Positions 1 to 64,000 of a stretch of DNA of 64,000 bases are shown here, piece by piece. The position numbers and the translations under genes were made by a program. The DNA lies in the NCBI RefSeq assembly GCF_030623445.1, contig NZ_CP130613.1:1116001-1180000 (forward strand), written 5' to 3'. Origin of the DNA: Pseudogemmatithrix spongiicola (lineage in GTDB: Bacteria > Gemmatimonadota > Gemmatimonadetes > Gemmatimonadales > Gemmatimonadaceae). The notes under the pieces are model-generated. The model saw only the letters and a list, made by a program, of their open reading frames with translations, was not told the origin of the DNA and ran no database searches. Positions within the stretch are counted from its first letter, which is position 1. The number at the start of each line of letters is the position of its first letter.

Positions 1-1
1 G

Positions 2-871
2 GGGCTGCGCTACATGCGGCAGAGCAATCACGACGTGCGCGAGATGCCTGGCGTGTACGCCATGCTTGCCACGCTGAGCGGCGGTGCCGGTGGACGCGCC
101 ACGCCGGATTGGCTGTCCACGCACCCTGCGCCGGAGGACCGGCAGGCGCGCATCCAGCGCGCCATCGCCGCGATGCCGCAGGATAGCCTCGGCAGCCTCA
201 TCGAGCGCGAGAGCTACCTGCAGCGCCTCAACGGCTTGGTGTACGGCAACAACCCGCGCCAGGGCTACTTCGTGGGGCAGCGATTCAATCATCCGGACCT
301 GCGGTTTACGCTCACGTTCCCCGAGGGCTGGGCAACGCAGAATGCGACGCAGGCCGTGACGGCGATGAGCGCCAGCAAGGACGCGATCATCCAGTTGACG
401 CTCAGTCGCGCTCCGAGCGCGGACTCAGCGGCGCGCGCGTTCGCGGCGCAGCAGGGCGTGCAGGCCGGTGCCATCGTCCGGCCGGCACTCACGGCGTTTG
501 CGTCGTCGGTGGCGCTGCCGTTTGCGGCCGTGATCGAGGCCGATACCCTGCGCGGGCGCGTCCTTTTCCTCGAGCACGGGGGGTTGGTGTTGCAGCTGCT
601 CGCGTATGGACCGTCGACGGGATGGGCCTCGCATCAGGTGGTAGCCGAGCGAGCGCTTGGGACGTTTGCGGTGCTGACGGACCGCGCGGCGCTGGAGGTG
701 CAGCCGCGGCGGCTGCAGATCGTGCGCGTGGACCGGGCGATGACGATGCAGCAGTTGCGCGCAGCGCGGACGAGCCCGTTGAGTGCGGAGCAGTTGGCGC
801 TGCTCAATCAGGTGCGGGTGGATGAGGTGCTGACGGTGGGGCGGAGTGTGAAGTGGGTGGTGGGACAGTAG
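2..871 (+). CDS. M48-type metallopeptidase, C-terminal part (truncated by window start)
   Basis: The frame is open from base 2, so this is the 3' part of a gene that begins outside the window; 290 residues are visible. The stretch GLRYMRQSNHD followed by a helix and then STHPAPEDRQARI matches the end of the M48 (HtpX/BepA-like) peptidase domain, where an Asp/Arg pair near GLRYM and the THP-x-PEDR motif follow the HEXXH zinc site. The HEXXH itself would lie upstream and is not seen. Residues after about 90 form an extra C-terminal domain with a conserved-looking segment (FTLTFPEGW) also found in lipoprotein-type M48 proteins. A periplasmic quality-control protease is likely by family, not shown here. 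The last 34 bases recur as a direct repeat 4.1 kb downstream. Confidence 0.72.
   Translation, partial: GLRYMRQSNHDVREMPGVYAMLATLSGGAGGRATPDWLSTHPAPEDRQARIQRAIAAMPQDSLGSLIERESYLQRLNGLVYGNNPRQGYFVGQRFNHPDLRFTLTFPEGWATQNATQAVTAMSASKDAIIQLTLSRAPSADSAARAFAAQQGVQAGAIVRPALTAFASSVALPFAAVIEADTLRGRVLFLEHGGLVLQLLAYGPSTGWASHQVVAERALGTFAVLTDRAALEVQPRRLQIVRVDRAMTMQQLRAARTSPLSAEQLALLNQVRVDEVLTVGRSVKWVVGQ
836..869 (+). repeat. Direct repeat copy 1 (3' end of M48 gene)
   Basis: A 34-base stretch at the very end of the M48 gene matches bases 4949-4982 at 32 of 34 positions in the same orientation. The two copies bracket the complete three-gene phosphorelay operon. The similarity stops abruptly on both sides. 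Confidence 0.6.
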
Positions 872-882
872 GGGGGGGGCGT

Positions 883-3219
883 TCAACCCACCGTCAACAC
901 GTCTTTCACTTTGCGCAGCAGCGAGTCTGACGTGAACGGCTTCTGAAGGAACGCGACGTCACCTTCCAGCACGCCGTGCCGGACAACGACGTCATCCGTG
1001 TAGCCCGACACGAAGAGCACCTTGAGGGTTGGGCGCATCGCGCGCATGCGCTCGGCGAGCTCGCCGCCGCTCATTCCGGGCATGATGACGTCGGTCACCA
1101 GCATGTCGAACTTGTACGCGTTCGCTTCGGCCAATAGCAATGCCTCACCGCCGCTCGAGGCGACCAAGGCGTCGTAGCCATTTGCCGTCAACGTGCGCTG
1201 CGTCACCCGACGCACCATATCGTCGTCTTCGACCACGAGCAGTCGTTCCGTTCCGCGCGGTGGTGCGTCTAGTGGAGCTGTCGCCAATGAGTCCGCCGCG
1301 ACCTCGACGCGGGGCAAGAGGATCTTGAAGGTCGCGCCTTGCCCCGGTTCGCTCTCCGCCCAGATATAGCCGCCGCTCTGTTTGACGATGCCGTACGCGG
1401 TCGAGAGGCCGAGGCCAGTCCCTTTGCCCTTGGGCTTTGTGGTGAAGAAGGGCTCCCACAGCCGTGCCTGCGTCTCGGGGGACATGCCAGCGCCCGTGTC
1501 GTGAACGCTGAGCATCACGTAGGAACCGGGCGTGACGAGCAACTGGGTGCTGGCATGGGTCTTGTCGATCTCGACGTTGGCGGTCTCGATCGTCAAGCGA
1601 CCACCGTTCGGCATCGCGTCGCGGGCGTTTACGACGAGATTGACGAGCACCTGCTCGAGTTGGCTTGGATCGGCGCGCACGGTCCCGAGCTCGCCGGCGC
1701 AGGAGGTGTGGAGGTCGATGTCTTCGGAGATCAGGCGTCGCAGCATCCCCGTCATTCCCGTGACCACCTCGTTCAGGTTGAGGGGGCGTGGCTGCAGTAC
1801 CTGTCGTCTGCTGAAGGCGAGCAGCTGACGCGTGAGGTCCGCGGCGCGTCGCGCCGCGTCGCGGATCTCGGTGACGTCCCGCACGCTCTCCGGGTCGCCT
1901 GACAACGTTTCGATCAGCAGCTCCGCTGGCGCGAGGATCGCGGTGAGCAGGTTGTTGAAGTCGTGCGCGATACCGCCGGCGAGGCCCCCGACGGCCTCGA
2001 CCTTCTGCGCGACGGCGAGCTGCGACTGCAGGGACTTGCGCTCGGTGTTGTCCATCAACATCGAGAGCACTCGCTGCACACGCCCGTCAGGGCCGCGCAC
2101 AGGGGTCGCAAAGAGCGCAATCTCGATCGGGGTGCCGTCGCGACGATGGCGCGACACTTCCACGTCCTTCAGGGTCTCGCCGGACGTGACCCGCCCGATG
2201 AGCCCTTGAAACTCCGACAACTGATCGTCATTGAGAAACGGCGGTGTCCGCCCGCTGACCTCCGACGCGAGCCAGCCGAACATCCCTTCCGCGGTGCGGT
2301 TCCAGGTCAGCACCCGCCCAGTGAGATCGAGCGAGATGATCGCCAATGGGGCCGAGTCGATCAGGGTTTGGAGCGTATCGCGCGCCTCGCGCAGCGCCGC
2401 CTGTGCTTGCTTCCGCTCCGTGACGTCGCGGAACGACGCCACCACGCCGCGGACGGACGGCGCGTTCAGCCGATTGACGGCAATCACTTCGATGGTCCGG
2501 TAGTCAGCGCGCCTGTGTCGGACGCGGCACTCAACCTGCAGGGGCAGGCCAGGCTCGGAGAGACAGGCGGCGAAGCGCTCACGGGCGTATGGGACGTCCT
2601 CCGGGTGTAGCAGCGTAAACATGTCCTGGCCGGCGAGCTCGTCCGGCGTCCAGCCCAACATTGGCGCGGCCGCCGGGCTCGCGTACGTCACGCGTGCGTC
2701 CGCATCCAGGACGAGCACGCTGTCGGAGAGGTGTTCGAGCAGCGCCCGATGCCGCTCGTCGCGTCGACGTAGTTCCGCGGAGTCGTCGGCCCGGGTGATC
2801 GCGTGCCGAATCACGCGGGCGAGCAGCGGTCCCGTGATTTCCTGCTTCGTGAGGAAATCGGCGGCCCCGAGCTCCATGGCCGCCGCATCCACTTGGTCGT
2901 CGCCCTCGCCGGTGACCATCACGACGGGGACGTGGCAGCCGGCAGCAATCGCGTCCCGCAACAGCTCAAGTCCCGAGCGGGCGCCCAGCCGGTAGTCCAA
3001 CAGGCAGACATCGTGTGCCGCCGTCCGCAGCGCTTCGAGTCCGGCGGCGTAGTCGGCGACGTAGTCGCACGCGAATCGACCGCGCCCCAAGTCCTCCAAC
3101 GCCGAGCGAATGAGGAGGTAGTCCTCCCAATCATCGTCAACGACGAGCACGCGAGTCGCTGCGCGCCGTCCATCGACGTCGGGATGCCTCGGCGGCCTAA
3201 CCGTGTCGTCCGTCGGCAT
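883..3219 (-). CDS. Hybrid sensor histidine kinase, REC-PAS-PAS-HisKA-HATPase-REC
   Basis: A 778-residue multidomain phosphorelay protein without membrane segments, so probably cytoplasmic. Domains in order: receiver (about 22-140; acidic VVDDD, phospho-acceptor D75 in LLDYRLG, K125), PAS (about 160-268), PAS (about 283-393), HisKA with H419 in GGIAHDFNNLL, HATPase (G boxes around DTGAGMS and GTGLGLSTAYGI) and a second receiver (about 660-778; TDVIMPG, KPF). The DFNN H-box is typical of hybrid kinases that pass phosphate to their own receiver. It is last of a three-gene unit and overlaps the preceding response regulator by 23 bases, so it is probably translationally coupled. The signal sensed is unknown; PAS domains without visible cofactor motifs could bind small ligands or heme. 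Confidence 0.9.
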   Translation of the reverse strand: MPTDDTVRPPRHPDVDGRRAATRVLVVDDDWEDYLLIRSALEDLGRGRFACDYVADYAAGLEALRTAAHDVCLLDYRLGARSGLELLRDAIAAGCHVPVVMVTGEGDDQVDAAAMELGAADFLTKQEITGPLLARVIRHAITRADDSAELRRRDERHRALLEHLSDSVLVLDADARVTYASPAAAPMLGWTPDELAGQDMFTLLHPEDVPYARERFAACLSEPGLPLQVECRVRHRRADYRTIEVIAVNRLNAPSVRGVVASFRDVTERKQAQAALREARDTLQTLIDSAPLAIISLDLTGRVLTWNRTAEGMFGWLASEVSGRTPPFLNDDQLSEFQGLIGRVTSGETLKDVEVSRHRRDGTPIEIALFATPVRGPDGRVQRVLSMLMDNTERKSLQSQLAVAQKVEAVGGLAGGIAHDFNNLLTAILAPAELLIETLSGDPESVRDVTEIRDAARRAADLTRQLLAFSRRQVLQPRPLNLNEVVTGMTGMLRRLISEDIDLHTSCAGELGTVRADPSQLEQVLVNLVVNARDAMPNGGRLTIETANVEIDKTHASTQLLVTPGSYVMLSVHDTGAGMSPETQARLWEPFFTTKPKGKGTGLGLSTAYGIVKQSGGYIWAESEPGQGATFKILLPRVEVAADSLATAPLDAPPRGTERLLVVEDDDMVRRVTQRTLTANGYDALVASSGGEALLLAEANAYKFDMLVTDVIMPGMSGGELAERMRAMRPTLKVLFVSGYTDDVVVRHGVLEGDVAFLQKPFTSDSLLRKVKDVLTVG

Positions 3220-3658
3220 GTGGAAGCTCCACGATCTCGAACCAGTAGCGCTTCAGCGACTGCATCACCTCGACAAGCCCGGCGAACGACACGGGCTTGC
3301 GGATGTAGGAGTTCACGCCGAGGTCATAGCTGGCGACGATGTCCTCATCCGCCTGCGATGTCGTCAGGATGACCACGGGAATCTGGCGCAGGCTCGCGTC
3401 GCCCTTGATCTCACGCAGCGCGGTACGCCCATCCATCTTCGGCATATTGAGATCGAGCAGAATCAGGCCAGGCCGTGGAGCGGTCGCCGGGTCGGAGAAA
3501 CGCCCCTCGCGGCGCAGGTAGTCGAGCAGTTCTTGGCCGTCGCTGACCACACGAAGGTCATTGGCAAGGCGTGCTTCGGCGAGGGCATCGCGCGCGAGCA
3601 GGATGTCCTCGGCATCGTCATCGGCGATGAGGATGGTCACGGCGTTGCGGGTGGTCAT
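3197..3658 (-). CDS. Single-domain response regulator (Rcp/CheY-like)
   Basis: A 153-residue protein that is only a receiver domain. Acidic cluster DDD at 13-15, phospho-acceptor D69 in LLDLNMPKMDG, Thr/Ser at 99-101 and K121 in IRKP are all present, so it should be phosphorylatable. The long loop DYLRREGRFSDP before the acceptor is characteristic of the Rcp1 type that partners phytochrome-like kinases. The frame is open further upstream, but the ATG at 3658 overlaps the stop of the preceding kinase gene by 4 bases (ATGA), which fixes the start. With no output domain it probably relays phosphate from the upstream kinase to another partner. Confidence 0.9.
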   Translation of the reverse strand: MTTRNAVTILIADDDAEDILLARDALAEARLANDLRVVSDGQELLDYLRREGRFSDPATAPRPGLILLDLNMPKMDGRTALREIKGDASLRQIPVVILTTSQADEDIVASYDLGVNSYIRKPVSFAGLVEVMQSLKRYWFEIVELPHADGRHG

Positions 3659-4752
3659 GCGTGCGTCTCTCCGGGGCCGGGTTGTCGGCGCGGCAACTCC
3701 ACGGTGAAGAGGGCGCCGCTGTCGGGCTCGGCCTCTGCGCGGATGCTGCCGCCGTGCCGCTGGACGATGCGCCGGCACAGCGGGAGTCCAATGCCGGTGC
3801 CTTCGAATTCGTCGCGTCCGTGCAGGCGGCGGAACACTTCGAAGATCTGCTCGGCGTACTGCCGCTCGAAGCCGATCCCGTTGTCGCGGATGGTGATGCG
3901 CACGGTGCCGCCGACGGTCTCGTCGCTCGCAATGATGACCACGGGGGACGCGTCACGGCGCCGGAACTTGAGGGCGTTCCCAATGAGGTTCTGGAAGAGC
4001 TGTCGCATCTGTGTCGCATCGGCCTCGATGGTCGGCAACGCGCCGACTTCGACGCGCCCTTCGCTGCGCTCGAGTTGCTGCCCGAGGTCTTCGATGGCGT
4101 CGTGCACGACCTGCGCGAGGTCCACCTGCGTGAATGCGCCACCGCGCGACGTCACGCGGGCGTACTGCAGCAAGTCGTTGACGAGGCGCTGCAGGCGCGC
4201 CGAGGCCGCCAGCATCCGTTTGAGATGATCCTGCGCGCCTGGCGTGAGACCTGTGGCTTCGGACTGCAGTCGGCTGCCGAAGGCCAAGATCTTGCGAACG
4301 GGCTCCTGCAGGTCGTGCGAGGCAATGGATGCGAAGCGCTCCAGCTCTTGGTTCGATCGCTGGAGCTCTGCCGTCACACGCTGGCGTTCGGTGACATCCT
4401 CGAGGGCCAGCAGAATCAACGGCTCGTTGCCGTGCGCTGCAACCTCGCGGGCATTGAGCAGGATGTGCCGCCGGCCGACCGCGGGAAACTCGAGGTCAAG
4501 ACTGTAGTCGTCGACGTGCGAATGCGCTGGCAGCACCCGCTCCAAGAGCGTTCGCAGCTCGGGGATGTCCCACTCGCCGTCGCCGAGCCGGTGCAGGGGA
4601 CGACCAAGGGTCTCGGACCGATCGCGATGAAAGGTTCGGTAGAAGGCCTCGTTGGCCTCGACGACCGCGAGCGAGCGGTCGAGCACCAGAAGGGGGGTTC
4701 GCACCGTGGCTACGACTGCCTCGGCGAGGCCATGCAGGTTCGTTTGTTGCAT
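3655..4752 (-). CDS. PAS-domain sensor histidine kinase (phytochrome-kinase type)
   Basis: A 365-residue soluble kinase. An N-terminal PAS domain (about 10-125) is followed by a short coiled coil and HisKA with H146 in SIASHDLQEPVRK, the H-box form found in bacteriophytochrome-type kinases, then HATPase with N box (QNLIGNALKF), G1 (DNGIGF) and G2 (GTGIGLPLCRRI). It is the first gene of the phosphorelay operon and is directly coupled to an Rcp-like receiver, a pairing common for this kinase class. No photosensory GAF/PHY module is present, so light sensing is not indicated. The downstream hybrid kinase would provide a second branch. Confidence 0.9.
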   Translation of the reverse strand: MQQTNLHGLAEAVVATVRTPLLVLDRSLAVVEANEAFYRTFHRDRSETLGRPLHRLGDGEWDIPELRTLLERVLPAHSHVDDYSLDLEFPAVGRRHILLNAREVAAHGNEPLILLALEDVTERQRVTAELQRSNQELERFASIASHDLQEPVRKILAFGSRLQSEATGLTPGAQDHLKRMLAASARLQRLVNDLLQYARVTSRGGAFTQVDLAQVVHDAIEDLGQQLERSEGRVEVGALPTIEADATQMRQLFQNLIGNALKFRRRDASPVVIIASDETVGGTVRITIRDNGIGFERQYAEQIFEVFRRLHGRDEFEGTGIGLPLCRRIVQRHGGSIRAEAEPDSGALFTVELPRRQPGPGETHA

Positions 4753-5082
4753 TTTCCGAGATCCTAGGTGCCAGCGAGCACGTGGGGAGTACGCGGAGAC
4801 CTAGGGGGTTCCCTGACAGGGTGCGAATTTCTTGCGGGGTTGTCAAGAGTATCGGCGGGAGCTGTGTGACCGATCGTCACCTGACTTCCGCAACGAGATC
4901 ATCGCGCTACGATTTGTTCCGAGACGCCGGTCCGATGCGCGCGGTTCAGTGGGGCGGAGTGCGAAGTGGATGGTGGGACAGTGATGCCGTGACGACTAGG
5001 GCGTTTCTGCCCTAGGCGATTGCACAGGTGGACGAGCGACCGTATGGTGTGGCGCGCATCACCCCACACCTCGGAGCGCTGC
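4753..5082. other. 330-bp divergent intergenic region
   Basis: This gap lies between the divergent starts of the phosphorelay operon and the Lgt-like gene, so it should hold both promoters. No promoter or operator could be assigned confidently. Bases 4949-4982 are the second copy of the direct repeat found at the end of the M48 gene, here not in a recognisable coding frame. No RNA gene was recognised. Confidence 0.5.
4949..4982 (+). repeat. Direct repeat copy 2
   Basis: Matches bases 836-869 at 32 of 34 positions. In copy 1 the sequence encodes the last residues of the M48 protein (SVKWVVGQ); here it is intergenic. It could be the scar of an insertion or duplication that brought in the phosphorelay operon, or a remnant of a second peptidase gene. 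Confidence 0.6.
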
Positions 5083-6747
5083 ATGCCCGCCACGCAGGGT
5101 CTTGGGCTCGGACCGTACGGCACCGCATTCGCGCTGGCCGCGTGTATTGGAATCGCGCTCGCGCTGCGGGTCGGCCGCACACGACAGTTCCCGCGCCTCG
5201 CGTGGATGACAGTGCTTGGCACGGCGCTGGCTGCCGGCATCGTGGGCTCGAAGCTGGTCTTCCTCGACTTCCAACCCGTCGAGTACGGCGAGAAGACCAT
5301 TCTCGGTGGGCTCATCGTCGGCATCACCTCGACACTGCTCGTGGCGCGCGCCGTGGGTATCGGGGCGTGGCGGGCGCTCGATGCGATGGCCATCCCCACG
5401 CTCAGTGCGATGGCGATCGGCCGCGTAGGGTGCTTTCTCGCGGGTTGCTGCGCCGGGACGCCGACGGAGGTGCCGTGGGCGGTGGCCGCGCGAAACAGCG
5501 ACGTGCATGTGCATCCGGCACCGCTGTATGAGATGGCGGGCGATCTCCTGCTCATCACGCTGCTGCGGCGTGTGCCGGGCGTGCGGGCCGATGGCGACCG
5601 ATTCTTGATTGCGACCGTGGCCTACATGGGGTTGCGGATTGCGGTCGAGAGTGTGCGGGACGGACGCACGGCGATTGGGCCGCTCAATGTGGTGCAGTGG
5701 ACGTTGCTCGTGATTGCGATTCCGCTTGTCGGCGTGCTCGTCGCGCGTCGCGTGCGGGCGCGGAAGCCAGTGCCCGCACTGCGGCCGGCCGTTGCCGTCC
5801 CTGCGCCTCAGCACACGCAGGGAGCGGTGCCGCTGCTCGTGCTCGCGGCCATCCTCGCAGCGCTGTTCGTCATCGCGCACGCGTGGTTCGTCCCGATCGA
5901 GCGCCTGGCACTCCTCTCGCTCGTACTGGCGTGCGTCGTGATGTGGGCCGCCGCAGTCCTGCCGCGCCGCGTGTGGCGACTCGTCCCGTTCGCGCCGCTC
6001 GCGTTCGCGCCGCGCGCCGGGGCGCTGCTGGTGATGCAGCAGGACAGCAGCAATGCCGGCTCCGGCGCACGCACCGAACTGCTGATCGGCGGCGGCTATG
6101 CGTCGGGATTGTATGAGCAGATCGTAGGGCACGAACCAGGCGACGGATGCGTCGATGGCCCGCCGACTCTCGCCAAGCGCGAGAGCCGCGTGGTGGCAGG
6201 CCGCGCCGGCATCCGGCGCCAAACCGCGAGCGGCGAGCGGCTCACGCTCGAGGGGCGCTACGCTGCGGGTGCCGATCGCCTGCAACGTATCCAGCCGGGA
6301 CCCGTGACGGCGATACCCGCGCCTCGTAATGACATCGCGGCGGGCGGCCTCGCCATCATGTGGGAGGGACGCCGCGCGATGTGGCGCGCGGACCTCTTGT
6401 CAGGCGCGGTCGTACGCGAAGGGCACGAGCTGAATCGGGTGGTGGCGACGGCGGAAGTGAATATCCCGGTGAGCGAGCGATCCTTCGTCGGCGCCGGTAT
6501 CGCGAATAGCGGCTTTTTCCCGACCACGGGGGAGATGACGCAGTTTGGGATTGGCTTCAAGACCGGCCGCGACCAGCTGCGTGTGTACAGCACGTTGGTC
6601 GGCGAAGGGTACAAGGCGGAGCTCTCGTTCCCGCTGTTTCGGACGATGGTGGATCTGTCGTATCGAACGGGAAGGACGTCACACGATGGGGAGGCGCAGG
6701 GGTCGATGTTCCGGGTGGGGGTGACGCAGGCGGTCAGGCTGCGGTGA
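5083..6747 (+). CDS. Lgt-like (prolipoprotein diacylglyceryl transferase family) membrane protein with beta-rich C-terminal extension
   Basis: A 554-residue protein. Residues 1-225 are multi-spanning and carry Lgt-like landmarks: a GGLIVG loop (75-80), GRVGCFLAGCC (113-123), where the Arg corresponds to the essential Arg of Lgt, and HPAPLYE (144-150). Differences from true Lgt are clear: the HGGL motif reads LGGL, so the usual His is missing, and GRxGNF has become GRVGCF. A second hydrophobic block (about 250-300) is followed by a roughly 220-residue domain of alternating short strands ending in an aromatic-poor Arg, resembling a small outer-membrane barrel or a beta-sandwich. It may be a paralogue acting on another substrate rather than the lipoprotein-maturation enzyme. 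The start at 5083 was chosen because the upstream codons look non-coding. Confidence 0.65.
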   Translation: MPATQGLGLGPYGTAFALAACIGIALALRVGRTRQFPRLAWMTVLGTALAAGIVGSKLVFLDFQPVEYGEKTILGGLIVGITSTLLVARAVGIGAWRALDAMAIPTLSAMAIGRVGCFLAGCCAGTPTEVPWAVAARNSDVHVHPAPLYEMAGDLLLITLLRRVPGVRADGDRFLIATVAYMGLRIAVESVRDGRTAIGPLNVVQWTLLVIAIPLVGVLVARRVRARKPVPALRPAVAVPAPQHTQGAVPLLVLAAILAALFVIAHAWFVPIERLALLSLVLACVVMWAAAVLPRRVWRLVPFAPLAFAPRAGALLVMQQDSSNAGSGARTELLIGGGYASGLYEQIVGHEPGDGCVDGPPTLAKRESRVVAGRAGIRRQTASGERLTLEGRYAAGADRLQRIQPGPVTAIPAPRNDIAAGGLAIMWEGRRAMWRADLLSGAVVREGHELNRVVATAEVNIPVSERSFVGAGIANSGFFPTTGEMTQFGIGFKTGRDQLRVYSTLVGEGYKAELSFPLFRTMVDLSYRTGRTSHDGEAQGSMFRVGVTQAVRLR

Positions 6748-6759
6748 GCCCGCGCTCGA

Positions 6760-7975
6760 TCAGGCGGGGGAGTGGCTAGCCGCTGGAGTCGCAATCCAAT
6801 GCTCCGCCGGCTCCGCGAGAAACTCTGCGACGGCAATGCCGTCTCCACCGACGAGCAGTGAGCGTGTGGGCGCGAACGCCTTGGTGAACTCGGCGATACC
6901 GGCGTGCACACCGCGTGAGCGACCGCTCTTCACCTCGATCGCGGTGAGCGAGCGTCCAGCGGTGACGACGAAGGCCACTTCGTGATTGCCGTCGCGCCAA
7001 TAGTGGAGTTCGCAGCTGCCACTGAGGGCCGCGTTCGCCAGGTGCGCGCCGACTGCGGATTCCACGAGGCGGCCCCAGAACTCGCGATCGCGCTTGGCCT
7101 CGTCGAGGGTGAGGCCGCTCTGGGCCGTCATCAGGGCGGTGTTGAGCACCTGGAGCTTGGGGCTCGAGGCACGGCGGCGCGCGACGTCACCCGCGTACTT
7201 CGGCAGCCCGCGAACCATCCCGGCGCCGCCGAGGAGGTCGAGGTAGTGCGCGAGTGTGACGGTGTTGCCCGCGTCCTGCAGTTGTCCCAGCATCTTCGTG
7301 TATGAGAGTTCCTGTCCCGAATAGCGGCAGGCGAGCTCGAACAGCCGTCGCATCAGCGCCGGCTTGTGGATGCGCGTCATCATCAGCACGTCGCGCGTGA
7401 TGCTCGTCTCGATCAGGCTATCGAGCAGGTAACGTTGCCAGCGCGTGGGCTCCCGCGATGAGCGGAGCTGCGCCGGGGTAGCCCCCGTAGAACAGGTATT
7501 GCTCCAGCGACCAGCCAAAGGCGTCGCGCATCTCGGCGAAGCTCCAGTGGCCCGCCGTGATGGATTCGAAGCGGCCGGCGAGGCTTTCGCTGAGCCCTTC
7601 GGCGATGAGGATTGGCGAAGACCCGAGAAGCACGACCTTGAGCGGGACGCCGCGGCGGCTGTCTTCATCCCAGAGGCGCTTCACGGTTTCGGACCACTGC
7701 GGCAGCTTCTGGATCTCGTCGATGACCAGCACTGCGCCTTGCTCGCCCGTGCTGGCGAGGCGAGTGGCGTCCCACTGTTGGGCGATCCACTCGGGTCCGC
7801 GCAGCGTGGGTTCGTCGGCGCTGACGTAGCGGACGGGGACATCGAGGGCGGCCACCGCCTGTTGGACGAGCGTGGACTTGCCGACCTGGCGCGGCCCCGT
7901 GACCGCTTGGATGAAGCGGCGGGGCTGGCGGAGCCGGTTGAGCAGTGTGGTTTGGTGGTGGCGCTGGAAGTTCAT
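6760..7975 (-). pseudogene. AAA_14/DUF4143 ATPase, broken by a one-base frameshift
   Basis: The N-terminal half (7975 to about 7456) holds Walker A (GPRQVGKSTL) and Walker B (VLVIDEIQKLP) of an AAA_14 domain. The C-terminal half (about 7453 to 6760) in another frame is the DUF4143 nuclease-like domain, with the PTRWQRYLLD hinge and a terminal AIEVKSGRS motif. One extra C within the run 7452-7454 (one extra G on the coding strand) breaks the frame; deleting it yields the usual IAEPTRWQRYLLD junction and a protein of about 405 residues, normal for the family. It is either a recent mutation or a sequencing error. DUF4143 ATPases are common in accessory regions; their role is poorly known. The gene sits behind twin palindromes and is divergent from the HhH-GPD gene. 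Confidence 0.8.
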
Positions 7976-7989
7976 CTGGTGCCTAAAAG

Positions 7990-8027
7990 TGAGTAAAAAT
8001 ACTCAGTGTATTGAGTAAAAATACTCA
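7990..8027. promoter_or_regulatory. Twin palindromic operator-like sites
   Basis: The 16-bp inverted repeat TGAGTAAAAATACTCA occurs twice, at 7990-8005 and 8012-8027. The copies are identical and start 22 bp apart, close to two DNA turns, placing them on the same helix face. The first copy ends 15 bp before the ATPase start codon. Their strongly AT-rich content in GC-rich surroundings and their position between two divergent genes suggest an operator for a dimeric repressor or an autoregulated pair. No regulator gene is recognisable beside them. Confidence 0.6.
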
Positions 8028-8208
8028 TTTTATGATCCGAGTCAATACGATTCTCTGTTCGGTTCAATGTGGACGGGAGAGTCCATGTTCGCCGATTTCC
8101 GCTGTTTGCTATGCATGTCGGCAACTTCTGTATAGAATCTGCGATTTTCTATGTACGTGCTCGCAGTCGATTGACTTCCCATTTCGCATATCGCGAGGAC
8201 CGCAGACG

Positions 8209-8979
8209 ATGCGTCTGGCTTGGCACGTGACGGCGACCGATGTTCGGCGCATCAAGACCCTGATGGCCGCTGCCAACGGGCTGCCAATCATCGAGGCGCG
8301 CCGGCGTCGGAACCTCGCGACGCAGCGACCGCGAATCAGTCTGGCGGGATTCTGGCACGGCCTGTGCGGCGCATTGCTCACCACGCAGCAGAAAGCTGGA
8401 CCGAACAGCGCTGTCACGCGATTGCTGGCGACGCGGCCGTTCCCACTGTCGATCCGTCGTGTTGAGGCCGAACGAAACGTCGCGCCCTTCGTTACCCGAA
8501 CGCTGAAGGAGTTCGGCGGCATTCGCCGATCGACGGTCATCGGGCGTGAGCTGGCGACCAACTACCGCAGCCTCAGCGGCGGCCTTTGGGATGAGATCGA
8601 CCCGATGCTTGCTCGGCTCACGACACACGTCAGCGCGGAGTATGAGCGAGACGTGGCAAACTTTCTCGCCGACCAGCTACTCGGCATCGGCCCCAAGCAA
8701 AGCCGGAACCTCCTGCAGGGAATCGGACTCACCCGCTACGAGATTCCGCTCGACAGTCGGCTCGCCAAGTGGCTGAATGACTTCGGCTTTCCGGTCAAGC
8801 TGAACGCCACGGCGCTCGCAGATAGGTACTACTACCAGTTCGTCTCGGACGGGGTGCAGGCGCTCTGCAAGGCGGCCAACGTGGCGCCGTGCCTGTTCGA
8901 CGCCGCCGTGTTTGCGAGCTTCGATGCCGACGAGTGGTCGGACCCGAAGTCTGTCGAGTGGGGTTACGACGGCGACTGA
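8209..8979 (+). CDS. HhH-GPD DNA-glycosylase-like protein
   Basis: A 256-residue protein. Residues 157-190 (LLGIGPKQSRNLL ... IPLDSRLAKWL) form a helix-hairpin-helix followed by the GPD segment. K163 in the hairpin and D182 line up with the catalytic Lys and Asp of the OGG1/EndoIII superfamily, so a base-excision glycosylase/lyase activity is possible. The N-terminal segment GLCGALLTTQQ resembles the first core helix of the fold. No Cys cluster for an iron-sulfur site is seen. The frame is open up to 8011, but the upstream codons run through the AT-rich control region; the ATG at 8209 follows GAGGAC. Stop codons of this gene and hsdR are only 11 bp apart (convergent). The base recognised is unknown; the island setting hints at defence or repair of modified DNA. 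Confidence 0.6.
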   Translation: MRLAWHVTATDVRRIKTLMAAANGLPIIEARRRRNLATQRPRISLAGFWHGLCGALLTTQQKAGPNSAVTRLLATRPFPLSIRRVEAERNVAPFVTRTLKEFGGIRRSTVIGRELATNYRSLSGGLWDEIDPMLARLTTHVSAEYERDVANFLADQLLGIGPKQSRNLLQGIGLTRYEIPLDSRLAKWLNDFGFPVKLNATALADRYYYQFVSDGVQALCKAANVAPCLFDAAVFASFDADEWSDPKSVEWGYDGD

Positions 8980-10233
8980 CGACGCGTGGCTTACGCCGCC
9001 GTCCCCTTCTCCCGCAGCTTCTCATACAGCCCCGCCAAGTCGAGCAGCACCTTCTTCAGCCCCTGCTTGGTCTGAGGATTGTTCAGCGCCTGCGCGCTCA
9101 TCGCCGAGTAGGAATCCAGCGCTCCCATCACCGCATGGTCGAGCGCCACCGTCAGGTCTGGGGACGCACTGAACTGCGCCTTGCTGTTGTTCGCTGCCTG
9201 CGACTGAAGGTCCGTCGACTCGAGCAACCGGTCTCGCACGTGATGGACGAAGCGAATGCGATCCTCGTCGGTCAGGTCCCCCGAGAAGAGGTCATTCACC
9301 TTCTCGATGATCTCTGAGAGCAGCGCCTTCTCCTTGTCTTGCACCTGCCCGCTTCCCGCCTCGCTGAGCGGATCAAGCGGGATGGTCGGGCCTTCCTTCC
9401 ACGCCAGCGGCGCCTTGTCGCCCGCCTTCAGGTGGTAGTGTGTAAGCACCACCTTCGAGAGATCCACCCCCGACCGCTCGCGCCCGAAGTCCAGCAGACG
9501 TACGAGGTGCTTGTAGAACATCCCGCGCTTCTCGATGGCGGTGTTGCCGTAGTCGAAGATCTGTGAGAGGAAGGTGTACAGACGGATGAACGCCTCCATG
9601 TCGCCCTTGAAAAGCAACAAGGCGTCCATCGTCTGCTTGGCCTTCTCCGCAGCGTCGCCGTTCTTCTTGAGAGTGGCGCCTTCGAAGTCCGTACGCGCGG
9701 CCGCGTAGCGCTTGAGGATGCGGTCGGCGACCGGCTCAAGCGCCTTGGCCAACTGTTCCTGCTTGGCTTTGGGATTCAGCAGCAATTCGACCACGCGCTC
9801 GATCTCGTGGTCGTCGTAGTGCCCCGCGGCGTCGAGCTTGGCCCGCAGGTCGTACACGAGGTTGGGGTCCGTCGTCGCGGCGAGCTCGGCGGTCTCGTAG
9901 TACGTCTTGAACGCCGTGAGCACATCCTCGGCGTTGTTCGCGAAGTCCACCACGTACGTGGTGTTCTTGCCGGGATACGCTCGGTTGAGGCGAGAGAGCG
10001 TCTGTACGGCCTGGATGCCAGCGAGGCGCTTGTCCACGTACATCCCGCAGAGCAGCGGCTGGTCGAAGCCGGTCTGGAACTTGTTAGCGACGAGGAGGAT
10101 CTGGTACGCCGACGTGTTGAAGGCTTCGCGGATGTCTCGGCCCTTGAGGCCAGGGTTGAGCTCCTTCGACGTCTCGGTGAACGGGTCGGCGCCGGACTCC
10201 TCGTCCACGACTTCACCGGAGAAGGCGACTAGC

Positions 10234-11268
10234 TGTCGGTTCTAAAGAGGTTGTTCACTGAGGCATAACTGAGGAAGCTGGAGGTGCGAGCCACCCAACC
10301 TTCAGCCAGAGGCCTCAGTGAACATCCACAACAATGCGCGATTGACCGCCTGGGGGCGAGCCGAGCTCGTCCGCCGGGTGGTCCTCGACGGCGAGCCGGT
10401 GCGCGCCGTCGCCGCGGCCCTCCACATCAGCCCGAGCACGGCTTACAAGTGGCTGCGCCGCTTCGCGGCCGGGGGCTGGGCGGCGCTGGCCGACCGCTCC
10501 TCGCGCCCGCATCGCTCGCCGACCGCCACGCGGCCGGCGCTCATCGAGCGGATTCTCCGCCTGCGCGCGACGCGGCTCACCGGGCCGGAGATCGCGGAGC
10601 GGCTCGGGCTCGCGGTCTCGACCGTGGGCCGGGTCCTCACGCGCGCGGGCCAGGGCCGGCTGAAGGGCCCCGGGGGCGACGGGCGGGCCGCGCTACCAGC
10701 GCGAGACGCCCGGCGAGCTCGTGCATGTCGACACGAAGGCCCTCGATCGCTTCGTCACGGCGGGCCATCGCGCGCACGGCAACCGCTCGAAGGTCGGCCG
10801 CCGTCGGGGGCTCGGGCAGGACCATCTCCACGTCGCGGTCGACGACGCGACGCGGCTCGCGTACGCGGCGCTGCTGCCGACACAGGACGCGGCGGCGTGC
10901 ACCCGCTTCCTCGAGGCGGCGCGCCGCTGGTTTGCGCAGCTGGGCATCGCCGTCACCGGTGTGATGACCGACAACGCCAAGGCGTACACGAGCCACGCGG
11001 TGCAGGCCGCGCTGGCCGCGCACGGGATCCGGCACCTGCGCACCAAGCCCTACCGCCCGCAGACGAACGGCAAGGCGGAGCGCTTCATCCAGACCGCGCT
11101 CCGCCGCTGGGCCTACAAGAAGCCATACCGGACCTCGGCGCACCGCAACGCGGCGCTGCCCGACTTCCTAGATTGCTACAACGTCGAACGGCCGCACCGG
11201 TCGCTCGGCCGCGTCCCGCCGCTGCTCCACTTCCTCATGCAGCGTGAACAACGTCCTTAGAACCGACA
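10234..11268 (+). mobile_element. IS481-family insertion sequence, element 1 (1035 bp)
   Basis: Ends are TGTCGGTTCTAA (left) and its near-complement TTAGAACCGACA (right), with imperfect inverted repeats that continue through GTTGTTCAC. The total length is 1035 bp, the same as the two other IS481-type copies in the window, but the encoded protein is clearly different, so it is a separate IS. It lies in hsdR, transcribed opposite to that gene. Confidence 0.9.
10318..11260 (+). pseudogene. IS481-family transposase, frame-shifted
   Basis: The GTG at 10318 opens an N-terminal helix-turn-helix region (ISPSTAYKWLRRF, SRPHRSPTATRP) in one frame. The DDE catalytic core continues in another frame: HVDTKAL (first Asp), MTDNAKAYTS (second Asp) and TNGKAERFIQ (Glu). 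The frame changes by one base between 10664 and 10690, in a run of G and C (GGGCCCCGGGGGCGAC). The family usually has a single ORF, so this is probably a mutation or sequencing error; a programmed shift is less likely. The sequence needed for autonomous transposition may therefore be absent in this copy. Confidence 0.8.
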
Positions 11269-13144
11269 ACTAGCGTGCCGAGTGGGTAGCCCTTCTCCTT
11301 GATGTAGGCGTCGATGGCGAGCTTCCAGCGCACCGCCTCCTTACGACTGCCGACGACGACCATCGCCTTGGCGCGGCCGTCGAGCAGGGGGGCGACGTGC
11401 TGGCGGTAGTGCTCGACGACCACCTGCACCTTCTGCGCGATGTTGTGCGGGTGGAGCTTCACCCAGCCCATGATCCCGCGCATCGCCTTGGAACGCTCGA
11501 CCTCGCGGTCATCGAACTCCTCGCCGGCCTGCGAGAGCTTGAAGGCCAGGTCGAAGGGCGTGTAGTTGCGCAGCACGTCGAGGATGAACCCCTCCTCGAT
11601 GGCCTGGCGCATCGAATACACGTGGAAGGGCCGCGGGACGGTGTCACCCGGCGCCTTGGTGCCGAAGAGCTCGAGGGTCTTGTTCTTGGGCGTGGCGGTG
11701 AAGGCCACGAAGGTGATGCCGCTGTCGGCTGCGCGCGTGGCCATCTGCGCGGCGAGGAGGTCTTCGGTGCTGACCTCGCCGCCGTCCTCGGCTGGCGCGA
11801 TCGCCTGAAGGGCCGCGATCTCCTCCGAGCTCAGAACGGCCTTAAGTTTGGCCGCGGCCTCGCCAGTCTGCGAGCTGTGCGCCTCATCGGCGAGCACCGC
11901 GAAGCGCTTCTTCTCCGTCGCGGCGAGCTCGCGGACGGCCTTGAGAGCAAAGGGGAAGGTCTGGATGGTGCAGACGATGATCTTCTTGCCTGCCTTGAGC
12001 GCAGTCGCGAGCTGACCGCTCTTGCTGCCATCGGAATCCGTGATGGTCTCAACCACGCCCTTGGTGCGTTGGGCGTCGAAGATGGCCTCCTGCAGCTGCT
12101 TGTCGATGACGTTGCGGTCCGACACCACGAGGACGGTGTCGAACAGCTTGTGGTCCTTGGCGTCGTGCAGCTCGCTGAAGAAGTGTGCCGTCCAGGCGAT
12201 CGAGTTGGTCTTGCCCGAGCCCGCCGAATGCTGGACGAGGTACTTGGCGCCCGGGCCGTGTGCACGGACGGCCGCCTGCAGCTTGCGGGTGACGTCGAGC
12301 TGGTGGTAGCGCGGGAAGATGACAGTCTTGATCTGCTTCTTCTCGTCGCGCTGGGCGATGCAATAGCGGCCGAGGATCTCGAGCCAGCTGTCGCGGGCCC
12401 AGACTTCATTCCAGAGATAGCCCGTGCGGTAGCCGCCGTCGGCGGCGACGGGATTCCCCTTGCCGCCGTGGTCGCCTTGGTTGAAGGGCAGGAAGCGCGT
12501 CGTGGCGCCTTCGAGCTTGGTGGTCATCCGCACTTCGCGTGTGCTCACGGCGAAGTGCACGAGGGCGCCGGAGGGGAAGCTGAGCAGCGGCTCCGGAGCC
12601 TGGCCCTTGGGGCGCGGGTCGCGGTCAAAGCGGTACTGGTCCACCGCGTCGTCGATGCTCTGCGTGAAGTCCGTCTTGAGCTCGACCGTGGCGACGGGGA
12701 TGCCGTTGAGGAAGAGCACCAGGTCGATGCAGTTCTCGTTGTGCAGCGAGTACTTGAGCTGGCGGACGACGCGGAGGCGGTTGGCGGCGTAGCGTGCGAG
12801 GATGCTGGGGTTGAGGCCGATGGCTGGCTTGAACTGGGCCAGCGTGACAGTCCCCTTGGCGCCGAGCAGGTCGATGCCGTGGCGGAGGACGTCGAGGGTG
12901 CCACGCTGATCGAGTTGGGAGCGAACGCGGTCGAGCAGGGTGTCCGTGGCCTTGGGGCCGTGGTTCTTCTCGAGGGCCTCCCAGACCTTCGGTTGCGTCT
13001 CGCGCACCCAGGCGACGAGGTCCGGGGCGAAGAGGGCGCGTGCGCGGTCGTAGAGCGCAGCGTCGGCCTTCTGGTAGAGCCAGCCGGCGGCGGCCAGCGC
13101 CTCACAGATGTCGTCTTCGAAGCGGATCTCGTTGTGGAGGGCCA

Positions 13145-14449
13145 TCAGGTGGCGGTCCCGACAAGGCCGCGGACGTCGACCTGGCCCGTCACGGCGGCGG
13201 TGATGAGGGCGGTGCGGCGTTCGCGAAGCAGTGCAATCATCGATTCCGCGTCAGTGGCAAGGGCGTCAAACTTTGAGAGTGCTGCCTCGAGCTGTGCGAC
13301 TAGACTGACCTGTTCCTGAATTGGGGGAACAGGTATCGAAAATGCGCGCACAGTCGCTTGGGAGATATTCGGCTGGGTTCCACCCGTTGCGAGCTGGATG
13401 ATAGCTTCGCGAGCCGCAAGCATGACATAGAACAGAAATGTCTCTGCTACTCCATCTCCGTCACTGAGCACGCAGCAAGCTTGATTCACCGCCGCGGGCC
13501 GAGTGAGAATGCCCAGTTTGCCAATGGTCGCGCCGTACATGGCAATTACGACGGCACCCGCAGGATACTCCCTGAGCGTTGTGAACTTAGAAATCGCCTC
13601 GCTGCTAACTCTACGTGCCACAGAGCTGATGGGGCCATCCGGAAGGTCGCCTGTGTTTATCCACTCCACGCCGTTGTCGTCGTAGTAGCTGGCATTGTCG
13701 GATGGCGGAGTTGATCCGCTTCCAATGCTCCGAAATGCTCGACCGATGCGGACGATGCTCCAGTGAGTAGGTACGCATCCGATCCATTGCACCCCGGAGT
13801 CCTTCATCGGCGCGTTCGGGTCCAGCCCCTTGGTCACCGCGCGCGAAATGACGGCCTGCCGCTTCTCCTGCAGCAGCGCAATCAGCCGCTCCTGCTCGGC
13901 GATGAGGGCGTCGATCTTGGCCGTCTCGCGGTCGAGGAAATGGACCACGCTCGCAACCTCCGCGTCGAGCGGCGGCATCACGATGCGAATGGCCTCGACT
14001 TGACCGGACGACAGGTGCTTTACCGTGGTTGAGTAAGTGACATCATTGATCGCCTGCAATGGTCGAGGCAGGTGGTATTCCACGAAGCGCGTTATCATTG
14101 GGCTACGGCCCCGCACGCAGCAGACTCGTTGATTGAGCAACGCCTGTCCAGAGCCGAGCCAACGCCCTACCGTAAAGTCCCCGTCCATACCGATGAGGAC
14201 ATCGGTTGCGTCAATAAGCGCCGCGGTGACGATGTCTCCCGCGTACCGCATCTCGGTGGTATCTCGACCAAGGTCGCGGATACGGACCAACGGCAGCCCC
14301 TTATCGGGAGTGAAGAGGCTGGAGTCAAAAGGGAATCCGTTTACGACTCGCGCGACATCACGTAGGCGGCGCTCGACCCAGTGCTCGGGCACCTCCGCAA
14401 TGCCGTCGGAGCCCCAGCGGCGAGTGGACGGATACTTAGGAAAGCTCAT
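13145..14449 (-). CDS. hsdS: Type I restriction-modification specificity subunit HsdS
   Basis: A 434-residue protein with the two-repeat plan of HsdS: target-recognition domain 1 (about 20-160), a conserved helical spacer (VVHFLDRETAKIDALIAEQERLIALLQEKRQ region, about 165-205), domain 2 (about 220-375) and a second spacer (about 380-425). The spacer ends ISRAVTKGLDP and LITAAVTGQVDVRG are typical. It sets the DNA sequence bound by the HsdM2S methylase and by HsdR. Both recognition domains use noticeably more A+T and rarer codons than the spacers, as expected for exchanged target domains. The ATG overlaps the rhuM stop by 4 bases. It appears intact; the recognition sequence cannot be predicted. 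Confidence 0.93.
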   Translation of the reverse strand: MSFPKYPSTRRWGSDGIAEVPEHWVERRLRDVARVVNGFPFDSSLFTPDKGLPLVRIRDLGRDTTEMRYAGDIVTAALIDATDVLIGMDGDFTVGRWLGSGQALLNQRVCCVRGRSPMITRFVEYHLPRPLQAINDVTYSTTVKHLSSGQVEAIRIVMPPLDAEVASVVHFLDRETAKIDALIAEQERLIALLQEKRQAVISRAVTKGLDPNAPMKDSGVQWIGCVPTHWSIVRIGRAFRSIGSGSTPPSDNASYYDDNGVEWINTGDLPDGPISSVARRVSSEAISKFTTLREYPAGAVVIAMYGATIGKLGILTRPAAVNQACCVLSDGDGVAETFLFYVMLAAREAIIQLATGGTQPNISQATVRAFSIPVPPIQEQVSLVAQLEAALSKFDALATDAESMIALLRERRTALITAAVTGQVDVRGLVGTAT

Positions 14450-14992
14450 GAGTCCTTCTGCTTACGCCGACCACCGATGCGCTTCACAATCGCCTTCTCG
14501 GCGCTTTCAAGTGCTGCGATACCATCACGCTCTCCGACTGCCTCCAGCTCCTCCCTCCGGCGCTGCGCGAACGCTTCGTACGCGGTCTGCGCCCGCTTGT
14601 CCGCATCACCTCGCGAGATACTGCCTCCATCAGCCAGCACTTTGCGATCGTTAAACCTCAAGAAATCATCGAGTCGCTGCTCCCAATCCTGCAGGAAGAT
14701 CTGCTTCCGCCGCGACGCTTGATCCTCCGCAAAGTCGAGGAACATCGTCACGATTCGGTTCAACTCGGCGATCTCCGGTTCGAGCAGGTAGTTCTTTGCC
14801 ACGGTGACGTCGGTGCGCGCAACCCGGTCGCCCTTCCACGCGGTGAGACCCATATTCGGCGCGGCGGCATCGGCACGCCGCGCAATGATCTCGGGCGCCG
14901 TCAGCCCTGTCGCCGCAAAGTGCAGTTTGTTCTGCACTACACGGAACACACGCTGGGTCTCCTCGGCCTTGGGCGCATAGTCGGCCGCTAGC

Positions 14993-16027
14993 TGTTGTTA
15001 GTGAGGACGTTGTTCACAGGGCCGCAGCGAGATGCAGCATGGGGGGGAGGTAGTTGAGGGCTGAGTGTCCGCGCGCCTCATTGTACGTCCGCAGGTAGCG
15101 CGCGAGCCACTCCGTGCGCACCCGCGAGGAGGGGTAGGGGCGCGCGTACGCCCATTCCCGCAGGAGCGTCTGGATCAGCCGCTCGACCTTGCCGTTCGTG
15201 CGCGGCGTGTAGGGCATGGTGCGCTTGTGCGTGATGCCGTCGCAGCGGAGGAGCGTGCGCACCGCGTGGCTGCGATAGCAGCTCCCGTTGTCGGTGAGCA
15301 CGGCGCGCACCCGCACGCCGAGCGCCGCGTACCACGCGATCGCCCGTGCGAGGAAGGCCGCCGTGGTCGCCGCGCGCTCATCGGGCAGGACCTCGGCGTA
15401 GGCCACGCGCGAGTAGGCGTCCACCGCGACGTGCACCGCCTCCCAGCCGATCCCGCGCACGCGGGTCCGGCGGTCGCCGTGGATGCGGTGCCCCACGCGG
15501 CCGATGCGCCCGAGCTTCTTCGTGTCGACGTGCAGCAGCTCGCCCGGTGCCCGCATCTCGTAGCGGCGCACCGCGCGCGGCGGCTCGAGCCGAGGGAGCC
15601 GCTGCAGGCCGTGGCGGCGCAGGAAGTGGATCACCGTTGAGAGCGGGATGCCCGTCTCCTGGGCGATGCGCGTCGAGCTCCAGCGCCGCCGGGTGCGGCC
15701 CCGAAGGATCGCGCGGCGCTGCGGCCGCGGGAGCTGGGTGAGGCGATGCGGGCGCGACGAGCGGTCCGCGAGCGCCGCCGCGCCGCCGGTGCGGAAGCGG
15801 GCGACCCACTTCCAGACGGTGCGGACGGAACAGGCCGCGCCCCGGGCGACGGCGGCGGGATCCTGCCCGCCCAGAACGGCGGTCGCGACGGCGAGTCGCC
15901 CCGCGACGGTCAGACGTGCATTCTTGTGGATGTTCACAGGAGCCTCTGGCGGGGTGCCGGTTGAGCGTCTCAGCAACCCCAGCTTGCATCCGCTACGCTC
16001 CTGTGAACAACCTCCTCACCAACAACA
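14993..16027 (-). mobile_element. IS481-family insertion sequence, element 2 (1035 bp)
   Basis: The ends are TGTTGTTAGTGAGGACG (left) and, read inward from the right, TGTTGTTGGTGAGGAGG; the inverted repeat continues through TTGTTCACAG. Length is 1035 bp. The transposase reads on the minus strand and is identical in sequence to that of element 3 (24314-25348), which lies in opposite orientation, so movement was recent. Confidence 0.94.
15014..15937 (-). CDS. IS481-family transposase (element 2)
   Basis: A 307-residue DDE transposase. The N-terminal helix-turn-helix region (SVRTVWKWVARF; SRPHRLTQLPRP) is followed by the catalytic core: HVDTKKL (Asp), AVLTDNGSCYRSH (Asp) and TNGKVERLIQTLLREW (Glu). 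The start chosen is GTG at 15937, giving VNIHKNARLT, the family's usual beginning; a longer frame from ATG at 15976 is also open. The protein is intact, so this copy could be the source of further insertions. Confidence 0.93.
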   Translation of the reverse strand: MNIHKNARLTVAGRLAVATAVLGGQDPAAVARGAACSVRTVWKWVARFRTGGAAALADRSSRPHRLTQLPRPQRRAILRGRTRRRWSSTRIAQETGIPLSTVIHFLRRHGLQRLPRLEPPRAVRRYEMRAPGELLHVDTKKLGRIGRVGHRIHGDRRTRVRGIGWEAVHVAVDAYSRVAYAEVLPDERAATTAAFLARAIAWYAALGVRVRAVLTDNGSCYRSHAVRTLLRCDGITHKRTMPYTPRTNGKVERLIQTLLREWAYARPYPSSRVRTEWLARYLRTYNEARGHSALNYLPPMLHLAAAL

Positions 16028-16317
16028 GCTAGCGCGAGGATGTCGCGTACGCGCAGATACATTCGCCGCTCGCTGGCGCGGATGTCCCTGATGCGCTCGA
16101 GAAGCTCATCGAAATAGTCGGGGACGCCGGCGCCAGACGGGTTCCGCAAGCGCTCGTCGTCCATCACGAAGCCCTTGCGGAGATACTCGTCGAGACGAGT
16201 GATGGCCCAGAGCCGGAACTGGGTGCCTCGGGGGCTTCGCACCCGCATTCCGACTGCGAGAATCGCGGGGAGCGAGTAGTGGTTGATTGCTCTGGAAGTC
16301 GTTCTCCCGCCTTCACT

Positions 16318-16348
16318 TCGAACTATTAAGTATTGCTTAATAGTTCGA
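16318..16348. repeat. 13-bp perfect palindrome inside rhuM
   Basis: TCGAACTATTAAG at 16318-16330 is exactly complementary to CTTAATAGTTCGA at 16336-16348, with the 5-base loop TATTG. It lies in the rhuM coding sequence and imposes AT-rich codons (ATT, TTA, ATA, GTT) that are otherwise rare here. It could be a protein-binding site or an RNA hairpin. Confidence 0.7.
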
Positions 16349-16547
16349 TTCGGGTCGATTTCCCCCTCGGTAGTCAGCGCCCGGAGGTGGGTGGCGATGT
16401 TCGCCACCGTGGTCTGGAAGAGCTCCGCCATCTGGGCCTGCGTCAGCCACAGGGTCTCCCCGTCGAACCGGATCTCCATCCGGCTCTGCCCGTCCTCGGT
16501 CTGGTAAAGGAGGAACTCCCCAGGGGCAGGCGGCGTGAGGTCGCCGC

Positions 16548-18290
16548 TCATTGGTGCAGCGCCCCCAGCATCGCCACAATACGCCCCGAGACTTCCTTAA
16601 GCTCCGCGTCAATCTCCTCCAACGACCGCGGCGGCTTGAACACATAGAAGTGCCGGTTGAACGGGATCTCGTACCCGACCTTGGTCTTCTCCTCATCGAT
16701 CCACGCATCCGGCGCGTGCGGCTTCACCTCGCGCGCGAAGTACGCCTCCACCTCTTCGGTGAGCGGCACGTTCTCGGTGTCGCGTAGGTCGGCGTTCGCG
16801 ACCAGCTTCCCCTTGAGCTTTCCCTTGGCGCCAAGCACGACGTTCCCGGCTTCGTCCCGCTGCGGCCGCTCGACGGTGATGGTGCGGTACCCGAACTCCT
16901 CGTTCCGGAAGATGCGGCTGATCGGCACGCCATCGCGCGTCACCTCCTCGGCGTTGCCGAAGATCTTCGCGACATCATCGATCTGCGCTTCCGACATCTC
17001 GCGGCGCTTCGAGCCCAGCGACTTGCGCATCTTCTGCCACATCGCGCTGGCATCGATGAGCTGGACCTTCCCCTTTCGCTCCGCGGGTTTGCGGTTGCTC
17101 ACCACCCAAATGTAGGTGGCGATTCCGGTGTTGTAGAACATATCCGTGGGCAGTCCGACTATGGCCTCGAGCAGGTCGTTCTCGAGCACGTAGCGCCGGA
17201 TCTCGCTCTCGCCCGATCCCGCGCCGCCCGTGAAGAGCGGAGAGCCGTTGAGGACGATCGCGAAGCGGCTGCCGCCGTCCTTCGCCGGCCGCATCTTCGA
17301 GAGCAGGTGCAGGAGGAAGAGCATCGACCCATCGCTCACGCGCGGCAGCCCCGGCCCGAAGCGCCCGTCGAAGCCCTGCTGCTCGTGCTCGCGGCGCACC
17401 TCCTTCTCGACCTTTTTCCACTCCACGCCGAAGGGCGGGTTGGAGAGCATATAGTCGAAGCGCTGGCCGCGGTGCCCGTCCTCGGAGAGCGTGTTGCCGA
17501 GGATGATGTTCCCGATGTCCTGCCCCTTGATAAGCATGTCCGCCTTGCAGATGGCGTAGGACTCGGGGTTGAGCTCCTGTCCGTGCATCACGAGCCGGGC
17601 CTTCGGGTTCATCACCTTCAGGTACTCCTCGGCAACGCTGAGCATCCCGCCCGTCCCGGCTGTCGGGTCGTACAGCTGGCGCACCACACCAGGCTTCGCG
17701 AGGACGTCGCCGTCCTCGGTGAAGATGAGGTTCACCATCAGCCGGATCACCTCGCGCGGCGTGAAGTGCTCACCGGCCGTCTCGTTGGAGAGCTCGGCGA
17801 AGCGCCGGATGAGTTCCTCGAAGACGAGGCCCATGTCGGCGTTACTCACCTGGTCCGGATGCAACGGAGCTGAGGCGAACTTCTCAGTCACCAAGTACAG
17901 GATCTTGGACTTGGCGAGCCGGTCGACTTGCGTGTGGAACTCGAACTGTTCGAAGATGTCGCGTACGGCGGGGGAGAAGCCTTGGATGTACGCGACTAGG
18001 TTTGGGCCAATGTTGTCTTGGTCGCCGACGAGCTTCTTGAGGTCCAGCGGAGACGCGTTATAGAAATCGAGGCCCGCGACCTTCTTGCAGAAGGCGTCGG
18101 GGTCGAGGCCGGCGGCCTTGCGCTTGGCGTACTCTTTCAGCACTGCCGCCTTCGACGGCTCCAGCACGCAGTCGAGGCGGCGGAGGACGGTGAAGGGGAG
18201 GATGACTTTACCGTATTCGGACTGCTTGTAGTCGCCGCGGAGGAGATCCGCGACGGACCAGAGCAAGGCGGAGAGATTCGTGTCTGCCAA
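16548..18290 (-). CDS. hsdM: Type I N6-adenine DNA methyltransferase subunit HsdM
   Basis: A 580-residue protein with the type I methylase plan: N-terminal helical domain (LSALLWSVADLLRGDYKQSEYGKVILPFTV region), SAM-binding motif I DPTAGTGGML (about residue 205) and catalytic motif IV NPPFG (about residue 290), the N6-adenine signature. It methylates adenine in the HsdS-defined target. The start codon is TTG at 18290, 6 bases after the mrr stop. It overlaps rhuM by 4 bases. The gene looks complete, so methylation should still occur while HsdR is broken. Confidence 0.95.
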   Translation of the reverse strand: MADTNLSALLWSVADLLRGDYKQSEYGKVILPFTVLRRLDCVLEPSKAAVLKEYAKRKAAGLDPDAFCKKVAGLDFYNASPLDLKKLVGDQDNIGPNLVAYIQGFSPAVRDIFEQFEFHTQVDRLAKSKILYLVTEKFASAPLHPDQVSNADMGLVFEELIRRFAELSNETAGEHFTPREVIRLMVNLIFTEDGDVLAKPGVVRQLYDPTAGTGGMLSVAEEYLKVMNPKARLVMHGQELNPESYAICKADMLIKGQDIGNIILGNTLSEDGHRGQRFDYMLSNPPFGVEWKKVEKEVRREHEQQGFDGRFGPGLPRVSDGSMLFLLHLLSKMRPAKDGGSRFAIVLNGSPLFTGGAGSGESEIRRYVLENDLLEAIVGLPTDMFYNTGIATYIWVVSNRKPAERKGKVQLIDASAMWQKMRKSLGSKRREMSEAQIDDVAKIFGNAEEVTRDGVPISRIFRNEEFGYRTITVERPQRDEAGNVVLGAKGKLKGKLVANADLRDTENVPLTEEVEAYFAREVKPHAPDAWIDEEKTKVGYEIPFNRHFYVFKPPRSLEEIDAELKEVSGRIVAMLGALHQ

Positions 18291-18296
18291 GTCGTT

Positions 18297-19217
18297 CTAC
18301 TCTTCGTCGAAGTAGTTCTGGTCGAGCTCGAGCAGCTCGATGGTTTGCTTGATGCGCACGCCGATGTGGTGCTGCATCATCAGGTCGATCAGGCGCTGGC
18401 CATCCACGAGCACGACTTTGGTGTTTGAGCCGCGCAGCACGAACTCGGCGGCGTTCTCGTTGAAGTAGCTGGTGGTGATGAACACGCCTTTGGTCACGCC
18501 TTGGCCGGCCAAGGAGCCAATGAACGCCTGGACGGCTTGGCGGCCAACCGGTCGATCGGGGGCATAGCGCTTGGCCTGCACCATGATCTGATCGAGGCCG
18601 AGGGCGTCTTGGTTCACCACGCCATCGATGCCTTCGTCGCCGGACCTGCCGAGGTGCGCCGACGCATTCTCACGCGTGCCGCCGTAGCCCATCGCGAGCA
18701 GCACATCAAGCACGAGCTGTTCGAAGAAGGCGGGCGTCTGGCTCAGCACCTCGTTCAAAAGCCTCTGTGAAAGCTCCTTGCGGAGCGCCGCGGCGCCTTG
18801 CTCGACAAGTTCGTTGGGTGCGATGGCGGAGTTCTCGTCAAGAATCCGCGTGTCCTCGCCACTCTCATCGTCGCTCGAATCACGGCCCCACGCAGACTTC
18901 CAGCCGGGCTGCCTCCGAAGGTCCTTGACGAGAATCTCATCCGGATACTCGTCGAGGTAGCGGCGTCCATCTGGCGTGATGCGATACTGGCCGCGGGCGA
19001 CCTTCTCGATCAGCCCCGCCTTGGTGAGGAATGTCATGGCCCAACCGCTGCGGTTCCCGACGGTCCTTGCGCCGCTGGGAATCGTGAGTGCGCGCTCGGC
19101 CTCCGTGAGGCTGAAGTAGTCGGCGACTGGCTCGACGATAGTGCGGCGCGAGATGTCGCGTTCGCGTGCCATCGCGAGGATCGGGCGGAGCATCTGTTCG
19201 TAGGTCGGAATGGCCAC
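18297..19217 (-). CDS. mrr: Mrr-family restriction endonuclease
   Basis: A 306-residue protein with an N-terminal winged-helix Mrr_N domain (about 5-95; GWAMTFLTKAGLIEK, ITPDGRRYLDE) and a C-terminal Mrr nuclease domain of the PD-(D/E)XK fold: FFEQLVLDVLLAMGYGG, the catalytic Asp in GDEGIDGVV and the Q-x-K pair in IMVQAKRY. Mrr proteins usually cut modified DNA. It is the first gene of the restriction operon, reads from a GTG start at 19217 preceded by AGGGA, and is separated from hsdM by 6 bases. Coexistence with an adenine methylase implies it tolerates the HsdM mark or acts on another modification. Confidence 0.92.
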   Translation of the reverse strand: MAIPTYEQMLRPILAMARERDISRRTIVEPVADYFSLTEAERALTIPSGARTVGNRSGWAMTFLTKAGLIEKVARGQYRITPDGRRYLDEYPDEILVKDLRRQPGWKSAWGRDSSDDESGEDTRILDENSAIAPNELVEQGAAALRKELSQRLLNEVLSQTPAFFEQLVLDVLLAMGYGGTRENASAHLGRSGDEGIDGVVNQDALGLDQIMVQAKRYAPDRPVGRQAVQAFIGSLAGQGVTKGVFITTSYFNENAAEFVLRGSNTKVVLVDGQRLIDLMMQHHIGVRIKQTIELLELDQNYFDEE

Positions 19218-19389
19218 TCGCTCAGTCCCTTGTCGTGGTGTGAATCGGGCAGCTGATGAAAGCCCAAGTCGCCGGGCCGCTACGACGGTTGAACTTCACT
19301 CTCGAAACGGCCGCACACCAGTCTCATGAGTCCGACTTTCCGCAATCCGTCCGCGTCGCCAATGCAGGCGCACTCTGTCCCAAACCCAC

Positions 19390-19842
19390 CTACGTCGGCA
19401 CACGCGGATACGGCGCAACCGTCTCAAACGCAAACACGCGCCGGATGCGCGCCATGTCCTTCACATTCGCCGACACCAACGTGGCGCCGTGTTCCCGGCA
19501 CGTGTAAGCGAGAAGCACATCGAACGCGAACCCACGGCTCGCCTGGGCCAGCTGGAGCCCGTCGCTCTCCCGGAGCGACGCGAGCGTCCGTCCGAGCGCA
19601 TCCCACGCCGCCGCGCTGGGCGTGAGCACGCGCTCATGCCGCGCGAACGGGCCGAGCAACCGGTCCTCGACGGTACGGCGGTCGCGGGCGGACCTGGCGC
19701 CCGCACGCAACTCGGCCGCAACGACGCTGCTCACATAGAGAGCGGGCGCCGCCCACGACACGAAGGTCTCCAGCGCCTGATGCGCCTGGGCATCGCGGCT
19801 GGCGTCGATGTAGCAGTTCGTATCAAGAACGTACTTCCGCAC
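19390..19842 (-). CDS. PIN-domain ribonuclease toxin (VapC-like)
   Basis: A 150-residue PIN protein. The conserved acidic residues are visible: Asp in VLDTNCYID near the N-terminus, Glu in SVVAAELRAG, Asp in FAFDVLLAYTC and Asp in ANVKDMARI. It would be a metal-dependent RNase inhibiting translation. The frame is open further upstream, but GTG at 19842 follows the antitoxin stop by one base and gives the expected VRKYVLDTN start. Unpaired PIN proteins exist, but the coupled upstream gene makes a toxin-antitoxin pair likely. It flanks the restriction operon. Confidence 0.85.
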   Translation of the reverse strand: MRKYVLDTNCYIDASRDAQAHQALETFVSWAAPALYVSSVVAAELRAGARSARDRRTVEDRLLGPFARHERVLTPSAAAWDALGRTLASLRESDGLQLAQASRGFAFDVLLAYTCREHGATLVSANVKDMARIRRVFAFETVAPYPRVPT

Positions 19843-19843
19843 G

Positions 19844-20056
19844 CTAGGCGCGCGGATCGAGCCGCAGCCCAGCCAGGGCCGCGACGCCTGCCCGTACCTC
19901 GGCGCCGAAGGCCACGAGATCAAGGGCGCGCTCGACGGTCTCCCGCTCGGTCTCGGCGCCGAGCAGCGCCTGGGCCCGACGCAGTGCCTTGGGGTCGAGC
20001 CAGAACTCCTTGCGGACCTTCCCGCGCCGTCCCGCGGGGCGCTTCGTGCTGGCCAT
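19844..20056 (-). CDS. Probable antitoxin of the PIN toxin
   Basis: A 70-residue basic protein placed directly before and coupled to the PIN toxin (one base gap), the usual order for toxin-antitoxin pairs. The basic start (MASTKRPAGRRGKVRKEF) is followed by a short helical region (LDPKALRRAQALL, ERETVERALDL) that resembles a ribbon-helix-helix antitoxin. The ATG at 20056 is preceded by GGAG at suitable spacing; an ATG at 20071 is an alternative. Autorepression of the pair is expected by family. Confidence 0.7.
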   Translation of the reverse strand: MASTKRPAGRRGKVRKEFWLDPKALRRAQALLGAETERETVERALDLVAFGAEVRAGVAALAGLRLDPRA

Positions 20057-20139
20057 ACGCGCTCCAGTCAAGTGTACGTACAGAAGCTATGAGTTATCCG
20101 TACATTCGCAAGCCGACGGCGCGCGGCTAGATTGTGGCC

Positions 20140-21000
20140 ATGGTAACGCTCGGCGACGTCCTCGACGACATCTCCTTATTGCTGGTGCGACCGGGGATCC
20201 CCCCCGCCCGCGCCCAAGCCCGCGACCTCATCGCCTGGGTCCTCGACAAGCCCCGCTTCTGGCCCTCCGCCAACCCCGACCACGAGCTCACGCCGGCCGA
20301 GGTCCAAGCCATCCAAGAAGCCGCGGAAAAGCTGAAGCAGGGCATGCCCCTGCAGTACGCCGTCGGCAAAGCCCCCTTCCGCCACCTCACGCTCCGCGTC
20401 ACCCCTGACACCCTGATCCCAAGGCCCGAAACCGAGCTCTTGGTCGAGCTAGTCATCGCCGCCCAGCGAGGCGGCAAAGGCACGGTCGTGGACGTAGGGA
20501 CAGGATCCGGCGCCATCGCCCTCGCCCTAGCCGCCGAGAGCGCCTTCGAGCACGTCATCGCCACCGACATCTCCGAAAAAGCCCTCGAAGTCGCCAAGGC
20601 GAACCTGCAGGCCATCCCCGAAGACCGCCGGCCAAGACTCGACTTCCGCCACGGCGACCTCCTGGCCCCCCTCAAGGGCCAAATCGTCGAAGCTATCGTC
20701 TCCAATCCCCCGTATATTTCTCCAGTTGAACTGCCCGAACTGCCCCCCAACGTCCGCGACTGGGAGCCCCACTCGGCCCTCTTCGCCGACAACAACGGGA
20801 TGGCTGTCATCGAGCGGCTCATCGGCCAGGCGGGAGACATCCTCCAGCCCGGCGGATTACTCGCAATGGAAGTGGACAGCCGACGCTGCGACCTCGCGGT
20901 CCAGGCCGTCCAAGCCGACGCCCGATTCACGGACGTCGAACCCAGACTCGACCTGACCGGCCGCCCGCGCTTCGTGGTGGCCCGACGAAAGGAGCGGTAG
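20140..21000 (+). CDS. prmC: Peptide chain release factor N5-glutamine methyltransferase
   Basis: A 286-residue enzyme (start ATG 20140; GTG 20134 is possible) that methylates the Gln of the GGQ motif in release factors. It has the PrmC helical N-domain, then the SAM-binding motif VVDVGTGSGAIALALA (about 110-125) and the diagnostic SNPPYIS motif (about 188), the pocket for the Gln side chain. The region PRPETELLVELV is also family-typical. It begins a plus-strand run with ylbF-like, tmk and ctp genes, 5 bases ahead of the next start. Confidence 0.92.
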   Translation: MVTLGDVLDDISLLLVRPGIPPARAQARDLIAWVLDKPRFWPSANPDHELTPAEVQAIQEAAEKLKQGMPLQYAVGKAPFRHLTLRVTPDTLIPRPETELLVELVIAAQRGGKGTVVDVGTGSGAIALALAAESAFEHVIATDISEKALEVAKANLQAIPEDRRPRLDFRHGDLLAPLKGQIVEAIVSNPPYISPVELPELPPNVRDWEPHSALFADNNGMAVIERLIGQAGDILQPGGLLAMEVDSRRCDLAVQAVQADARFTDVEPRLDLTGRPRFVVARRKER

Positions 21001-21005
21001 ATCGG

Positions 21006-21359
21006 ATGCTGAGCGACAAGGCAGTGGAACTGGGCCGCCTCATCGGCCAGAGCGCGGAGTACCAGGCCGTCAAGCGCGCCAACGAGGCCCTCAACGAAGA
21101 CAAGCAGCTCGTCGAAGCGCTCCAGCAGATGGAGACGCTGCGCCGCGACGCGGAAGCCCTCATCCAGGCGGGCTCCTCGCCCACGCCGAAGATGGAGGAG
21201 CAGCTCGAGCAGCTCTTGGGCACCGTGCAGTCCAACGCGCTCTACCAGCGCTTCATCGCCGCCAACGAGAACTTCGACAAGGTGATGCAGCAGGTGAACC
21301 AGTGGATGCTCGAGGGCATCAAGAAGGGCGCCGCGAGCCCGATCATCACGCTGGGCTGA
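21006..21359 (+). CDS. YlbF/YmcA-family protein
   Basis: A 117-residue helical protein. The pattern LGRLIGQSAEYQAVKRANEAL ... ALQQMETLRRDAE ... NALYQRFIAANENF (read in pieces) fits the YlbF/YmcA (Com_YlbF) family, which is linked in Bacillus to RNase Y and competence, though the biochemical role elsewhere is uncertain. It lies between prmC and tmk with short spacing and is probably co-transcribed. Confidence 0.75.
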   Translation: MLSDKAVELGRLIGQSAEYQAVKRANEALNEDKQLVEALQQMETLRRDAEALIQAGSSPTPKMEEQLEQLLGTVQSNALYQRFIAANENFDKVMQQVNQWMLEGIKKGAASPIITLG

Positions 21360-21367
21360 GCCCGCAC

Positions 21368-22036
21368 TTGCGCGGCCAGTTGGTCGTCTTCGAGGGAGGC
21401 GAGGGAGCGGGGAAGTCCACCCAGCTCCAGCGCCTCTCGGCGCGTCTTGGCGCCGCCGGCGTCGAGCATGCGGTCTACCGTGAGCCGGGCGGCACGCCCG
21501 TCGGCGACCGCATCCGCGACATTCTCCTGCACTCCGACATGCCGCTGGCGCCGGCCGCCGAAGCCACGCTCTTCGTGGCCTCACGGGCGCAGTTGGTGCA
21601 CACGGTGGTGAAGCCGGCGCTCGCGGCGGGGCAGCACATCCTGCTCGATCGCTTCCTGCTCTCCACCTACGCGTATCAGATCCATGGCCGCGGATTGCCC
21701 GCGCGAGAGCTTCGCGCGGCGAACGAGCTCGCAACGGCCGGCCTGGTGCCGGACCTGACCATCCTCCTGCGACTGCCCGTCACGGAAGGATTGGAGCGCG
21801 CGGGCAAGCGCGGGGCAGCGGACCGCTTTGAAAGCGCCGCCCGCGAGTTCCACGACCGCGTCGCCGCAGCCTTCGACCAGTTCGCCGAGCCCGCGTGGCA
21901 GCAGGCGCATCCGGAGTGCGGCAAGATTGTCGCGGTCGATGCCTCGGGTTCGCTCGACGTGGTAGAACAGCGTGTGCACGACGCGATCGCCGCGCACTGT
22001 CCCGCGTTGCTGACGCGCGCCGGGACCCGCGCATGA
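21368..22036 (+). CDS. tmk: Thymidylate kinase
   Basis: Phosphorylates dTMP to dTDP. Walker A is GGEGAGKST near the N-terminus, followed by the DR/R region YREPGGTPVGDRIRDILL and DRFLLSTYAYQ, all typical of Tmk; the protein is about 222 residues, a normal length. No ATG or GTG lies at a sensible place: the TTG at 21368 (LRGQLVVFEGG) is the best start, with CTG at 21356 or TTG at 21380 as alternatives. It overlaps the next gene by 4 bases (ATGA). Confidence 0.9.
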   Translation: MRGQLVVFEGGEGAGKSTQLQRLSARLGAAGVEHAVYREPGGTPVGDRIRDILLHSDMPLAPAAEATLFVASRAQLVHTVVKPALAAGQHILLDRFLLSTYAYQIHGRGLPARELRAANELATAGLVPDLTILLRLPVTEGLERAGKRGAADRFESAAREFHDRVAAAFDQFAEPAWQQAHPECGKIVAVDASGSLDVVEQRVHDAIAAHCPALLTRAGTRA

Positions 22037-23586
22037 ACCGATTCCGCCTGTTGCCCCCGGCCGCCCTGATCGCCATTGCGCTGCTCTCCGGCGCCTGGCT
22101 GCTCGGCCGCGCCTTGGACCGCGACGAACGCCGCTCCGAAGAGGGCGCGCGCCTGCTCGACTCGGTGATGGAGCGCGTGCGCACGGCCTACGTCGAACCG
22201 GTCGACGACGAGCAGCTCTGGCAGAACGCGATCGCCGGCATGCTCGACGAACTCGGCGACCCCAACACCGCCTACATCACGCCGGACCGCCTGGAGCGCC
22301 TCAATCTCGCGGCATCCAACGCGTATCGCGGCGTGGGCCTGAGCGTGGACGTCATCGACGGATGGATCACTGTCATCCAGCCTCGCGCAGGGTCGCCCGC
22401 CGAGCGCGCAGGCCTGCAGACGGGCGACCGGCTCGTGGAGCTCGACGGCAAGTCCATGGAAGGCTGGACGGTCAACGAAGCGCGTGAGAACCTCCGCGGC
22501 CCGCTGGGCAGCACCGTGCGCCTCGTCGTCGAACGCGGGCAGGGGACTCGCATCACGGTCACGCTGGAGCGCGCCGACATCCGCAACCGCGCGGTAACGC
22601 GCGCCGTCGTGCTCGATGGTGGGGTGGGCTATGTGGCGGTCACGACGTTCTCCGATTCCACGGAAGCCGAGTTGATCTCGATGGTCGACTCCCTGCGTCG
22701 TGTGGGGGCGACGTCGCTGGTGCTCGACCTGCGCGGGAATCCCGGCGGCCTGCTCGAACAGGGCGTGGGCGTGGCGGATCTCTTCCTCAGCGCCGACAAG
22801 CAGATCGTCACGACGCGCGGCCGTGCGGCGTCGGCGACGATGACCTACGTGGACTCCACCGCCGAGCGCTGGGCGGGAATGCCGATCGCCGTCGTGGTCA
22901 ACTCGTTGACAGCCAGCGCCGCCGAGATCGTCGCCGGTGCGCTGCAGGACCACGATCGTGCGCTGGTCCTTGGCCACGTGAGCTACGGCAAGGGCAGCGC
23001 GCAGACGGTGTATCCGCTGGAGAACGGCGCGGCGATCTCGCTCACCGAGGCGCGCTGGTTCACGCCGCTGGGGCGCTCGATCGAAGTCGCACCGCCCGAC
23101 GAGGAGCGCTTGGCCGACGCCGACACCGCGCGCCCGGTCTTCCGCACGGCCAGCGGGCGCCGCGTCTACGGTGGCGGTGGGATCGTGCCCGACATCGTCG
23201 CGGGCGACAGCGCCGTCGATCCAGCCGAACGGCGACTGCTCGCCGAGCTCGGCGCCGATGTGCCGCGCTGGCGCGAGGCGTTGGGCGCGGTGGCCCGCTC
23301 CTTGGTGCAGGAGCGCGCCGTGCGCGACTCGCTGTTTACCACGAGTCCGGCGTGGCGCAGTCGCGTGCTGGCGCGCATGCGGGCGATGGGGCTCAACGTG
23401 AGCGTCACGACCTTCAACGAGGCGAGCGCCTTCGTGGACCGCCGCTTGGGCGACGAGATCGCGCGGCAGGGCTGGGGCGCCGCCTATGCGCAGCGACGCC
23501 AGGTGCGCGGCGATGCCGTGGTGCAGCGCGCGGCGAGTGTGCTGCGCAAGGCGCGTGCGCCGCAGGACGTGTTCGTCGCGGAGTAG
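22033..23586 (+). CDS. C-terminal processing peptidase, S41 family
   Basis: A 517-residue periplasmic protease (CtpA/Prc type). It has an N-terminal signal/anchor (LLPPAALIAIALLSGAWLLG), a helical S41 N-domain (RVRTAYVEP ... MLDELGDPNTAY), a PDZ domain (about 95-185; YRGVGLSV, GLQTGDRLVELDG) and the catalytic core with Ser in NSLTASAAEI and Lys in SYGKGSAQT, the Ser/Lys dyad. A C-terminal extension of about 130 residues follows the peptidase. It trims C-termini or degrades tagged proteins in the envelope. Confidence 0.92.
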   Translation: MNRFRLLPPAALIAIALLSGAWLLGRALDRDERRSEEGARLLDSVMERVRTAYVEPVDDEQLWQNAIAGMLDELGDPNTAYITPDRLERLNLAASNAYRGVGLSVDVIDGWITVIQPRAGSPAERAGLQTGDRLVELDGKSMEGWTVNEARENLRGPLGSTVRLVVERGQGTRITVTLERADIRNRAVTRAVVLDGGVGYVAVTTFSDSTEAELISMVDSLRRVGATSLVLDLRGNPGGLLEQGVGVADLFLSADKQIVTTRGRAASATMTYVDSTAERWAGMPIAVVVNSLTASAAEIVAGALQDHDRALVLGHVSYGKGSAQTVYPLENGAAISLTEARWFTPLGRSIEVAPPDEERLADADTARPVFRTASGRRVYGGGGIVPDIVAGDSAVDPAERRLLAELGADVPRWREALGAVARSLVQERAVRDSLFTTSPAWRSRVLARMRAMGLNVSVTTFNEASAFVDRRLGDEIARQGWGAAYAQRRQVRGDAVVQRAASVLRKARAPQDVFVAE

Positions 23587-23594
23587 CTCGCCGC

Positions 23595-24188
23595 TCAGTC
23601 CTCGAGCGGCGGCCCCAGCATCTCGAGGTCGACCCGGTCCTTGCCGCGGCCGGTGGACGACTTGTTCTGGATCAGGTGTTCGCGCGAGAGGAAGCCGACG
23701 TCGCGGCCTTCGAACTTGCCGATCACGCGGGCTTTCCACGCATCCGCAAAGCTCACGCCGCTCACCAGCGTCATGATGTCAATGCGGTTCGGCGGCTGCC
23801 CCAGCTGAAATACCTCGCGGGCTTCCTCGAAGTCGACTTGCCGGAACTTCAGGTCGTGAACAGGTGCTCCGAAGCGCAGCAATGCCCTCCAGACGCGAGC
23901 GGCGTTCTCAGGATTTGCCGCAACCCAGAGATCGAGGTCCCCCGTGGCCCGCGGCACCCCGTGAATGGCCAGCGCGTGTGCACCCACAATGAGGAACTGC
24001 ACGTCTTCATCGAGGAAGGCGGCGACCATATCGCGGAAGTCCGACGTGAGGTCGCAACGGTACCCCATCGCGCTGAGCTCGCGCACCATCCGCAACCGCT
24101 CATCGTGATTGCGGCCGCGCGGCGGCTCATCAGCTCGCGGGTCCCCCAGGACGTATCGCGCGGACCAGAACTCTTTGCGCTCGGTCAT
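23595..24188 (-). CDS. Nucleotidyltransferase-fold protein (DUF6036/AbiEii-like)
   Basis: A 197-residue protein. Residues from about 50 (FLIVGAHALAIHGVPRATGDLDLW) show the nucleotidyltransferase core: a GAHA..HG turn and a D-L-D pair, with another acidic site at NRIDIMTLVSGV. These are the marks of minimal nucleotidyltransferases such as DUF6036 and AbiEii-type antitoxin/toxin partners. The start is uncertain: ATG at 24188 gives a long Arg-rich leader that may be non-coding. No partner gene is seen. It sits next to the CACGAAG repeat and converges on the ctp gene. Confidence 0.65.
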   Translation of the reverse strand: MTERKEFWSARYVLGDPRADEPPRGRNHDERLRMVRELSAMGYRCDLTSDFRDMVAAFLDEDVQFLIVGAHALAIHGVPRATGDLDLWVAANPENAARVWRALLRFGAPVHDLKFRQVDFEEAREVFQLGQPPNRIDIMTLVSGVSFADAWKARVIGKFEGRDVGFLSREHLIQNKSSTGRGKDRVDLEMLGPPLED

Positions 24189-24313
24189 GCCCGCAATTTA
24201 CCGCTCGGCGAGCGCCGAGTCCACGAAAATCCCGCGCGCAGGAGCGAAACTGCTTCACCACGAAGGCACGAAGACACGAAGGCCATCGAACGCGCCGAAG
24301 GGTCCGCGCTAGT

Positions 24314-25348
24314 TGTTGTTGGTGAGGAGGTTGTTCACAGGAGCGTAGCGGATGCAAGCTGGGGTTGCTGAGACGCTCAACCGGCACCCCGCCAGAGGCT
24401 CCTGTGAACATCCACAAGAATGCACGTCTGACCGTCGCGGGGCGACTCGCCGTCGCGACCGCCGTTCTGGGCGGGCAGGATCCCGCCGCCGTCGCCCGGG
24501 GCGCGGCCTGTTCCGTCCGCACCGTCTGGAAGTGGGTCGCCCGCTTCCGCACCGGCGGCGCGGCGGCGCTCGCGGACCGCTCGTCGCGCCCGCATCGCCT
24601 CACCCAGCTCCCGCGGCCGCAGCGCCGCGCGATCCTTCGGGGCCGCACCCGGCGGCGCTGGAGCTCGACGCGCATCGCCCAGGAGACGGGCATCCCGCTC
24701 TCAACGGTGATCCACTTCCTGCGCCGCCACGGCCTGCAGCGGCTCCCTCGGCTCGAGCCGCCGCGCGCGGTGCGCCGCTACGAGATGCGGGCACCGGGCG
24801 AGCTGCTGCACGTCGACACGAAGAAGCTCGGGCGCATCGGCCGCGTGGGGCACCGCATCCACGGCGACCGCCGGACCCGCGTGCGCGGGATCGGCTGGGA
24901 GGCGGTGCACGTCGCGGTGGACGCCTACTCGCGCGTGGCCTACGCCGAGGTCCTGCCCGATGAGCGCGCGGCGACCACGGCGGCCTTCCTCGCACGGGCG
25001 ATCGCGTGGTACGCGGCGCTCGGCGTGCGGGTGCGCGCCGTGCTCACCGACAACGGGAGCTGCTATCGCAGCCACGCGGTGCGCACGCTCCTCCGCTGCG
25101 ACGGCATCACGCACAAGCGCACCATGCCCTACACGCCGCGCACGAACGGCAAGGTCGAGCGGCTGATCCAGACGCTCCTGCGGGAATGGGCGTACGCGCG
25201 CCCCTACCCCTCCTCGCGGGTGCGCACGGAGTGGCTCGCGCGCTACCTGCGGACGTACAATGAGGCGCGCGGACACTCAGCCCTCAACTACCTCCCCCCC
25301 ATGCTGCATCTCGCTGCGGCCCTGTGAACAACGTCCTCACTAACAACA
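24314..25348 (+). mobile_element. IS481-family insertion sequence, element 3 (1035 bp)
   Basis: Same length and same ends (TGTTGTTGGTGAGGAGG and complementary TGTTGTTAGTGAGGACG) as element 2, in opposite orientation. Both encode the same transposase sequence. It is inserted in the loop of the CACGAAG inverted repeat, so no gene is broken. Confidence 0.94.
24404..25327 (+). CDS. IS481-family transposase (element 3)
   Basis: Sequence-identical to the transposase of element 2 (307 residues, GTG start, helix-turn-helix then DDE core with HVDTKKL, LTDNGSCYRSH and NGKVERLIQ). Identity of the copies argues for recent transposition. Confidence 0.93.
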   Translation: MNIHKNARLTVAGRLAVATAVLGGQDPAAVARGAACSVRTVWKWVARFRTGGAAALADRSSRPHRLTQLPRPQRRAILRGRTRRRWSSTRIAQETGIPLSTVIHFLRRHGLQRLPRLEPPRAVRRYEMRAPGELLHVDTKKLGRIGRVGHRIHGDRRTRVRGIGWEAVHVAVDAYSRVAYAEVLPDERAATTAAFLARAIAWYAALGVRVRAVLTDNGSCYRSHAVRTLLRCDGITHKRTMPYTPRTNGKVERLIQTLLREWAYARPYPSSRVRTEWLARYLRTYNEARGHSALNYLPPMLHLAAAL

Positions 25349-25437
25349 GCTAGTCCCAAAGAGACCTGAACGCAAACCCTTCGACTACCTGCAGCGCCTT
25401 CGTGTCTTCGTGCCTTCGTGGTGAATGCCGTTAGCAG

Positions 25438-26460
25438 TTAGCCTGCGATCCGCCGCCCGATCGCCTCGGCCACACGCTTCAGCTGCACCACGGTCTCGGC
25501 AAACTGCGCCGGCGTCTGCGACTGCGCACCGTCGCTCATCGCCTTCTCCGGCTGCGGATGCACTTCGATCAAGATGCCATCCGCGCCGGCGGCGATTGCC
25601 GCACGCGACATCGGCAACACCTTGTCGCGCCGCCCCGTGCCATGCGACGGGTCCGCGACGATCGGCAGGTGCGACAGCTGCTGCACCACGGGAATCGCCG
25701 TGAGGTCGAACAGGTTGCGCGAGGCGGTGTCGAACGACCGCAGCCCGCGCTCGCAGAGCACGACGTTCGGATTGCCCTCGGCCAACAAGTACTCGGCGCT
25801 GAGCAGCAGGTCCTGGATCGTCGCCGCCATGCCGCGCTTCAGGAGCACGGGCTTCTTCAGCTTGCCCGCCGTCTTGAGCAGCGAGTAGTTCTGCATGTTG
25901 CGCGCGCCGATCTGGATCATGTCAGCGTACTCGGCCACCAGCTCGGCACCCGCCTCGTCCATCGCTTCGGTCACGATGGGCAGGCCCGTTTCCTGCTTGG
26001 CGAGCTTGAGCAGCTTGAGGCCTTCGAGTCCCATGCCCTGGAACGAGTACGGCGACGACCGCGGCTTGAACGCACCGCCGCGCAATGCGACCGCACCGGC
26101 CGCCTTCACCTGCCGCGCCGCCGTGACGATTTGCTGCTCGTTCTCCACGGAGCAGGGGCCGGCTATGATCGGCACCTCGCTGCCGCCGAAGCGCACGCCG
26201 GGCGCGATCTCGACGATGGTGGTCTCCTGCTTCCACTCGCGCGAGACCTGCTTGTACGGATTCGAGACGTAGATGACCTCGGCGACGCCGGGGAAATCCT
26301 CGAGCGGCGAGCCATCCACACGGCCGTCGTTGCCGACGAGGCCGACGGCCGTGCGCTGCGCGCCGGGCATCGGCTGTGCGGTGTAGCCCTTGTCTCGGAT
26401 CCACTGGCACACGGCGTCGATCTGCGCCGCCGTGGCGCCCTGCTTCATCACTACCAGCAT
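25438..26460 (-). CDS. aroF: 3-deoxy-7-phosphoheptulonate synthase, type I-beta (DAHP synthase)
   Basis: A 340-residue first enzyme of the shikimate pathway, condensing PEP and erythrose-4-phosphate. The N-terminal ferredoxin-like regulatory domain (about 1-75) is followed by the TIM barrel with IIAGPCSVE (metal-binding Cys), [29 protein letters not shown] and [12 protein letters not shown]. These fit the AroF type I-beta enzymes of Gram-positive-like type. It follows smc by 13 bases on the same strand, so it may be transcribed with smc. Confidence 0.95.
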
Positions 26461-26473
26461 CGCTGAGTCTTCC

Positions 26474-29400
26474 TTACGCGGGGCCTGCGGCGCCCGCCGG
26501 TTCCGCCTCGGTCGCGTCCACCGCCGGCCCGCGCATGCGCACGGATACGAGCGACGACACCCCGGGCTCCTGCATCGTCACGCCGTAGACGGCATCGGCC
26601 GCCTCGGTGGTCGTGCGCGGATTGTGCGTGATCACGATGAACTGCGTCTTCTTCTTGAACTCGTTGAGCATCCGCACGAAGCGGCCGATGTTCTGGTCGT
26701 CGAGCGGGGCATCGACTTCGTCCAGCAGGCAGAACGGGCTGGGCTTGGTCAAGAAGATGCCAAATAACAAAGACAGGGCGACCAAGGCGCGTTCCCCGCT
26801 CGAGAGCAGGTGGATGCGCTGCGTGCGCTTGCCGCGCGGGCTGGCGTGGATCTCAATGTCGCAGTCCAGCGGCCGCTCCGGGTCTTCGAGGCGCAGGTCG
26901 CACTCGCCGCCGCCGAACAGCGTCATGAAGATCTCGCGGAAGTGCGCCCGCACCTGCGCGAAGGTCGCGAGGAACAAGTCGCGCGCCGTGACGTCGATCT
27001 CCTTGATGGCCTGCTGCAGCTTGGCCTGCGCTTCCACCAGGTCTGCGCGCTGCGTCGTGAGGAACTCGAGACGCTTGGTCTCCTCCTCGTGCTCCTCGAT
27101 GGCCAGCGGGTTCACCGGGCCGAGCGCCTCGAGCTGCTTGCGCAGGTCGTCGGCTTCGATGCGCAGCGCCTCGTCCTCGGCGTCCACAGGCTCGTAGTTC
27201 GCAAACAGCTCGTCCAGCGGACGACGCCACTCGGTCTCCAAGCGCTCGCGGATGGCGGTGCGCTTGCCCGAGAGCTCCGTGTGCCGCAGTTCGGCCACGT
27301 GCAGCGTCTCGCTGCTGGCGTTGGCGTCCACGCGCGCGGCGTCGAGTGCGGCCACCGCCGCTTGGAGCTCCGATTCCGTCTCGCGCACCGCCTGCTCGGC
27401 GCCAGCGAGGGCCTGGTCGGCCTCGGCCTGCGACGCCCGACGTGCCTCGAGCTCCTGCTGCCACACACCCATCTGCTGTTCGAGCTGCCCATCCTGCTCG
27501 GCCAGCGCCTGCATCTCGCGCTCCAGCGCCACCAAGCGATCGGCCGCGGCGGCGCGCTCGCGCGCCAGGCGCTCGCGACGCTCCGTGGCCACCTGACGAC
27601 GCGCTTCGGCCTGCGCATGCGCCACCTGCTGCGCGGCGCGGGCTTCGCGGGCCTCGTCCTGCGCGCGCTCGGCGGTGCCGAGCAGGCCGCGTGCGGCGGT
27701 GGACGACTCATCCGCCTCGAGCAGCTTCTGGGCGGTCTCTTCCTGCCGCACCAGCGACGCATTCACGCGGTCGCCGAGTTCGGTGTGGCGGCCGGCCAGG
27801 CGCTCCTGCAGCGCGACGGCGTCGGCGAGCTCGCGCGCCGCACGCTCACGCACGCGGTCGCGCTCCGAGCGCACCTGCGAGGCCTGCGCCAGCGACTGCT
27901 GCGCGGCGGCCGCGTTGTCGGCGGCGGTGGCAGCGGCCGCTTCGGCCTGCACGACCTCCGCATGCACGGCCTGCGCGCGCGACTGGACCTCAGCGCGACG
28001 CACATCGACGTTGGCCAGCGTCGCGCGCAGCTCCTCGAGCTCGGCGCGGCGCGTGAGCGGGCCAGCGGAGCCGGCATCCTTGGCGGGCAGCCACATCGCA
28101 CCGCGGGCGTCGATGAAGCCCGTACCGTCCGTTGTCGCCTTCACCTTCCCGAGCAGCGCCCGTACCCAGCCGCCACCGGCGCCCTCGGCGCGCACGCGCG
28201 CGGCGAGTTCGTCGGCGTCGAAGCTGCCGTTGCCATCGTGCAGCGCATCGAGCGGCAGGAGCAGCAGGGCACCAGGGTTGGTCTCGCTGTGCCACTGGCG
28301 CACGGCGTCGGCGGCGGCGCGGTCCCGCACCACCACGGCGTGCACGGTGGCGCCGAGGAAGCGCTCGATCTGCGCGGCCACTGCGGCGTCGGCACCGATG
28401 AAGTCCGAGAGCGGACCGAGCACGGCATCACTGCCAAAGCGCTCACGCTCGCGCAGCAACTTGGCGGCGGCCGGCGCGAGGCCCACACGCTCGCGCTCAA
28501 GGCCCTCGAGGGCGGCGAGGCGGCCCTGCACGGCGGTGTGCTCCTCTTCCACCCGGCGCACGTCGGCGCGGGCGGCGGCTTCACGGTCGCGCGCTTCGCG
28601 GGCTGCAGCGCGCGACTGCTCCAGCGCGGCCTCGGCCTGTGCAGCAGCCTCGCGGGCCATGACCAACTGTTCGTCGGCGCTGCTGAGCTCACGCTCGGCC
28701 AACTGCAGGCGCGCCGTGAGCGCCTCGTGTTCGGCGACGAGCGCAGCGGTGCGCTGCGCGACGTCGGCCAGCTCGCGCTCCGCGTTCTCGCGCTCCAGCT
28801 CGAGGCGGCGCGCGGTGTCGCGCAGCTCGCGCACGACGCGATCGGCGGCATCGGCGCTCTGACGTGCGGCGGAAACGGTGCCGCGCGCTTCTTCCTCCGC
28901 GGCGACCTTTGTGCGCAGCACTTCCAGTGCCTCGTGCAACTGCTCGGCGCACAGCGTCTCTTCGGCCTGCGCGGCGTCCATCTCGCCCTGCAGGCGATCG
29001 CCGAAGGCGGCGCCTTCCTGGCGCTCCTGCTGCGCGCGCTCGCGGCGCGTGAGCGCATTGCGGTGGCGCTCTTCGGCGACGGCGAGTTCCTGCTGCAGCT
29101 CGAGCACGCTCTGGCGCGCCTGCGCGGCCACGATGGCGCGCTCCTGCCGCGCCGTCTCGGCGGCGGCGCGGGCGGCCTGTGCGAGGTCGCGCGCGACTTC
29201 GGCGGCGCGCACGGCTTCGTGCTTGAGCGGCAGCGCGTCGCGAAGCCCGCCGAGGCGCTCGTCGAGGTCGGCCAGCTCCTGCTGCCACGAGGCCATCTCG
29301 CGCGAGGCGAGCGTGAGCTCGACGGCGAAGCGACGCGTGGTGAGGCCGGCGGCCTTCTCCGCCTTGTTGCGCTGGCGGAGCAGCGAACGCACCTGCGTCT

Positions 29401-29995
29401 GCACTTCGCTGGTGAGGTCGTCGATGCGGACGAGGTCGCCCGAGGTCGCCTCGAGCTGGCGTTCCGTGGTGCGACGGCGATCGCGATAGAGGCCGACGCC
29501 GGCCGCTTCCTCGAACAGCTCCCGACGGTCGTCGGGGCGGTCGGAGAGCAGCGCGTCGATCATCTTGCTCTCGATGACGACGCCGGAGTCGGCACCGAGG
29601 CCGGTGCCACGCACGAGATCGTGGATGTCGCGCAGGCGGCAGGGGGCGCGGTTCAGGAAGTACTCGCTCTCACCCGAGCGCGAGAGGCGGCGCGTGATGA
29701 CGACTTCCTGGAACGGCACGGGCAGCATGCCGTCGGAGTTCTCGAAGTGCAGCGAGACTTCGGCCACGTTGGTGGCGCGGCGCGCCGAGCTGCCCTGGAA
29801 GATGACGTCTTCCATCTTGCCGCCGCGCAGCAGGCGGGCGCGCTGTTCACCGAGCACCCAGCGCACGGCGTCGGAGACGTTCGACTTGCCGCAGCCGTTC
29901 GGGCCCACGATGGCCGTTGCTCCCGGCTCGAAAGTCAGGAACACCGGATCGGCAAACGACTTGAAGCCGTGCAACTCGAGCTTGGTCAACCGCAC
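26474..29995 (-). CDS. smc: Chromosome segregation protein SMC
   Basis: A 1173-residue SMC ATPase of full length. N-terminal Walker [10 protein letters not shown], two long coiled-coil arms rich in Ala, Glu, Gln and Arg flanking a hinge near residues 500-640, the ABC signature [16 protein letters not shown] and Walker [14 protein letters not shown] near the C-terminus. It would form the condensin complex with ScpA/ScpB (not in this window). Start codon GTG at 29995, directly after the TAA of the SPOR gene (no gap), which points to translational coupling. Confidence 0.96.
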
Positions 29996-31288
29996 TTAGT
30001 ACGTTCTCCCGGTTCTGTACGCGAGCTGCGGGGAGAGCCCGCGCCCATTCAACTGCGCTGCGAACCAGAGGGCCTGGCTCGCCGATTCGAATGCGCCCGC
30101 CAGCAGGCGGACGCGGCCATCGGATGTCTCGAGGGCGTAGACCCGCACGTCCTCGCGGTCCAGTCGCAGGGACTGGCTGAGGGCCTCCTCGCGGGGGCCT
30201 TCGAACAGCTGCAATGCAAACGGTGCTTCGACCACGCGCCCGGCGGTGCCGCGCACGAGCCCGAGGGCCCGTTCCCGCTCGAGCCAGGCCTCGGCCTCGG
30301 CCTTGGTGGCCCACGCCCCGACCATCGCGCGATACCACACCGATGGGGCAGCCCCAAGCAATACCGGCGCCACGGTGGGAATCGGGAACGGATCCCCGCG
30401 CGACGTAAGCCCTGAATTTGCACCCGAGAGGCTGTTTGCCGCTACGAGTTCGACGCTGAATCGCAGGGCGGCGGCGGAGTCTTCGGGGTTGACAATGGGG
30501 CCGAGGGTGAAGTCGGCGACCGCGCCGGTGTCGGGTGCGGGAATCGGCGCAGCAAGTGGCGCGGAATCCGCCGCGCTGGTGGCGTTGGCGACTGGGGCCT
30601 GGCGCTGGGGGAGATAGCGCAGGCCGAGGCCCACGCTCGCCGCGACGGCGGCGAGTGCGAGGAGGATCCAGCGCCCGCGCTTGCGCGGCGCGCGGGCCGC
30701 GGGGACGGCGAGGCCAGCCACCGGCGGCGTGCGCGGGATCGGCGGCAGCTCGGGCTCCGGGTGATCCACCGTGGCGATGAGCGGAAGCGTGCGCAGCTGG
30801 GCGGGGGGCAGATCCACCGCCACCACGCCGTCCACACGCTCAATCAACCGGTCCAGCCCGGGCGCCCCGGCATGCGCCACGAGCAGCAGCAGGGCATCGA
30901 CCTCGCGGAATCCACCCACGAGGCGCTCCCAGCGCGCACTCTCAAAGACCCAGCGCTCGGCGATCGGTCCGCGGCCGGCGGGCAGCACGTAGACCTCGGG
31001 CGCATCGGCCAGCGGCTGCCCGATGTCCGAGACGGCCGTGCCGTCGCGCAGGCACTCGAGCAGGCCGGGCTGGTCGTCGAGCGGCGTGAGCGCCGCCACG
31101 CCACCGATGAGGTCTGCGACGGCCACCCGGCGCTCTGCGGAGCAGGCCCGGGCGAGGCCCAGCGCGACCGCTGCGGCCGCGTCGGCATCGCGGCCGACGA
31201 TGACGGCCGCCGCGATGTCGGCGAGCTGTGCAGCGATGCGGCGCCCTTCGTCCGCCCAGACCTCGGGCGGCACGAGGTCTGGCGTCAC
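29996..31288 (-). CDS. SPOR-domain membrane protein with degenerate CpsD-like domain
   Basis: A 430-residue protein. Residues 1-160 resemble CpsD/MinD-type P-loop folds: VIVGRDADAAAAVALGLARA sits where the P-loop should be (but lacks GKST), followed by VAVADLIGG, DQPGLLECLRDGTAVSDI and VYVLPAGRG, a pattern of BY-kinase relatives. A transmembrane segment is at about 207-225. The C-terminal region (about 345-430) has SPOR-like repeats (VWYRAMVGAWATKAEAEAW), which in other proteins bind peptidoglycan at division septa. The GTG start at 31288 overlaps the preceding gene stop (GTGA). It probably links envelope or septum to the chromosome, given its coupling to smc. The kinase-like domain appears inactive. 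Confidence 0.6.
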   Translation of the reverse strand: MTPDLVPPEVWADEGRRIAAQLADIAAAVIVGRDADAAAAVALGLARACSAERRVAVADLIGGVAALTPLDDQPGLLECLRDGTAVSDIGQPLADAPEVYVLPAGRGPIAERWVFESARWERLVGGFREVDALLLLVAHAGAPGLDRLIERVDGVVAVDLPPAQLRTLPLIATVDHPEPELPPIPRTPPVAGLAVPAARAPRKRGRWILLALAAVAASVGLGLRYLPQRQAPVANATSAADSAPLAAPIPAPDTGAVADFTLGPIVNPEDSAAALRFSVELVAANSLSGANSGLTSRGDPFPIPTVAPVLLGAAPSVWYRAMVGAWATKAEAEAWLERERALGLVRGTAGRVVEAPFALQLFEGPREEALSQSLRLDREDVRVYALETSDGRVRLLAGAFESASQALWFAAQLNGRGLSPQLAYRTGRTY

Positions 31289-32775
31289 GGCGCGCCCTCG
31301 AACACCCAGTAGCTCATGCGCGAGGCCATGCCGGCCCGCTCGGCGGCCTGCCGCGAGTCGAAGGGCCCGAGCAGCACGCGCCATACCGCGACGCCATCGC
31401 GGTTCCCCGGCACGACGCGCGCGCGACGGCCCTCGACGACGATGCTGTCGGCCATCGCGGCGGCACGCTCCTCGGTCATCATCGTGGCGAAGGACACGGT
31501 CCATGTGCCGCGGCCCTCGGCGTTGCCGGGCGGCGGCGCCGGCGCATCGGTCGCCGAGGCACGCCCCACGCCCGTGAGATCGCCGTAGCGGCCGTAGATC
31601 ATGGCCGTGAGCGCGCTGTCGGCGGCGGCGGAGTCCTGCGCGTACTCCTCGAACTCCACGGGCCGGTCGAGGCCCGCGGCGCGCGGGCGGAAGCCGTTCC
31701 AGCGGATGAGCAGCCAGCGGTCCGCCGCGCCGCCGCGGTAGCGCATGCGCTCCCGCGAGGATTCGGCGTCGAGCAGCACGGCGTCATCCCCGACGGCGAC
31801 GAGCACGCGACCGTCAGGCGTGACCAAGGGCAAGTCGGCGCGCCACGCGCTGCCCAGCGTGCTGACGACCCGTGCCGTGCCGATCGAGATCACGTAGACG
31901 GAGTCGGTGTCGGCGGCCTTGGCGAGCAGGTAGTGGCCGTCGGGATCCATGCGCAGGTCGCTGACGCGGCCCGGGAGGTCCACGTTTCCGCGCTCGGCCT
32001 CGGCGTAGCGATCCACGATGCGCAGTTCGTCCTCGTCTGTGGCGACGAACACGCGGTCGCCGCTCGGCGTGAGCGCGAAGGCGACGATCGAATCGCGGAT
32101 GCGCAGGTCGAAGGCCTGCGAGAGGTCGCGGGTGCGCAGCGACACGAGGCCCGCGTCGGTGACGGCCCAGAGGCGGTCGCCGGCCAGCGTGCGCGACGTG
32201 AGCCGCACGGTGGCGATGGTCGCGCTGTCGAGCGTGCGCGTCTCCGGCGGGACGACGCGGCGGATGTGGCTGCGGCCCTCGGCGGTGGTGAGCACGAGCA
32301 ACGAGCCATCGGGCGTCGGTACGACGCCGCTGGTGCCGGGCATGGTCCAGCTCATCGTGCCGGACGGCGTGAGGCGGAGCACGCGGCCGCTGCTGTCGAT
32401 GCTGAACACCGAGGAACCCTCGCTGACCAACGTCGTCGGAATCCGTTCCTCGGCGAGCCGCGAGACCGTGCCGAGGCGGAGGTCGACCGAGCTCACGTGG
32501 CCGCTGGGCTCGCGCAGCATGAGCAGGCCGAGGAAGTCATCGAAGCCGAGCAGGCGGTCGACGGCGGGGGCGCGGTCGCGCGAACTCCAGAGCAGGCTGT
32601 CGGAGCCGACGCGGTGCGCGCGGGCGGTTCCGCCGCCCGCGGCCACGCGGAGCAGCACGGCATCGGGGCCGCTCGCGACGATGCTCCCGCCCGACGAAAC
32701 GCGGCCTTCGCCGCAAGCCAGCGTGGCGGCCGCGGCCGCGAGGGCGATCAGGAGGTGGCGCCGGGGGAGATTCAC
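31285..32775 (-). CDS. Lipoprotein with beta-propeller and C-terminal SPOR-like domain
   Basis: A 496-residue protein from GTG 32775. The signal peptide LLIALAAAAATLACGE ends in a lipobox with Cys, so it should be a lipoprotein. The middle (about 40-370) has repeated strand patterns with VTPDGRVLVAVGDDAVL and SGDRVFVATDEDELRIVDR, fitting a WD40/NHL-like propeller. The end (about 420-490; TWTVSFATMMTEERA and WRVLLGPFDSRQAAERA) is SPOR-like. The open frame extends to 32847, but that part runs through the CACGAAG repeat and is not coding. It is coupled to the SPOR membrane protein and so to smc. Confidence 0.7.
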   Translation of the reverse strand: MNLPRRHLLIALAAAAATLACGEGRVSSGGSIVASGPDAVLLRVAAGGGTARAHRVGSDSLLWSSRDRAPAVDRLLGFDDFLGLLMLREPSGHVSSVDLRLGTVSRLAEERIPTTLVSEGSSVFSIDSSGRVLRLTPSGTMSWTMPGTSGVVPTPDGSLLVLTTAEGRSHIRRVVPPETRTLDSATIATVRLTSRTLAGDRLWAVTDAGLVSLRTRDLSQAFDLRIRDSIVAFALTPSGDRVFVATDEDELRIVDRYAEAERGNVDLPGRVSDLRMDPDGHYLLAKAADTDSVYVISIGTARVVSTLGSAWRADLPLVTPDGRVLVAVGDDAVLLDAESSRERMRYRGGAADRWLLIRWNGFRPRAAGLDRPVEFEEYAQDSAAADSALTAMIYGRYGDLTGVGRASATDAPAPPPGNAEGRGTWTVSFATMMTEERAAAMADSIVVEGRRARVVPGNRDGVAVWRVLLGPFDSRQAAERAGMASRMSYWVFEGAP

Positions 32776-32818
32776 CTGCGAAAAATAGTCGCTTGTGCCG
32801 GAGTCGTGGAACCGCATG

Positions 32819-32948
32819 CACCACGAAGACACGAAGACACGAAGCAAATCGGGCAGTTGCTGCCGCTACCCATGGCTCGTCCGGAGGCCGGCATGGATGG
32901 GTCGTCTGGCAGATTCAACGCCCTTCGTGTCTTCGTGCCTTCGTGGTG
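32819..32948. repeat. CACGAAG inverted-repeat element (empty form)
   Basis: The arm 32819-32844, made of CACGAAGA-type units, pairs with 32923-32948. Inner segments pair imperfectly (CTGCCGCTACCCATGGC against a complementary run near 32890-32910), giving a hairpin of about 130 bp. It lies between the start of the lipoprotein gene and the end of the outer-membrane protease gene, both on the minus strand. It is related to the element at 24254-25425. Confidence 0.75.
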
Positions 32949-32990
32949 AACAATCGTGCTGCCGTCGCAGGCGACGTGGTGATTCGGCCG

Positions 32991-35900
32991 CTAGAACGAC
33001 TGGCCCAAGGTCCAGAACCAGTAGCCCTTGCGGTTCACGCCGTCGAGCGGGATCGAGTAGTCCCAGCGGATGAGCGCGATGTTGAACAGGTTGAGCCGCA
33101 CGCCGAAGCCGTAGCTCTTGAGCGGGTAGCGCTCGAAGGCGAAGTCGTAGTTGGCCGGCCGCGAGGGCATGAGGCGCTGGTCCTTGGACCAGGCGGCACC
33201 CACGTCGTAGAAGAACAGGCCGTCGACGGGCGGCAGCGAGATCGGCAGCAGGCCCAGCGTGAACTGGCGCACGAGGGGGAAGCGCAGTTCGACGTTCGCG
33301 AACGCCACGCGGCTGCCGAGCAGCTGCACGGCGGAGCAGGCCTGCGGATCGGAGAGTGAGGTTTCGCAGATGCCGCCGGCGTAGGTCTCGCGATCGTAGC
33401 CGCGGATGAAGTCCGGCCGGCCGATGTACTTGGGGAACTCGTTCTCGTCGGGGCCCGCGCTGATGCTCGCCGAGAAGCGCGTGGCCAGCGTGAGGAAGCT
33501 GAAGACCAGCGCGTCGTAGCGGCGGTAGTCCACCGTGTAGGTGGTCCACGACACCGTGCCCGCGGTGTGGTCGATCTGGAAGCGCGAGCGACGGCCGTAG
33601 ATGCCGCCGGTGGCGCCCATCAGCGAGTTGTCGTGCACGAAGGCCACGTATGGCGCGGCGTAGTTCAGCGACGAGGTGTTGACGATCGAGTCGACGAAGA
33701 AGCCGGTCTGGAAGCCCGAGTTGAAGTTGTACTGCTGCGTGATGTACATCAGCGCGCGGTCGATGTTGTTGAGCGTGGCCCCGTACTCGAAGCGCGCGAA
33801 GCGATTGAGCGGATACGAGGCGCTGCCCATCGCCGAGCGCGAGATGAAGCGCGTGATGACCTGCTGCTCGAGGATGTTGCCGCCGCCGAGGTTCGCCTGG
33901 TTGTAGCCGGTCAGGAAGAAGAAGGGGAACTGCTGCACGCCCACGGCCCACGGCGTGCGGCCGCTGTTGTCCGTGTACATCGCGAAGAGCTGCGCTTCCG
34001 AGAGGCGGCCGTTGACGCCGCCGGCGATCATCATGCGCCGGTTGCCGACCATGTCGGCGAGCACGATCGCCGTCTGGCCGAAGACGCCGCGCCCGAAGTT
34101 GTCCTGGGCGTAGCCGATCTGCGGCCGGGCGACGTACTCGGGGCTGAGCTTGCTGCGGTACGGCGCCGGCCGGAACGTCGCGGCGTCGGGCAGGGCGAGC
34201 GATGCGCTGTCATTGAGCGCGGCGATCGACACGCCGCCACCGGTCGGGCCGGAGATCACGGCATCGCCGGGGCGCCAGCCGGAGGCACTGAGGTACACCG
34301 ACTGCCGTCGGCGTGGGGCCGTCGACCGGGTGGCCCGCGCGGCGGCGCTGTCCGCGTCGGCGCGGGCTGCGGCCACGATCGAATCCGAGGTCACGCGGGC
34401 GCGGGTCCCGCTGTCGGCCTGGGCGATGACCGTCGGCCCGATCACGAAGGGATCCTTCTTGAGGGCGCGCGGGTTGGCGATCGACCACACTTGGTAGTCG
34501 CCGTTGTCCTGGTACACGAAGGCGAGCTTGTCGGCCTGCGCGGCCCAGGTGATGGCCGGGCTGTGCTCGGTGAGCGACGTGATGCCGCCGACAAAGCGCG
34601 TCAGCTGGTAGTGCTGGTCGCTGTCCATGTCGAACAGGAACAGCTGGGCGATGCCGGTGCGGTCCGAGATGAACGCGACGGACTTGGCATCCGGCGCCCA
34701 CTGCGGGTTGAGGTTCTTGCCCGCCTGCTGCGGCAGCACGCGCACGGCGTTGGTCTCGAGGTCGAGCACGGAGATCTGCCACTCGCCGAACTTGAGCGTC
34801 TCGAGATCCGACTGCGGCCCGCGCTCGGACGCGAAGGCGATGTAGCGGCCGTCGGGTGACCAGCTCGGCTGGAGGTCGCCGTACACGTCGTCGGTGAGCT
34901 GGCGCAGGTTCCGCCCGTCCGCGTCGATCATGTACAGGTCCGTCATGCCGTTCGCAAGGCCGGAGAAGACGATCCGCCGGCCGTCCGGCGACCACGTGGG
35001 CCCGATCATCGCGACCAGGTCCGTCTCCAGCCGCCGGTGCGTGCGATTGCGCCGCACGTCGTGGATGTAGAGGATGTCCTTGCCCTTGCGCTGCGCCGTG
35101 AAGGCGAAGAAGCGGCCGTCCGGCGAGAACGCGCCCTGCGAGTAGCCGTAGCGCAGCTCCTCGTACTCGGGGTTCAGCGTGCTCTTGGTGAGCCGCGCCT
35201 TGCGCTCGCCGGTGTTGGCATCGGCGAGGTAGAGATCGAGGAACACCTCGGCGCGCAGCAGCGAGCCCAGCGAGATGAAGGCGATGTTGCGGCCGTCCGG
35301 CGAGAGGGCGGGCGCGACGTACACGTTCACGAGGCCGCCCGTGCGGCGCTGCGTGAGCATCGGCTGCGCGACGCGGCGCGGGCGCTCCAACTGCGCGATG
35401 CCGGGCAGGAAGGTGTTCTGGACGTGCTCCTTCCACTCTTCGCCGAGGTCCTCGAGGTCGGTGCCGGTGTAGCGGCGGAAGGCGCGCTCGATGCCGAGCG
35501 ACACGGAGGCGTTCATGACCTCGCCGACGACCTCGTCGCCCCAGCGGCCGGCCACGTACTGCCAGAAGGACTCGCCGAAGCGGTAGGGGAAGAAGAGGTC
35601 CGGCCGCCGCGTCATCTGCTCGACGCTGGGGATGTTGCCGTTGAGCGCGGCGTCGCGCATCACGGCCTCGGTGGCGTTGTGGCCGGGGCCGTTGGTCAGG
35701 TACTCCGCCATGCCTTCCATGAACCACAGCGGCGGCTGCACCTGCTGCAGCGTCTGGAGGCCCGCGCCGGCGCGGCCGCGGGCGAACACGTCGTACTGGA
35801 ACACGTGCACCATTTCGTGCGTCAGTGTGTGCTCGCTCTGCCGCATGTCGCCGGCGAAGAAGAACATGTTACGCTGGCGCAGGGCGTCGGTGACGCCCAG

Positions 35901-36224
35901 CGTGCCTTCGCCGGCGTCGCCGATGACGTTGTTCTGCGCGAACTCGTTGCGCGAGCCCCAGATGATGATCGGCTTGCGCTCGCGGAACTCGTGCCCGAAC
36001 ACGCGGCGCAGGCGCTCGTAGGAGCGCTCGGCCATCTGGCCCGTGTAGCGCGCGACCTCCTCGAGCTCCGGGTAATAGTGCACGTCGAAGTGCGGCGTGC
36101 GGAGGATCTGCCAGCGGAACTTGCGGTACTGGACCTGGTTCTGGCCGAAGTACGGCCCCATCTGCGCATGGAGCGCGGGGGTGGCGACGAGGAGCAGAGC
36201 GGCGGCGAGTATCCAACGACGCAT
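32991..36224 (-). CDS. Metalloprotease, TolB-like propeller and BamA-like barrel fusion protein
   Basis: A 1077-residue secreted protein (signal peptide ILAAALLLVATPALHAQ). Residues about 30-270 are a peptidase-MA/gluzincin-like domain with HEMVH (Zn-binding His pair and Glu) and a downstream WFMEGMAEY, the third ligand helix. Residues about 300-620 contain PD40/TolB-type repeats (ALSPDGRNIAF, SWSPDGRYIAF). A linker of charged residues leads to a C-terminal region (about 700-1077) with aromatic strand patterns and a final Phe (WFWTLGQSF), the hallmark of BamA/TamA-like barrels. It is probably an outer-membrane protein displaying a protease and propeller. The substrate is unknown. Confidence 0.75.
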   Translation of the reverse strand: MRRWILAAALLLVATPALHAQMGPYFGQNQVQYRKFRWQILRTPHFDVHYYPELEEVARYTGQMAERSYERLRRVFGHEFRERKPIIIWGSRNEFAQNNVIGDAGEGTLGVTDALRQRNMFFFAGDMRQSEHTLTHEMVHVFQYDVFARGRAGAGLQTLQQVQPPLWFMEGMAEYLTNGPGHNATEAVMRDAALNGNIPSVEQMTRRPDLFFPYRFGESFWQYVAGRWGDEVVGEVMNASVSLGIERAFRRYTGTDLEDLGEEWKEHVQNTFLPGIAQLERPRRVAQPMLTQRRTGGLVNVYVAPALSPDGRNIAFISLGSLLRAEVFLDLYLADANTGERKARLTKSTLNPEYEELRYGYSQGAFSPDGRFFAFTAQRKGKDILYIHDVRRNRTHRRLETDLVAMIGPTWSPDGRRIVFSGLANGMTDLYMIDADGRNLRQLTDDVYGDLQPSWSPDGRYIAFASERGPQSDLETLKFGEWQISVLDLETNAVRVLPQQAGKNLNPQWAPDAKSVAFISDRTGIAQLFLFDMDSDQHYQLTRFVGGITSLTEHSPAITWAAQADKLAFVYQDNGDYQVWSIANPRALKKDPFVIGPTVIAQADSGTRARVTSDSIVAAARADADSAAARATRSTAPRRRQSVYLSASGWRPGDAVISGPTGGGVSIAALNDSASLALPDAATFRPAPYRSKLSPEYVARPQIGYAQDNFGRGVFGQTAIVLADMVGNRRMMIAGGVNGRLSEAQLFAMYTDNSGRTPWAVGVQQFPFFFLTGYNQANLGGGNILEQQVITRFISRSAMGSASYPLNRFARFEYGATLNNIDRALMYITQQYNFNSGFQTGFFVDSIVNTSSLNYAAPYVAFVHDNSLMGATGGIYGRRSRFQIDHTAGTVSWTTYTVDYRRYDALVFSFLTLATRFSASISAGPDENEFPKYIGRPDFIRGYDRETYAGGICETSLSDPQACSAVQLLGSRVAFANVELRFPLVRQFTLGLLPISLPPVDGLFFYDVGAAWSKDQRLMPSRPANYDFAFERYPLKSYGFGVRLNLFNIALIRWDYSIPLDGVNRKGYWFWTLGQSF

Positions 36225-36232
36225 CGGGGCCC

Positions 36233-36592
36233 TCAGGCGGAGATGGCCACGGCCGGGGCGTCACCCCAGAGCCGCTCGAGCTGGTAGAAGCTGCGCAGGG
36301 TCGGGTGGAACACGTGCACCACGAAGTCGACGTAGTCGAGCAGTACCCAGCGCCCCTGCTCCATGCCTTCGACGGAGTGGACGCGGATGCCTTCCTTCTT
36401 GAGCGTCTCGACCACATGGCCCGCGGTGGCGCGGACATGGGTGTCGGAGGTGCCGCTGGCGACGATGAAGAAGTCCGCCATGTCGGTGACGGGGCGGAGG
36501 TCGAGCATCACGACGTCGTTGGCCTTGTTGTCGAGCAAGACCTGGGCGGCGCGGCGGGCGGAGGACATCGAAGTCGGCGCGGCTGGGGGCAT
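36233..36592 (-). CDS. rsfS: Ribosome silencing factor RsfS
   Basis: A 119-residue protein of the Iojap/RsfS family. Characteristic LRPVTDMADFFIVASGTSDTH, then MEQGRWVLLDYVDFVVHVF is exactly the RsfS signature. It binds ribosomal protein uL14 and prevents joining of subunits under starvation. The first 10 residues may be an extension; an ATG at about 36565 is an alternative start. It ends 8 bases before the outer-membrane fusion gene, so it may share its transcript. Confidence 0.93.
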   Translation of the reverse strand: MPPAAPTSMSSARRAAQVLLDNKANDVVMLDLRPVTDMADFFIVASGTSDTHVRATAGHVVETLKKEGIRVHSVEGMEQGRWVLLDYVDFVVHVFHPTLRSFYQLERLWGDAPAVAISA

Positions 36593-36744
36593 GGTGGAAA
36601 GTAGTAAGGAACCGAACCCGGTGGCTGGCGAAAGGTTCCGTGGGATGACTGCGGGGACACGGGAGACGGAGGTACGGGCGGAGGTGGGCCGACGCGATAC
36701 GGGAGAAGGGAGACGGGGGGGAGGGGTGGCAGGTTCGTGATACG

Positions 36745-38072
36745 GGGCCTATACGGATTTCTGTGTGTGAGGCCTCGTGGTGATCATGCGTGATCGCTGA
36801 AGCGCGTCCCAAACAGCATCCCGAGATACGGCATGGCGGCCTTCCACGCGTGATTCCCGCGCTTCCACTTCGCTTGGATGTTGCGCAGCGCGAGATAGAG
36901 CAACTTGGCCGCGGCTTCGTCGGTCGGGAAGTGGCCGCGGGTCTTCACGATCTTCCGGAGCTGCATATGCAGGCTCTCGATCGCGTTCGTCGTGTAGAGC
37001 AGCCGCCGGATCTCGGGCGGGTACGCGAAGACGGGTACGACGTGCGGCCAGTGCCGGCGCCACAGCGCGGTGATGGCCGGGTACTTGGTGCCCCAGGGGC
37101 CCGCCGCGAAGGCGTCGAGCGCCTGCACCGCCGCGGCTTCGGTCGGCGCGCGGTAGATGGCGCGCAGCGTCCCGCTGACCGCCTTGCGGTCCTTCCAGTT
37201 CGCGTACGCCAGGCTCTGCCGCACGAGATGCACCACGCAGTGATGCACCTGCGCCTGCGGGAAGACCGTCGTGATCGCGTCCGGGAAGCCGACGAGCCCG
37301 TCGACGAGCGCCACCAGGATGTCGTCGACGCCGCGCGCCTTCAGCTCGCTCATCACGCGCAGCCAGAAGCCCGCGCCTTCCGTCTGCTCGATCCAGAGGC
37401 CCAGCACCTCCTTGTGCCCCTCGCGGTCCACGCCGAGCGCGAGATACACGGCCTTGTTCCGCACGGTGCCCTCGTCGCGGATCTTCACGCGCAGCGCATC
37501 GAAGATGACCACCGGATACATCCGCTCGAGCGGGCGCTGCTGCCAGGCCTGCACCTCGGCCACCACCTCGTCGGTGATCACGCTGATGACGCTCGGCGCG
37601 ATCTCCACTTGGTAGAGCTGCTCCAGATGCGCCTGGATCTCGCGCACGCTGACGCCCCGCGCGTAGAGCGAGAGCACAGTCGCATCGAACTGCGGCAGGC
37701 GCCGCACGCCCGTGGGCACCAGCTGCGGCCGGAAGCTGCCCTCGCGGTCGCGTGGGATCTCGAGCGGCACGGCGCCGGTCTCGGTCAAGACCGTCTTCGG
37801 CGTCGCGCCGTTGCGGTGATTCGTCTGCCCCGCGGGCTTCTCCTCGCCGGGCCCATAGCCCAGGTGCGCCGTCAGCTCGCCGGCCAGCATCCGCTCCGCG
37901 AGCCGCTTCTGCAGCGCGCGCATCACGGCGGTGAAATCCGCCGGCGAACGCGCGTCCCCGATCAGCGCGTCCAGCGCCGCCGGGTCAAACGTGGGGAACT
38001 CCTCTTTCGGCTTGGCCATCGCCCCTCCTTCAGGGTGAGTATGGCCTCACACACAGAATTCCGGATAGGCCC
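36745..38072 (-). mobile_element. IS256-family insertion sequence, copy A (1328 bp)
   Basis: Ends are GGGCCTATACGGATTTCTGT (left) and, read inward from the right, GGGCCTATCCGGAATTCTGT, with the match running on into GTGTGAGGCC. Direct flanks are an imperfect repeat TTCGTGATACG / TTCGTGAGACG, so the target duplication is not a clean 8 bp as in copy B. The transposase is on the minus strand, and the element is 1328 bp like copy B. Confidence 0.92.
36784..38019 (-). CDS. IS256-family (mutator-type) transposase, copy A
   Basis: A 411-residue transposase of the Transposase_mut family. The catalytic triad is seen in VIFDALRVKIRD (Asp), VALVDGLVGFP (Asp) and TTNAIESLHMQLRK (Glu), with the C-H residues of the mutator fold in VHHCVVHLVRQS. 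It reads from ATG at 38019 with GGAGGGGC upstream. Identical to copy B in sequence, so the two are recent. Confidence 0.94.
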   Translation of the reverse strand: MAKPKEEFPTFDPAALDALIGDARSPADFTAVMRALQKRLAERMLAGELTAHLGYGPGEEKPAGQTNHRNGATPKTVLTETGAVPLEIPRDREGSFRPQLVPTGVRRLPQFDATVLSLYARGVSVREIQAHLEQLYQVEIAPSVISVITDEVVAEVQAWQQRPLERMYPVVIFDALRVKIRDEGTVRNKAVYLALGVDREGHKEVLGLWIEQTEGAGFWLRVMSELKARGVDDILVALVDGLVGFPDAITTVFPQAQVHHCVVHLVRQSLAYANWKDRKAVSGTLRAIYRAPTEAAAVQALDAFAAGPWGTKYPAITALWRRHWPHVVPVFAYPPEIRRLLYTTNAIESLHMQLRKIVKTRGHFPTDEAAAKLLYLALRNIQAKWKRGNHAWKAAMPYLGMLFGTRFSDHA

Positions 38073-38181
38073 TTCGTGAGACGTCTACCCCCCATCTCCC
38101 CCATTCCCCTCTCTCCATCCCCGCCCGTACCGCCGTCTCCCCTCTCCCACTCGATCCAAGCGCCAAAAGCCGGGCGAACGA

Positions 38182-38215
38182 GAAACCGGGGCAGCCCCAA
38201 AGGGCCGCCCCGGTC
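38182..38215 (-). terminator. Terminator of the rpsF-rplI operon
   Basis: On the minus strand ACCGGGGCGGCC pairs with GGGGCTGCCCCGGT around a CTTT loop, followed by TTTCTC. It lies 23 bases past the rplI stop codon. Confidence 0.7.
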
Positions 38216-38237
38216 TGTCGAGCTCACAAGTGCCAGC

Positions 38238-38684
38238 TTACCCCTTGATCACCCAAACCTTGATCTCAGGCTTCACGTCCGCATGCAGGCGGATGGCGAC
38301 CTTGTAGACGCCGAGCGCCTTGATGGGCTCGTGCAGGTCGATCATGCGCTTCTCGACTTCCTTGAAGCCCTGGGCCTCGAGCTGGTGATGGATATCACCC
38401 GAGGTGACCGAGCCGAAGAGCTTGCCTTCCTCGCCGACCTTGGCGGAGAAGGTGAGGGAGACTTCCTCGAGCCGCTTCGCGACGGCCTGCGCGGCCTCGC
38501 GGCGGGCGTTCTCGGCGGCCTCGAGCCGCTCCTTTTCCTGCGCGATGCGCTTCTTGTTGCCGGCCGTCGCCTCGTAGGCGATGCCGCGCGGCAGCAGGAA
38601 GTTGCGGGCGTAGCCGGCCGAGACCTCGACGATGTCACCCGGGTGGCCGAGGTTGTCCACGGCCTGGCGAAGAATGACTTCCAT
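38238..38684 (-). CDS. rplI: 50S ribosomal protein bL9
   Basis: A 148-residue protein with the bL9 N-domain (MEVILRQAVDNLGHPGDIV; GYARNFLLPRG), a long charged helix (about 45-75) and a C-domain with LFGSVTSGDI. The frame is open far upstream, but the ATG at 38684 gives the family start. Together with rpsF, rpsR and the DUF2232 gene it forms the common S6-S18-L9 operon. A terminator follows. Confidence 0.96.
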   Translation of the reverse strand: MEVILRQAVDNLGHPGDIVEVSAGYARNFLLPRGIAYEATAGNKKRIAQEKERLEAAENARREAAQAVAKRLEEVSLTFSAKVGEEGKLFGSVTSGDIHHQLEAQGFKEVEKRMIDLHEPIKALGVYKVAIRLHADVKPEIKVWVIKG

Positions 38685-38686
38685 AT

Positions 38687-39715
38687 CTACTCCGAACGTT
38701 GGGATTGCGGCCGCGGCCGGTTGCGCCAGTCGAGCCAGGTGTCGCCGACGCCAATGACGAGGGCAACCGCTGCGATTACGGACCAAAACATCACCAGGAC
38801 GATGGACCAGAGCACCGCCATCCACTTTCCTGGCCTCAAGAACCACACGAAGACGCCCAACCCGCGCATCACGTACAGGGCGCCGAAGAACACCAAGCAG
38901 TTGATCCCGAACGCCGCGAAGGCGTTCGGCATCGGGACCACCAGCACCAGCAGTCCGGCAATCAGCCCCCAGACGAGGCCATCGTGGAACCGCAGGTCGC
39001 GCAGGGCGGCGAGCGGCGGTCCCAGCCGCACCCGTCCGAACCGATGGTACAGCGCCCACGCGAGCGCGAGCACGGCCAACGATTCCAACGCGAGCATCGC
39101 CGGCATGAGCACCTTGGCCGCGGTGGGCAGCGCCGTGAACTGCGCTTCCACCTGGGCTGCGAGTGCGTCGGCGCCGGCATTGTCGCGCGCCAACTCCTGC
39201 CACTGCGGCTGTGCCGTGAACTCCTGCCACGCGCGTTGGATTTCCGCGGCGCGTCGCGTGAACTCTTCGGACAGCACTCCCACCGCCGCCCCGAACCCAC
39301 CCTCGGTCACCGCGACCGTTAGCGTGCCCAGCAGCAGCGCGGCGAGGATCGCCAGCAGCGCCCGCGGGAGGAAGCGAACCTCGCCCCCGAGGAGCAACGT
39401 ACCGGCGAAGCACGCCGCCAGGATCACCCCCCAGCCGCGCGAGAGCAGCGCGAACGGGGTCGGCTCACCCGACACCCACACCACGTAGACCGCGAACGCC
39501 GTCCATGTGGCGGCGAGGGTGAAACGCCCCCCGCTGCGCCACCCCGCGATGGCCATCAAGGCCAGCGCCGGGGCGAGCAGGAGGATGGTCTGGTCCACCG
39601 GGAGCAACAACGCGAAGGGCGGTGTTGCCGGGAAGATCAGGAGCGCGAGCGTGGCGAGAAGCGGACCCCACCAGCCCTGCTCACGCGGCGGTGCCGCGCC
39701 CTCCTCCTGCGTCAC
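38687..39715 (-). CDS. DUF2232 (YybS-like) membrane protein
   Basis: A 342-residue polytopic membrane protein with eight or so hydrophobic segments, starting with LLATLALLIFPATPPFALLL. DUF2232 proteins often lie between rpsR and rplI; here the gene has exactly that position, 2 bases before rplI and 15 after rpsR. Function is not established. An acidic soluble loop is seen near residues 140-205. Confidence 0.75.
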   Translation of the reverse strand: MTQEEGAAPPREQGWWGPLLATLALLIFPATPPFALLLPVDQTILLLAPALALMAIAGWRSGGRFTLAATWTAFAVYVVWVSGEPTPFALLSRGWGVILAACFAGTLLLGGEVRFLPRALLAILAALLLGTLTVAVTEGGFGAAVGVLSEEFTRRAAEIQRAWQEFTAQPQWQELARDNAGADALAAQVEAQFTALPTAAKVLMPAMLALESLAVLALAWALYHRFGRVRLGPPLAALRDLRFHDGLVWGLIAGLLVLVVPMPNAFAAFGINCLVFFGALYVMRGLGVFVWFLRPGKWMAVLWSIVLVMFWSVIAAVALVIGVGDTWLDWRNRPRPQSQRSE

Positions 39716-39730
39716 GTCCGAACCGTCGGC

Positions 39731-39955
39731 TTACTGCGCCGACGACGTGCGGACGTAGGGAAGGAGCGCCAGGTAGCGCGCCTTCTTGATCGCCTTCGCC
39801 AGCTGACGCTGGTGACGGGCGTCCACGCCGCTCAGCCGGGACGGCAGCACCTTGCCCGTGTCCGTGATGAAGCGGGAGAGGAAACGCTCGTCCTTGTAAT
39901 CGACAAAGCGGATGCCGGCCTCGGTGACCGGGCAGACCTTCTTGTTGCGGCGCAT
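39731..39955 (-). CDS. rpsR: 30S ribosomal protein bS18
   Basis: A 74-residue protein with the bS18 pattern [34 protein letters not shown] and [15 protein letters not shown]. It binds with bS6 in the 30S platform. It follows rpsF by 3 bases. Confidence 0.97.
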
Positions 39956-39958
39956 GGG

Positions 39959-40324
39959 CTATTCCTCGTCGTCGTCGTCATCGCCGTCGCGCGCACGACG
40001 CGCGGCCAGCTGCTCTTCGGTCATCGGCGGGGCGCCGAGCTCGTGCTCGTGCACCGAGATGAGGTAGCGGATCACGCCTTCGTCGAGCTTGAGGGCGCGC
40101 TCGAACTCGGGGAGGGCCTTGCCCTCCGCCTTGAAGCGGGCGACGACGTAGTAGCCGGCTTCCTTGTTCTTGATCTTGTAGGCGAGCTGGCGGCGGCCCC
40201 AGTGGTCGAGGGTCGCGGGCTCAGCGAGACCGAGCAAGCCATGATGCTTCTCGATCTTGTCGGCAATGGCGGCGTCTTCGAGGGCGGAATCGAAGATGTA
40301 CACCGCCTCGTATTCACGAGACAA
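39959..40324 (-). CDS. rpsF: 30S ribosomal protein bS6
   Basis: A 121-residue protein beginning REYEAVYIFDSALEDA, with the bS6 core DHWGRRQLAYKIKNKEAGYYV and an acidic tail of Asp/Glu. The start codon appears to be TTG at 40324, with AGGAGG 9 bases upstream; no ATG is suitably placed. It is the first gene of the S6-S18-L9 operon. An S6:S18 feedback site in the leader would be expected by analogy but could not be identified. Confidence 0.94.
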   Translation of the reverse strand: MSREYEAVYIFDSALEDAAIADKIEKHHGLLGLAEPATLDHWGRRQLAYKIKNKEAGYYVVARFKAEGKALPEFERALKLDEGVIRYLISVHEHELGAPPMTEEQLAARRARDGDDDDDEE

Positions 40325-40403
40325 TGCGGCAATCCTCCTTTGGTCTAATCGCGGCTGACGGGTTGCCGGCGTCGGCCGAGGTGAAGTTTTTGGACAGCCT
40401 CTA

Positions 40404-40432
40404 AAAGTAGATACGAAATAGAGTTACGGCAA
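40404..40432 (-). promoter_or_regulatory. Possible promoter of rpsF operon
   Basis: On the minus strand TTGCCG (40432-40427) and TACTTT (40409-40404) are separated by 17 bases. The AT-rich segment stands out in the GC-rich gap after the TPR-like gene, about 80 bases before rpsF. Matches to the consensus are moderate. Confidence 0.4.
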
Positions 40433-40442
40433 GGGTGCGGGC

Positions 40443-41273
40443 TCAGGGCCTGAGCTGCTCGGCGGCGATGAAGCCGAAGGCGGCGCTGGGGCCCGTGGCC
40501 AGGACCTCCGCGCGGGCGGCAGTGGCGCCGGCGCGGTCGCCGGTGGCGAACTTCCATTGGGCGAGGCCGTTACCGATGGTCTGGCGCTCGAGCGGGGTGG
40601 TCATCGAGGCCCGCAGCTCGGCCTCGGGGAGCTCGCCCTTCATCCAGAGCAGCAGGCGGTGGTAGCTGCCGTTCTCGATGATCGTCCAGTCGGCCCGCAC
40701 CGTGCCGAGCACCCGCCGCGCCGCGCCCAGGTCGCCGCCGCGGGCGAGGGAGAGCACCCACCAGTACGTCGCCGCCGCGCGCTGATCGAGGTTCTTGGCC
40801 ACCCGCGCGTCCTCCGCCCAGATCTCCGCCGCCGGCGCGAAATCGCCCGTCAGGAACTGCGCCAGCGCGAGGTGATAGCGGATGTTCGACTGCAGCGTGC
40901 TGGTCGGGATGCCGCTGGGGTTGGGCTGGCCGTCCTGCTCGACGAGGTCGGGCTTGCCGCGGGTCAGCTCGAAGCCGCGCGAGAGGTCGGCCTTCGCGGC
41001 GTCGAACTGCCGCAGGGAGATGTAGCGATGGCCACGGTGGCGGAGGAGCCAGGGTTCATCTGGCCAGCGCTGCAAGGCCGCGCTATACATCGCGACGGCG
41101 GCGGCAAAGTCGGTGTAGCCGACGAATCTGGCGTGCCAGATGACGGCTTCGAGGCTGGTTGGGTTCTGCTCGGCGGCGGTGCGGGCGGAAGGCAGGGAGC
41201 CGGGGGAGACGGTGGTCTGCGCCTCCGCGGCGCTTGCGACGAGACCGATGATGACTAGCGGAAGCAGGCGCAC
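40443..41273 (-). CDS. Secreted TPR-like repeat protein
   Basis: A 276-residue protein from GTG 41273. The signal peptide MRLLPLVIIGLVASAAEAQ is followed by helical repeats, for example WHARFVGYTDFAAAVAMYSAALQRWP (in pieces) and HRGHRYISLRQFDAAKADLSRGFEL, which fit tetratricopeptide repeats. The longer frame to 41339 runs through the ATGTRAG repeat and is rejected. The function is unknown; it may be a periplasmic scaffold. It lies on the same strand before rpsF. Confidence 0.65.
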   Translation of the reverse strand: MRLLPLVIIGLVASAAEAQTTVSPGSLPSARTAAEQNPTSLEAVIWHARFVGYTDFAAAVAMYSAALQRWPDEPWLLRHRGHRYISLRQFDAAKADLSRGFELTRGKPDLVEQDGQPNPSGIPTSTLQSNIRYHLALAQFLTGDFAPAAEIWAEDARVAKNLDQRAAATYWWVLSLARGGDLGAARRVLGTVRADWTIIENGSYHRLLLWMKGELPEAELRASMTTPLERQTIGNGLAQWKFATGDRAGATAARAEVLATGPSAAFGFIAAEQLRP

Positions 41274-41354
41274 GTACGGAGGCTCCGTTAACCGCAGATG
41301 TGAGATGTAAGCTGTAAGCTGTAAGAGAAGGGCAATCACACCGTCGGTGTGGTT

Positions 41355-42682
41355 GGGCCTATACGGATTTCTGTGTGTGAGGCCTCGTGGTGATCATGCG
41401 TGATCGCTGAAGCGCGTCCCAAACAGCATCCCGAGATACGGCATGGCGGCCTTCCACGCGTGATTCCCGCGCTTCCACTTCGCTTGGATGTTGCGCAGCG
41501 CGAGATAGAGCAACTTGGCCGCGGCTTCGTCGGTCGGGAAGTGGCCGCGGGTCTTCACGATCTTCCGGAGCTGCATATGCAGGCTCTCGATCGCGTTCGT
41601 CGTGTAGAGCAGCCGCCGGATCTCGGGCGGGTACGCGAAGACGGGTACGACGTGCGGCCAGTGCCGGCGCCACAGCGCGGTGATGGCCGGGTACTTGGTG
41701 CCCCAGGGGCCCGCCGCGAAGGCGTCGAGCGCCTGCACCGCCGCGGCTTCGGTCGGCGCGCGGTAGATGGCGCGCAGCGTCCCGCTGACCGCCTTGCGGT
41801 CCTTCCAGTTCGCGTACGCCAGGCTCTGCCGCACGAGATGCACCACGCAGTGATGCACCTGCGCCTGCGGGAAGACCGTCGTGATCGCGTCCGGGAAGCC
41901 GACGAGCCCGTCGACGAGCGCCACCAGGATGTCGTCGACGCCGCGCGCCTTCAGCTCGCTCATCACGCGCAGCCAGAAGCCCGCGCCTTCCGTCTGCTCG
42001 ATCCAGAGGCCCAGCACCTCCTTGTGCCCCTCGCGGTCCACGCCGAGCGCGAGATACACGGCCTTGTTCCGCACGGTGCCCTCGTCGCGGATCTTCACGC
42101 GCAGCGCATCGAAGATGACCACCGGATACATCCGCTCGAGCGGGCGCTGCTGCCAGGCCTGCACCTCGGCCACCACCTCGTCGGTGATCACGCTGATGAC
42201 GCTCGGCGCGATCTCCACTTGGTAGAGCTGCTCCAGATGCGCCTGGATCTCGCGCACGCTGACGCCCCGCGCGTAGAGCGAGAGCACAGTCGCATCGAAC
42301 TGCGGCAGGCGCCGCACGCCCGTGGGCACCAGCTGCGGCCGGAAGCTGCCCTCGCGGTCGCGTGGGATCTCGAGCGGCACGGCGCCGGTCTCGGTCAAGA
42401 CCGTCTTCGGCGTCGCGCCGTTGCGGTGATTCGTCTGCCCCGCGGGCTTCTCCTCGCCGGGCCCATAGCCCAGGTGCGCCGTCAGCTCGCCGGCCAGCAT
42501 CCGCTCCGCGAGCCGCTTCTGCAGCGCGCGCATCACGGCGGTGAAATCCGCCGGCGAACGCGCGTCCCCGATCAGCGCGTCCAGCGCCGCCGGGTCAAAC
42601 GTGGGGAACTCCTCTTTCGGCTTGGCCATCGCCCCTCCTTCAGGGTGAGTATGGCCTCACACACAGAATTCCGGATAGGCCC
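41355..42682 (-). mobile_element. IS256-family insertion sequence, copy B (1328 bp)
   Basis: Same length and ends as copy A (GGGCCTATACGG left, and inverted GGGCCTATCCGG right). Clean 8-bp target duplication. It sits in the stem-loop of the ATGTRAG unit between the TPR-like gene and ychF. Confidence 0.94.
41394..42629 (-). CDS. IS256-family (mutator-type) transposase, copy B
   Basis: Identical in protein sequence to copy A: 411 residues, triad in VIFDALRVKIRD, VALVDGLVGFP and TTNAIESLHMQLRK. Intact and presumably active. Confidence 0.94.
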   Translation of the reverse strand: MAKPKEEFPTFDPAALDALIGDARSPADFTAVMRALQKRLAERMLAGELTAHLGYGPGEEKPAGQTNHRNGATPKTVLTETGAVPLEIPRDREGSFRPQLVPTGVRRLPQFDATVLSLYARGVSVREIQAHLEQLYQVEIAPSVISVITDEVVAEVQAWQQRPLERMYPVVIFDALRVKIRDEGTVRNKAVYLALGVDREGHKEVLGLWIEQTEGAGFWLRVMSELKARGVDDILVALVDGLVGFPDAITTVFPQAQVHHCVVHLVRQSLAYANWKDRKAVSGTLRAIYRAPTEAAAVQALDAFAAGPWGTKYPAITALWRRHWPHVVPVFAYPPEIRRLLYTTNAIESLHMQLRKIVKTRGHFPTDEAAAKLLYLALRNIQAKWKRGNHAWKAAMPYLGMLFGTRFSDHA

Positions 42683-42732
42683 GTGTGGTTCCACCCTTAC
42701 ATCTTACATCTCACAACTTACATCTGCAGTCC

Positions 42733-43833
42733 TCAGACGTTGAACCTGAACAGCACCACATCCCCATCCACCATCACATACTCCTTCCCTTCCGCCCGCG
42801 CCAATCCCTTCTCGCGCGCCCCCTTCCAGCCGTTGTGCGCGACGAAGTCAGCATACGAGACCGTCTCCGCACGGATGAAGCCCTTCTCGAAGTCCGAGTG
42901 GATCACCCCCGCCGCCTTCGGCGCGGTATCGCCCTTGTGGATGGTCCAGGCGCGGACTTCCTTCTCGCCCGCCGTGAAGTAGGTCTGCAGGCCGAGGAGG
43001 CTGTAGCCGCCGCGGATCAGTCGATCCAAGCCGGCGCTCTCGATGCCCAACGAGGCCAAGAACTCCTTGCGGTCCTCGGGCGGGAGCTCGGCGAGCTCCA
43101 TCTCGATCTTCGCCGAGAAGGTGACGACCTCCGCGGGCTCGTGGTCAGCGGCGATCGCCGCGCGGAGCGCCGTGACGTGCTTGCCCTCGGCGCCGGTGAG
43201 TTCGCTGTCGGTGACGTTGGCCGCGTAGAGAATCGGCTTCAGCGTCAGCAGCTGCAGGCCCTTGAGTCGCTCGCGGTCTTCCGCCGTGAGCGACACGTGC
43301 CACAGCGCCTGGCCGTCGGAGAGCGGCTTGTGGGCCTTCTCGAGCGAGCTCACCTCGGCGGCTGCGTCCTTGTCGCCCGTCTTCGCGGCGCGCTTCGCCT
43401 TGTCGAGGCGCTTCTCGACCACGCTCAGGTCGGCGAGGGCGAGTTCGAACTCGATTGTCGCGCGGTCGCGCACGGGATCCACCGAGCCGTCGACGTGAAT
43501 CACGTCGTCGTCATCGAAGCAGCGCACGACGTGCACGATCGCGTCGGTCTCGCGGATGTTCGAGAGGAAGGCATTGCCGCGGCCTTCACCCGTACTCGCA
43601 CCCTTCACGAGGCCGGCGATGTCCACGAACTGCACGGCGGCGGGGACGGTGCGCTCGGGGTTCACGATCTCGGCGAGCTTCTCGAGCCGGGGATCGGGAA
43701 CGTTCACGACGCCGACGTTGGGGTCGATGGTGCAGAAGGGATAGTTCGCGGCTTCGGCCTTGGCGGCGGTGAGCGCGTTGAAGAGGCTGGATTTGCCGAC
43801 GTTGGGGAGGCCGACGATACCGAGGCTGAGCAT
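42733..43833 (-). CDS. ychF: Redox-regulated ATPase/GTPase YchF
   Basis: A 366-residue OBG-related P-loop protein. G1 is GLPNVGKSS, the G3 region is [11 protein letters not shown] and the coiled-coil insert lies between residues about 130 and 180. The C-terminal TGS domain is [29 protein letters not shown] (in pieces). YchF hydrolyses ATP rather than GTP and binds ribosomes. Full length and well conserved. Confidence 0.96.
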
Positions 43834-43939
43834 TTCAGGCTATTAACTGCAGATGTGAGATGTAAGATGTGAGATGTAAGGTAACGGATTGCGGGGATTC
43901 GGTCGTGGGCGGGTGGTCTGCCGATCTTACACTCCCGTC

Positions 43940-44338
43940 ATGCATCCTTTCCGAAAGCTTGCGGTGTGGGAGAAGGCGCACGAGCTGACCGTGCGTGTGC
44001 ATCGGGCGACCGAGGGGACCGCGATGCATCGGTCGCCGGGGTTGAGCTCCCAGTTGCGTCGATCGGTCGCGGCGATTCCGACGAACATCGCCGAGGGGAC
44101 GGGACATTCTTCCCAGGCGCAGTTCAATCGCTTCCTGGAGATCTCACTCGCCTCCGCCAGCGAGGCGGACTACCAACTCCTGCTCGCGAAGGATCTCGAG
44201 CTCATCTCGGCAAAAGAATACGCGCAGCTCGAGGCCCGCCTCTCGGAGGTACGCGCCATGCTGCTCGGCCTCCGCAAGCGTGTTCTCGAGAGGGCCGACG
44301 CCGCAAAACGTTCTGCGCGCAAGTCACAGAAGACGTGA
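43940..44338 (+). CDS. Four-helix-bundle protein (23S rRNA intervening-sequence/bAvd-like)
   Basis: A 132-residue protein from ATG 43940, MHPFRKLAVWEKAHELTVRV, then SSQLRRSVAAIPTNIAEGTG and FNRFLEISLASASEADYQL. These are the family motifs of TIGR02436 four-helix-bundle proteins (S23; related to the accessory Avd protein of diversity-generating retroelements). Only the four-helix protein is present; no reverse transcriptase or variable repeat is seen nearby. It is enclosed by ATGTRAG inverted repeats and followed by a strong hairpin, as if the whole unit were a module. Function unknown; nucleic-acid binding is a guess based on its basic C-terminus. Confidence 0.88.
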   Translation: MHPFRKLAVWEKAHELTVRVHRATEGTAMHRSPGLSSQLRRSVAAIPTNIAEGTGHSSQAQFNRFLEISLASASEADYQLLLAKDLELISAKEYAQLEARLSEVRAMLLGLRKRVLERADAAKRSARKSQKT

Positions 44339-44366
44339 GCGCGGAGTTCGGTGTGCGCAGTAAGAA

Positions 44367-44391
44367 GGGGGGAGGCCAAAGGCCTCCCCCC
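44367..44391. terminator. Hairpin between converging genes (likely terminator)
   Basis: GGGGGGAGGCC pairs perfectly with GGCCTCCCCCC around AAA. It lies after the four-helix-bundle gene and after the hppA stop on the other strand, where TTCTTACTG follows the stem. It may end both transcripts; the T-runs are weak. Confidence 0.5.
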
Positions 44392-44428
44392 GTTCTCACA
44401 TCTTACATCTCACATCTTACATCTGCGG

Positions 44429-46489
<2,061 letters not shown>

Positions 46490-46517
46490 TGTGGGGAGAG
46501 TGAGGGTGAAGTGACGC

Positions 46518-47090
46518 CTAACGGTTGAACGCGTTCATCACGCGTTCGATGCCATCGGTGGTCCAGAGGCGCAGGGCCTCCTCGAAGGTCGGCAGCAGCG
46601 CGCGGGTCTCCGCGGCCTCGGCCTTCCCGAACTTGTCCAGCACATAGTCGGCGAGATCGCCGACACGCCGCTGCGGGTCCGTGGGACCCACGCCAACCCG
46701 CAGCCGCGCGTACTCCTGGCTCTTGAGATGCTGCTCGACGCTCTTGAGCCCGTTATGGCCACCCGCCGAGCCGCGGGCGCGGAACCGATAGGTCCCGGTG
46801 GCCAACTGCACTTCGTCCGAGATGACGAGCAGGTCGGTGGCTGCGGCCCAGAAGGGGCGCCGCAGGTACGGCTTGAGGACCTGCCCCGAGAGGTTCATGA
46901 AAGTGAGCGGCCTCACGAGCCGGACCTTCACGTTCCCGACGGAGCCCGAGGCGGTCATCGCCTCGCCGTCCTTGCGCCATCCGTCCAGCCGCCACGCGTC
47001 GGCGAGGTGGTCGACCACCCACCAGCCGACGTTGTGGCGTGTCTCGGCGTACTCCTGCCCGGGGTTCCCGAGCCCGAGGATGACTTTCAT
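46518..47090 (-). CDS. pth: Peptidyl-tRNA hydrolase
   Basis: A 190-residue enzyme that releases tRNA from dropped peptidyl-tRNA. It has [20 protein letters not shown] with catalytic His at about 20, the FMNLSG loop, SDEVQL with Asp at about 92, and [11 protein letters not shown]. Normal length. It follows rplY and prs in the usual pth-rplY-prs order. Confidence 0.96.
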
Positions 47091-47126
47091 CGCAGGGCCG
47101 TGACCACGGGCAGGCCTGATTCCCGA

Positions 47127-47780
47127 TTACTTCTTCTCGGCCTCGGCCTCGTCGGCCTTCGCCTTGCGGATGAGCTCCGGCTCGGCCGGGGCGTCGGCCG
47201 CCGGGGCGGCCTCGGCTTCGACCTTCGGCGCGGCGCAGACGCAGATCGTCGCGCCGGCGTCGGTGAGGAGCTCGACACCCTCGCCGAGCGCGATGTCGCT
47301 GACGTGGATCGAGTGGCCGATCGTGAGGCTGCTGACGTCCACGTTGTAGTGCGCCGGGATGTTCGACGGATCCACCGAGATCTCGATCTCGTGGAGGATG
47401 TGGTCGAGCAGGCCGCCGCCGACGCGCACGCCTTCCGGCGTGCCGACGAGGTGCACGGGCACCTTCACGGTGACCTTCTCGCCCGCCACGAGTTCCTGGA
47501 AGTCGACGTGGATGATCTGCTTCTTGAACGGATGGCGCTGGATCTCGCGGATCAGCGTGCGGGCCATCTTGCCGCCCGCGATCTCGAGCTCGATGACGGT
47601 GCTGGTGTACGGCACCTTCTCGAGGAGGAGCTGGAACTGGTGCGCGTCGAGCTCGAGGGCCTGCGGCTCACGCGCGTGGCCGTAGATGACCGCGGGGACC
47701 TTGCCGGCGGCGCGCAGCTTGCGGGCGACGCCCTTGCCGGTGGCGGAGCGGGTGGTAGCGGAGAATGAAGCGGTTGCCAT
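47127..47780 (-). CDS. rplY: 50S ribosomal protein bL25 (long, CTC form)
   Basis: A 217-residue protein from ATG 47780. The N-domain (ATASFSATTRSATGKGVARKLR; KVPAVIYGH) binds 5S rRNA; the C-domain (VPVHLVGTPEGVRVGGGLLDHI) makes this the longer general-stress CTC form. The end is an Ala/Glu/Lys-rich tail. The frame is open to 47852 but the upstream codons are not family-like. It lies between prs and pth. Confidence 0.95.
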   Translation of the reverse strand: MATASFSATTRSATGKGVARKLRAAGKVPAVIYGHAREPQALELDAHQFQLLLEKVPYTSTVIELEIAGGKMARTLIREIQRHPFKKQIIHVDFQELVAGEKVTVKVPVHLVGTPEGVRVGGGLLDHILHEIEISVDPSNIPAHYNVDVSSLTIGHSIHVSDIALGEGVELLTDAGATICVCAAPKVEAEAAPAADAPAEPELIRKAKADEAEAEKK

Positions 47781-47873
47781 GGTGGTGATGTCCTGCTGAG
47801 GGTCCTGGTCGCTACGTGGGTTCCCGGCGAAGTCCGGCCCGGCGGCGACCAACGGGGTACTGCAGTCGGGGGC

Positions 47874-48827
47874 TTACTCGAACAGCGAGGAGACGCTCTG
47901 GTCCGAGTGGGTGAAGCGAATCGCCTTGGCCATCAGCTCGCCGATGCCGAGCACGGCGAGCTTGTCGAAGCGCTTCGATTCCGGCAGCTGGATGGAATCG
48001 GTGACGGCGACCTCTTCGATTGGCGCCTTGCTGAGGCGCTCCACGGCAGGGCCGGAGAGCAGCGCGTGCGAGGCGCAGACGTAGATGTTGCGGGCGCCGA
48101 GGTCCTTGAGGGCCTTCGCGGCCTCGGAGACGGTGCCGGCGGTGTCGATCATGTCGTCGGCGAGCAAGCAGTCCTTGCCTTCGACTTCACCGACGACGTT
48201 GACGACTTCGGCCACGTTGGCCGTGGGGCGACGCTTGTCGATGATGGCCAGCGAGGCGTTGAGGCGCTTGGCGAAACCGCGGGCCATCTTGGCAGAGCCC
48301 ACGTCCGGCGCGACGACGACGGGGTCGACGAGGCCTTTCTTGCGATAGTGCGCCGTGAAGACGGGCGCCGCGTAGAGGTGGTCGACCGGGATATCAAAAA
48401 ATCCCTGGAGCTGGTGGAAGTGGAAATCCAGTCCAAGGATGCGGTCAGCGCCGGCACGGGCGATCATGTTCGCCATGAGCTTGGCGCCGATGGCCACGCG
48501 GGGCTGGTCCTTGCGGTCCTGCCGCGCGTAGCCGTAGTAGGGCATGACGCAGGTGATGCGGGCGGCGGAGGCGCGGCGGGCGGCGTCGATCAGGAGCAGC
48601 AGCTCCATGATGTTCTCCGCCGGCGTATTGGTCGGCTGGACGATGAACACGTCCGCGCCGCGGACATTTTCGTCGAGCCGCACGAACACCTCGCCGTCCG
48701 CGAAGCGCGAGACGGTCGCCTTGCAGAGCTCAACATCCAGCGACTTCGCAATGCTTTCCGCCAACGGGCGATTGGCATTGCCCGTCAGGATGCGAAAGCC
48801 GTGCACTGGGACTGCGAGTCCGTCCAT
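47874..48827 (-). CDS. prs: Ribose-phosphate pyrophosphokinase
   Basis: A 317-residue PRPP synthetase. Motifs include SRFADGEVFVRLDENVRG, the ATP loop YGYARQDRK, the metal/ribose site GLDFHFHQLQGFFDIPVDHL and the PRPP loop LADDMIDTAGT. ATG at 48827 was chosen over the open extension to 49028 because the family starts with a short leader before LTGNANRPLA. Divergent from rfbA. It is the first gene of the prs-rplY-pth set. Confidence 0.96.
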   Translation of the reverse strand: MDGLAVPVHGFRILTGNANRPLAESIAKSLDVELCKATVSRFADGEVFVRLDENVRGADVFIVQPTNTPAENIMELLLLIDAARRASAARITCVMPYYGYARQDRKDQPRVAIGAKLMANMIARAGADRILGLDFHFHQLQGFFDIPVDHLYAAPVFTAHYRKKGLVDPVVVAPDVGSAKMARGFAKRLNASLAIIDKRRPTANVAEVVNVVGEVEGKDCLLADDMIDTAGTVSEAAKALKDLGARNIYVCASHALLSGPAVERLSKAPIEEVAVTDSIQLPESKRFDKLAVLGIGELMAKAIRFTHSDQSVSSLFE

Positions 48828-48960
48828 CGGCGGAGAGGTGTAAGAGGCGGAAGGGACAGGAGATACGAGCGCCGCCGAGACTGGCCGGACAGCCTCGAAA
48901 GCTAGCCCGACCGGGGGGCGAATGGCAGGGGGGCGGGGCAGGGAGTTATGCTTCCGCACG

Positions 48961-49842
48961 ATGAAAGGCATCCTCCTCGCCGGGGGCTCCGGGACTCGCC
49001 TCGCGCCGATGACGCAGGTGGTCTCCAAGCAGCTCCTGCCGCTCTACGACAAGCCGCTGGTCTACTACCCGCTGAGCACCCTCATGCTCGCGGGCATCCG
49101 CGAGATCCTCGTCATCGCGACGCCGCGCGACCTACCGCTGTTCCAGGCCCTGCTCGGCGACGGCTCGGGCTGGGGGCTGCGGCTTGACTACGTGGCGCAG
49201 GCCAAGCCGGAGGGCTTGGCCCAGGCGTTCGTGCTCGGGCGGGACTTCGTGGGCCGCGATGCGGTCACGTTGGCGCTGGGCGACAACCTGTTCTTCGGGG
49301 CCGGCTTCGGCGGGCAACTGCGCCAGGTGGCGGCGCGCGTGGCGACATCGGGCGGCGCGACGATCTTCGGGTATCGCGTCCGCGACCCGGAGCGCTACGG
49401 GGTGGCGGAGGTCGGCCCCGACGGGCGCGTGCGCTCGATCGAGGAGAAGCCGGCGCGGCCCAAGTCGTCGCTCGCGGTGACGGGCCTGTACTGCTACGAC
49501 AACCGCGTGCTCGACATCGCGCGCGACCTCAAGAAGTCAGCGCGCGGCGAGTACGAGATCACCGACGTGAATGCGGCCTACCTCGCCCTCGGTGCGCTGC
49601 ACCTCGAGACGCTGCAGCGCGGCATGGCGTGGCTGGACACGGGCACCGTGGCGGCGCTGCAGGACGCGGCGCGCTTCGTGGAGGCGATCGAGAGCCGGCA
49701 GGGGATGAAGATCGGCTGCCCGGAGGAGGTCGCGTACCGGATGGGCTTCATCGACGCGGCGCAGCTGCAGCGGCTGGCAGAGCCGCTGGCCACGAGTGAG
49801 TATGGCGCGTACCTGCGGCGCGTGGCCGCCGAGGCGCCGTGA
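48961..49842 (+). CDS. rfbA: Glucose-1-phosphate thymidylyltransferase
   Basis: A 293-residue enzyme (RmlA) making dTDP-glucose from glucose-1-phosphate and d[21 protein letters not shown] is the nucleotide site; [14 protein letters not shown]-like [11 protein letters not shown] and WLDTGT are characteristic. It starts the four-gene dTDP-L-rhamnose operon and is coupled to rfbB by a GTGA overlap. Confidence 0.96.
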
Positions 49843-50957
49843 GCGGCGTCGATCAGCTGGCCGGCCATGAGCCGGGGCGCTACACGCCGAAGGTGATTCT
49901 CGTGACGGGCGCGGCGGGCTTCATCGGGGCGAACGCCGTCGCCTGGCTGCTGCGCGAGCACCCGGACGTGCAGGTCGTGGCCTACGACGCGATGACCTAC
50001 GCGGCGCACCCGCAGAGCCTGGCGATGGCGTCGCGGGGTGCGGCGGCGCGGTTCTTCTTCGTGCGCGGCGACGTGCGCGACGGGGACGTGTTCGCGACGG
50101 TGCTCGACGGCGCGGCGCGCGATGCACAGGGGCGCCCGATTCCCGCCGCCGACACGGTGTGGCACCTGGCGGCGGAATCGCACGTGGATCGCTCGATCCT
50201 CGGGCCCGGCGTGTTCGTCGATACCAACGTCATCGGCACGCAGCGCGTGCTGGATGCGGTGCGCAGCGCCCGCGATGCCGGTCGGGCGGTGCGGCTCGTG
50301 CACATCTCCACGGACGAGGTGTACGGCTCGCTCGGGCCGGGTGATGCCGCGTTCACCGAAGCGCATCCGCTCCTGCCGAGTTCGCCGTATGCGGCGAGCA
50401 AGGCGGCGTCGGACCTGCTGGTGCAAGCCTGGGCCCGCACGTACGGCCTCGATGCGGTCATCACGCGCTGCAGCAACAACTACGGGCCGTTCCAGTTTCC
50501 CGAGAAGTTGATCCCGCTGATGATCGTACGCGCGATGGCGCAGCAGCCGCTGCCGGTGTACGGCGACGGGCAGCAGGTGCGCGACTGGCTCTACGTCGAG
50601 GATCATGTGTCGGCGCTGTGGACGGTGACGCGCAGCGGCGTCGCGGGCGGGCGCGTGTTCAACATCGGGGCGCATGGCGAGCGCGCCAACCTCGACGTCG
50701 TGCGCGGCATCCTGCACGCGCTCGACCGTCCGGAGTCGCTGATCCAGCACGTGCAGGATCGCCCGGCGCATGATCGGCGCTACGCCATGGATGCGACCGC
50801 GTTGCGCGAGGCGACCGGCTGGGAAGCGCGGGTGCCGTTCCAGCACGGGCTCGAGGCGACCATCCGCTGGTATCGCGAGAACGCGGCTTGGTGGAAGGCG
50901 GTGCTGCCCGAGTCGCAGAAGGCCGCCGAGGCACTGTACCTGAAGGGCGCGCGATGA
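49839..50957 (+). CDS. rfbB: dTDP-glucose 4,6-dehydratase
   Basis: A 372-residue SDR-family enzyme (RmlB). [13 protein letters not shown] is the NAD site; STDEVYG holds the catalytic Thr-Asp-Glu, and the [11 protein letters not shown] segment has the Tyr-x3-Lys. [17 protein letters not shown] is family-typical. It starts with GTG at 49839, overlapping rfbA, and overlaps rfbD by 4 bases. Confidence 0.96.
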
Positions 50958-51808
50958 CGGTCTTGCTGATTGGCGGTACGGGTATCCTCGGGACGGCGAT
51001 GCGTGCGACGAGTCCGCAGGGTGTGACCGTGACGGCGCCGGGGCATGCGGGGCTCGATGTCACCGACGCGTCAGCCGTCGAGGCTGCGGTCGCCGCATCG
51101 CGACCGACGTGGATCCTCAATGCGGCCGCGTACACCGCGGTGGACGCGGCGGAGTCGCATGAGGCGGACGCCATGCGCCTGAACGCGGACGCGCCGGCGC
51201 ACATCGGCGCGGCGGCGCGGCGGCACGGCGCGCGCGTGCTGCACGTGAGCACGGACTACGTGTTCGGCGGTGTGGGGACGCGGCCGTGGCGGGAGGATGA
51301 TCCGGTGGCGCCGCTCTCGGTGTACGGACGCACGAAGCTCGAGGGCGAGCGTCGCTTGCAGGCCAGCGGTGCCGAGGCCGTCATCGTCCGGACGGCGTGG
51401 CTCTACGGCGAGACGGGCAAGAGCTTCCCGCGCACGATGTGGGAGCGGGCGACCCAAGGGCTGGCCTCACGCGTCGTGGCCGACCAGCACGGGGCCCCGA
51501 CTAATGCGCGCGATCTGGCGCAGTGGTGCTGGGCGCTGGTGGCGCGTGATGCGCGCGGCGTGGTCCACGCGAGCAATGCCGGGCAGTGCACGTGGGCGGA
51601 TGTGGCGGAGCGGGTGTACGCGGCCGCGGGGAAGCCGGGCTTGGTGACGCGCGTGACGAGCGAGGAGTATCTGGTGCCGGCGCCGCGTCCGCGGTACTCG
51701 GTGCTCGATGGCACGCGGCTCGAGAGTTTGCTCGGCGCGCCGCGGCGCGCCTGGGAGCCGGCGTTGGATGAGTTCCTGGCTGACCTCAAGCGGCGGAGCG
51801 CGGCGTGA
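50954..51808 (+). CDS. rfbD: dTDP-4-dehydrorhamnose reductase
   Basis: A 284-residue NADPH-dependent reductase (RmlD). LLIGGTGILGTAM is the nucleotide motif; NAAAYTAVDAAE, STDYVFGG and PLSVYGRTKLEGE carry the catalytic Ser/Tyr/Lys pattern. The upstream frame is open to 50888, but ATG 50954 overlaps the rfbB stop and fits the family start. The stop overlaps rfbC by 4 bases. Confidence 0.95.
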   Translation: MTVLLIGGTGILGTAMRATSPQGVTVTAPGHAGLDVTDASAVEAAVAASRPTWILNAAAYTAVDAAESHEADAMRLNADAPAHIGAAARRHGARVLHVSTDYVFGGVGTRPWREDDPVAPLSVYGRTKLEGERRLQASGAEAVIVRTAWLYGETGKSFPRTMWERATQGLASRVVADQHGAPTNARDLAQWCWALVARDARGVVHASNAGQCTWADVAERVYAAAGKPGLVTRVTSEEYLVPAPRPRYSVLDGTRLESLLGAPRRAWEPALDEFLADLKRRSAA

Positions 51809-52371
51809 ACGTACGCGTGGAGACAACGGGGATCCCCGACTTGGTGCTCGCGCACCTGCGCGAGTTCCCGGACCCGCGCGGCGCCTTCCGCGAACTGTTC
51901 CGTGCGGAGCATTTCGCGGCCGCCGGGCTGCCGACGACGATTGCGCAGATCAATGGCAGCATCTCGTCGCGCGGCGTGGTGCGCGGGCTGCATTTCCAAT
52001 GGGAGCCGGCGCAGGCCAAGGCGATGCGCGTGGTGCGCGGCCGCGCGTTCATCGTGGCGGTGGATGTGCGGGCGGGCGCGCCGACGTTCGGGCGCGCGTG
52101 GTGGCGCGAGTGCAGCGCCGGCGAACCGTTGTGGGTGTGCGCCCCCGCGGGATTCGCGCGTGGCTTCCAGGCGCTGGAAGACGTGACCGAAGTGGAGTAC
52201 CTCTGCACGGCGCCGTACAACCCGAAGGCCGAGGGGGGCATCCGCTGGGACGATCCGGCGCTGGGCATCCCGTGGCCGATTCCGGCGGCGGAACTCTCCG
52301 ACAAAGACCGCGCGGCCCCGACGCTGGCCGAATGGCGCGCGGGGCCGCACGGAACGGTGTTCACGGCCTGA
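51805..52371 (+). CDS. rfbC: dTDP-4-dehydrorhamnose 3,5-epimerase
   Basis: A 188-residue cupin-type RmlC. RGVVRGLHFQWEP has the catalytic His, and the partner Tyr is in TAPYNPKAEGG; Asp follows in the VDVRAG region. One difference: the usual AHGF motif reads ARGF, so a His that is normally conserved near the active site is Arg. The enzyme is probably still functional. GTG start at 51805, coupled to rfbD, last gene of the operon. dTDP-L-rhamnose would feed surface polysaccharide. Confidence 0.93.
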   Translation: MNVRVETTGIPDLVLAHLREFPDPRGAFRELFRAEHFAAAGLPTTIAQINGSISSRGVVRGLHFQWEPAQAKAMRVVRGRAFIVAVDVRAGAPTFGRAWWRECSAGEPLWVCAPAGFARGFQALEDVTEVEYLCTAPYNPKAEGGIRWDDPALGIPWPIPAAELSDKDRAAPTLAEWRAGPHGTVFTA

Positions 52372-52384
52372 GCTGCCGCTCGCA

Positions 52385-52455
52385 TTGCCCCTGGTGGATT
52401 CGAACCACCATTCTCGGATCCAAAGACCGATGTCCTGCCATTGGACGAAGGGGCA
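52385..52455 (-). tRNA. tRNA-Gln (UUG)
   Basis: Read on the minus strand, the 7-bp acceptor stem is TGCCCCT with AGGGGCA plus discriminator A. A D arm (GTCC ... GGAC), an anticodon arm TCGGT-CTTTGGA-TCCGA with anticodon TTG, and a T arm GGTGG-TTCGAAT-CCACC follow. U1-A72 and the UUG anticodon fit tRNA-Gln. CCA is not encoded. Confidence 0.93.
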
Positions 52456-52470
52456 GCAGGAGCGCGAAAG

Positions 52471-53346
52471 TTAATCGAGCAGTTTGACCGGCGCGACGCT
52501 GGTGAGGCTGCGGGTGTGGACGAGTCGCGTGTCGGCGGGCAGTGCCGGTTCCTGCGCGAGGCGGCGGTCGAACACACCGAACGCGGTGGATCCCGACCCG
52601 CTCATGCGTGCGATCCTCGCGCCGGCGGTGCGGAACGCGTCCACGCACTGCCCGATCGCTGCGTGCCGCGCGACGACGACGGCTTCGAGGTCGTTGACGG
52701 CGAGCGGCACGAGCCGATCCCAGCGGTCGAGGTCATCCAGCGTGATCGGTGCCGGCGCGCGCAGCGGTTGCCCTGCCGTTGCATCGGCGTACCAGCTGAA
52801 CGCGGCCTTTGTTTCGACGCCGAAGGGCGGGAGCGCCAGCAGGATCTCGCGGGCGGGCAGCGGGCGCAGCGCGAGGAGTCGCTCGCCGCGGCCGAAGCCG
52901 AGCGCGAAGGGCGCGTCCATCGTGAGAAACGGCACGTCGGCGCCGAGGCGGAGCGCGACCGTGTTCAGCACGTCGGCGGCCAGCGGCTTGGGGGCGAGGG
53001 CGTTCAACGCGCGCAGCACGGCGCCTGCGTCGGCACTGCCACCGCCCAGGCCACCGCCGGCGGGAATCCGCTTGTCGATGCTGATGTGAAAGCCGGTCGG
53101 CCAACCCGCCGCTTCGGTGAACGCGACCGCCGCGCGGTACGCGAGGTTCTGGTCCTGCGGCAACGCCAAGCCGGGGCAGTGCAGTTCGCGCTGCGTGGTG
53201 TCGGTGGCGACGCGCACGGTGTCGGCGAGGTCGATGCGCAGGAACAGCGACTCGAGCTGGTGATAGCCGCTGGCTTCGCGGGCGAGCACGCAGAGGCGCA
53301 GGTTCACCTTCGCTTGCGCGTCGACGCTGGCGGCGGTCGCACTCAT
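52471..53346 (-). CDS. ispE: 4-diphosphocytidyl-2-C-methyl-D-erythritol kinase
   Basis: A 291-residue GHMP kinase of the MEP isoprenoid pathway. The start AQAKVNLRL, KRIPAGGGLGGGSADAGAVL (ATP loop) and MSGSGSTAFGVF are the three GHMP motifs; DVPF after LGADVPFL is typical of IspE. ATG at 53346 overlaps the stop of the preceding membrane-protein gene by 4 bases. The longer frame to 53817 is rejected. Confidence 0.94.
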   Translation of the reverse strand: MSATAASVDAQAKVNLRLCVLAREASGYHQLESLFLRIDLADTVRVATDTTQRELHCPGLALPQDQNLAYRAAVAFTEAAGWPTGFHISIDKRIPAGGGLGGGSADAGAVLRALNALAPKPLAADVLNTVALRLGADVPFLTMDAPFALGFGRGERLLALRPLPAREILLALPPFGVETKAAFSWYADATAGQPLRAPAPITLDDLDRWDRLVPLAVNDLEAVVVARHAAIGQCVDAFRTAGARIARMSGSGSTAFGVFDRRLAQEPALPADTRLVHTRSLTSVAPVKLLD

Positions 53347-54359
53347 GCGGAGGTCTCCCCGGATGCCCCGCGGAGATCGCGGAAGTGGAGGTCGAGCCGG
53401 GCGAAGTACCAGGCGCCGATCACCGTGATGGGCACGAAGGAGAGGAGATGGAATCCGATCGCCCAGCTCACGGCACTCGCATCGCTCACGGCGTACAGCG
53501 CGAGCCCGGCCTTGCCTGCCAGCTCGAACGGCCCGAAGAACCCCGGCGACGAGGGAATCGCCACGCCGATGGCGATGAGTCCCTGCACGAAGAACGCGGC
53601 GGAGAGCGGTGCCTCGAGCCCGAGCGCGAGAAAGCCGAGGTAGAAGGCGAGCGCATTGCACACCCAGTGGAGGATGGCCCACCAGAGCACTTCGAGCGCG
53701 AGTCGCGGCTGCCGCAGCACGCCGACGCCGGCCGCGAAGCCCTCGAGCAGGCCGCGGACCTTCGGGGCGAGCTTCGGGGCGAGGGCACCGACGAGGCGGT
53801 CCGAGACGCCGAAGCACCAGGCGGGCGCATACGCGAGCAGGGCCAGCGCGACGAAGACCGCGCCGAGTGCGAGCGACATCGTCGCTGCGATGCTCCAGGC
53901 CGTGGCGCCGAAGATCCTGCCGTCGACGGGAAAGCGCGGATCGAAGGTCGCGGCGACCATCATCGCGAGGACGACGACGCCATCGAACAGCCGATCCACG
54001 GCGAGTGAGGCGAACGCACCGGAGAACCGGACCTCGGACCGCTCGCGCGTGAGCGCGAAGGCGCGTGCGAGCTCACCGGCGCGGGCGGGCACCACGTTGT
54101 TGACCATCATGCCGATCGCGGTCGCGCGCCACAGCGGGCCCAGCGGCAGTCGCCCCACGCTGGGGGCGAGCAACGCCTGCCAGCGGCGCGCGCGCAGCGG
54201 GAAGATCGCGGTGGCGGTCACCGTGCAGGCGATCCACAACGTCACGCTCGACGACGAGAGCACGCCCCAGACTTCGTGGAAGTCCACGTCGCCGAGCGTG
54301 TACCAGAGCAGCAGTATGCTGAGCGCAATCCCGAGCAGGGCGCGCCAATCGAGCTTCAC
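53343..54359 (-). CDS. Lysylphosphatidylglycerol-synthase-TM-type flippase-like membrane protein
   Basis: A 338-residue polytopic protein of the LPG_synthase_TM/UPF0104 (AglD-like) family: RARRWQALL, then MMVNNVVPARAGELARAF, a strong family mark, and AIPSSPGFFGPFELAG near the end. Such proteins are found with glycolipid or isoprenoid-linked sugar transport; the exact role is open. Coupled to ispE, which makes isoprenoid precursors. Confidence 0.85.
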   Translation of the reverse strand: MKLDWRALLGIALSILLLWYTLGDVDFHEVWGVLSSSSVTLWIACTVTATAIFPLRARRWQALLAPSVGRLPLGPLWRATAIGMMVNNVVPARAGELARAFALTRERSEVRFSGAFASLAVDRLFDGVVVLAMMVAATFDPRFPVDGRIFGATAWSIAATMSLALGAVFVALALLAYAPAWCFGVSDRLVGALAPKLAPKVRGLLEGFAAGVGVLRQPRLALEVLWWAILHWVCNALAFYLGFLALGLEAPLSAAFFVQGLIAIGVAIPSSPGFFGPFELAGKAGLALYAVSDASAVSWAIGFHLLSFVPITVIGAWYFARLDLHFRDLRGASGETSA

Positions 54360-54364
54360 GCGGC

Positions 54365-55927
54365 CTACTCCGCCGCCGCGAGCTGCAGCAGGTCGTAGAG
54401 CTCCGCCAGCGTGTCGGCGTCGGGCACCGCGCCGGCGCGCTTGAGCGACTCGCCCAGCGTGAGCGCGCGCTGCAGCGCATCCTTGCCGCGGAAGAGGAGA
54501 TCCTCGATCGGGATCACGTCGTCTTCCGCACCGACGAGCGGCTCGGCGAAGGTGCTGCTCCCGAGGCCCGCGAGGCCGGAGAGGCCTTGGGACAGCAGGG
54601 ACTTGAGGGCGGCACCGGAGGGGGCGCTGCCCGTGCCGAGGGTCGGCGCCGCACTCGGTGCGGCCGCGGGGGTGACGAAACGCGGAGCGACGGGCGCAGC
54701 GGGCGTCGCGGCGACGGGCGTCGCCGGCTTCTGCGCTGCGAGGGGCGTCACGCCGCGGCTCAGCAGTTCGCTGAGGGACACGAACTGCGGTGCCATGGCC
54801 TCCGGCGCCGCATCCGCGGCGGAGAGCAGCATGGCGGCGCGGTCGAGCACGTCGAGCGCCGGCTGCTCCAGCGCCGCGGCGCCGCGCTCGGCGGCCAAGA
54901 ACAGGTTCGCGATCTCGACCGCGGCAAAGCTCTGCGCCGCGCGGGCGAGGGCGCGCACCGCGCCGCGCAGCTCGCGCCCGAGGCGATCGCGCGTGGCGGC
55001 GTCCTGCGCGTGGTTGCCCTCGTGCACGAGGCGACGCAGGTGTTCCGCCTGGCTCACGACCTCAAGGCGGAATCGATGCGCCGCCGTGGTCGGCGGATTG
55101 TTGGCCGGCTGGACGGCCTCGCCGTCCATGAGCAGCGACGCGATCGGCACGACATCGTCGCCGTCGGCGTTGCCGCCGGCCAGCGCGCCGGCCGCGAGCG
55201 TGAACTCCTGTAGCGCCGGCGAGTCGGCGGGCGGGCGATTGCCGAGGCGCACGGCGTCGCCGCCTTCGAGCAGCACGCGCGCCGCGGTGCGGAAGACGCG
55301 TCGGCGCTCGGCCGTGGCGTCTTCGTGGCCGAGTTCGATGGGTTTCGCGACGGCGTCCACGGTGTCGACGACTTCGCCGAGCGGCGGGAGGTCCTTGAGG
55401 GCTGCCACGCCGCGCAGGGCGCGCAGCTTGTCCATCACGCGCGTGAAGTGCTCGGCGCCGCCGGGATTCTCGGCGTACTCGAGGAGGGCGGCGGCGGCAT
55501 CGGCCGTGGCACCGGCGAGGAACTCGCTGGGCGAGCGGCGGGCCGAGGCGCCTTCGCGCTGCGGTGCGACGCGCTCGAGTTCCGCCACGCGTGCGGCGAC
55601 CCGCGCGTCCTCGGCGGCGCCCCAGGTGCGGACGCCGCGAATCAGGATCTTGGCGTCGTCGATCGCGCTGATGGCGACGCCACGTGTGCCGGCGTCCCAG
55701 CCGAGGGAGCCGTCCTTGACCTGCTTGGCGAGGCGTTCGAGGCCGGCGGCGAGCGCGGCGATGCCGGTGACCTTCGCCATCGTGGCGGCGCCGCGCAGCC
55801 CCCGCAGGGCGCGGGCAAAGGCGTCGGCGTCCGGAGGGGCGGCGGACGCGCGCGACGCGAGGCCGTCGAGCTGTTCGACGTACTCGCTGGCTTCGAGGGT
55901 GAAGAAGTCGAGCAACCCGCCGGTCAT
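54365..55927 (-). CDS. Degenerate Hpt-domain protein
   Basis: A 520-residue, Ala-rich soluble protein. Residues 1-95 resemble a histidine phosphotransfer domain (FFTLEASEYVEQLDGL ... FARALRGLRGAATMA), but the HxLKG motif reads RGLRG, so the phosphorylated His is missing. Further helical blocks around 145-235, 280-365 and 480-520 may be additional Hpt-like bundles. Two related segments, DDVVPIASLLMDG (about 258) and DDVIPIEDLLFRG (about 480), suggest repeated binding motifs. It may act as a scaffold or sink in two-component signalling. No kinase gene is next to it. Confidence 0.5.
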   Translation of the reverse strand: MTGGLLDFFTLEASEYVEQLDGLASRASAAPPDADAFARALRGLRGAATMAKVTGIAALAAGLERLAKQVKDGSLGWDAGTRGVAISAIDDAKILIRGVRTWGAAEDARVAARVAELERVAPQREGASARRSPSEFLAGATADAAAALLEYAENPGGAEHFTRVMDKLRALRGVAALKDLPPLGEVVDTVDAVAKPIELGHEDATAERRRVFRTAARVLLEGGDAVRLGNRPPADSPALQEFTLAAGALAGGNADGDDVVPIASLLMDGEAVQPANNPPTTAAHRFRLEVVSQAEHLRRLVHEGNHAQDAATRDRLGRELRGAVRALARAAQSFAAVEIANLFLAAERGAAALEQPALDVLDRAAMLLSAADAAPEAMAPQFVSLSELLSRGVTPLAAQKPATPVAATPAAPVAPRFVTPAAAPSAAPTLGTGSAPSGAALKSLLSQGLSGLAGLGSSTFAEPLVGAEDDVIPIEDLLFRGKDALQRALTLGESLKRAGAVPDADTLAELYDLLQLAAAE

Positions 55928-55977
55928 CGCAGCTCCTTATTGATGGCGGGTAAAGTGCGATGGCGTCGGGGGGCGGG

Positions 55978-56700
55978 TCAACGGGGCCGCGCCGCGTCCA
56001 TCGCGGCGCGCATCGCGCGCACCGCGGCGTCGAGGCCGACGAACACCGCATGGCTGACGATGGCGTGGCCGATGTTGAGCTCTTCGCACTCGGGGATCGC
56101 CGCGACGGGGCCGACGTTCTCGAGCGTGAGGCCGTGGCCGGCGTGGACGGCGAGGCCGAGGCCCTTGGCTTCGACCGCCGCCTGCCGCAGGGCGGCGAGA
56201 TGCGCGGGCACCTCGGGGTGGTGGCAGTAGCGGCCGGTGTGCAGTTCGATGGCCGGCACCTTGAGGTCGGCCGCGCGGGCGATCTGGCGCAGGTCGGGGT
56301 CGATGAACAGCGAGGTGCGGATGCCGGCCGCGTGCAGGTTCTCGAGGCAGGTCATCAGGCGCGTCGGATCGGCGAAGAGGTCGAGGCCGCCTTCGGTGGT
56401 GATCTCGGCACGGCGCTCCGGCACGAGCGTGACCTGCTTCGGCTTGATGCGCAGCGCGATGAGCGTCATCTCGGGCGTCGCGGCCATCTCGAGGTTCATC
56501 GGCGTGCGCAGGGACGTTGCGAGGGCCTCCACGTCTGCGTCTTGGATATGCCGCCGGTCTTCGCGCAGGTGCACCGTGATGCCGTCCGCGCCGGCGTCCT
56601 CGCAGATGCGGGCCGCCGCGACGGGATCGGGGTAGGAGGCCCGGCGCGCCTGCCGCAGCGTGGCCACGTGGTCGATGTTGATGTAGAGGCGCTGGTACAT
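55978..56700 (-). CDS. pdxJ: Pyridoxine 5'-phosphate synthase
   Basis: A 240-residue TIM barrel that joins the DXP-derived and amino-ketone precursors of vitamin B6. [37 protein letters not shown] and LHTGRY with AGHGL and [10 protein letters not shown] are diagnostic. ATG at 56700 was chosen; upstream open codons overlap the divergent lipoprotein leader. Confidence 0.96.
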
Positions 56701-56740
56701 GGGCCGGGTTGAACCTTTACGAGAATCGGGAGTGCGAATC

Positions 56741-57205
56741 GTGAGACGTCTGGGAATCGCAATGCTGCTGGTACTGACGGCGGCCGGCTGCCGCGCGAAG
56801 GCCGTGGGCTCGGGCTCCGGTGGCGCCGACTCGGCGCAGATGGCAGTCGTCGAGTTCCTGAATGCCGCGCGCGCCCAGGATCTGCAGGGCATCTCGGCGT
56901 ACTGGGGCAACGAGGACTCGCCGACCCGGGACCGCGTGGAGCGTCAGGAACTCGAGCGCCGGCTGATGATCATGGCCTGCCACCTGCGCCACGATGAATC
57001 TCGCATCGGACCGCCGCAACAGGGAGAGGCTGGGCGCACGGTGTTCAGCGTGCAGCTGACGCGCGGCCCCCGGACGGCGACGCTGCCGTTCACGACCGTG
57101 AAGAACCGGCGCAACGGCAAGTGGTACGTGGAGGACCTCGACCTGCGCCCCGCGCGCGAGATCTGCAACGCCGAGCCGGTGTCGCGCCCGCAGGCGCGTC
57201 CGTAG
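56741..57205 (+). CDS. Small lipoprotein, DUF4878-like
   Basis: A 154-residue protein. Signal [14 protein letters not shown] with lipobox Cys; then a helical-plus-strand domain ([23 protein letters not shown]) like small NTF2/DUF4878 proteins. GTG at 56741 has GGGAG 8 bases upstream and is preferred over the earlier GTG or ATG. Divergent from pdxJ, convergent with the epimerase gene. Function unknown. Confidence 0.65.
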
Positions 57206-57221
57206 CCGCGCCCGCGGTCCC

Positions 57222-57632
57222 CTAGTACTCCGAGAGTTCGACCAGCACCCCGGCCGTGGACTTGGGGTGCAGGAAGGCGATGCGCTTGCCTTCCGCCCCG
57301 ATGCGGGGCGTCTCGTCGATGAGCTGGATGCCGTGCGCCTTGCAGCGCGCGAGCATGCCATCGAGGTCGTCCACGGCGAAACAAATGTGATGGATGCCGG
57401 GCCCCCGCTTGGCGAGGAACTTCCCGATGGGGGAGTCGGATTTCTCTGGCTGGAGCAGCTCCACGAGCGACTCGCCGGCGGCGACGGCCTTGATGCGCGC
57501 GCCGTCGGCGTCATCGAGCGGCGTCTCGGGCATGCCGAGGATATCGCGGTAGAACGGCAGGATGGCGTCGAGCGATTCGACGGCGATGCCGAGATGGGCG
57601 ATGCGTGTGCCGCGCGGCGTGGGGTTGGTCAT
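57222..57632 (-). CDS. mce: Methylmalonyl-CoA epimerase
   Basis: A 136-residue VOC (glyoxalase-fold) protein. IAHLGIAVESLD (His), GPGIHHICFAVDDLD (His) and VLVELSEY (Glu) are the metal/catalytic residues, and LLQPEKSDSPIGKFLAKRG is the MCE-specific segment. It interconverts the stereoisomers of methylmalonyl-CoA in propionate metabolism. Confidence 0.93.
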   Translation of the reverse strand: MTNPTPRGTRIAHLGIAVESLDAILPFYRDILGMPETPLDDADGARIKAVAAGESLVELLQPEKSDSPIGKFLAKRGPGIHHICFAVDDLDGMLARCKAHGIQLIDETPRIGAEGKRIAFLHPKSTAGVLVELSEY

Positions 57633-57691
57633 TTACGAAGGCGGGTCCGGAGGGGGCGCACTTTCGGGCGATTGCCGCTAACATTACTCAG

Positions 57692-57717
57692 GCATCCGCG
57701 CAGGTGTCAGCGGATGC
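57692..57717 (+). promoter_or_regulatory. Inverted repeat upstream of trxA
   Basis: GCATCCGC pairs with GCGGATGC across a 10-base loop, 20 bases before the trxA start and ahead of AGGGGAGAT, the ribosome site. It may be an operator or a leader hairpin. Confidence 0.4.
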
Positions 57718-57737
57718 GGGACCCTAGGGGAGATCCG

Positions 57738-58064
57738 ATGTCGAAGACGGTGAATGTGACCGACGATTCGTTCGCGAACGAAGTCGAGCAGCATAAGGGC
57801 CTGGCGGTGGTGGACTTCTGGGCGACGTGGTGCGGCCCCTGCCGCATGATCGCGCCGATCCTCGAGCAGCTCAGCGTGGAGTTCGACGGCCGCGTGAAGG
57901 TGACGAAGCTCGACGTGGACGCGAACCAGAAGACGGCGATGCGCTTCCAGGTGCGGTCGATCCCCACGCTGCTGTTCTTCAAGGACGGCAAGCTGGTGGA
58001 CCAGGTGATCGGCGCGGTGCCGAAGCCGGCCTTGGCGGCGAAGTTCGAGCAGCACGCCGCGTAA
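57738..58064 (+). CDS. trxA: Thioredoxin
   Basis: A 108-residue thioredoxin with VDFWATWCGPCRMIAP (active-site WCGPC), DVDANQKTAMRFQVRSIPT with cis-Pro and LLFFKDGKLVDQVIGA. ATG at 57738 follows AGGGGAGAT. Reduces disulfides in the cytoplasm. Confidence 0.97.
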   Translation: MSKTVNVTDDSFANEVEQHKGLAVVDFWATWCGPCRMIAPILEQLSVEFDGRVKVTKLDVDANQKTAMRFQVRSIPTLLFFKDGKLVDQVIGAVPKPALAAKFEQHAA

Positions 58065-58079
58065 CGGCATCCCGTCCGG

Positions 58080-59060
58080 ATGCCCCCGGTCCGCGACGCC
58101 ATACGATATCCCGCCAAGCGGGTCCTGCTGCAACGGACTCGCTTGGCGTACGTGCATCTACGCAACCTCCTGACCGACGCCAAGCGTGACCGGTCGGCGC
58201 GTGTGTCGGGGTACGTGGCGGTGTGGATGCCGGAAGAGCTGCTGGTGCTCTACCTCGAAGAGGGCGAGGTGGTGACGGCGACGTCGAGCGCGGATGGGCA
58301 GCGCTTCGCACCGATCGCCATCAGCGAAGCGATCGGGCGCGTGCCCACCGCCGCCGAGTACGGCAGCATCTGCTTCCACGAGGCCAGTGACGAGCAGGTG
58401 GATTACATGTACGCGACGCAGACCGGGCAGCCGCTCGCGCTGCCGCGCGAACTGGTGCCGGGCGATGCCTCGGCCCTGCTGGCGTACCTCGACGGGACGA
58501 TGCACGACGGCGCGCTCGAGGTGATCGCCGACGGGGCGGTGAACTACGTGGCGCTCGACGGCGGCCGCCCGACGCGCGGCTACTTCGTGGATCCGCGACC
58601 TGGCGATGTCGGCGCCCACCTCCGCACGCTGCTCGAAGGGCGTATCCTCGCCGCGCCCCCGACGGTGCGCCTCTGGGGCAAGCCCGCGGCACTGCCGCAC
58701 CAAGCCTCTCCGGCGCTCATCCAGGCGTACCGCGAGTTGATCGGCGCGCTGACGGCACGCCTCCGCGAGGCGGGCAAGACGTCGGCCGCGGAGATCACCG
58801 AGGGCGCGCGCCGCGCGCTGGTGCTCAAGCATCCGACGCTCGAGCGGTTTTCGCCGAGCCTGCCGACGACCAAGGATCCGGTGACGGACGCGCAGACGCT
58901 CACCAAGGCGATCGCGTCGTGGACGGCGGACATCCTCTGGGCGGCCTGCCCGGACGACACGACGCCGGAGCAGTTGCTGCACGACCTCACGGTGTCGCGA
59001 CGGCACGTGTTCCAGGCGGCGGGGCTGTTCGATGCCCTGCCGTGGAAGGTGAAGTGGTGA
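58080..59060 (+). CDS. Uncharacterised protein
   Basis: A 326-residue protein I do not recognise. It has no signal or membrane segment. The N-terminal half has strand-rich segments with the recurring pattern GYVAVWMPEELLVLYLEEGE and LEVIADGAVNYVALDGGRP, which may be two copies of one fold; a DUF4388-like sensor is possible but not shown. The C-terminal half is helical (YRELIGALTARLREAGK; ASWTADILWAACPDDTT). It lies 15 bases after trxA and overlaps rsmI by 4 bases (GTGA), so it is probably in their operon. Confidence 0.6.
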   Translation: MPPVRDAIRYPAKRVLLQRTRLAYVHLRNLLTDAKRDRSARVSGYVAVWMPEELLVLYLEEGEVVTATSSADGQRFAPIAISEAIGRVPTAAEYGSICFHEASDEQVDYMYATQTGQPLALPRELVPGDASALLAYLDGTMHDGALEVIADGAVNYVALDGGRPTRGYFVDPRPGDVGAHLRTLLEGRILAAPPTVRLWGKPAALPHQASPALIQAYRELIGALTARLREAGKTSAAEITEGARRALVLKHPTLERFSPSLPTTKDPVTDAQTLTKAIASWTADILWAACPDDTTPEQLLHDLTVSRRHVFQAAGLFDALPWKVKW

Positions 59061-59896
59061 GCGCCGCAGGCGCGACCACGCCGGGCACCCTGTACATCGT
59101 CTCCACCCCGATCGGGAACCTCGGCGACTTCGCCCCGCGGGCAGCGGAGGTGCTGCGGAGCGTGGATGCCATCCTCGCCGAGGATACGCGGCACACGCGC
59201 GCGCTCTGCGAGCGCTTCGAGATCCGCACGCCGCTGGTGGCGTACCACGACCACAACGAAGCGCAGGCGACGCCGGGGTTGGTGCGGCGGATGACCGACG
59301 GCGCGTCGTTCGCGCTGGTCAGCGACGCGGGGACGCCGTTGGTCTCGGACCCTGGCACCCGCCTCGTGCGGGCGGCGATCGAGGCGGGCGTGCCGGTCGT
59401 GCCGGTGCCGGGCCCTTCGGCGGTGCTGGCCGCGTTGGCCGGGGCCGGACTGCCGACGGACCGCTTCACGTTCTTCGGCTTCCTGCCGCGGAAGGGCGGC
59501 GACCGCACCCGCACGCTGGGCGAGCTGCTGGCGCTGCGGCACACCGCCGTGCTCTACGAGGCGCCCAACCGCCTGGCCCAGACGCTGGCCGACTTGGTGG
59601 CGGCGGGCGCGGGGGAGCGGGCAACGGTCGTCGCGCGGGAACTGACCAAGCAGTACGAGGAGTTCCGGCGCGGAACGGTCGCGGAGCTCGCTGCGTACTA
59701 TCACGACCACGAACCGCGAGGGGAGATCGTGCTCGTGCTGGCCGGTGCGCCCGACGATGTGCTACCAGAGGCTGCCTTGGAGGCGCGCGCGGCTGCGCTG
59801 CGCGCCGAGGGCAAGGGCGCGCGCGAGATCCAACAGGCGCTGCTGGCGGCGGGCGCCTCGCGCAACGTGGCGTACCGTTTGGCGCACGAGGCCTGA
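59057..59896 (+). CDS. rsmI: 16S rRNA 2'-O-methyltransferase (C1402)
   Basis: A 279-residue TPM-family methyltransferase. LYIVSTPIGNLGDFAPRA, AEDTRHTRALC, VSDAGTPLVSDPG and VPVPGPSAVLAAL are all RsmI landmarks, along with YEAPNRL and FRRGT. GTG at 59057 is coupled to the uncharacterised gene and the stop overlaps the next gene by one base. Confidence 0.96.
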   Translation: MSAAGATTPGTLYIVSTPIGNLGDFAPRAAEVLRSVDAILAEDTRHTRALCERFEIRTPLVAYHDHNEAQATPGLVRRMTDGASFALVSDAGTPLVSDPGTRLVRAAIEAGVPVVPVPGPSAVLAALAGAGLPTDRFTFFGFLPRKGGDRTRTLGELLALRHTAVLYEAPNRLAQTLADLVAAGAGERATVVARELTKQYEEFRRGTVAELAAYYHDHEPRGEIVLVLAGAPDDVLPEAALEARAAALRAEGKGAREIQQALLAAGASRNVAYRLAHEA

Positions 59897-60594
59897 TGCG
59901 CAGGACGCGGCGGTTCGGGATGGCGCTGCTCGGCGTCGCGCTGCTCGCCGCGACGCCGGCGGTGGCGTCATCGCCGAGTGCCGCGACGACGCGCCTGAGC
60001 GTCGCACGGCTGCAGTACGACGGCGACGACTGGTATGCCAATCCGTCGGCATTGCCGAACCTGATCAAGGCGCTGCGCGCGCGGACCACACTCGACGTGG
60101 AGCCGCAGGAAGTGCGCCTCACGCTGAGCGATGAGCGCATCTGGGATCATCCGTTCCTGTACCTCACCGGGCACGGGCAGGTACGGTTTACCGACGCCGA
60201 GGTGGCGCGGCTGCGGCAGTACTTGCTGCAGGGTGGCTTTCTGCATGCCGACGACAACTACGGCCTCGATGCCGCGTTCCGTCGCGAGATCGCGCGGGTG
60301 TTTCCCGACCGCGAGCTCGTGGACGTGCCGCTGGACCATCCGATCTATCGCATCGTCTATGCGTTTCCGCAGGGCGTGCCGAAGATCCACGAGCACGACG
60401 GCAAGCCGCCGCGCGGCTACGGCATCTTCATCGGCGATAGGCTCGCGGTGTACTACACGCATGAAGCCGACCTCGGGAACGGCTGGGAGGACGTCGGCAC
60501 GTACCCTGAGGATCCGCCGGAGCTGCATGAGCAAGCGCTGCGTATGGGCGTGAACCTATACGTGTACGCCGTCACGAGCGGGGTGGGGCGATGA
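59896..60594 (+). CDS. DUF4159 protein
   Basis: A 232-residue secreted protein: signal peptide ALLGVALLAATPAVASS, then LQYDGDDWYANPSALPNLIKAL and LYLTGHGQVRFTDAEVARLRQYLLQGGFLHADD (in pieces), which are DUF4159 marks. HEHDGKPPRGYGIF and the YTHEADLGNGWED end are also typical. DUF4159 genes occur beside MoxR/BatA and DUF4175 genes. Coupled to the next gene by a 4-base overlap. Confidence 0.8.
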   Translation: MRRTRRFGMALLGVALLAATPAVASSPSAATTRLSVARLQYDGDDWYANPSALPNLIKALRARTTLDVEPQEVRLTLSDERIWDHPFLYLTGHGQVRFTDAEVARLRQYLLQGGFLHADDNYGLDAAFRREIARVFPDRELVDVPLDHPIYRIVYAFPQGVPKIHEHDGKPPRGYGIFIGDRLAVYYTHEADLGNGWEDVGTYPEDPPELHEQALRMGVNLYVYAVTSGVGR

Positions 60595-63500
60595 GCGCGC
60601 TGCGGGTCGTGCACGACGAAGTGCGCCGGCTGCGCCTGCGTGCGGCGGTGGCGGGCGCCTTGTTGCCGGTGGCAGTGTTCGTCGGCGCGCTCACGACGTT
60701 CGCGCGCCTGCTCTCGGACGGCGCGTGGCTGAGCCTGCCACGGGTGCTCCCGCTGTTCGCGTGGCTGGTGGCCTTCGCCGCGGCGGTCGCGTTGGGGCGC
60801 TACCTGCAGCGCCGGTTGACGGCGCGCAGCGCGCCGATGGCGGTGGCGTCGGCTATCGAGGTGGAGCAGGGGCTGCGCCGCGGCTCGCTGGTCGGCGTGC
60901 TCGAGGTCGAAGGCAGTGGCGTGTTCGCGGACTATGCCATCGCGCAGTCCGATGCGCGCTTGGCGTCCGAGGCCACGCGGCCGGCGCCGAAGCTGCGCCA
61001 ACGGCTGCAGCGCGCCGCCTTGTTGGCGGGTATCGCCTTTGCTCAGGTGTTCGTGCTCGCGACGAGCTCGTATGCGACGCGGCCGGACGGTTGGCGCGCG
61101 TTGCTCAACCCGCTGGATGCCTGGCGCGGCGCGTTGGTGGAGCCGCTGCGCTTTGCCGACATGCCGACGCGCGTGCAGCGCGGCGAGAATCTCGCGCTGG
61201 AGATCGCGGCGCCTGGCCGTCGTGACGTGCAGTTCCGCTGGCGCAGCCGCGGCGAGGGCTGGCGCGAGGAAACGTTGCCGGTGGATGCCACGGGCCGGGC
61301 CGTGGCAACGCTCGCTGACGTGAGCGCCGAGCTCGCGGTGGTGGTATCCGACGGGCGCGCCGGACGTGATTCCGCGCTCATCGCGGTTGTGGACCGTCCG
61401 TTCGTGGGTGACGTCGAGGTGCTGGCGCGTTACCCAGGCTACCTGCGGCGGGGCGACGAGCGCCTCGGCGCGGACGCGCCAATCCGCGTGCCTGCCGGAA
61501 CGCGGCTCGAACTCGCGGCGCGCGCGTCGACCCCGGTCGCCACGGCATCGCTATCGGTCGACGCCGTCGATGTCGCCCTCCGCGTGGACGGCCAGCGGGT
61601 CACGGGAAGCTTCGTACCGCAGCGCTCGGCGCAGTACGCGTGGCGGGTCGAGGGCGCGACCCAGCGCATCGAGGATCTTCCCCCGGCGCTCGATATCGAG
61701 GTCGTCGCGGACTCACTGCCGCGCGTGGAGATCCTCACCCCGACGGGCGAGCGCATGGTGGACGCGCAGGACGTGCTGGCGCTGGAGCTGCTCGCGCAGG
61801 ACGACTACGGGCTGCGCGACGTGGCGCTGCGCCTGCAACGCGTGGGCGAGGATGCACCGTTCGCGACCGTCGCGCTCGATGCCGCCGAGGACGCGATCTG
61901 GAGCGGGGTGTACACGTTGCGGCTCGCGCCCGCAGGCCTCGAGCCCGGTCAGACCCTGGAAGTGACGCTCGCCGCGCGTGACGCAGCGCCGGGGAATCGC
62001 TTGGCGATCAGCACGCCGCTGCGTCTGCGCGTGCCGACGGCCAACGAAGCGCGCGCGGCGGCCGATGCCGCGGCGGACGCTGCAGTGGCCGCCGCGGATG
62101 CCGCCGCGAAGGCGCAGGCCGAGCTCGCCGAGCGCACGGCGCTCGCGGCGCGCCAACGCGGGGACCGTGGCGCCGAGAGCTCGGTGAACGACCCGCGCGC
62201 GGCGCAGCAGCAGCCGGGGCAAGCCCAGGGGCAGGCGCCCAACCCGGCGAGCGATCCGAACGCGCCGCGCGAAGCGCTCGGCTACGAGGGCGCGGAGCGG
62301 GCGCGCGAGATCGCGCAGGAACAGCAGGCCCTGCGCGAGCAGGTGCAGCGCCTCGAAGATGCCGCGCGCAATCTCGAGGACCGCCTGCGCCAGGCCGGCG
62401 CCTTGGATACGAACCTCCAGCGGCAGCTCGCCGAGGCGCAGCGCATGATGCGCGAGGCGATGACGCCCGAGATGCAGGCGGCGATGCAGCAACTCGAGAG
62501 CGCGACGCAGCAGCTCGACGGCGCACGGACGCGGCAGTCGCTGCAGCAGCTGGCGCAGCAACAGCAGCGCATGCGCGAGCAGTTGGAGCGCAGCGCCGAG
62601 ATGCTGCGGCGTGCGGCGCTCGAGGGGCAGATGCAGACGCTGGCCGACCGCGGCAACGAGCTCGCGCAACAGCAGCGGGCCATGGCCGACAGCGCCGCTG
62701 CGCGGCCGCCCTCGCGCGACCAGGCGCAGCAGATGCAGCAGCAATCGCAGGACCTCGCGCGGCAGGCGCAGCAGCTCGCCGAGCGCTTGCAGCAGGCGCA
62801 GGCCGAGGCGGGTGCGGAGCGCATGCAGCGGGCGGCGGATCAGGCGCAGCAGGCGGCGAACGCCATGCAGGACGCGGCGCAGCAGCAACAGGGACAGCAA
62901 GGGCAGCAGGGTCAGCGCGCCGCGCAGGAGGCGGCGGAACGCGCCGCCGATGCCATGCAAGGCGCCGCGCGGGATCTCTCGCAGGCCCGCGAGCAGCAGG
63001 TCGGCGAGTGGAAGGCCGAGCTCACGAACGCGCTGGACCGCTCCGTGCAGGAGATGATGCAGCTGGCGCGCGAGCAGGATCAGTTGGCCCAGCAGGCGCG
63101 CGAGAACAACGCCGCGCCGGGGCTGCGCGGCCAGCAGTCGGCGCTGCAGCAAGGTGTGCAGACGGCGCAGGAGCGCCTGGCGGAAGAGTCGAAGAAGTCG
63201 GCGCTGGTCTCGCAGCGGTCGCAGGAGCTCATGCAGCGCGCGGAGCAGCGGGCGGCCGCGGCGGCGCGCGAAGCGGCGGCGGGGCGCGGCGGCCAGACGG
63301 AGCAGGCGATGCGCGAGGCGGCCGACGCGCTGCGGCAGGCGGCGGCACAGCTCACGCGTGACCGCGAGCGCGCAGGCAGCAGCGCGTCGGCGACGGGCGT
63401 GGCCGAGATGCTGCGGCAGATGCAGGAGCTCGCGCGGCAGCAGGGCGGCTTGAACGCGCAGATGCAGAGCATCATGCCGTCGATGCAGCAGCAGTCCGGG

Positions 63501-63944
63501 CAGCAGGGGCAGGCGGAGGCGGCACGGGCGCAGGCGCGGCAGATGGCGCGGGCGCAGCGCGAGGTGGCGCGGCAGCTCGACGAGATCAGCGACGCCGACC
63601 CGACCGGCAAGGCGCAGGAGCTCGCGCGCGAGGCGCGAGTGCTCGCCGCCGCGCTGGACCAAGGCGCCTTCGATCCCTCGACCAGGACGCGGCAGGAGCA
63701 GTTGCTGCGGCGCATGCTCGACGCGGGACGCTCGCTGGAGAATGACCAGCGGGATGAATCGTCGCGGCGCGAGGCGCGTGCGGCGCGGACCACGGAACGC
63801 GTGCGCGCCGAGGGCCCGAGCAGCGGTGCGGCGGCGGAGCGCTACCGCGTGCCGTCGTGGGATGAACTGCGCGGGCTGAGTCCGGAGGACCGGCGCATCG
63901 TCATCGAGTACTTCCGGCGCCTGAATGCGGAGCCGCGGCCGTGA
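60591..63944 (+). CDS. DUF4175-like membrane protein with long Gln-rich coiled coil
   Basis: A 1117-residue protein. Residues 1-165 have three transmembrane segments (AGALLPVAVFVGALTTF; LPLFAWLVAFAAAVAL; LLAGIAFAQVFVLAT). A beta-sandwich-like periplasmic part (about 190-470) follows. From about residue 480 to 1090 it is almost pure helix rich in Gln, Ala, Arg and Glu (QQAQQLAERLQQAQAEAGA), a very long coiled coil with low-complexity QQGQQGQ at about 765. This fits DUF4175, often found after DUF4159. It probably spans the periplasm; the function is not known. Confidence 0.75.
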   Translation: MSALRVVHDEVRRLRLRAAVAGALLPVAVFVGALTTFARLLSDGAWLSLPRVLPLFAWLVAFAAAVALGRYLQRRLTARSAPMAVASAIEVEQGLRRGSLVGVLEVEGSGVFADYAIAQSDARLASEATRPAPKLRQRLQRAALLAGIAFAQVFVLATSSYATRPDGWRALLNPLDAWRGALVEPLRFADMPTRVQRGENLALEIAAPGRRDVQFRWRSRGEGWREETLPVDATGRAVATLADVSAELAVVVSDGRAGRDSALIAVVDRPFVGDVEVLARYPGYLRRGDERLGADAPIRVPAGTRLELAARASTPVATASLSVDAVDVALRVDGQRVTGSFVPQRSAQYAWRVEGATQRIEDLPPALDIEVVADSLPRVEILTPTGERMVDAQDVLALELLAQDDYGLRDVALRLQRVGEDAPFATVALDAAEDAIWSGVYTLRLAPAGLEPGQTLEVTLAARDAAPGNRLAISTPLRLRVPTANEARAAADAAADAAVAAADAAAKAQAELAERTALAARQRGDRGAESSVNDPRAAQQQPGQAQGQAPNPASDPNAPREALGYEGAERAREIAQEQQALREQVQRLEDAARNLEDRLRQAGALDTNLQRQLAEAQRMMREAMTPEMQAAMQQLESATQQLDGARTRQSLQQLAQQQQRMREQLERSAEMLRRAALEGQMQTLADRGNELAQQQRAMADSAAARPPSRDQAQQMQQQSQDLARQAQQLAERLQQAQAEAGAERMQRAADQAQQAANAMQDAAQQQQGQQGQQGQRAAQEAAERAADAMQGAARDLSQAREQQVGEWKAELTNALDRSVQEMMQLAREQDQLAQQARENNAAPGLRGQQSALQQGVQTAQERLAEESKKSALVSQRSQELMQRAEQRAAAAAREAAAGRGGQTEQAMREAADALRQAAAQLTRDRERAGSSASATGVAEMLRQMQELARQQGGLNAQMQSIMPSMQQQSGQQGQAEAARAQARQMARAQREVARQLDEISDADPTGKAQELAREARVLAAALDQGAFDPSTRTRQEQLLRRMLDAGRSLENDQRDESSRREARAARTTERVRAEGPSSGAAAERYRVPSWDELRGLSPEDRRIVIEYFRRLNAEPRP

Positions 63945-64000
63945 TGCGACGCGTGCTGGATCTCGTGCAGCCGTGCGTGACGATCGGTGCTGTGCTCGCG
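63944..64000 (+). CDS. Start of next gene in the operon (partial)
   Basis: An ATG at 63944 overlaps the stop of the DUF4175-like gene by one base and reads MRRVLDLVQPCVTIGAVLA to the window end. An in-frame GTG at 63941 is an alternative. A hydrophobic or signal-like N-terminus is suggested, but too little is visible to name it. Confidence 0.4.
   Translation, partial: MRRVLDLVQPCVTIGAVLA

Follow-up and report, generated by a model that had tools for sequence, protein, structure and literature searches.

An inverted pair of heptad arrays enclosing a single small gene raises two questions: whether the arms and the gene constitute a mobile unit, and what might move a unit among whose ORFs there is no transposase gene. 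The results presented here favor, with a probability of roughly 0.6, an S23-gene inverted-repeat mobile element that is an extra-ribosomal relative of the intervening sequences (IVS) of 23S rRNA.

The unit occupies positions 43843-44432 of the window (the whole stretch of DNA analysed, 64,000 nucleotides) and is intergenic, with hppA on one side and ychF on the other (Table 1). The window contains 14 copies of the heptad ATGTRAG where 5.35 +/- 2.35 are expected, a count of at least 14 being reached in 0 of 100 shuffles, and eight of the 14 copies make up the two four-unit arrays. The core arms, 24 nt long, are 100% complementary and form the closing stem when the unit is folded as RNA, with the S23 ORF inside the loop of this terminal inverted-repeat stem. 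The initial annotation had described inverted ATGTRAG arrays around a segment of about 0.5 kb with one S23 gene and a hairpin, and heptad count, arm complementarity and profile matches all confirm that description. The hairpin is probably the terminator of hppA and is retained by nearly all congeners having the unit. The adjacency of hppA and ychF is itself conserved among congeners, and the ychF-type gene was detected in 16 of 17 genus members. By sequence comparison, AACTGCAG is also the start of many S23-less units in the host genome. An Rfam search of the window yielded only a tRNA; the unit matches no known RNA family.

Table 1. Features of the inverted-repeat unit, its neighbors and the nearby sister unit (window positions).
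Feature	Position	Strand	Remarks
Sister heptad unit	41298..42723	.	arms 41298-41318 and 42696-42723 around IS256 transposase gene
IS256 transposase gene	41394-42629	-	inside sister heptad unit
ychF-type GTPase gene, left neighbor	42733..43833	-	ORF; name from own sequence
Outer left end	43843..43852	+	TTAACTGCAG; read from sequence
Left arm	43853..43880	+	four heptads: ATGTGAG ATGTAAG ATGTGAG ATGTAAG
S23 / 23S_rRNA_IVP four-helix-bundle gene	43940..44338	+	ATG at 43940; 132 aa; PF05635 and TIGR02436
Hairpin	~44367..44391	.	perfect, GC-rich; GGGGGGAGGCC-AAA-GGCCTCCCCCC
Right arm	44395..44422	-	four heptads, the left arm inverted
Outer right end	44423..44432	-	CTGCGGTTAA; overlaps hppA stop codon
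hppA-type membrane pyrophosphatase gene, right neighbor	44429..46489	-	ORF; name from own sequence

The protein encoded between the arms matches PF05635 (8e-32; 110.1 bits, curated cut-off 33.8) and TIGR02436 (4e-31; 107.6 bits, cut-off 24). Its AlphaFold2 model is a confident helical bundle (pLDDT 95.8), for which the top Foldseek match is 2gsc (Xcc0516; TM 0.82/0.92), followed by 2rld (BT_0352; TM 0.75/0.90) and then by Avd of a Bordetella phage (4dwl; TM 0.72/0.87; 8% identity). A sequence profile search with S23 also recovers 2gsc and 2rld. According to the title of a 2006 paper cited in PMC3936711, Xcc0516 is an assembly of five four-helix bundles. S23 contains no known catalytic motif and, judged by a median dN/dS of about 0.2 among its orthologues, is under purifying selection. 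The four-helix-bundle fold shared with Avd of diversity-generating retroelements (4dwl, 8ube; 8-12% identity to S23) is what favors an RNA-templated mode of copying, which the initial annotation considered conceivable and in which an Avd-like S23 would act with a reverse transcriptase supplied in trans. However, neither the complete host genome (G000) nor 11 near-complete congeners contain a match to the reverse transcriptase profile PF00078, and S23 is antisense to both of its neighbors in the window. RNA-templated copying is not supported by these results and is largely refuted for this host, barring an unrecognised reverse transcriptase; we consider it very improbable.

The arrangement of arm, S23 and inverted arm extends well beyond this host. 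S23 was found in 159 of 199 relatives (genomes represented one per species, many of them incomplete), with as many as 14 copies per genome. A set of 186 loci was assembled, 109 from the relatives and 77 contributed by scanning named genomes; the latter were picked by two conserved peptide patterns and are therefore a biased sample of S23. When the 330 bp upstream of the S23 domain were compared with the 380 bp downstream, inverted arms at an SW score of at least 16 were present at 151 of the 186 loci versus 3 of 388 control windows, which had the same geometry and came from the same contigs, both control design and threshold being simple. About 19% of S23 loci fall below the arm threshold, and an Rfam search found no rRNA near those loci with weak or absent arms that were tried. 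The set spans Gemmatimonadota and some 25 other lineages, the named genomes coming from Cyanobacteria, Planctomycetes, Acidobacteria, Clostridia, Bacteroidetes, Proteobacteria, Fibrobacteres, Chloroflexi and others. S23 was found in archaea as well; one such locus, L211, has an arm score of 14, slightly below the threshold. The module in the window is one of a widespread family of S23 elements of about 0.5 kb that lie between genes and are bounded by inverted repeats.

The arms of this family are mostly periodic. Their mean autocorrelation is 0.62-0.72 at lag 7 and 0.22-0.38 at lags 3-6 and 8-13, and the periodic arms consist largely of 7-nt repeats, with some of 8 nt. The heptads vary by locus and by species, and the left and right arms agree within one locus. 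Arm polarity is strong, the left arm being AG-type; as an inverted pair is identical read from either strand, this polarity is uninformative on the direction of S23. Stop codons in all frames were considered as the cause of the 7- or 8-nt period, an explanation that was dropped because several heptads contain no stop. At L221, in a Planctomycetota MAG, the arms are exceptionally long, S23 being flanked on each side by more than 200 nt of GGTGGAC-type heptads (score 161.5). At some loci, mainly in G020, G035, G132 and G158, long non-periodic inverted repeats replace the periodic arms and are seemingly another arm state. At L098-L103, L079-L086 and L095-L097, in these same four genomes, the non-periodic repeats are unlike among loci of one genome, and some start with AACTGCAACTGAACG-like sequence.

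Is such a unit mobile? The initial annotation proposed a comparison of occupied with empty sites, and that comparison places exact boundaries at the arms both in cyanobacterial plasmids and in the sister species G049 and G111. In plasmids of Calothrix brevissima, a unit with GGGTGTA-type arms separates an integrase gene from a hypothetical gene. In Tolypothrix PCC 7601, whose integrase is 94% identical, as well as in Aulosira and in N. carneum, the same two genes are 3-4 bp apart, with no unit. A Nostoc plasmid site, at which the neighboring gene is 94-98% identical, exists in three allelic states: an S23 unit whose arms are AGGGAAC (N. edaphicum, C052), an S23-less inverted unit (ATCC 53789) and an empty site (two C057 plasmids). 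The S23 unit of N. edaphicum and the S23-less unit of ATCC 53789 have a common left junction. G049 harbors two units that are 90% identical over 525 bp, from arm to arm, between unrelated flanks; one of the two sites is empty in G111, and the other (L401, G111:C107) holds an S23-less inverted unit of 9-nt repeats, GGGATCGAC/GGGATCCAG. By eye, no target-site duplication was seen at these empty-site pairs, and the empty sites carry small losses, which together do not indicate a defined transposition chemistry. It is nonetheless highly probable that the family is a mobile element. The suggestion that the window copy is itself a mobile unit stands for the family and not for a recent event at this locus. 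Within the genus, inheritance of the S23 gene is stable at one site, hppA-ychF, which holds it in at least 11 congeners, and the window copy is an old resident rather than a recent arrival.

At this shared site the gene is retained and the arms are unlike. The heptads found there in different species are ATGTRAG, GACGGAA, GAGACGT/GAGACTT, TCGTGAG/TTGTGAG, GGCTGAA, GGGGTCA, GATGGGA and GGTGTGA, family names here and below having been assigned partly by eye. Mean arm complementarity is 21.0 within a species versus 10.5 across species, a value as high being reached in 0 of 20,000 permutations. Both arms at orthologous sites have been exchanged for the heptad family of the species while the unit persists, and S23-less copies elsewhere in a genome bear the same family as its S23 unit. 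For example, G005 contains 18 copies of AGACGTGAGACKTGAG, the heptad of its S23 unit, against 0-1 in eight congeners, and the ATGTRAG pattern occurs 20 times in the host and is absent from G005. Ten S23-less ATGTRAG sites of the host were read by eye in congeners: G005 has heptad arms at nine of the ten, mostly GACGGAT-type, and G015 and G010 have families of their own at about seven to eight and at five, respectively. G008 has GACGGAA at most of these sites. Alignment of the L004 interior showed conservation of the terminator and of a CATATTCC stretch, the difference being confined to the arms; at other sites the unit interior differs as well. Inversion of the interior was rejected, the hppA-ychF and L004 sites each showing one orientation in all species that were compared. 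Across pairs of S23 loci, heptads are shared by 7 of 7 pairs at S23 identity of at least 80% and by 48%, 12% and 3% in lower bins, the pairs being non-independent.

Two further observations were made at these loci. At the site of a host heptad unit, G015 (L244, upstream part) and G008 (L374) carry octads of the GAGGCACA type, which in other phyla also surround S23 (L182, L183). The hppA-ychF locus is present twice in G008, as L119 and L134 (C131 and C49), each with S23 and GACGGAA arms; this may be a duplication, or strain mixture or contamination in the assembly.

Within the host genome, a single contig of 3.26 Mb, GCAGATGTRAGATGTRAG occurs 20 times and its reversed control 0 times. Most copies are gene-free inverted pairs at a spacing of 80-130 bp with a hairpin between them. 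Heptad arms also flank host terminator or promoter regions and one IS256 copy. The initial annotation had placed heptads without S23 near the unit, and they are indeed present at 41298 and 42696-42723; these repeats are likewise inverted arms and, as had gone unnoticed, enclose the IS256 transposase gene. This IS256 has sub-terminal inverted repeats of its own (GTGTGGTTGGGCC...), which also lie inside the arms and are dissimilar to the heptads. The host contains two S23 genes. The second, L022 (G000:C1:1890671-1890913), is divergent, lies between dnaJ- and hrcA-like genes and has G-rich inverted arms different from ATGTRAG. Two tRNA genes flank a half unit of ATGTRAG heptads at L007 1505-1525 (G000:C1:742455).

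Dispersed intergenic inverted doublets of this kind, present in the host and in G005, form hairpins in species-specific families with a gene near its own repeats, and in this they recall REPINs, which raises the possibility that they are moved in trans by a RAYT or another Y1 transposase (PMC3116915). Unlike REPINs, their arms are tandem heptads and a four-helix-bundle gene lies between them. Moreover, the Y1 transposase profile PF01797 has no match in any of the 17 genus members. A mover of this type is refuted for the genus at the sensitivity of PF01797, and we give it almost no credence. With neither PF00078 nor PF01797 matched, the two obvious movers in trans are absent at that sensitivity.

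Heptad arrays track the presence of S23. Arrays of period 7 or 8 number 36 in 777 kb from six S23-positive genomes versus 7 in 1,069 kb from ten S23-negative genomes, with no phylogenetic correction, and arrays of period 9-11 are scarce to a similar extent in the two samples. Two of the six S23-positive genomes, G035 and G020, lack simple heptad arrays over the 100 kb sampled from each; longer non-periodic inverted repeats are present there. At the sites examined in two S23-negative congeners, G011 and G013, clear arms are missing and at most decayed-looking remnants are seen. The hppA-ychF spacer is 86-94 bp in G004 and G013, and that of G011 contains a left-arm remnant and an apparent start of S23. 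This association between S23 and arrays is a correlation, not a causal link.

The association bears on whether S23 is a mere passenger, that is, whether slippage and inverted-repeat template switching generate heptad arrays at gene borders, recombination homogenises them, and S23 just lands or survives in the resulting hairpins. Several observations are of the kind expected from such a process: S23-less units contain homologous host sequence and may differ just in their arms, as at the terminator and CATATTCC stretch; an IS256 sits inside one heptad unit of the window; and the site of one G049 copy is, in G111, an S23-less inverted unit of other repeats. Against it, S23-negative relatives are depleted of arrays, S23 loci without inverted arms are a minority, complete units have been inserted or duplicated from arm to arm, and slippage does not account for a heptad family that recurs at many sites in just one species. 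A passenger role for S23 is unlikely. The related concern, that the arms lie randomly around unrelated genes, applies in so far as they also flank terminator or promoter regions and IS256; they are, however, found at gene borders and very largely in S23-positive genomes.

The arms could instead be a host RNA feature, selected as stems that end or process transcripts (terminators, RNase III sites), with S23 as a binding regulator and mobility incidental. Terminator-like hairpins are often enclosed in the units, the S23 unit folds better than its shuffles (z = -5.9), and a stem of the same layout, that of the Coxiella IVS, is cut by RNase III (PMC4990558). However, the replacement of whole heptads at many genome sites is unlike ordinary compensatory evolution, the same genes in S23-negative congeners have absent or decayed arms, and the presence or absence of units is precise. 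A host RNA feature is rather improbable, less so than copying through RNA.

A mobile S23 element leaves the mode of action to be considered. S23, which is a pentamer in a solved relative and has an Avd-like fold, may bind the stem formed by the arms, as single-stranded DNA or RNA, and would be needed for the spread or upkeep of the units. S23-less hairpins would then be non-autonomous satellites of S23. A role as stem-binding factor agrees with the fold, with S23 being encoded between the two arms, with selection on the gene and with the near-absence of arrays where S23 is lacking; that S23 is the acting factor is a possibility to which we assign slightly less than even odds. The units may be copied through host replication or repair, copying across the inverted repeat may maintain the likeness of the two arms, and heptad families may displace each other at existing sites by conversion. 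Copying at the DNA level by host machinery is at present a doubtful proposal.

The closest known system is the IVS of 23S rRNA. In Coxiella burnetii the IVS is 428 nt long and has a 28-bp stem with an S23 ORF in the loop, and such IVS are regarded as selfish elements with a sporadic distribution (PMC4990558). The unit described here has the same layout, its terminal inverted repeats forming a stem whose loop holds the S23 ORF. In contrast, the window unit lies between protein genes and not inside a 23S rRNA helix, the arms of S23 units here are mostly tandem 7- or 8-mers replaced between species, and there are many S23-less copies and multiple S23 genes per genome. Rewritten heptad arms and S23-less satellites are outside the published description of IVS. 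In addition, PMC3936711 records 18 S23 genes within cas loci, one example being a Pleurocapsa gene between cmr3 and cmr2; these are possibly insertions of the same element.

Heptameric repeats have a literature of their own. Two papers describe GGGNATC repeats in Xanthomonas and Nostoc, often convergently paired in Xanthomonas, including X. campestris, from which Xcc0516 comes (PMC4692102), and TAACTGA repeats in Beggiatoaceae, cyanobacteria and Bacteroidetes (PMC4679880). Like the arms described here, these are 7-nt tandem arrays between genes, and a Nostoc S23 unit (L166) has GGGGAGT arms. A term search of both papers found no link to S23, and the origin of the repeats is left open there. 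Within a literature search that excluded preprints and covered subscription journals thinly, no publication joining S23 to heptad arrays was found.

Finally, the results connect three subjects kept separate in the papers found: the S23 protein of rRNA IVS, heptameric repeats between genes, and the Avd-like fold. We tentatively propose, as somewhat less probable than an acting role for S23 itself, a separate class of mobile element whose sole protein is a non-catalytic S23 ring, which would spread hairpins with 7-nt arms and rewrite them genome-wide via host replication or repair, and which would explain the heptameric repeats of cyanobacteria, Xanthomonas and Beggiatoaceae. At these loci it can be tested whether a single small protein drives both the spread of DNA repeats and their coordinated rewriting, with no known transposase or reverse transcriptase involved. 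Concerted evolution through joint replacement of arms at many sites would be unusual among bacteria. If such insertions form an unrecognised class, the annotation of bacterial intergenic regions would change.
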